IMG/VR virus record: IMGVR_UViG_3300005935_000166 | Location: 1-21,826 of that record | DNA length: 21,826 nt | Source of the DNA: a virus | Reading direction: 5' to 3' (one strand) | Part shown: positions 1 through 21,826 of the stretch, piece by piece | Position numbering within the stretch: the first letter of the stretch is position 1 | How the letters are laid out: every line of letters begins with the position of its first letter | Notes under the pieces: model-generated | Told to the model about the DNA's origin: nothing | The model's input: the letters and a program-made list of their open reading frames with translations, nothing else | Database searches by the model: none | Made by a program: the position numbers and the translations under genes

Positions 1-45
1 TGTGTCACTATCTATTGACTTATTTTCTTCTTTATGTTCTGCCAT
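1..45 (-). CDS. Start of a gene cut by the window edge
   Basis: Only the first 15 codons are present, reading MAEHKEENKSIDSDT, so the product cannot be identified. The ATG lies three bases after the TAG stop of the upstream gene, as expected for the next gene of the same leftward operon. The visible part is hydrophilic and charged. No Shine-Dalgarno-like sequence is seen. Confidence 0.4.
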   Translation of the reverse strand, partial: MAEHKEENKSIDSDT

Positions 46-48
46 ATA

Positions 49-246
49 CTATTTTATTAATTCATCTATCATTAATTTTACAGTCTTCAAATAACTATGT
101 TCCAATATACTTCTATCAATATTTATTAATCTTTTTCTTTCCCTATCAATATATACCCAATCACCTCTATTACCATAAACATCACCATCCAATTTAGGCA
201 CAGCGCCAATTTCTTCTAAATATTTTCTTACATTATTTCTAATCAT
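49..246 (-). CDS. Small hypothetical protein (65 aa)
   Basis: The 65-residue product is charged, has no membrane segment and no motif I recognise. A GDW-containing centre (around residues 27-33) and a predicted helical C-terminus are the only visible features. It begins three bases after the glycosyltransferase gene ends. Its AAAGGAGT ribosome binding site sits at the end of that gene and supports this ATG. It is probably co-translated with the DNA-metabolism operon. Function unknown. Confidence 0.6.
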   Translation of the reverse strand: MIRNNVRKYLEEIGAVPKLDGDVYGNRGDWVYIDRERKRLINIDRSILEHSYLKTVKLMIDELIK

Positions 247-249
247 ATT

Positions 250-1011
250 TTACACTCCTTTTATTGGCACATTAACCATACCATTTAATAAATCAACAGG
301 CTTTTTAGGCTCTAATTTATATTTAATGACTGATCGCCCCCATTTTTTTTCAACGGCACGACAATACTCTATTTCTTTTTCCATAGTTCGCATACTAACA
401 ATCCCACCTTCATTATCTCCATGTTTACACCTATAAACAAATTTATTCCATCTAAATACTTTTTTATATTTCCTTAACACCATCAAGCTCATATCATAAT
501 CATCTTTAGTTCCAACCCTACTGTCAAACAACAAATTATGTTCTAAGTGTCCCTGAAAAGGTCCCAAAATTATATTCGTAAGGTTAAAAGGTAAATATTC
601 TTCATACTCGCTACTATCAGGTTTTTGGTAAACACCCCATAAAACAGTTTCAAACTGCTCACATAAACTAAACCCTTCATGCAAAAACCACTCAAAATAT
701 TCTTTTGGTAACACCTTGTAACCACATTTTAAGCTTTTCCTATTTTCCAAATACTCAATCTGTTTAACATCATCATCAATCATTACAAGCGGTCTAGGCA
801 CATTTTTCAAAATCCAATTACGCTTTTTAGTAATACTGCCATCTTCTTCATCAGGAATGATCAACATTTGATCTTCCCTTAATACTTTGCCATATTCTTC
901 TTTTTGACTTTCAGGTAAACACCATTTAGCAAAATCACCAAAATAATTAATTCCATTAAGAAATTGAGCTCGTTTGTAAGTAGGTATTATTATATTAATT
1001 TCTCTATCCAT
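250..1011 (-). CDS. GT-A fold glycosyltransferase, resembling phage TET-associated glycosyltransferases
   Basis: The 253-residue protein opens with a Rossmann-like strand and IIIPTYKR (residues 7-14), has KKRNWI (62-67), and then the metal/nucleotide-sugar motif MIDDDV (77-82). This is the pattern of GT-A fold family 2-like enzymes. The combination of PTYKR, RNW and IDDD is what I recall for glycosyltransferases found next to DNA base-modification genes in phages (the TAGT group described with TET/JBP enzymes). The acceptor is not visible; DNA base, capsid protein or wall polymer are all possible. It overlaps the ParB-fold gene by 22 bases, so the two are probably translationally coupled. The C-terminal half is unlike family members I know. 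The fold is fairly sure, the substrate is not. Confidence 0.75.
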   Translation of the reverse strand: MDREINIIIPTYKRAQFLNGINYFGDFAKWCLPESQKEEYGKVLREDQMLIIPDEEDGSITKKRNWILKNVPRPLVMIDDDVKQIEYLENRKSLKCGYKVLPKEYFEWFLHEGFSLCEQFETVLWGVYQKPDSSEYEEYLPFNLTNIILGPFQGHLEHNLLFDSRVGTKDDYDMSLMVLRKYKKVFRWNKFVYRCKHGDNEGGIVSMRTMEKEIEYCRAVEKKWGRSVIKYKLEPKKPVDLLNGMVNVPIKGV

Positions 1012-1589
1012 ACTTTTCCATTTAATATTCTTCCTGTGCCTCGTTTGACACTTTTTTCACTTAACGCATGACTTTTAACTTCTTTTATCCCAAGTTTATC
1101 TCTGGCAACTTCCCAATCCATTGGATTATCAAAATAGAGCACAACATAATTATGCTCCAATAACAATTCTTCACTAAATTCTAATTCAGGCTGTTCTTTG
1201 TCGTCACCAAGCATTTTGCTTATCTCATCATCAAAACCAACATCTTGCAACATATCTTCATCAAAATTAGCCAACTTATCAAAATCCCAGCTACCAGTAT
1301 TTTTATTTAATCTCAATGTTAATTCTCTAACTTCTTCAGGAGTTAACATTCTATCAGGAACCCTGCAATCTACATCCTCTGCTCCTTCACCTCTCAATAA
1401 TGTAATTCTTTGATGACCACCAACAATCATATTATCTAAATTGACAATGACAACATCAGCCATCCCGAATTTAGCTAAACTCTCATTTAATCTCCTAACC
1501 TCAACCTCGCTCATTTGTCTAGGATTTTCAGGATTAGGTATTAGCTCACTAACTTTTCTTGCTTCATTGTGCCAATTTATTTTTTCCAT
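990..1589 (-). CDS. ParB/sulfiredoxin-fold phage protein
   Basis: The N-terminal 75 residues form a ParB domain: LIPNPENPR (16-24), a helix with SLAKFG (37-42), and IVGGHQR (55-61), the nucleotide/phosphate-binding box of the fold. A segment with the LNKNTGSWDFDKLANF pattern and GFDDE follows, typical of phage ParB-like proteins found beside DNA methylases or other modifying enzymes. The C-terminal part has YVVLYF and a RGTGRILNG segment. There is no partner ParA and no plasmid-type HTH, so chromosome partition is unlikely. Known relatives act as nucleases, CTP-binding switches or DNA-modification accessories. It overlaps the glycosyltransferase gene. The start is the only ATG in range, 26 bases downstream (minus sense) of an inverted-repeat element. 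Confidence 0.8.
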   Translation of the reverse strand: MEKINWHNEARKVSELIPNPENPRQMSEVEVRRLNESLAKFGMADVVIVNLDNMIVGGHQRITLLRGEGAEDVDCRVPDRMLTPEEVRELTLRLNKNTGSWDFDKLANFDEDMLQDVGFDDEISKMLGDDKEQPELEFSEELLLEHNYVVLYFDNPMDWEVARDKLGIKEVKSHALSEKSVKRGTGRILNGKVWIEKLI

Positions 1590-1614
1590 ATTTTTTTATT
1601 ATTTTTTACAATCT

Positions 1615-1714
1615 ATTGAGGAACAACCTGCAAAAGATTAATATTCTAAAAACAACAATATACATAATCCCTGCCTTAACATGTAAAACAGTTAATTACA
1701 GGTTGCCTCTCAAT
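1615..1714 (-). other. Inverted-repeat element, possible structured RNA in the leader of the ParB-fold gene
   Basis: The arms 1615-1630 and 1699-1714 are complementary. Read as minus-strand RNA, 15 of 16 positions pair (13 Watson-Crick, two G-U, one A-C mismatch); on the plus strand only 13 pair. Inside are two further possible stems, TTAAC/GTTAA and GATTA/TAATC with ATATT/AATAT, giving a three-way-junction layout of about 100 nt. It fills most of the gap between the resolvase stop and the ParB-fold start. No terminal U-run follows, so it is not an ordinary terminator. The strand bias of pairing argues for an RNA role, but it could also be a DNA site. Confidence 0.45.
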
Positions 1715-1717
1715 AAA

Positions 1718-2077
1718 TTATAAATAGTACATCATTATTTCAACACGTGGATCACCACAACAATCCTCAAAATCCATGTCTCTTATTAAAAACCACCTAT
1801 CATCAATCTCAATTCCTCTTTTAATAGCATCCGCTAAACAATCATGAAAATTAATAACGTCACAATTTTTCTTTTTAATAAACCACCAACAATCAATAAC
1901 AATCTTATCTTCCTTAATAAACAATTTATGAGCTTTTATTTCAAACCTTAAAACCTTTTCAACATAATCATAATAATCTTTAACTTTTTTTGTTGTATAT
2001 ACAGATCCCCTAGAACTAAAACCCGTTCTGACATTTTTACTAGGGGGTAACGGTAAATTAAACTTTAATACTGACAT
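1718..2077 (-). CDS. RusA-family Holliday junction resolvase, variant active site
   Basis: The 119-residue length, LPLPPSKNVR start (8-17) and the DAI...IDDRW block (83-95) fit RusA-type endonucleases, which cut four-way DNA junctions as dimers. In E. coli RusA the core reads D70-L-D72-N-L-L-K76 plus D91. Here the matching stretch is D73-V-I-N76-F-H-D79, with D83 and D92/D93 retained. The second core aspartate and the lysine are therefore replaced; this may be a phage sub-family variant or a weakened enzyme. It overlaps the HNH-like gene by 20 bases and fits a recombination role. Family call is good, catalytic competence uncertain. Confidence 0.75.
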   Translation of the reverse strand: MSVLKFNLPLPPSKNVRTGFSSRGSVYTTKKVKDYYDYVEKVLRFEIKAHKLFIKEDKIVIDCWWFIKKKNCDVINFHDCLADAIKRGIEIDDRWFLIRDMDFEDCCGDPRVEIMMYYL

Positions 2078-2399
2078 AATATTCTGAATATTTTTCTAAA
2101 AATTTATTATCTCTATCTTTTAATTTATAATTTTGTTTAATTAATAGCTGTAAAGTAAGCCCTAAAAACTTTTCTATCGTAACTCGATCATTTAATTTTT
2201 TATAAAGGTGACAATCACTATTATTTAACGGCGCCGCATTTAAAATACTATTATGTATTCCATCACCTCTCATTCCTCTACCAAATATATGATGTAAACA
2301 ATCAGCATGATTTTGGCCACAAGCCCAACAAGTTTGTCTATTCCAGATAAACATATCCCTATCCTCTGCTTTAAAGGCGTTAAATATTCCAGTTTTCAT
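2058..2399 (-). CDS. HNH-type zinc-binding nuclease-like protein
   Basis: The 113-residue protein contains CWAC (24-27), then HH (36-37) with FGRG, N54 in SILNAAPL, and CH (63-64). This is the order of a beta-beta-alpha HNH finger with a supporting zinc knuckle. Such proteins in phages nick or cut DNA in packaging or recombination, and others resemble NinG/NinB-type recombination helpers. It lies directly upstream of the RusA-like gene and overlaps it, suggesting joint work on DNA junctions. The C-terminal 40 residues are charged and helical. The HNH assignment rests on motif spacing only. Confidence 0.65.
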   Translation of the reverse strand: MKTGIFNAFKAEDRDMFIWNRQTCWACGQNHADCLHHIFGRGMRGDGIHNSILNAAPLNNSDCHLYKKLNDRVTIEKFLGLTLQLLIKQNYKLKDRDNKFLEKYSEYYVSIKV

Positions 2400-2431
2400 A
2401 AACTTTCTAATGATTATAAACTTCTACTTTT

Positions 2432-3244
2432 TCAACTTAATTTTTGTAAAATTACATCCTTCCTACTGGAACCAAATACTCTTTTACATACAGACCTACT
2501 AGCAAAACCAAAATTTTTCACTTCTTTCCAAGTCGGAAGTCTTTTATTTTTTAATAAATAATTCTCATACTCAGCTATAACTTCATCTTTATTATATTTG
2601 GGGAAAAAATCTTTTTCTTTTCTTGCTAAGTAACTATTTTTCTTACCTAATTCTTTTTTTTCTTGTATCTTTTTGTCACTTATACCCCATAATTTTAATG
2701 CATCATAATAACTTCCAATTCTTAATTCTATTACACTCCTAATTCCACCATCAAGCTCTTTCCACGTGGGTATTCTTCCAAGATTTTTATATATTTTATA
2801 AAATTTATATTTTATTTGTAAATCACAAGTGCCAAATTTATTATTATATTGTATTGCATTTTTTTTATGTCTTTTAACAAATTTTCCAGACGAATGTAAT
2901 TTTTTATTATTACTTTGCAAAAGTTTTACTCTATTTTTCTTTTCTTTTTCATTCAAATTTATAAAATTATCCCTTATTTTATTACTCGTATTTTCACACA
3001 CAAGCGGAGTAAAATTACTTAATCCAACCATCTCTCTGTATTCCTCACAATTCATTCTATTATGTTTGTGCCAAATATGTTTAGTAACACTTTTATATAA
3101 TCCACCACATACATGACATTGTATTTTACCAGTGCTAATGCTTTGCAATATTACACCATAATATCCAAACCCATCTTTATAACTCATGAATGGTGGTTCT
3201 GATTTATAAAGCGGATATAAATCTCCATCTAAAAATTCACTCAT
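2432..3244 (-). CDS. DNA-binding protein with MucR/Ros-like zinc finger and two HNR repeats
   Basis: Residues 40-75 contain C43-x2-C46, H56 and H61 followed by EEYREMVGL, closely resembling the zinc-finger core of Ros/MucR regulators. A lysine-rich linker follows. Two repeats, one with GRIPTWKEL...GSYYDALKLWG and one with RLPTWKEV...GSSRKDVI, match homing-endonuclease-associated repeats (HNR), small DNA-contacting units usually found C-terminal to HNH or LAGLIDADG nucleases. No nuclease motif is seen, so this looks like a binding protein built from endonuclease parts: a regulator or a site-specific recruiter. It ends one base before the start-side neighbour's stop region (two-base gap to the 172-residue gene), indicating co-transcription. 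The domain order is unusual. Confidence 0.65.
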   Translation of the reverse strand: MSEFLDGDLYPLYKSEPPFMSYKDGFGYYGVILQSISTGKIQCHVCGGLYKSVTKHIWHKHNRMNCEEYREMVGLSNFTPLVCENTSNKIRDNFINLNEKEKKNRVKLLQSNNKKLHSSGKFVKRHKKNAIQYNNKFGTCDLQIKYKFYKIYKNLGRIPTWKELDGGIRSVIELRIGSYYDALKLWGISDKKIQEKKELGKKNSYLARKEKDFFPKYNKDEVIAEYENYLLKNKRLPTWKEVKNFGFASRSVCKRVFGSSRKDVILQKLS

Positions 3245-3245
3245 A

Positions 3246-3764
3246 CTATTTTTTTAATTTAATTAAAAACTTTTTAAATTGATTTGTGAAAAAATCTCTC
3301 TCTTTTTGCCATTTTTCTTCATTGACATTATTCCTGTTAGAAATATCTAGCCATGTCTCAAAAGCCAAGATAATCTCATCTATTTTATAAGTTGTCCTAG
3401 GTTTACCTACATCATCTTTTCTTTTACCTAAATATTTTTGCCGTATTTTAAACCAACTAACAGTCTTGTCAAAACTTTCTAATACATCATAAACTTTGTC
3501 AAACATCTTTCGAAATTTTATACAATCATATAAGTCACTAACACTCAAACCAATATCCTTGCTAAAAGCTTCCATAAAAACACCACTACCATGTGCCAAT
3601 CTAACATAACCAGCATCATTAACAATTCTATCTCCTATCCCCCATTTACCCTCAATAACTTCCATTCTTGCCCTGTACTGAGTCTCAACAACAATACTTC
3701 TACAATCAACAACCATCCCATCATACCAATCCGCACTTTTAAAATTTATTAACTCCTTTTTCAT
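3246..3764 (-). CDS. Conserved phage-type protein of unknown function (172 aa)
   Basis: The protein has an N-terminal WYDGMVVDCRSIVVET-like helix, a GDRIVND segment, a central helical part with KDIGLSVSDLYDCIKF, and VSWFKIRQKYLG. This helical layout resembles phage proteins related to the N-terminal region of YhcG/DUF1016 and to initiator-like DNA-binding proteins, where the LS.SDLY helix would be HTH-like. No enzymatic motif is visible. The ATG has a good AAGAGGAG ribosome binding site. It lies directly downstream of the origin-like gap with a DnaA box and AT-rich repeats, so a replication or regulatory role is a reasonable guess only. Confidence 0.6.
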   Translation of the reverse strand: MKKELINFKSADWYDGMVVDCRSIVVETQYRARMEVIEGKWGIGDRIVNDAGYVRLAHGSGVFMEAFSKDIGLSVSDLYDCIKFRKMFDKVYDVLESFDKTVSWFKIRQKYLGKRKDDVGKPRTTYKIDEIILAFETWLDISNRNNVNEEKWQKERDFFTNQFKKFLIKLKK

Positions 3765-4047
3765 ACTCCTCTTAATAGTAATTTTAGTCTTTATATATAA
3801 GTAATAATAATAATAAGTAAGTTAATAACTTTTAATTTTTGCCAAAAACAGCTATTCCTTGGCTAAACTTAGTTAAATATTTATCCACAACACCTGTTAA
3901 TAACTTATTAATAACTCTATATATATCTGTTAATAAAATGTTTACAACTTTATACTACCACGGAGATAAGATATAAGATTGCTTTTGGCTTTTGCACTCT
4001 AGCAATAGCACCAAATTAGGCTCTTTACTTTCCGTAATAGTAGATAA
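3765..4047. other. Origin-like AT-rich intergenic region with DnaA box and 9-mer repeats
   Basis: This 283-base gap contains a perfect DnaA box TTATCCACA (3881-3889) and three exact copies of TTAATAACT (3822-3830, 3897-3905, 3908-3916), the last two spaced 11 bases, one helical turn. A run of TAA triplets lies at about 3804-3816 and an ATATAT stretch at 3919-3926. It sits beside the stand-alone DnaA domain IV gene. DnaA box plus iterated AT-rich 9-mers plus a cognate-type protein is the classical arrangement of a replication origin or of a DnaA-controlled promoter. Part 3968-4047 shows nothing I recognise. Confidence 0.45.
3920..3947 (-). promoter_or_regulatory. Possible promoter for the genes at 3764 and beyond
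   Basis: On the minus strand TTGTAA (3942-3947) is followed after 16 bases by TATATA (3920-3925). The two 11-base-spaced TTAATAACT repeats and the DnaA box lie just downstream of the -10. The leader to the ATG at 3764 would be about 150 nt. In DNA this AT-rich such matches arise easily by chance. Confidence 0.3.
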
Positions 4048-4326
4048 TTACAAACATTTTTCAACATATTTGTCAACCAATCTTTGCAAATATGGTCTAT
4101 TTTCAATCCTCTTAACGAGATTAATTACAGTTGTGTGGTCACTCCGATTAATTAATTTTTTAATTTTATTAAGCGGATAACCGATCTGTAAAAAAACATT
4201 TGCAACTATACATCTGACATCAACTAAATCAAAATCTCTTTTTCTGCTTTTTAATTGATACAATGTAATGCCATTGTCTTTACAAATCATTTTTACAATT
4301 TCATCGTCTTTGATTCTTATATTCAT
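4048..4326 (-). CDS. Stand-alone DnaA domain IV (DNA-binding domain) protein
   Basis: The 92-residue product corresponds to the DnaA C-terminal DNA-binding domain only. SRKR (27-30) and R38 match the basic region of the HTH; S62-DHTTV (63-67) is the DnaA signature, equivalent to E. coli D433-H434-T435-T436, which read the DnaA box in the major groove. The AAA+ ATPase and helicase-loading domains are absent, so it can bind TTATCCACA-type boxes but cannot itself melt DNA. It could compete with host DnaA, mark a phage origin, or control transcription. It has its own promoter with a DnaA-like box between -35 and -10. That -10 is so near the ATG that the transcript should be leaderless or nearly so. 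Confidence 0.9.
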   Translation of the reverse strand: MNIRIKDDEIVKMICKDNGITLYQLKSRKRDFDLVDVRCIVANVFLQIGYPLNKIKKLINRSDHTTVINLVKRIENRPYLQRLVDKYVEKCL

Positions 4327-4334
4327 ATGCTAGA

Positions 4335-4363
4335 ATTGTACCATAATTTTAATCCACAATCAA
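4335..4363 (-). promoter_or_regulatory. Promoter of the DnaA-domain gene, with DnaA-like box in the spacer
   Basis: On the minus strand TTGATT (4358-4363), a 17-base spacer and TACAAT (4335-4340) form a good sigma-70 promoter. The spacer holds TAATCCACA (4350-4358), one mismatch from the DnaA box. The predicted start of transcription is within a few bases of the ATG at 4326. The layout suggests autorepression by the encoded DnaA domain or control by host DnaA. Confidence 0.6.
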
Positions 4364-4373
4364 TACTTTCATC

Positions 4374-4400
4374 AAGGAATACCTTTTCATAAGATATTCC
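4374..4400. repeat. Short inverted repeat between SSB and DnaA-domain genes
   Basis: GGAATA (4376-4381) and TATTCC (4395-4400) are perfect 6-base arms around 13 bases; AAGG-AATA-CCTT (4374-4385) is a smaller overlapping palindrome. There is no T-run, so it is more like a protein-binding site than a terminator. It lies just upstream of the DnaA-domain promoter. Confidence 0.3.
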
Positions 4401-4412
4401 CACACAAAAATA

Positions 4413-5180
4413 TTAAAACGGTATATCATCAACATTAATACCCTCTCTTGATTCAATATCCAAATCAGTCTTCTTTGTTGGTTTTTCTACCTGAATGACG
4501 GGCAATTCTTCCTTATCTTCTTTGTCATCTTTTTTCTTAGTGCTTTCCCAATTCATTTTTTCAGGATCCAATCCAGCCTCCTGTGCCGCTTTTTTCTTCA
4601 TTGAAGTAACAAACCTTTCAGGATCAATGTTAGCTTTTCGTACTTTAGTTTTTTCTTCTTCTGATAACTCATTATTTAGACTATTAATAACTAAATCAGC
4701 AGAATAAGTAGTCCTTCCGTCTGTTTTTTTAGTTACATCAATATCAAAACTAGGAGAACCATCTTTATTGAACGGATAATCTTCTTTATTACTCCATTCA
4801 CTGATTCTCTTGCTAATTGAATAAGGTATTTTAGCAATTTTTACATCACCATCATTCCTATCAATCACACCACAAACCATTTGAACCGAGACACCTGGCA
4901 AATTATTAATTAACTTTTTCTTTTCATCATCATCAACATCTTGTCTGGCATAAATCTCTGCTACATCTTTTTGAACTTCAACACAAATTTTACATCCTCT
5001 ATGCATACCAAAACAAGTGCTAGCTTTTCCACTAATCCAATGGTTACCCAACGGCTTAAAACCAGTAACTATTCTAATTCTGTAAGTACCATCTTCTTTA
5101 AAATTAAGATAAGTGGTTTCATATTTTTTTCCAGTAGAATATTCCTCTCTTGTTTGTTCCATAGCTTTGTTTATATCCAT
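4413..5180 (-). CDS. Single-stranded DNA-binding protein, gp32-like
   Basis: The 255-residue protein has an OB-type N-terminal half (GTYRIRIVTGFKPLGNHWI, then VQMVCGVIDRNDG) with a zinc-site candidate C56, H60, C63, C66. A charged linker follows, and the extreme C-terminus is acidic with DDIPF. The DDIPF tip is the classic protein-interaction tail of bacterial SSBs and many phage ssDNA-binding proteins; the zinc knuckle within the OB region recalls T4 gp32. It would coat single strands during phage replication and recombination and recruit partners such as the neighbouring nuclease and resolvase. It is transcribed with the recombination genes. Family is inferred from layout and tail rather than strong sequence identity. 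Confidence 0.75.
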   Translation of the reverse strand: MDINKAMEQTREEYSTGKKYETTYLNFKEDGTYRIRIVTGFKPLGNHWISGKASTCFGMHRGCKICVEVQKDVAEIYARQDVDDDEKKKLINNLPGVSVQMVCGVIDRNDGDVKIAKIPYSISKRISEWSNKEDYPFNKDGSPSFDIDVTKKTDGRTTYSADLVINSLNNELSEEEKTKVRKANIDPERFVTSMKKKAAQEAGLDPEKMNWESTKKKDDKEDKEELPVIQVEKPTKKTDLDIESREGINVDDIPF

Positions 5181-5236
5181 GTTATTTTTAATTATTTATT
5201 AGTATTCATAATTTTCTAATCTCGACCTTTATTGCT

Positions 5237-5368
5237 TTATAAACTTATTAACAATGCTATAATAAATAACACACCATAGAAAGCTAAAGTAATAGCTAAA
5301 TTGTGACCCCAAATTGCCAATGCACGTGTCCAAAATTTATCACTAAATATGTATGATTCTCTTTTCAT
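5237..5368 (-). CDS. Small membrane peptide (43 aa)
   Basis: A 43-residue ORF starts at an ATG with an unusually strong ribosome binding site, AGGTGGTGAT, five bases upstream. The sequence has a hydrophilic N-terminus (MKRESYIFSDKFW) followed by one long hydrophobic segment (about residues 16-43, ITLAFYGVLFIIALLISL at the end), so it should be a single-pass inner-membrane peptide. It lies between the nuclease and SSB genes. Function is unknown; membrane anchoring of replication, superinfection exclusion or lysis regulation are possibilities without direct support. Most neighbours lack such a ribosome binding site, so expression may be high. Confidence 0.6.
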   Translation of the reverse strand: MKRESYIFSDKFWTRALAIWGHNLAITLAFYGVLFIIALLISL

Positions 5369-5406
5369 TTTTATCACCACCTTTCCTAGTCGTCCTTAAA
5401 CAACTA

Positions 5407-6414
5407 TTAAAGTCCTTTATTTTTAATATAATTAGCTTTTATCTCATCATTCTTATCCTTAATTTCGCCCTTAATCGAACCTACCCAATCTTCAAGATTT
5501 TTAAATCCCGTCAATCGTTTAGGCCACATTGACCTTTCAATTTCCCAGTTCTTTTCATAACAACCAGTAATAACATACTTTTCTTTATTCTTCTGAAATC
5601 TTATCTTACCTCGTTTATTAAATACAACATTATCAGGTTTTGGAGGTTCTTGTTTTTTTCTTATAAACTCTGACATTTCAGTCATATCTTTGTCATACTT
5701 TTCAACCAATTTTTTATCATTCAAAAAAACAGGAAATTCTGCTGTTACTAAATCATCCTTACTGATATATAACACTCTACCCTCTTGAATATTATTAGCT
5801 TTTATATAAGCATAACATTGTAGAGTATGCCACGGGTATGCTTCTTGTAAATAATCTTTCTTGTGCCAAAAAGCCATTGAGTTAATCGACTTCACTTCAT
5901 AAATTAATTCAGGTAAACCATTTGGATATTTTTCAATTAATTTTTCAACCATCAATAAAGTTCTTTCCTTAACAAAATCTGAAAATTCCATCTGCTCACA
6001 AAGTTGTTTTGCCTTATCATGATTAGGTTTACCGCCAGCTAAAACGTCATACTTACCTAACATTTTTAAGTGGTTTTTTGTTGGTTCAATAATTGACCAG
6101 CCACTATCATCTTGAGAATTGATAAAAATTCCACAAGCCTTAAAGACATTTTTAAGTAAGTTATGAAATTCATCACCTGCGGAGAATATCCTTAGAACTC
6201 TATCCTCAAATTGTCTTTCCTCAGGAACTCCCATCATTTTTTGATAACGTTCCCAGTAATTTTTACCCAAATCACTAGGACTAATATAATCCCTGACTTT
6301 TGGTTCCCTTCTTTTTGTTAGATTGAGATTATCATTCCAAATTCCCTGAATAGACCACTTCATATCCTTCAATCTTTCTTCTTCTCTTTTAGTTGTTTCT
6401 TCTTGTTTTGTCAT
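5407..6414 (-). CDS. PD-(D/E)XK nuclease of the RecB/Cas4 group
   Basis: The 335-residue protein has the ordered motifs of RecB-like exonucleases: GDEFHNLL with H84, D123 in GKYDVLA, E173-V-K175 in LIYEVKS, and Q199-C-Y-A-Y203 (QxxxY). The N-terminal YISPSDLG region is also usual. Such phage proteins resect DNA ends for recombination or repair, and Cas4-like members may carry an iron-sulphur cluster. Here only scattered cysteines are seen (C94, C139, C200), so a cluster is not supported. The C-terminal 90 residues are lysine-rich. It is upstream of the SSB gene in the same direction and probably works with the SSB and resolvase. No clear ribosome binding site precedes the ATG. Confidence 0.85.
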   Translation of the reverse strand: MTKQEETTKREEERLKDMKWSIQGIWNDNLNLTKRREPKVRDYISPSDLGKNYWERYQKMMGVPEERQFEDRVLRIFSAGDEFHNLLKNVFKACGIFINSQDDSGWSIIEPTKNHLKMLGKYDVLAGGKPNHDKAKQLCEQMEFSDFVKERTLLMVEKLIEKYPNGLPELIYEVKSINSMAFWHKKDYLQEAYPWHTLQCYAYIKANNIQEGRVLYISKDDLVTAEFPVFLNDKKLVEKYDKDMTEMSEFIRKKQEPPKPDNVVFNKRGKIRFQKNKEKYVITGCYEKNWEIERSMWPKRLTGFKNLEDWVGSIKGEIKDKNDEIKANYIKNKGL

Positions 6415-6440
6415 AATGTATTAATTTAATTTTAACATAC

Positions 6441-6472
6441 TTAATAACTTTATACCACAATATTTATCCACA
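6441..6472. promoter_or_regulatory. Second DnaA box with TTAATAACT repeat
   Basis: In the 60-base gap between the nuclease and HTH genes there is a perfect TTATCCACA (6464-6472) and a copy of TTAATAACT (6441-6449), the same pair of elements as in the origin-like gap at 3765-4047. The two gaps also share AACTTTATAC next to them. It may be a DnaA-responsive promoter of the nuclease/SSB genes or part of a split origin. Confidence 0.5.
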
Positions 6473-6474
6473 AC

Positions 6475-6669
6475 TTATCTCCAATCCTCCCTGTTGACTA
6501 AAAACTTTATTACATCATCTTTTAAGAATACATACCTAGGTCGCTCTTTGCCTTCACCAATATTAGTAGCCTTTAATTTACCGCTTTTAATTTGTTCATA
6601 AAGCGTTTTTTTAGTTTTAATTGGGAACCAATCAGTTACCAATAATTGAGTTGTTGTTAACCATTTCAT
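6475..6669 (-). CDS. HTH_17/excisionase-like DNA-binding protein (64 aa)
   Basis: The short protein begins WLTTTQLLVTDW, has a KTLYEQIKSGKLKATNIG centre, RYVFLKDDVIKFL near the end, and no other domain. That is the MerR-like winged helix of excisionases and small phage regulators: HTH, wing, then a DV..FL helix. It could be a recombination directionality factor, but no integrase is in the window, so a transcriptional role is as likely. It is packed two bases from the next upstream gene. Confidence 0.7.
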   Translation of the reverse strand: MKWLTTTQLLVTDWFPIKTKKTLYEQIKSGKLKATNIGEGKERPRYVFLKDDVIKFLVNREDWR

Positions 6670-6671
6670 AA

Positions 6672-6890
6672 TTAAATAATTCCTTCCATTAATAATTGTT
6701 TTTTTCTTTCTTCAATCTCCTCAAACCATTTATTAGCTTCTTCATCACTAAAACGGCTATGTCTTCCAAAATCATGTCCCAAAATTCCAGTGCAAATTTT
6801 ACAATATTCCGTAACTTCACCATCAGCTCTGATACCCATGTCCTCCTTTAAAAATTTTCGGTAACATAATTTACAATAGTATACATTCAT
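6672..6890 (-). CDS. Zinc-ribbon protein (72 aa)
   Basis: Cysteine pairs C6-x2-C9 and C30-x2-C33 form a treble-clef or ribbon zinc site, followed by a glutamate/lysine-rich helix (residues 48-67). It is one of four small cysteine-pair proteins in this arm. Such early phage proteins often bind host RNA polymerase or nucleic acid, but nothing in the sequence shows the partner. It sits in a tight run of small genes. Confidence 0.6.
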   Translation of the reverse strand: MNVYYCKLCYRKFLKEDMGIRADGEVTEYCKICTGILGHDFGRHSRFSDEEANKWFEEIEERKKQLLMEGII

Positions 6891-6893
6891 ATT

Positions 6894-7169
6894 TTAAAAC
6901 ATTTTAGCTTGTTTATTATTAAATTTACTCTTAGAGTCAGCAAAAGCTTGTCTAGTTTCTTTTACAATTTCACTTGGTATGTAACTATATACAGCTTGTT
7001 TTCCATCAATTCTTTCTATTTTTTTATCTTCGGCTAATTTCCTGCAACATCTTGATATAGTATCAGGCATATAACCCGAAGCCGACAATATTCTAAATAT
7101 ATCCCCCTTGTGAACTATTCTAGGATAAGCACGTTTTAATAACTCTATGATTTTTTCATTCATAGACAT
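6894..7169 (-). CDS. Winged-helix DNA-binding protein (91 aa)
   Basis: Residues 4-62 read as a winged helix: IIELLKRAYPRIVHKGDIFRIL, then SGYMPDTISRCCRKLAEDKKI as the recognition helix, then RIDGKQAVYSYIP as the wing. This is the pattern of small phage regulators of the DprA/MarR-like wHTH type. A lysine-rich tail follows. It may regulate the early operon it belongs to. The upstream AATTAAT contains no Shine-Dalgarno sequence. Confidence 0.65.
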   Translation of the reverse strand: MSMNEKIIELLKRAYPRIVHKGDIFRILSASGYMPDTISRCCRKLAEDKKIERIDGKQAVYSYIPSEIVKETRQAFADSKSKFNNKQAKMF

Positions 7170-7170
7170 A

Positions 7171-7377
7171 TTAATTAATTTTATATAAATTATATTCTCT
7201 ATCTTGAGTTTTACCGCTTTTAGTTACCCAATTTTTTTCATCATATTGCATTGACCATTTCGATCCAAACCTTTTAAACATTATTTTTCTGGCTGTTTCC
7301 ACTGTTCTAGCAATTATAACGTGGTAACCTCCTTCATATTTCTGACCAAAACCAAATGTAAAATAGTATTTAGGCAT
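7171..7377 (-). CDS. Conserved small phage protein (68 aa)
   Basis: The sequence opens YYFTFGFGQKYEGGYHVI and continues with ARKIMFKRFGSKWSMQYDE. I recognise this as a widespread small protein of phages and mobile elements that has no assigned function. It is soluble and probably an alpha-beta fold. It ends one base from the winged-helix gene and shares its transcript. No ribosome binding site is visible before the ATG. Confidence 0.65.
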   Translation of the reverse strand: MPKYYFTFGFGQKYEGGYHVIIARTVETARKIMFKRFGSKWSMQYDEKNWVTKSGKTQDREYNLYKIN

Positions 7378-7398
7378 ATTTTTTATTTTAATTATTAG

Positions 7399-7884
7399 TT
7401 AATAACATACCCATGCCTCAAATGATTCCCAAGACTGGTATATACTCATAGCATAACGAGTAGAGCAATACACATCAAAAGCACACTCTCTAGTTATATC
7501 GTGAAACTTCTCATTAATTTGCCAAATTCCTAAATCATAACTCCCATCAGTATTTTTATTAATAGCATAAGGATAAAATCTTGATTCACAATCGACTATT
7601 CTCATAGCTGTTACCTTTTCATTTAAGCTAAGATCATACTCATCAGTCATTATCTCCCAAACATGATCAGCTATTGTCATATCAGTAGCCTTTATTTGTT
7701 CAGATTTGGCTGTTTTTGGAGTTTTAGCGTATAAGTCGTTAATTAATACCAACTCAGTATTTACTCCCTGAAAAGCCACTAAAACAGACGACACACCGAC
7801 CAACACGGAAAAGAATAAAATCAAGTTTTTTTTCTTATTAATTTCTCTTTTTTTTGTACGGTACTTTTTTGTTTTTGTTTTCAT
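7399..7884 (-). CDS. Membrane-anchored lytic transglycosylase/lysozyme-like protein
   Basis: A very basic N-terminus (residues 1-19) precedes one hydrophobic segment (20-38), so the protein should sit in the membrane with its C-terminal domain outside. That domain (about 85-161) contains the catalytic-type glutamate E100 in DCESRFYPYAIN, then YDLGIWQIN (117-124), AMSIYQSW and a final W..W pattern, as in SLT-type transglycosylases that cleave peptidoglycan. Four cysteines (C99, C134, C140, C160) may form disulphides outside the cytoplasm. It is encoded in the leftward early-type arm rather than with the virion genes, so it may serve lysis or wall remodelling after infection. No holin was recognised, but its own anchor recalls SAR-type endolysins. 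Confidence 0.75.
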   Translation of the reverse strand: MKTKTKKYRTKKREINKKKNLILFFSVLVGVSSVLVAFQGVNTELVLINDLYAKTPKTAKSEQIKATDMTIADHVWEIMTDEYDLSLNEKVTAMRIVDCESRFYPYAINKNTDGSYDLGIWQINEKFHDITRECAFDVYCSTRYAMSIYQSWESFEAWVCY

Positions 7885-7911
7885 AGTGTTTATTATTTAT
7901 TATTTATATAA

Positions 7912-8046
7912 TTATTCATATTCATAATATAAACATTCATCACAACCCAATATATCTAAATCTTCTTTTAAACCAGCTATAATTTTTTCTTGTGTGGTCA
8001 TTTCTTCCAATAAGCCTTTTCCACATCTTGGACAAATTTTTTCCAT
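7912..8046 (-). CDS. Zinc-ribbon mini-protein (44 aa)
   Basis: The ORF encodes CPRC (5-8) and CDEC (35-38) separated by an amphipathic stretch, so a single zinc-binding knuckle. It starts one base after the stop of the upstream 69-residue zinc protein and is probably translated from the same message. Function unknown; likely nucleic-acid or polymerase binding by analogy only. Confidence 0.55.
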   Translation of the reverse strand: MEKICPRCGKGLLEEMTTQEKIIAGLKEDLDILGCDECLYYEYE

Positions 8047-8047
8047 A

Positions 8048-8257
8048 TTATTGTTTTATTAATTCACCTTGGCTGTCTTCTCTATACTCAACCTCACAAT
8101 CTGGATTGTCACAAATCCAAGTTCCAGTCATTGCCCAAAGCTCAAAAGCTTTTCTTACTCCAACCCTTTCAGGTCTTAGTTCAAATTCGCCACATTTAGG
8201 ACATTTATAAACTTCTTCTTCTACACTAATACCTCTTTGTAATTTTTTTACATTCAT
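8048..8257 (-). CDS. Zinc-ribbon protein (69 aa)
   Basis: C19-x2-C22 and C49-x4-C54 frame a segment with ELWAMTGTWIC, resembling small phage zinc ribbons. It is the second gene of the leftward operon, six bases after the first. The start at MNVKKL is preceded by an A-rich stretch and no Shine-Dalgarno. Partner and role are not visible. Confidence 0.6.
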   Translation of the reverse strand: MNVKKLQRGISVEEEVYKCPKCGEFELRPERVGVRKAFELWAMTGTWICDNPDCEVEYREDSQGELIKQ

Positions 8258-8263
8258 ATTTTT

Positions 8264-8368
8264 TTAGTTTAAATAATCTTCTAACATTTGTTCGGCTTCA
8301 TCCTCTACCTTTTCTTGAGAACCAACTTTTTTAAATCTAGCCTCAAGTTCTTTTGTCATTAACTTCAT
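8264..8368 (-). CDS. First gene of the leftward operon; 34 aa, like the N-terminus of DUF2958 proteins
   Basis: The product begins MKLMTKELEARFKKVGSQE, which resembles from memory the first 20 residues of DUF2958-type proteins common on phages and plasmids; those are about 100 residues or more. Here the reading frame ends after an acidic helix (EDEAEQMLEDYL). It may be a truncated remnant kept as a short peptide or an independent small protein. It lies about 25 bases after the predicted transcription start of the leftward promoter. An internal ATG (8357-8359) is an alternative start. Confidence 0.5.
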   Translation of the reverse strand: MKLMTKELEARFKKVGSQEKVEDEAEQMLEDYLN

Positions 8369-8399
8369 AATTTTTTTTCTCTTTATTTATTATGAGTTG

Positions 8400-8428
8400 A
8401 TTGTACTACGCGCCTATACCTATGTCAA
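8400..8428 (-). promoter_or_regulatory. Strong leftward promoter
   Basis: On the minus strand a perfect -35 TTGACA (8423-8428) is followed by a 17-base spacer and -10 TACAAT (8400-8405). Transcription would start near 8393, giving a leader of about 25 nt before the first ATG at 8368. It should drive the whole small-gene run of the left arm. The spacer contains CTATACCTAT (plus-strand reading, 8414-8423), which recurs at 8525-8534, so it may be an operator. Confidence 0.8.
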
Positions 8429-8440
8429 GGCATTTTGTAT

Positions 8441-8474
8441 AAAAAAACAGGTCAATCTATTGGCTAGATTAACC
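8441..8474 (-). terminator. Leftward rho-independent terminator upstream of the leftward promoter
   Basis: The arms 8450-8459 and 8465-8474 pair at 9 of 10 positions (plus one wobble) around a 5-base loop. Reading on the minus strand the stem is followed by seven U residues (8441-8447). It would stop transcripts arriving from the right before they enter the leftward promoter, insulating the two arms. Confidence 0.65.
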
Positions 8475-8498
8475 CATTTCTTATTTATATTATAATAC

Positions 8499-8507
8499 TT
8501 ATCCACA
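8499..8507. promoter_or_regulatory. DnaA box in the control region
   Basis: A third perfect TTATCCACA. Its flanks (TTATCCACAACAC) match those of the box at 3881. Next to it on the minus strand is TATAAT (8491-8496 region) without a good -35. Confidence 0.55.
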
Positions 8508-8542
8508 ACACCCAAATTATTTGACTATACCTATCTATAAAA

Positions 8543-8613
8543 AGAGCAGAACCACATAATATGAAAGGGGGTATGAAAGGGGGAATGATATACCCCAAGT
8601 ATGATTCTGCTCT
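8543..8613. repeat. Hairpin element enclosing a 12-base G-rich tandem repeat
   Basis: Perfect 9-base arms AGAGCAGAA (8543-8551) and TTCTGCTCT (8605-8613) enclose two adjacent copies of TATGAAAGGGGG (8560-8571 and 8572-8583) and a CCCC (8593-8596) able to pair with either G-run. On the minus strand the outer stem is followed by a U-run, so it could be a leftward terminator with a large loop. On the plus strand it could be a small structured RNA with two alternative inner pairings. A 21-codon ORF (8561-8626) runs through it, but has no ribosome binding site. Confidence 0.5.
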
Positions 8614-8777
8614 CTTTGGCAATTAGTTAAATTGTTTATCACTGCTTTTTTCATATTAATTTAATAATACATTAATTTTATTTTCTTGTAAACACTTAAA
8701 TTATGCACAGTTTTTAGATCACAACATAAAAATTTTTATTTGTAAAATTAAAAAAAATATAAAAATAGTTTCTATAT

Positions 8778-8806
8778 TTTACTAAAGGTGAGATTTGTGT
8801 CATAAT
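8778..8806 (+). promoter_or_regulatory. Possible rightward promoter 1
   Basis: TTTACT (8778-8783), a 17-base spacer and CATAAT (8801-8806). The -10 overlaps a GTCATA half-site (8799-8804), so a bound regulator would block it. Weaker than promoter 2. Confidence 0.4.
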
Positions 8807-8826
8807 AAATTCGTGTCAACCTAGCG

Positions 8827-8841
8827 GTCATACAGTATGAC
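8827..8841. promoter_or_regulatory. Palindromic operator GTCATA-cag-TATGAC
   Basis: A perfect 6-base inverted repeat with a 3-base centre ends four bases before the -35 of rightward promoter 2. Further half-sites are at 8799-8804 (GTCATA), 8931-8936 (TATGAC) and 8977-8982 (GTCATA). The spacing fits a dimeric activator or repressor acting on the late promoter. The regulator is unknown; the winged-helix and HTH proteins of the left arm are candidates. Confidence 0.55.
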
Positions 8842-8844
8842 TAT

Positions 8845-8873
8845 TTTACAAAAAGTTAGAAATAGTGTATAAT
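8845..8873 (+). promoter_or_regulatory. Rightward promoter 2 (main late promoter candidate)
   Basis: TTTACA (8845-8850), a 17-base spacer and a perfect TATAAT (8868-8873) preceded by TG. The start would be near 8880, giving a leader of about 210 nt before the terminator at 9063-9092 and the terminase genes. The palindrome at 8827-8841 lies just upstream. Confidence 0.7.
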
Positions 8874-9062
8874 GTTAGTGATGGAAAATACTCTAGTTAA
8901 TGGAGTAACTCTTTAACTGGTTTATGGAGGTATGACATTTTGCTTATTTGTTAAAATGATGAAACAATATAGATCAGTCATAAATTTTAGTAAGTAAGTA
9001 AAAGTTATAAATTCAAATCTATATAATATGTATTCACAAATCTTTATTAATTATCAATTTTA

Positions 9063-9092
9063 AATACTAAAATCTTTTTTAGTATTTTTTTT
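9063..9092 (+). terminator. Rho-independent terminator directly before the small terminase gene
   Basis: AATACTAAAA (9063-9072) and TTTTAGTATT (9077-9086) form a perfect 10-base stem with a 4-base loop, and the T-run reaches 9092. The terminase ATG is at 9095. Transcripts from the rightward promoters must pass it, so it should act as a gate on the late operon. The stem is A/T-rich, so strength is uncertain. Confidence 0.7.
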
Positions 9093-9094
9093 AT

Positions 9095-9529
9095 ATGGCA
9101 AAAGCAGGAAGACCAACTAAATATAATGAAGATATACTTGTTAAAGCTAATGAGTATATAGATTCTTGTGTTGATGAAAAAATAAGGGTAGTTAAGTTTG
9201 AAAGTGATAAATCAACTGGTTATGAACAGAAGTTAGTTGTTAATTTGCCAACCATCGAGGGTTTAGCTTTATATTTAGGTGTTTCAAGGCAAGTTTTGTA
9301 TGATTGGAGTAAAGTACATGACAAATTTCTTTACACATTAGGTGAAATTGAGAAGAAACAAAAGGAAATATTAATTGCAAAAGGCCTATCTGGTGATTAT
9401 AATTCAACTATTGCTAAGTTAATGTTAAACTCTAATCATGGTATGACGGAGAAATCTGATTATAGTGGTGAAATTAAGGTTAAACAAGTTTTAGTTAAAT
9501 TTATAGATGGAAAAACTGAAAACAATTGA
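9095..9529 (+). CDS. terS: Terminase small subunit (gp3/HTH type)
   Basis: The 144-residue protein starts AGRPTKYNEDIL, contains a helix-turn-helix LPTIEGLALYLGVSRQVLYDW (51-71), then a helical oligomerisation segment and GMTEKSDYSGEIKVKQVLVKF at the end. This is the layout of phage small terminases that recognise the packaging site and load the large subunit. It overlaps the large terminase by 23 bases. The ATG follows a U-run terminator with no ribosome binding site, so initiation is SD-independent or coupled to antitermination. Confidence 0.85.
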   Translation: MAKAGRPTKYNEDILVKANEYIDSCVDEKIRVVKFESDKSTGYEQKLVVNLPTIEGLALYLGVSRQVLYDWSKVHDKFLYTLGEIEKKQKEILIAKGLSGDYNSTIAKLMLNSNHGMTEKSDYSGEIKVKQVLVKFIDGKTENN

Positions 9530-10757
9530 GATACCAATTGAATATAAAAGGTTGTTTGACAATGATTGGAGAGAAGCTGCTATATATGGTGGTAGGTTTT
9601 CCTTGAAATCACATACAGTTGCTCGTTTTTTATTGATAAGTGCAAGAGAAAAAAAAATTAGGATAGCTTGTTTTCGTGAGTTTCAAAATTCAATAGCAGA
9701 TAGTTCTCATCAGTTATTATCTGAATTGATTAAGAAATATAATTTTAATGAGTTTCAAATAACTAACAATACAATTCTTAATAAAACGACTGGATCGGAT
9801 TTCTTATTTAAAGGATTACATAATAACGAACAGAGTGTTAAATCAACTGAAGGTATAGATATAGCTTGGGTTGAAGAAGCTCAAACTGTATCTGAAAATA
9901 GTCTTGAAATATTAACACCTACTATTAGGAAAAAAGGTTCAAAGATTATATATACATATAATAGATTATTAGAAAATGATCCTGTTCATACAAGATTAGT
10001 TGAGCAAGGACGACCAAATACACTTATTATAAATACAAATTATGACATAGCTATCAAGTATAAGATGATGCCTGATGTTATTTTAAAAGAGATTGAAGAT
10101 GATAAAATAAGTAGGCCAGCACTTTATAAACACAAATGGTTGGGTGAACCAAACAGTTTAGAACTAAAAATTTATAGAAATTGGCAACAAGTTGATAATG
10201 TACCTCATGAAGCTAGATTAGAAGCAACTTGGTTAGACTTCGGATATTCAGTAGATCCAAGTGCTAGCGGTAGGATATATTATTATAATGGTGGTTGGAT
10301 ATTTAAAGAGTTATTATATAGAAAAGGGATGAGCAACAGGCAGTTAGCTAATTTCTTGAATGCTTTAGATAATCCACAGACATTAGTTATAGCTGATAGT
10401 GCTGAACCAAAGAGTATTGATGAAATAAGGAGTTACGGTTTAAATATAATTGGATGTAAAAAAGGTAAGGATAGTGTAAATACTGGCATTCAGTTGGTTC
10501 AAGATCAACCAATATCAGTTACAAAAGGAAGTAACAATATTTGGCAAGAATATCAAAACTATTTTTGGTTAATTGATAATAATGGTAGGATTGTAAATAA
10601 AGAAGATCCTAGTTGTGCTAATCATCACATGTCCGGTATAAGATATGTTTTGGCAAATTTAGGTAGACTTAAACAAGAAGAGGATTACTGGGATAGGGCT
10701 TTTAAAGAAGAATTAGATCCAAATACATATAAAAAACAATTCAATAAAGGTAAATAA
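9507..10757 (+). CDS. terL: Terminase large subunit (PBSX/Terminase_3 group)
   Basis: The N-terminal ATPase has Walker A GGRFSLKS (28-35), Walker B with IDIAWVEE (117-124, E124 catalytic) and a YTYNR coupling motif (149-153). The RNase H-fold nuclease has D244 in WLDFGYSVDPSA, D297-region VIADSAEP and D in DPSCANHHMSG near residue 372. It translocates DNA into the procapsid and cuts it. At 416 residues it is of normal length for the group. All catalytic residues appear intact. Confidence 0.95.
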   Translation: MEKLKTIEIPIEYKRLFDNDWREAAIYGGRFSLKSHTVARFLLISAREKKIRIACFREFQNSIADSSHQLLSELIKKYNFNEFQITNNTILNKTTGSDFLFKGLHNNEQSVKSTEGIDIAWVEEAQTVSENSLEILTPTIRKKGSKIIYTYNRLLENDPVHTRLVEQGRPNTLIINTNYDIAIKYKMMPDVILKEIEDDKISRPALYKHKWLGEPNSLELKIYRNWQQVDNVPHEARLEATWLDFGYSVDPSASGRIYYYNGGWIFKELLYRKGMSNRQLANFLNALDNPQTLVIADSAEPKSIDEIRSYGLNIIGCKKGKDSVNTGIQLVQDQPISVTKGSNNIWQEYQNYFWLIDNNGRIVNKEDPSCANHHMSGIRYVLANLGRLKQEEDYWDRAFKEELDPNTYKKQFNKGK

Positions 10758-10773
10758 TTAATAAAAAATTGTT

Positions 10774-11025
10774 ATGGATGAGGAAGATTTTAACCTAAAA
10801 GATTTAATTAATGCTAAAGAAGCATTTAGACCAAAAGTGAGAAATAGAACAGAACCTCCTATTGATAAATTAGTATCTGAAGTAGTAGGTAAACCAATAA
10901 GAATTAATAATTCAAAGCTAATTGCTAAGATAGTTGAATGGAAACAGGAAAAAGGTGACAGTGAAGAGCCTGATAATTTCCTTGAAGACCCTGAAAAGGT
11001 AGAGGAGTTGAAAAAAATACTATGA
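10774..11025 (+). CDS. Small hypothetical protein (83 aa)
   Basis: An acidic, mainly helical product with no recognised motif. It follows the large terminase by 16 bases and its stop overlaps the next gene's start by ATGA, so the pair is translationally coupled. Position between terminase and portal suggests a packaging or head accessory, but the sequence itself does not show a function. Confidence 0.6.
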   Translation: MDEEDFNLKDLINAKEAFRPKVRNRTEPPIDKLVSEVVGKPIRINNSKLIAKIVEWKQEKGDSEEPDNFLEDPEKVEELKKIL

Positions 11026-11321
11026 TATATTTAGATATGATACTTTCAGTTCCCAATGCGGAGATTGAAATAGTACCTCAAGCAGACCACTTAGCTTATC
11101 CCATTAAGCATAGGATGGCAAAACCAAGACTAAGTTTATGGGAGTTATATAAAATTAAGAAATTTTTAGAAACTGGATATGACAAACTCATCGAAGAGCA
11201 AGAAAAACAACCTATACAAGATAGTGATAGAGATACTGGGGGAGAAGTGGACACAGGAGGGGGAAACAGTGGAAAAGACATTGTCACAGTTCCCACTGAC
11301 ATGGAATCAGATAAACGGTAA
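11022..11321 (+). CDS. Hypothetical protein (99 aa), overlapping the next gene out of frame
   Basis: Residues 1-55 look like an ordinary small folded protein (SVPNAEIEIVPQADHLAY, LSLWELYKIKKFL). Residues 56-99 are low-complexity with E, Q, D, G and T, including a GGEVDTGGGNSG stretch. That low-complexity part lies over the beginning of a second ORF in another frame, and is G-rich compared with its surroundings. Either both proteins are made or one frame is translated by chance or by frameshift. The start is fixed by the ATGA coupling to the gene before. Confidence 0.6.
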   Translation: MIYLDMILSVPNAEIEIVPQADHLAYPIKHRMAKPRLSLWELYKIKKFLETGYDKLIEEQEKQPIQDSDRDTGGEVDTGGGNSGKDIVTVPTDMESDKR

Positions 11322-11460
11322 AGGTATTCTTACTATCTCATTAGGCAATAAAAAGCATGAACATTTAATGAATATGTTTTTGATAAGACGTATATTCTCT
11401 AATAAGATTACTCGTGTTATCTGGGCTAAAAATTTAAAATATTTACTTAATAATAATTAA
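11179..11460 (+). CDS. Hypothetical protein (93 aa), overlapping the previous gene by 143 bases
   Basis: The product reads like a real small alpha-beta protein: YKIVIEILGEKWTQEGETVEKTLSQF, then GKGILTISLGNKKHEHLMN and RRIFSNKITRVIWAKNLKYLL. The regular pattern of a GETV.EtL turn followed by strands and a basic helix argues against a random frame. The ATG at 11179 has only a weak GGAT upstream; a TTG at 11281 with GTGGAAAA upstream is an alternative start that would shorten the overlap to 41 bases. Function unknown. Confidence 0.55.
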   Translation: MTNSSKSKKNNLYKIVIEILGEKWTQEGETVEKTLSQFPLTWNQINGKGILTISLGNKKHEHLMNMFLIRRIFSNKITRVIWAKNLKYLLNNN

Positions 11461-11462
11461 TT

Positions 11463-11621
11463 ATGACTGACAATAAACCAATCTTAACACCATTACAAAA
11501 AGCAGAAGCAGAAAAAGTAAAAGCACAACAAGATATAGTTATTAAAATACATAAATTACTAGAGGATAACAAATTAACCTTAGTAGTAGGACAAAATATT
11601 AAAGTCGTGCCAAAGCAATAG
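11463..11621 (+). CDS. Small hypothetical protein (52 aa)
   Basis: The ORF begins two bases after the previous stop. The product is helical and charged at first (LQKAEAEKVKAQQDIVIKIHKLLEDN) and ends LTLVVGQNIKVVPKQ, a beta-like tail. The periodic first half could form a short coiled coil. No motif recognised. Tight spacing to the gene before supports it as real. Confidence 0.5.
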   Translation: MTDNKPILTPLQKAEAEKVKAQQDIVIKIHKLLEDNKLTLVVGQNIKVVPKQ

Positions 11622-11645
11622 ATTAAATAATAAAAAATTGTTTCG

Positions 11646-11720
11646 TAGTTTTACAGTATCTCGCAGGGTTGTTAAGTTTTATAACAGTTTCTTGATACCC
11701 TGTTGGATACTATAAAACTA
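11646..11720 (+). other. 75-base inverted-repeat element upstream of the portal gene
   Basis: Arms 11646-11660 and 11706-11720 match at 14 of 15 positions. After a three-base internal loop a second stem CAGGGT (11664-11669)/ACCCTG (11697-11702) is perfect. Read as plus-strand RNA, about 22 of 24 positions pair, including two G-U. The apical part holds a small TGTTA/TAACA hairpin (11670-11686). No T-run follows, so it is not an ordinary terminator. It lies 17 bases before the portal ATG. It may be a structured RNA, an RNase processing site that separates terminase from portal messages, or a DNA recombination or packaging site. Confidence 0.6.
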
Positions 11721-11737
11721 GTATAGCTAAATATTAT

Positions 11738-13519
11738 ATGGAAACAATTTTTGATTATATTATAAGCGAAGAAATTAAATATGCAGAACCAACCGATTTG
11801 GCTGATGGTTGGTCTTGGAATATGAAAGAGCATTTAAACCGCTCTTTTTTATATTTGAATAGTCAATTTGAAGATAACAATAGTAATAGAGAATTAAGAC
11901 CTTTTAAAAACATTGTATTACCTATCCTTAATATTCAATTTAGGACAGAGGGTTTTGATGTTAAAGACATTAACCTTTATGTTGATAATAAAGATGAATA
12001 TTTTAAATCCTTTTTGATTAACAAGTATCACGAAAGATGGGCTAGAGAAAATGATATTGATACTTTTATTGATGAAGTAACTGAAAGTTATGGTACTTAT
12101 GGCGGTGTTATGGTTAGAAAAACAAAGCAAGTTAAGCCGGAAGTAATTGATTTAAGAAGCCTAGCTTATTGTAGTCAAAACGATATATTGAATAATCTTT
12201 TTGCCATTAAACATGAAATGAGTTTTAGTGAGTTACGAAAGGAAGCTAAGTTAAGAGATTGGGGCGGTGAGGGTTCTGATATTGATATTGAAGATTTGAT
12301 TTCTTTAGTTAAAAAAGAAGATAAAGAAAAAAACTCAATAGTTATATATGAATGCCATGGAAGTATGCCAACTGAATGGCTAGATGATACAGAAGATGAA
12401 AAAGGTGAAAGTGAAATGGATTTAGGACAAATTCAGATAGTAGCATTTTATAGAAAAGAAGATGGTAAGAAGCAAGGTGTTTGTTTACTTAAAAAGAAAA
12501 TGCCTGAATTACCATTTAAGTTTTTAAAACGTGATGATATTAAGAATAGAGCTTTAGGTAGAGGTGGAGTTGAAGAATTATTTGAGAGTCAAATATGGAC
12601 TAACTGGGATGAAGTTAAGATTACTGAAATGCTTGATAGTGCTTCTAAAACATTATTTGTATCTGATGATCCATCATTTAAGACTAGAAACAATCTGAAT
12701 GATGTTGAAAATAATGAAGTGTTTAATCTGCAAGAAGGTAGAAAAATAGGCAAGATTGATACATATCCACAGAATATAAACTTATTTAATAGTAGTGTAG
12801 ATAGATTCTGGCAACACGCTCAAATAATAGGTTCAGCTTCAGATGCTATGATGGGAGCAGCACCAACATCAGGAACTCCATTTAAGTCATACGAAGCACA
12901 ACAAATGGAAAGTAGAGGAATGCACAAGTATAGACAAGGAAAATTGGCAGTATTTATGGATGAAATATATAGAGATTGGATATTACCTCATTTAGCAAAA
13001 GAAATTGTTAAAGAACAGAATTTTATGGAAGAGTTATCCTTTGATGAAATGCAAATGGTTACTGAAAAAGTTATTACTAAGAAGACCAATAACTTTAAAA
13101 AGAGAATGGTTTTATCATTACAGGATATTGACGAAGATTTAATAATGGCTTTTCAGAATCAGATTAAAGCGGATTTAGCTAAGAAAGGTAATAAGTGGTT
13201 TTTCAAAATATTAAAAGATGAGATGAAAGATATCAGTATATCAGTTATGACTAATATTGCTGGTAAACAAAAGAATCTATCATTACTAACTGACAAGGTA
13301 GTTAATGTATTACGACAATATATTGCTACACCTCAAATTAGACAAGACCCTGAAATGGGTAAGTTGCTAAATACTATTTTAGAGAGTTCTGGTTTATCAC
13401 CTATATCATTTAGTTCAGCTATTCAAGTACCACAGCAACAAGCACCTCAACAAGGTGGCGGTGGAACTGCACCATTGAAAGAATTAGCTGAAGGCCAAGT
13501 TAATCAACCTCAAGTATGA
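11738..13519 (+). CDS. Portal protein
   Basis: A 593-residue protein directly after the terminase block, with the usual portal features: an acidic helical N-terminus, EVTESYGTYGGVMVRK, PFKFLKRDDIKNRALGRG-type clip/wing segment, an ELFESQIWTNWDEVKI helix, a QQMESRGMHKYRQGK stem-like helix, and a Q/P/G-rich C-terminal tail (VPQQQAPQQGGGG). It would form the dodecameric ring through which DNA enters. Sequence similarity to the large P22-like portal family seems likely but is not proven. The stop overlaps the next start by ATGA. No Shine-Dalgarno is seen before the ATG. Confidence 0.85.
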   Translation: METIFDYIISEEIKYAEPTDLADGWSWNMKEHLNRSFLYLNSQFEDNNSNRELRPFKNIVLPILNIQFRTEGFDVKDINLYVDNKDEYFKSFLINKYHERWARENDIDTFIDEVTESYGTYGGVMVRKTKQVKPEVIDLRSLAYCSQNDILNNLFAIKHEMSFSELRKEAKLRDWGGEGSDIDIEDLISLVKKEDKEKNSIVIYECHGSMPTEWLDDTEDEKGESEMDLGQIQIVAFYRKEDGKKQGVCLLKKKMPELPFKFLKRDDIKNRALGRGGVEELFESQIWTNWDEVKITEMLDSASKTLFVSDDPSFKTRNNLNDVENNEVFNLQEGRKIGKIDTYPQNINLFNSSVDRFWQHAQIIGSASDAMMGAAPTSGTPFKSYEAQQMESRGMHKYRQGKLAVFMDEIYRDWILPHLAKEIVKEQNFMEELSFDEMQMVTEKVITKKTNNFKKRMVLSLQDIDEDLIMAFQNQIKADLAKKGNKWFFKILKDEMKDISISVMTNIAGKQKNLSLLTDKVVNVLRQYIATPQIRQDPEMGKLLNTILESSGLSPISFSSAIQVPQQQAPQQGGGGTAPLKELAEGQVNQPQV

Positions 13520-13770
13520 AAAAACTACTAGAAGAAAAACTACAAAGATTAGCTGAAGATGAAATTATGCTAGAAGCAATCAAGGTTTTGTTTAAAGAAA
13601 AGGTTGAAGCCGGTAAACCATTAATTGATAGTGGAGATAACAATTCTAGAATAGGTGAAAAATACAGAGCATATGTAAAAGCAGAGGAGCTATTTGATAA
13701 GATATTACTAGCTATTAAAGGTTACGATAATAAAAATATTGATTCAGATAATTTTAACAAAGGTAAATAA
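13516..13770 (+). CDS. Small hypothetical protein (84 aa)
   Basis: A helical, charged protein coupled to the portal gene by an ATGA overlap. The helices (residues 2-30 and 48-70) suggest a coiled-coil-like structural accessory. It has no recognised motif. Position suggests a head-assembly role. Confidence 0.6.
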   Translation: MKKLLEEKLQRLAEDEIMLEAIKVLFKEKVEAGKPLIDSGDNNSRIGEKYRAYVKAEELFDKILLAIKGYDNKNIDSDNFNKGK

Positions 13771-13777
13771 TAATCGT

Positions 13778-13876
13778 ATGAAAAAAGGAACACCAAAAAG
13801 AGATGGTTCTGGAAAAGGAACTAGAGCTAACAAGGGTAGAGGTGGCTGTAAAACTCCACGAAAACAAGGTAAATAA
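13778..13876 (+). CDS. Basic Gly/Lys-rich mini-protein (32 aa)
   Basis: The ORF encodes KKGTPKRDGSGKGTRANKGRGGC, a strongly basic, glycine-rich peptide with one cysteine. I recall similar short peptides next to head genes of uncultured phages. It could bind DNA or be a remnant. It is seven bases after the gene before it and has no ribosome binding site apart from GGTAAATAATAATCGT. Confidence 0.45.
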   Translation: MKKGTPKRDGSGKGTRANKGRGGCKTPRKQGK

Positions 13877-13894
13877 TAATTAATATATAAGATT

Positions 13895-14323
13895 ATGAGC
13901 AAATTTAATAAACTTTATACCCTACTCGTAATAGTAACAATGGTCGTTGTTATTGGAGTTTGTGGAGTATATTTTAATAGTCAATTACAAGATAATAATG
14001 TTGGAAGTATTGTCACTGGACAAGAATACAATGCTACAACTACACCTATTAGATCAGGTGGTTGGCAAGATTAATTAATCCGAGGTGGTTGGGGTAGTTT
14101 AGGTTCAGTAATAATTACTAAGACAGGTGATTTAGAATACTACCTACTTGATTCTACTACTTCACTCGCATCATCAGATGTAGCTACCAGTACAGTTTTA
14201 TTAACACATATTCCAGCAAGTTTAGCAGCTGAAACTTATATTTTTGATGTAACCTATACTACTGGTTTATACTTAGATGTTATGGCAGGAGATACCGGAA
14301 CAACCACAATCACATTTAGATAA
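13895..14323 (+). pseudogene. Membrane-anchored Thr-rich protein interrupted by an in-frame TAA
   Basis: From the ATG the frame gives a basic start, a membrane segment (about residues 8-28) and an NATTTP stretch, then TAA at codon 60 (14072-14074). The same frame continues without another stop for 82 codons to TAA at 14321, reading GSLGSVIITKTGD, TSTVLLTHIPASLAAETYIFDV and GTTTITFR, a convincing beta-rich domain. The two halves fit one protein of about 141 residues. The stop lies between two copies of AGGTGGTTGG (14056-14065, 14083-14092) spaced 27 bases, exactly nine codons; loss of one 27-base unit would restore an open frame. Possibilities are a disrupted gene, a length-variable switch, stop-codon readthrough, or a sequencing artefact. 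There is no good start codon for the second half. Confidence 0.7.
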
Positions 14324-14342
14324 ATAATTAAGTAAAGGAACT

Positions 14343-14492
14343 ATGTTGTACGACAAAAAGATGCTTTCTCTGAAGGATAAAATTATTCAAGAAGAGGAAG
14401 AATCAAAGAAGAAAAAAGTTAAAAAAGAGAGGGAAGTAGTCGAGCCTTCTGAAAAAGAAAGGAAAAAATATGGAAAAAATAATGAAAAATAA
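14343..14492 (+). CDS. Lys/Glu-rich small protein (49 aa)
   Basis: The ORF starts MLYDKKMLSLKDKI and continues with an unbroken charged helix EEEESKKKKVKKEREVV. It has AAGGAA upstream as ribosome binding site and overlaps the next gene by 23 bases. A long single alpha-helix or coiled coil is likely. It might assist head assembly or interact with the membrane proteins on either side. Function unknown. Confidence 0.55.
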   Translation: MLYDKKMLSLKDKIIQEEEESKKKKVKKEREVVEPSEKERKKYGKNNEK

Positions 14493-15099
14493 TGGAATAT
14501 TTTATATAGTTATTTCATTGTTAGCAATTCTATCAGTTGGTACTGGTGTATATGCTTATGCAGTATCACAGAGTTTGAATGTAGCAGGTGACTATAATTA
14601 TTATGAATCAGATTCTCAAGATGAACCAGATGAAATGATTGTTGGAGCTTTTTCTGGACCTGATATTTATTCAGATATAAACATTTATGGATCGTTAACT
14701 TATGGTAGTTCAATGACTTATTCAACCACTACTAGAGATATAACTAATACGTTTTCTTATAATGATTTATACAAATATCAGACTTGGGAAGTTCTTAATA
14801 TGACTGAAGCGTCTAGTTTGACATTTACAATGCCAGCAACAAGTACAATGATGTTGTTATTACCTAAAGTTGGTTCTACTAGAACTTGGCAAATACATAA
14901 TTCTACAACTACTGGTGATGGAGCAGCGACTATTACTTTAGCAGCTGGTGCCGGAATGGAATTAGTGGGTGTAGATTCTAATGCTGATGTATTCGCAGCT
15001 GAAACTTGGTTAGAAATGACTTGTACTCAAAAAACATACGTTGATTCAATTAATGAAAATATTGTATGTATGCTTGAGGAAATGATAGCAACAGACTAA
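14470..15099 (+). CDS. Membrane-anchored, Thr/Ser-rich extracellular protein (209 aa)
   Basis: A short basic N-terminus precedes a hydrophobic segment (about 10-31, IFYIVISLLAILSVGTGVYAY), followed by a tail rich in S, T, G and Y without other membrane segments. A central part reads LTFTMPATSTMMLLLPKVGSTRTWQIHNSTTT, then TITLAAGAGMELVG, which looks like a beta-rich virion or surface domain. It could be a signal-anchored surface adhesin, an exclusion factor or a virion protein. ATG at 14482 (M5) is an alternative start. It is between portal and scaffold, an odd place for an exported protein. Confidence 0.6.
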   Translation: MEKIMKNNGIFYIVISLLAILSVGTGVYAYAVSQSLNVAGDYNYYESDSQDEPDEMIVGAFSGPDIYSDINIYGSLTYGSSMTYSTTTRDITNTFSYNDLYKYQTWEVLNMTEASSLTFTMPATSTMMLLLPKVGSTRTWQIHNSTTTGDGAATITLAAGAGMELVGVDSNADVFAAETWLEMTCTQKTYVDSINENIVCMLEEMIATD

Positions 15100-15115
15100 T
15101 AATTTAATTTTATTT

Positions 15116-15134
15116 GGCAGAGTTTGAAACTGCC
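15116..15134 (+). other. Short hairpin between the surface protein and scaffold genes
   Basis: GGCAG (15116-15120) and CTGCC (15130-15134) can pair around a 9-base loop that itself contains AGTTT/AAACT. No T-run follows; possibly an RNA-processing or mRNA-stability structure rather than a terminator. Confidence 0.35.
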
Positions 15135-15148
15135 TTAATAACAATACT

Positions 15149-15721
15149 ATGAAAAAAAATAACTTGGAGGAAATCACTCCTACAAATGATGAGGGTGGGA
15201 ATCAACCTGATGATTCAAACGAACCTAATGAGGAACTAACTAAAGCAAAAGAGTTAGCAGACAATTACAAGGTTCGAGCGGAGAAGGCTGAAGCTAAATT
15301 AAAAAATGCTGATGCAACAAAGGAGAAACCTAAAACTCCTAAAAATGAAGGAGAATCAGACGAACCAAATTATGACAAATTAGCATATCTTGAAGTTAAA
15401 GGTGTTACAAATTCTGACGACCAAAAGGTTGTCAAGGATGAAGCTAAGCGTCTTAATCTACCTTTGACTGAAATTCTAGAAATGGAACACATTAAAGGAA
15501 AATTAAAGACAGCTAAAGAACAAAGAGAAGCTGAAAATAGTATGCCTGATAAGAGTGGTAAATCTGGTGTAGACAGTAAAGGTACTGTTGAACACTGGGT
15601 AGATAAAAAGAATGAAGACGGAAGTCTTGCTACTCCTAAAGACATGAAGTTAGCTAATGAAGTTATAGACGCTAGAATGAACCAGAGTTCAGACAATAAA
15701 ATGTTTGACGATACCTTCTAG
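15149..15721 (+). CDS. Scaffolding protein
   Basis: The 190-residue protein is acidic and polar with no membrane segment or catalytic motif. Residues 25-55 form a likely coiled coil (ELTKAKELADNYKVRAEKAEAKL), followed by a disordered K/P/E linker and a helical C-terminus with LANEVIDARMN. This is the usual character of phage scaffold proteins, and it immediately precedes the coat gene. It would direct procapsid assembly and then leave or be lost. Assignment is by composition and position. Confidence 0.75.
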   Translation: MKKNNLEEITPTNDEGGNQPDDSNEPNEELTKAKELADNYKVRAEKAEAKLKNADATKEKPKTPKNEGESDEPNYDKLAYLEVKGVTNSDDQKVVKDEAKRLNLPLTEILEMEHIKGKLKTAKEQREAENSMPDKSGKSGVDSKGTVEHWVDKKNEDGSLATPKDMKLANEVIDARMNQSSDNKMFDDTF

Positions 15722-15772
15722 TTTGGTGGTCGATGTCTGATTATTAATAATTAATAATAAGGACATAATAAA

Positions 15773-16639
15773 ATGGCAAATACAGTATTATTTAATCATC
15801 ATGATTACGTGCAGAAAATGAGAGCAAGAATTGCTACTCCTACTGTCTGGATGGATGTTTTGAATGTAAAATATTCAAATAATCGAACAGTTGTAAATAG
15901 TTACATGTCAACTGAACCATCCGTGGTATCAGGAACTCGTGGAACTGCTTACAATTACGAAGATTTTATTTTAACTGCTGATACATTAACTATTAGCACT
16001 TACAAAGTTATTCCAATGTTTGTTGACGAAGCTGATAGATATCAGCAAAGTTATGTAGACCAAATGAAAATCGCTGCTTTTCAAGGCAAAAAGATTTCTG
16101 AAGCCCTTGAAACTCTAGTACTAGCTGCTCATGGCAGTTGGACTGATTTCGGTGTAACAGACTTAGCAAATAGTGGCGATGACGACACTAATGCAATTAC
16201 AGTATCCGCAGCTAACATTGATGATATAATTAGAGCTATCAAGCGAAAATTATATGGTAACGATGGTGTAGACTTAGCAGTTGAAAATGGAATCTTTATT
16301 GCTTGGAGAGCTACCGACTTTGAAATTTTAGAAGCCTTTGTACAAGCTAATGGCTTTACAGAAGCGGATATTAGTTTAAAGAATGGTATCGCAGTTCAAA
16401 AAGCATTTAGATATATGGGAGTTGATCATTATTTATCAAATTCTCATACTGCAAATCATGTTTTCGCTGGAATTAAGAAACAAGGTGAAATTGGAATTTT
16501 GAGAGGAACTTTTGGTAAAGCTAAATTTATCGAAGACCCTGGAAAACTTTCTGGTTTAGGTATTGTTTCTCGTGTTGACTATGGCTTAAACTGGCCTGAC
16601 CAACTAAAAGAATTCTTTATGGATATTAATGTAGCCTAG
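15773..16639 (+). CDS. Major capsid protein (HK97 fold)
   Basis: A 288-residue protein after the scaffold, with a typical coat architecture: N-terminal arm, a long helical spine (QSYVDQMKIAAFQGKKISEALETLVLAAHG), a D/N-rich loop, then ANIDDIIRAIKRKLYGNDGVD and the A-domain strands, ending in VSRVDYGLNWPDQLKEFFMD. It should form the icosahedral shell. It has a recognisable AAGGA ribosome binding site nine bases before ATG, which most genes here lack, in line with very high expression. Identity is from position and fold-like pattern. Confidence 0.85.
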   Translation: MANTVLFNHHDYVQKMRARIATPTVWMDVLNVKYSNNRTVVNSYMSTEPSVVSGTRGTAYNYEDFILTADTLTISTYKVIPMFVDEADRYQQSYVDQMKIAAFQGKKISEALETLVLAAHGSWTDFGVTDLANSGDDDTNAITVSAANIDDIIRAIKRKLYGNDGVDLAVENGIFIAWRATDFEILEAFVQANGFTEADISLKNGIAVQKAFRYMGVDHYLSNSHTANHVFAGIKKQGEIGILRGTFGKAKFIEDPGKLSGLGIVSRVDYGLNWPDQLKEFFMDINVA

Positions 16640-16657
16640 AATTACATTGTTGACATA

Positions 16658-16688
16658 CTTTGCCCCTTTTGCGGGGGGCAAGGATATG
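16658..16688 (+). promoter_or_regulatory. Hairpin covering the ribosome binding site of the first tail-module glycosyltransferase
   Basis: CTTTGCCCC (16658-16666) pairs with GGGGCAAGG (16675-16683), nine bases with one G-U. The 3' arm contains the AAGG ribosome binding site of the ATG at 16686. Folding would keep translation of the glycosyltransferase low. G/C content here is far above the surroundings. No T-run follows. Confidence 0.45.
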
Positions 16689-17243
16689 TTAAAAATTTGT
16701 ATAGGTATCCCAACAAATAGATTAATAAAACCAAAAACAGCTCAATCTATTATGAATTTAGTTGCTTATTCAGATTGTGAGTTTTATATTCTAGTATCAA
16801 CTCGTGGATACAATACAAGTGAGAATAGGAACTACATAGCTGCTAAAGCAATTAAAAATGAGTGTGATTACTTGTTTTTTATAGATGATGATATGATTTT
16901 GCCTGAAGATACTTTAGAAAAGTTGTTAGCTCATAAAAAAGATATTGTTGGTGGTGTTTACATGACTAAGTATGAAGAACAAGAACCAGTAGTAGAATAT
17001 TTAGATGATAAACGACCAAATGGTTTATTTGAAGTAAAGGCTCTCGGCACTGGTAGTTTGTTAATCAAAACTAATGTATTTAAAAAGTTATCCCAACCTT
17101 GGTTCAAATATGAATGGTATGACAATGGAATGGTTAAACGAAGCCACGATTGGATATTTTGTGAAGATGCTATTAATGCTGGATATAAAGTATTTGCAGA
17201 TAATAGTTTAGATATTAAACACATAGGACTAAAAACATACTAA
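16686..17243 (+). CDS. GT-A fold glycosyltransferase 1 in the virion module
   Basis: The product starts MLKICIGIPTNR and has NTSENRNYIAAKAI and FFIDDDM (the DxD-type metal motif), ending in HDWIFCEDAINAGYKVFAD and KHIGL. This is the GT-A family 2-like pattern common in phage virion regions. ATG 16686 is preferred because AAGGA precedes it; an upstream ATG at 16647 in frame would add 13 residues and lacks a ribosome binding site. It is a paralogue of the next gene (about the same motifs in the same order). Probable target: a glycan on the virion or host surface; the exact one is not visible. Confidence 0.8.
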   Translation: MLKICIGIPTNRLIKPKTAQSIMNLVAYSDCEFYILVSTRGYNTSENRNYIAAKAIKNECDYLFFIDDDMILPEDTLEKLLAHKKDIVGGVYMTKYEEQEPVVEYLDDKRPNGLFEVKALGTGSLLIKTNVFKKLSQPWFKYEWYDNGMVKRSHDWIFCEDAINAGYKVFADNSLDIKHIGLKTY

Positions 17244-17245
17244 TT

Positions 17246-17827
17246 ATGAAGATAACTATTGCAATTCCAAGTAACAGAGGTATAAATCCAAAGACTTTTC
17301 AATGTATGTTGGAGTTGATTAACCGTGGTGGCTATGATTTTCATTTAATAGTACCAGAAGAAGGGTATACAATAGCAGAGAATAGAAACTACACAGCAAT
17401 CCGAGCGTCAAATAATAAATCAGAATATCTTTTAATGATTGACGATGATATGACTTTTCCGCCTGAAACCTTAGATAAGTTAATAAGTAATGGCAAAGAT
17501 ATTTGCGGAGTAGCTTATCACCCTAGATGTGGTTTAGATAGAATGAAAGCGATTGATGAAACTCATTATATTAATATTGATAAGAACGAAGATCCTAAAT
17601 ATAAAGATGTATTTGAATGTCACGCCACCGGTACTGGAATTATACTAATTAAGACTGATGTATTTTTAAAAATAAAACGCCCTTGGTTTCAATTTGAATA
17701 TTACGAGTCCGGACTATGCAAACTGGGTGAAGATTGGTATTTTTGTGAGAATGCTAAAAAATTTAATATTAAAACTTATGCTGACCCAACAATTCCAGTA
17801 GGTCATATAGGGGAAGCTATTTACTAA
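17246..17827 (+). CDS. GT-A fold glycosyltransferase 2, paralogue of the preceding gene
   Basis: The 193-residue product mirrors its neighbour: IAIPSNRGINPKTF, TIAENRNYTAI, LLMIDDDMTFPPETLDKL, a CHATGTGIILIKTDVF segment, and EDWYFCENAKKFNIKTYAD...VGHIG. The two genes are two bases apart and probably arose by tandem duplication. The duplicate may modify a second position or sugar. Catalytic-looking DDD and the C-terminal E-D-W and H residues are kept in both copies. Confidence 0.8.
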   Translation: MKITIAIPSNRGINPKTFQCMLELINRGGYDFHLIVPEEGYTIAENRNYTAIRASNNKSEYLLMIDDDMTFPPETLDKLISNGKDICGVAYHPRCGLDRMKAIDETHYINIDKNEDPKYKDVFECHATGTGIILIKTDVFLKIKRPWFQFEYYESGLCKLGEDWYFCENAKKFNIKTYADPTIPVGHIGEAIY

Positions 17828-17831
17828 ATAT

Positions 17832-18788
17832 ATGAAATACTTTGAACCAATTTCAAAACAATCAATATTTAACAAAATAAACAAAATTTGTACTACTACA
17901 AATAAAGTTTACTTAAATATTGACAAAATACAGAATATTAACAGTGCTTTGGACAGTTACTGGTTTTTAGCAGTTAACGCTGCATCTAAGGCCAGTTTTG
18001 ACGACACAGGGCAAACTAGCTTACCAGTTGAAACACAGGACTTAGCTGATGGAACAAATGCCTACAAAATGGCTTCATTTACCAATGAGGTACTACAATT
18101 ATTAAAATTAGCAGTACTAGACGCTGATGCTGAAGAAATTGATTTGATAAGAGAAGATTTTGATAACATAGAAGATTTTAATGAGTTATATTCAACTGAC
18201 AGTGACGATAGAGATACACCAGCATACTGGACAAAAATGGGTGATTACATTTATGTAAGACCTTGTCCTGATTATGATGAAACAGGTGGATTAAGAGCTT
18301 ATGTAAATCGTGAATTAATAAAACTATCATTTACTACTTTTACTATTACTGTTGCTGATCCAGGTGTTATAACTTCAGTTGCACATGGATTATCTGATAA
18401 TGACGGAGTTTTGCTTGTAACTGACGGAGCATTACCAACTGGTTTAACTGTTGATTCAAATATTTATTATGTATCAGGAAAAGCAGATGATACTTTTAAG
18501 TTATCTTTGACACCCTCAAGTGTTGGTGTTACTGAAATTGAAACTACTGGAACTCAATCAGGAACTCATAAGTTTATTAAAGTAAGCGGAACCCCTGGTA
18601 TTCCAGTTATTCATCACAAACACTTATCTAAATATGCTTCTTTAGAATGGATGAACCCAAAACACCCTAACTATCAAAAGACAGCTCAAGAATTAAGAAT
18701 GTTAGAAGAAGATATTAAAGATTACTGGCGAACAATGGAAAGTGAAAGTAATGCAATAATTTATCCAAGTAGAAGATGTTATAAATAA
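17832..18788 (+). CDS. Head-tail connector/tail adaptor-like protein with an inserted beta domain
   Basis: The outer parts (residues about 35-165 and 255-318) form one helical protein: SYWFLAVNAASKASF, NEVLQLLKLAVLDADAEEIDL, IYVRPCPDYDETGGLRAYVN, then HHKHLSKYASLEWMNPKHPNYQ and a long helix EEDIKDYWRTM. Between them (about 168-252) sits a small beta domain with VITSVAHGLSDNDGV, GLTVDSNIYYVSG and FKLSLTPSSVGV, a module often appended to phage tail proteins. Position after coat and before the tail proteins supports a connector or tail-tube start. The function is inferred from position. Confidence 0.6.
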   Translation: MKYFEPISKQSIFNKINKICTTTNKVYLNIDKIQNINSALDSYWFLAVNAASKASFDDTGQTSLPVETQDLADGTNAYKMASFTNEVLQLLKLAVLDADAEEIDLIREDFDNIEDFNELYSTDSDDRDTPAYWTKMGDYIYVRPCPDYDETGGLRAYVNRELIKLSFTTFTITVADPGVITSVAHGLSDNDGVLLVTDGALPTGLTVDSNIYYVSGKADDTFKLSLTPSSVGVTEIETTGTQSGTHKFIKVSGTPGIPVIHHKHLSKYASLEWMNPKHPNYQKTAQELRMLEEDIKDYWRTMESESNAIIYPSRRCYK

Positions 18789-18790
18789 AT

Positions 18791-20266
18791 ATGCCTGAGC
18801 CAAAACCATTAATAATCCAAGCACCTCGACAAGGGATAGCACCTAGTCCTCATGTTGGTTTTGGTAATATGAAAAATATTGATATTTATAGTAAACTCGG
18901 CGTAGTTTCATTAAATAATATTTTAGTAAAGCAATCAGGGGTAGTAGTTGACGCTCAAGTAAAATGGATTGTTAAAAATCCAGCTAGTCCTACTAATTTA
19001 TATGCTTTAGATAGTAATGGTGTAGTCTATACATCAGCTAATAGTGGTACTACTTGGACTGAACTTTCAGATAGGGAAGGTGCTGGACAAGGGTTAGTAG
19101 TATTTAAAGACTATTTAATTGTAGCTGAAGGAGATTATTGTGATGCTTATGGACCTTTATCAGGAACTAAGGCTTGGACAGATGATTGGATTCAAATGGG
19201 TGAAAATGATAGCTTATACGAACCAATGTTAGTTAGTAACTTAGACGGCAAATTATATATTGGTAATGGTCGTTATGTTGCAACTGTATCTGAAGATGTT
19301 GGAGAGAACTTTGACCCTGACAGTGCATCAACTTATACATTCACTGCTCAACATTTAACCTTACCAGAAGATTACAGAATAAAATGTTTAGCTGAACAAG
19401 GAAACAATTTAGCTATCGGAACTTGGCAGGGAACTAATATTTATGATAATAAAGTAGCTGATATATTTTTATGGGATGGTTCATCGACAAGTTATGGAGC
19501 TATTGTTAGAATGAATGAAAACGGAGTTAATGCAATGATTAACATTAACGAGAATCTATATATTTTAGCTGGTATTGATGGAAAGGTTTATAAAGCAAAT
19601 GGAACTCAAGCATGGCCAATAGCACAGATTCCTATTTCCATTGCTGATATAACTGGTAGTAAGTATTTTGAACCACAACCGGGAGCTATAATGAATTTTA
19701 AAAGTAGATTATTTTTTGGAGTTAGTTCTCAATCAACTGATGGAATGGGTATTTATTCATTACAGGAAACTTCAAGTGGAAATATATTAAATTTAGAACA
19801 TACAATATCAAGCGAATCAACCGGTGGAACCAATCCATTAATTATTGGTGCTTTACTTGGTATTACAAGAGATATTTTTGTTGTTGGTTGGAGAGATCAC
19901 GCTACCTATGGAATAGATAAGCTAAGTGCTACATCTTTTGCATATACAACAAATTACTTAGGTAGTTTTGAAAGTTCAATGTATAGTTTAGGAACTTATT
20001 TAAACAAAAGAGAATTTAATGCTATGGAGTTTAGTTTAGCAAAGGAATTAGCAGCTAATGAAGGAATACAGATTAAATTTAGAATTAACTTAACAGATGA
20101 TTGGACAACTTTAGGAACTTATACTACTACAAATATAGGGACAGGTGTTACATCATTTCGTACTGAAGAAATTAATATACCACAATGTGAGCAATTACAG
20201 ATTAAAATTGAATTGTTAGGAACAGCAACTACAACACCTGAATTTAAAAAAGCTATTTTTATATGA
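18791..20266 (+). CDS. Tail protein with beta-propeller-like repeats
   Basis: The 491-residue protein contains repeated blade-like segments with W and D at similar places: VKWIVKNPASPTNLYALD, GTTWTELSD, KLYIGNGRYVATVS, NNLAIGTWQG, IFLWDGSSTSYG, NLYILAGIDGKVYKAN. Such repeats suit the propeller nozzle or tail-hub proteins of short-tailed phages (compare T7 gp12, whose nozzle is a propeller). The C-terminus (residues 420-491) is a separate beta domain. No tape-measure gene is seen, which favours a podovirus-like tail, but the window ends before the tail region is complete. Confidence 0.65.
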   Translation: MPEPKPLIIQAPRQGIAPSPHVGFGNMKNIDIYSKLGVVSLNNILVKQSGVVVDAQVKWIVKNPASPTNLYALDSNGVVYTSANSGTTWTELSDREGAGQGLVVFKDYLIVAEGDYCDAYGPLSGTKAWTDDWIQMGENDSLYEPMLVSNLDGKLYIGNGRYVATVSEDVGENFDPDSASTYTFTAQHLTLPEDYRIKCLAEQGNNLAIGTWQGTNIYDNKVADIFLWDGSSTSYGAIVRMNENGVNAMININENLYILAGIDGKVYKANGTQAWPIAQIPISIADITGSKYFEPQPGAIMNFKSRLFFGVSSQSTDGMGIYSLQETSSGNILNLEHTISSESTGGTNPLIIGALLGITRDIFVVGWRDHATYGIDKLSATSFAYTTNYLGSFESSMYSLGTYLNKREFNAMEFSLAKELAANEGIQIKFRINLTDDWTTLGTYTTTNIGTGVTSFRTEEINIPQCEQLQIKIELLGTATTTPEFKKAIFI

Positions 20267-20270
20267 TTTT

Positions 20271-21826
20271 ATGGAGATTGACGATACAATTTATGTTAAT
20301 TATATTCCGACAATCGGAGAGGTTGATTTCAGCAAAGATGGTGAGCTTTCAACAATAGGTAGTTCAAGTAGTGGAAATTATATTCCACAAAGAAATGAAC
20401 AACTTAATGAGGTAAGAGCAAACAGAGGTGTAATTGGTGGTTGGACATTAACTAATAATTTATTATTTGCTAATAATGTTGAATTAAGCAGTCAAGGATA
20501 CTTTCAAGTCGGTACTGGTGATAATATAATTAGGTTAGATTCACAAAATGCAAGTTATCTGATGTGGGCTGGTGATACTGATCCTGCTTCCGCACCATTT
20601 AGCATAACAATAGATGGAAAAATTAATGCAACTAGCGGAGAAATTGGTGGTTGGATAATCGGAGCTACTTTTATAGGCGACAATGCAACGGCAAATAGTT
20701 GTAAAGTATTAATTGATAGCACAAACACTTTAATTAGACTTGGAGCAACTTCAGGAAATTACATAACACTAGATGGTGAAAATCAGAGGATTAGAAGTTC
20801 TAACTATGTAACTGGTGTTTCAGGATTTACAGTTGAGCCAACTTTAATTGAAGCAGAAAATATATTAGCTAGAGGAATGATGAGAGGTGCAACTTTTGCC
20901 TACGATATTGTTTCAGCTATTGGTGGACAACTAATGGTAGCAAATGCAGATACACTTGATGTTGATATGACAGCCCTTGATAATTCAACTTTGACAATTA
21001 AAGGTGCAACAACTTTTGCAGTTAATGATAACTTGTTAATGAGAGCGTCAACTGCTAGTGGTATTCAAGAAGAATGGCTAAGAGTTACAAATATTGGGTC
21101 AGCTCCAACTTATACAGTTACCAGAGATTTAGCTAATGGGTATGCTTCTAATAGTAATCCAATATGGTTAGCAGGAACTCCAGTTGTTAAACAAGGTAGT
21201 TCAGATGGTACCTCCGTATATTCAGGTGGTTGGTTAAGATTATTAGGTGAAGGTACAAATTCACCTTATTACAGCGTATTTGCTCGAACAGGTGTAGCTT
21301 ATAATGCCTATGCAGAAGTAGCTAGAATGGGTAACTTGAATGGATTTTTAGACTATTCAAGCGATGTATATGGGATAGCAATGGGTGACGCTGATAGTTA
21401 TGTAAAGATTGACCCAACTAATGGTGTAAGAATTTCAGCATTTCTTGATGTAGGTGCAGGTGTTTATGGTGATGGCTCTGATGGTGCAGTTACAGTTAAT
21501 AGCGGTACATTTAGTTCAGGACCTATTACAAATAACGCTTTAACAAGAGACGCTTATTTTACAACTTTGACAATTGATAATACTTATGAATTAGACCCAG
21601 CTGGGTATCGCATATTTTGCTCTGTTGAATTAACTGGTGCAGGTACAATTTTAAGAAATGGTAATGATGGTAGTAATGGTAGTAATGGTGACGTTGATGA
21701 AGGAGGAGCTGGTGGTGCAGGTGGAGCTATTGTCGCAGATGGAAATTTGAAAGGTGCAATCGTAGGTGCAGCTGGTGGGAAAGGTGGAAATGCCATTACT
21801 GATGCCAGTGGTTCAGGTGGAACAAA
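20271..21826 (+). CDS. Tail fibre/receptor-binding protein, glycine-rich, cut by the right edge
   Basis: An open frame from ATG 20271 runs to the window end without a stop (518 codons seen). Residues 55-58 and 125-128 are both IGGW in a repeated G-x-IGGW-x-I context, a pattern found in phage fibres and tip proteins. The middle is beta-rich with S, T, G and N. Around residue 462 a glycine-rich tract begins (GNDGSNGSNGD, GGAGGAGGA, GAAGGKGGNA), resembling polyglycine-type receptor-binding tips of adhesins such as T4 gp38-like proteins. The start is four bases after the preceding stop. The fibre would bind the host surface, and the glycosyltransferases upstream may relate to it. Confidence 0.7.
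   Translation, partial: MEIDDTIYVNYIPTIGEVDFSKDGELSTIGSSSSGNYIPQRNEQLNEVRANRGVIGGWTLTNNLLFANNVELSSQGYFQVGTGDNIIRLDSQNASYLMWAGDTDPASAPFSITIDGKINATSGEIGGWIIGATFIGDNATANSCKVLIDSTNTLIRLGATSGNYITLDGENQRIRSSNYVTGVSGFTVEPTLIEAENILARGMMRGATFAYDIVSAIGGQLMVANADTLDVDMTALDNSTLTIKGATTFAVNDNLLMRASTASGIQEEWLRVTNIGSAPTYTVTRDLANGYASNSNPIWLAGTPVVKQGSSDGTSVYSGGWLRLLGEGTNSPYYSVFARTGVAYNAYAEVARMGNLNGFLDYSSDVYGIAMGDADSYVKIDPTNGVRISAFLDVGAGVYGDGSDGAVTVNSGTFSSGPITNNALTRDAYFTTLTIDNTYELDPAGYRIFCSVELTGAGTILRNGNDGSNGSNGDVDEGGAGGAGGAIVADGNLKGAIVGAAGGKGGNAITDASGSGGT

Follow-up and report, generated by a model that had tools for sequence, protein, structure and literature searches.

Using profile searches, a structure model and the comparison of related phage records, we obtained good support for the proposal that the open reading frame at 4048-4326 of the window (the whole stretch of DNA analysed, an IMG/VR virus record of 21.8 kb) encodes a stand-alone DnaA domain IV of phage type in which the box-reading residues are intact. 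We propose that this protein binds DnaA boxes and thereby regulates its own gene and the left-arm transcription units, sharing its sites with the host DnaA, a reading that we regard as having about an even chance of being right. Stand-alone domain IV phage proteins are already annotated and common, a comparison of viral structures (BFVD) showing many phage entries under the name 'Chromosomal replication initiator, DnaA C-terminal'; the new part is the set of sites.

The identity of the 92-residue protein is supported by the following lines of evidence. First, the Bac_DnaA_C family (PF08299) matched its residues 8-74 with 38.7 bits (cut-off 31.5; E 1e-9). Second, the best solved structure matching its AlphaFold model (pLDDT 91.5) was 1J1V (Z 12.9; 88 residues superposed with an rmsd of 1.8), in which the E. 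coli domain IV is bound to a DnaA box, and the top rows of the VIA structure comparison were all DnaA chains (Z 10.3-12.9), the next family scoring 6.4. Third, a profile made from a 12-member phage alignment also found 1J1V as its best solved match (E 1.1e-16), with further DnaA structures ranking behind it. A profile was needed for the structural match, as the PHROGs search with the 92-residue protein gave a marginal match (E 0.055) and the single-sequence phmmer search of the PDB gave none. Fourth, in the profile alignment the SRKR residues fall on the E. coli SKRR, R30 on R399, R38 on R407 and DHTT (63-66) on 433-436; across the 12 phage proteins R38 and D63-N69 are invariant and R30 nearly so. 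In E. coli DnaA, R399 is the minor-groove reader, and the TnCACA half of the DnaA box is recognised by the helix spanning 434-451 (PMC5742627). Hence the domain IV fold is predicted by the model and the contact residues are kept, in agreement with the original prediction of a conserved box-reading motif (SRKR, R38, SDHTTV).

The phage protein shares with 1J1V the fold and the box-contacting residues R399, R407 and D433-T436, but it is free-standing, about 19% identical and devoid of domains I-III. Domain I, which makes the helicase and loader contacts, is missing, just seven residues preceding the domain IV match, and so is the AAA+ domain III with its Walker motifs, a feature of full-length DnaA. 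No AAA+ Bac_DnaA domain (PF00308) was found anywhere in the window record or in the related phage G020 (L021), which upholds the predicted lack of an ATPase domain and rules out a full DnaA split over two genes.

A single-protein viral scan with the 92-residue protein found no relative. In all, 19 further viral contigs with relatives were found, most of these being short stand-alone proteins. Phage proteins named 'DnaA C-terminal' (BFVD; Rhizobium phage RHph_N28_2; the 'DnaA protein' of Cellulophaga phage phi19:1) carry the same isolated Bac_DnaA_C domain, but, among the relatives checked, the window and G020 alone have a box at the promoter of the gene. At the other stand-alone domain IV phage loci examined, no DnaA box better than 7/9 was found within 200 nt upstream, so that the boxed promoter is a trait of this lineage and not a general rule of the family. 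In the open papers searched, we found no functional study of a phage stand-alone domain IV. The HuH transposases with a Bac_DnaA_C tail (PMC6006769) also reuse domain IV in a mobile element, but there it is fused to a nuclease and the flanking repeats are unlike DnaA boxes, which are present in the phage.

Table 1. Features of the window bearing on the domain IV gene and its candidate sites.
Feature	Position	Strand	Remarks
Stand-alone DnaA domain IV protein, 92 aa, without AAA+ domain	4048..4326	−	ATG start
Candidate promoter TTGATT-N17-TACAAT with extended −10 (TGGTACAAT)	4335..4363	−	−10 ends 8 nt before ATG; no Shine-Dalgarno
DnaA-like box TGTGGATTA (TAATCCACA on plus strand)	4350..4358	−	Inside spacer of candidate promoter; one base in common with −35
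Module copy 1, box and −10	4335..4360	−	Repeat family D1
Module copy 2, perfect box 6464-6472 and TGGTATAAA	6449..6474	−	Upstream of exonuclease gene; matches perfect L021 box at 7409
Module copy 3, perfect box 8499-8507 and TATAAA	8484..8509	−	Upstream of first left-arm unit; 79 nt upstream of TTGACA-N17-TACAAT
Perfect box, intergenic	3881..3889	−	Upstream of genes 3246-3764 and 2432-3244
Strong promoter-like site TTGACA-N17-TACAAT	8400..8428	−	For first left-arm unit
Probable single-stranded-DNA-binding protein (SSB-like)	4413..5180	−	DDIPF tip at C-terminus; immediately precedes domain IV gene, as in L021
Cas4-type exonuclease-like protein	5407..6414	−	phrog_1990, E 4e-5; in unit behind box 6464

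The left arm of the window is transcribed leftward, and the right arm, which opens with packaging genes, rightward. The protein encoded just upstream of the domain IV gene had no match in a Pfam search and is presumably an SSB, a name suggested by its tip motif; it combines CxxC-type cysteines with the canonical DDIPF tip, and its counterpart in the related record L022 is 32% identical. Shine-Dalgarno sequences are missing before most window genes (1-20266), which suggests a host making little use of them, or leaderless mRNAs. A TET-associated-type glycosyltransferase gene adjoining a ParB-like gene (250-1011 and 990-1589) hints at DNA base modification. An assignment of the host through terminase relatives in genomes led to four scattered bins and was not used.

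All three perfect boxes (TTATCCACA) announced by the original prediction were found, at 3881, 6464 and 8499. In the whole window the degenerate TWATCCACA occurs five times, as compared with 0.64 expected (0/100 shuffles). Four of these boxes are in the left arm, where 0.32 is expected after shuffling, and all four lie between genes, in the same orientation and upstream of minus-strand genes; on the coding strand of the left-arm intergenic DNA they compare with 0.035 expected (0/2000 shuffles), an enrichment that is approximate since gene boundaries were taken from ORF calls. The fifth box (TAATCCACA at 10370) is within the terminase gene. Near the 3881 box, a TAATAATAATAATAA run (3800-3835) recalls the DnaA-trio repeats, yet it does not adjoin the box.

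Three of the left-arm boxes are part of a 26-nt direct-repeat unit spanning the box and a TAYAAW hexamer, which is the top-listed family of the 5.3-kb region. In these modules the box-to-−10 distance is 18 nt, two of the three copies have an extended −10 (TGGTAYAAW), and resampling gives a probability of about 1e-4 for the resemblance between the copies in the flanks outside the box. Beside the fourth box (3881) no −10 match of at least 5/6 was found. As anticipated, the candidate promoter of the domain IV gene has a DnaA-like box in its spacer. Promoter-like sites are not in excess between 2400 and 9200 (44 versus 41.5 in shuffles), a consensus match alone being not above chance, so that the case for this promoter is made by the repetition of the module and by the relatives.

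One comparison is with G020, a 37-kb record with the same gene order as the window, in which a 98-residue homologue (39% identical over 82 residues; Bac_DnaA_C, 42.5 bits) is encoded directly after the SSB-like gene. The only two perfect boxes of these 37 kb are at 11480, in the gap before the homologue and 51 nt before its ATG, and at 7409, in the one preceding the exonuclease unit; they match the 4350 and 6464 gaps of the window, a placement with a chance probability of about 7e-6. In addition, before the first left-arm unit a perfect TTGACA-N17-TATAAT is preceded, at distances of 108 and 74 nt, by two 8/9 boxes (4959 and 4993). They match the 8499 box of the window, which is similarly placed relative to the promoter-like site at 8428. 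This recurrence of positions in related phages supports, beyond the original prediction, the proposal that the boxes matter, as judged from sequence. SSB-based scans for further relatives returned G020 alone. The comparison of gene-bearing phages covers two, the window and G020. Two other features of this record may be mentioned: a protein with a sigma-70 region 4 is encoded just before the SSB gene (L021:9643-10602) and is missing at that place in the window, and adjacent genes resemble, by eye, a Ro60/TROVE protein and an RtcB RNA ligase, an RNA-repair pair (L021:13058-15735).

In G020 too the −10 (TATACT, 11517-11522) ends 8 nt before the ATG, which implies a nearly leaderless transcript in both phages. 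The position of the box relative to the promoter differs. In the window, a protein bound to the box would cover about −30 to −22, exclude the polymerase and thereby cap its own level, and this geometry fits the self-limitation proposed originally. In G020, the box-to-−10 distance is 37 nt instead of 18 nt and the box lies just upstream of a consensus −35, covering about −49 to −41, so that blocking is less obvious there and activation or another effect is possible. Consequently, a single mechanism for both phages is not secured and the sign of the regulation is not fixed. The bacterial dnaA genes offer a parallel, since their product binds DnaA boxes and their own promoter contains such a box (PMC8203912); the phage case differs by a single candidate box within the promoter and by the lack of an AAA+ domain, which makes a nucleotide switch impossible.

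Other relatives have boxes and no domain IV gene. L022, the exonuclease of which is 66% identical, carries its three perfect boxes before the first left-arm unit and before the exonuclease gene. These are the two gaps that match those of the window (chance placement about 6e-5), but the boxes run in the opposite orientation, and no domain IV gene was found in the 18.7-kb L022 record, which is a fragment. L048 (exonuclease 61% identical) has neither perfect boxes nor the gene. The terminase relatives, which have five boxes in 256 kb, yielded no domain IV, and the domain was found in none of 48 other phage contigs carrying the extended box TTGTGGATAARTATTNTG, which rules out this box as a signature of the protein. 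L022 and the 48 contigs indicate that the boxes of the lineage can exist without the phage protein, and they make the host DnaA a credible reader; they weaken the idea, implicit in the original prediction, that a box implies a protein of the phage's own, the own-promoter box being nevertheless present where the gene is. Separately, L054, L066, L078, L095 and L101, which lack a domain IV gene, have perfect DnaA boxes in tandem at a spacing of 13 bp (TTGTGGATAARTATTGTGGATAA), and these are possibly phage origins read by host DnaA.

These data bear on the possibility that host DnaA is the main reader of the boxes, regulating the left arm or helping phage replication to start, while the domain IV protein competes with it or modulates its action, at boxes of the phage or of the host. 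We view this as a serious though less probable alternative. It agrees with the L022 boxes, with the frequency of boxes without the gene in phages, some as tight tandem arrays, and with DnaA being known as both an activator and a repressor (PMC8203912). However, the gene of L022 could lie elsewhere, outside the fragment, L048 lacks the boxes as well as the gene, and the finding that both gene-bearing phages have a box at the promoter of this gene suggests self-control.

Several stand-alone domain IV genes of other phages have genes for a DnaB-like helicase, a primase or an ERF recombinase in their vicinity, which calls to mind an origin-binding replication component that would mark a left-arm DnaA-box origin (3765-4047 or 8258-9094), to be used by a helicase loader of the phage or of the host. 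The neighbours in the present phages point the same way: the window gene follows the SSB-like gene, and the homologue of G020 is followed by a gene for an HTH_36 protein, which we take to be of a kind frequently occurring as a phage replication protein. The GC skew of the window also changes sign near 8.6 kb, but this flip coincides with the divergent transcription. Moreover, the boxes are dispersed about 0.5-2 kb apart instead of clustered, no iteron array was found in 8250-9094 and no DnaB-type helicase in the present records, and a protein without an AAA+ domain is not expected to melt DNA. We thus regard an origin role as rather improbable. It is very unlikely that the protein serves to occupy the boxes of the host oriC and to slow host replication: it does keep the box-reading residues, and in the 1J1V crystal a DnaA box is bound by domain IV on its own, but the box at the promoter of the phage gene would hold the amount of protein down, whereas an effective titrant requires the reverse.

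Our preferred reading is therefore that of a regulator, in which a DNA-binding module equivalent to DnaA domain IV, without the ATPase or helicase-loading domains, would bind single boxes at the starts of left-arm transcription units (the first left-arm unit, the exonuclease unit, its own gene and the unit behind the 3881 box) and adjust their transcription. The host DnaA reads the same sequence, and the phage protein would displace or replace it at the phage boxes. We infer the binding itself, the sign of the regulation and the role of the phage protein, as opposed to host DnaA, as the main reader; the protein probably tunes the virus's own early genes.

Phage 'DnaA C-terminal' proteins are numerous in databases, and here one such protein is seen along with its likely operator sites. 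The conservation of positions in relatives makes the function directly testable, a regulator, an origin factor and a host inhibitor being separable. More tentatively, we suggest that in this phage lineage the early left-arm promoters are keyed to DnaA boxes, and that an ATPase-less domain IV of the phage's own takes them over from host DnaA. If this takeover is true, phage gene expression would be uncoupled from the replication-timing protein of the host.
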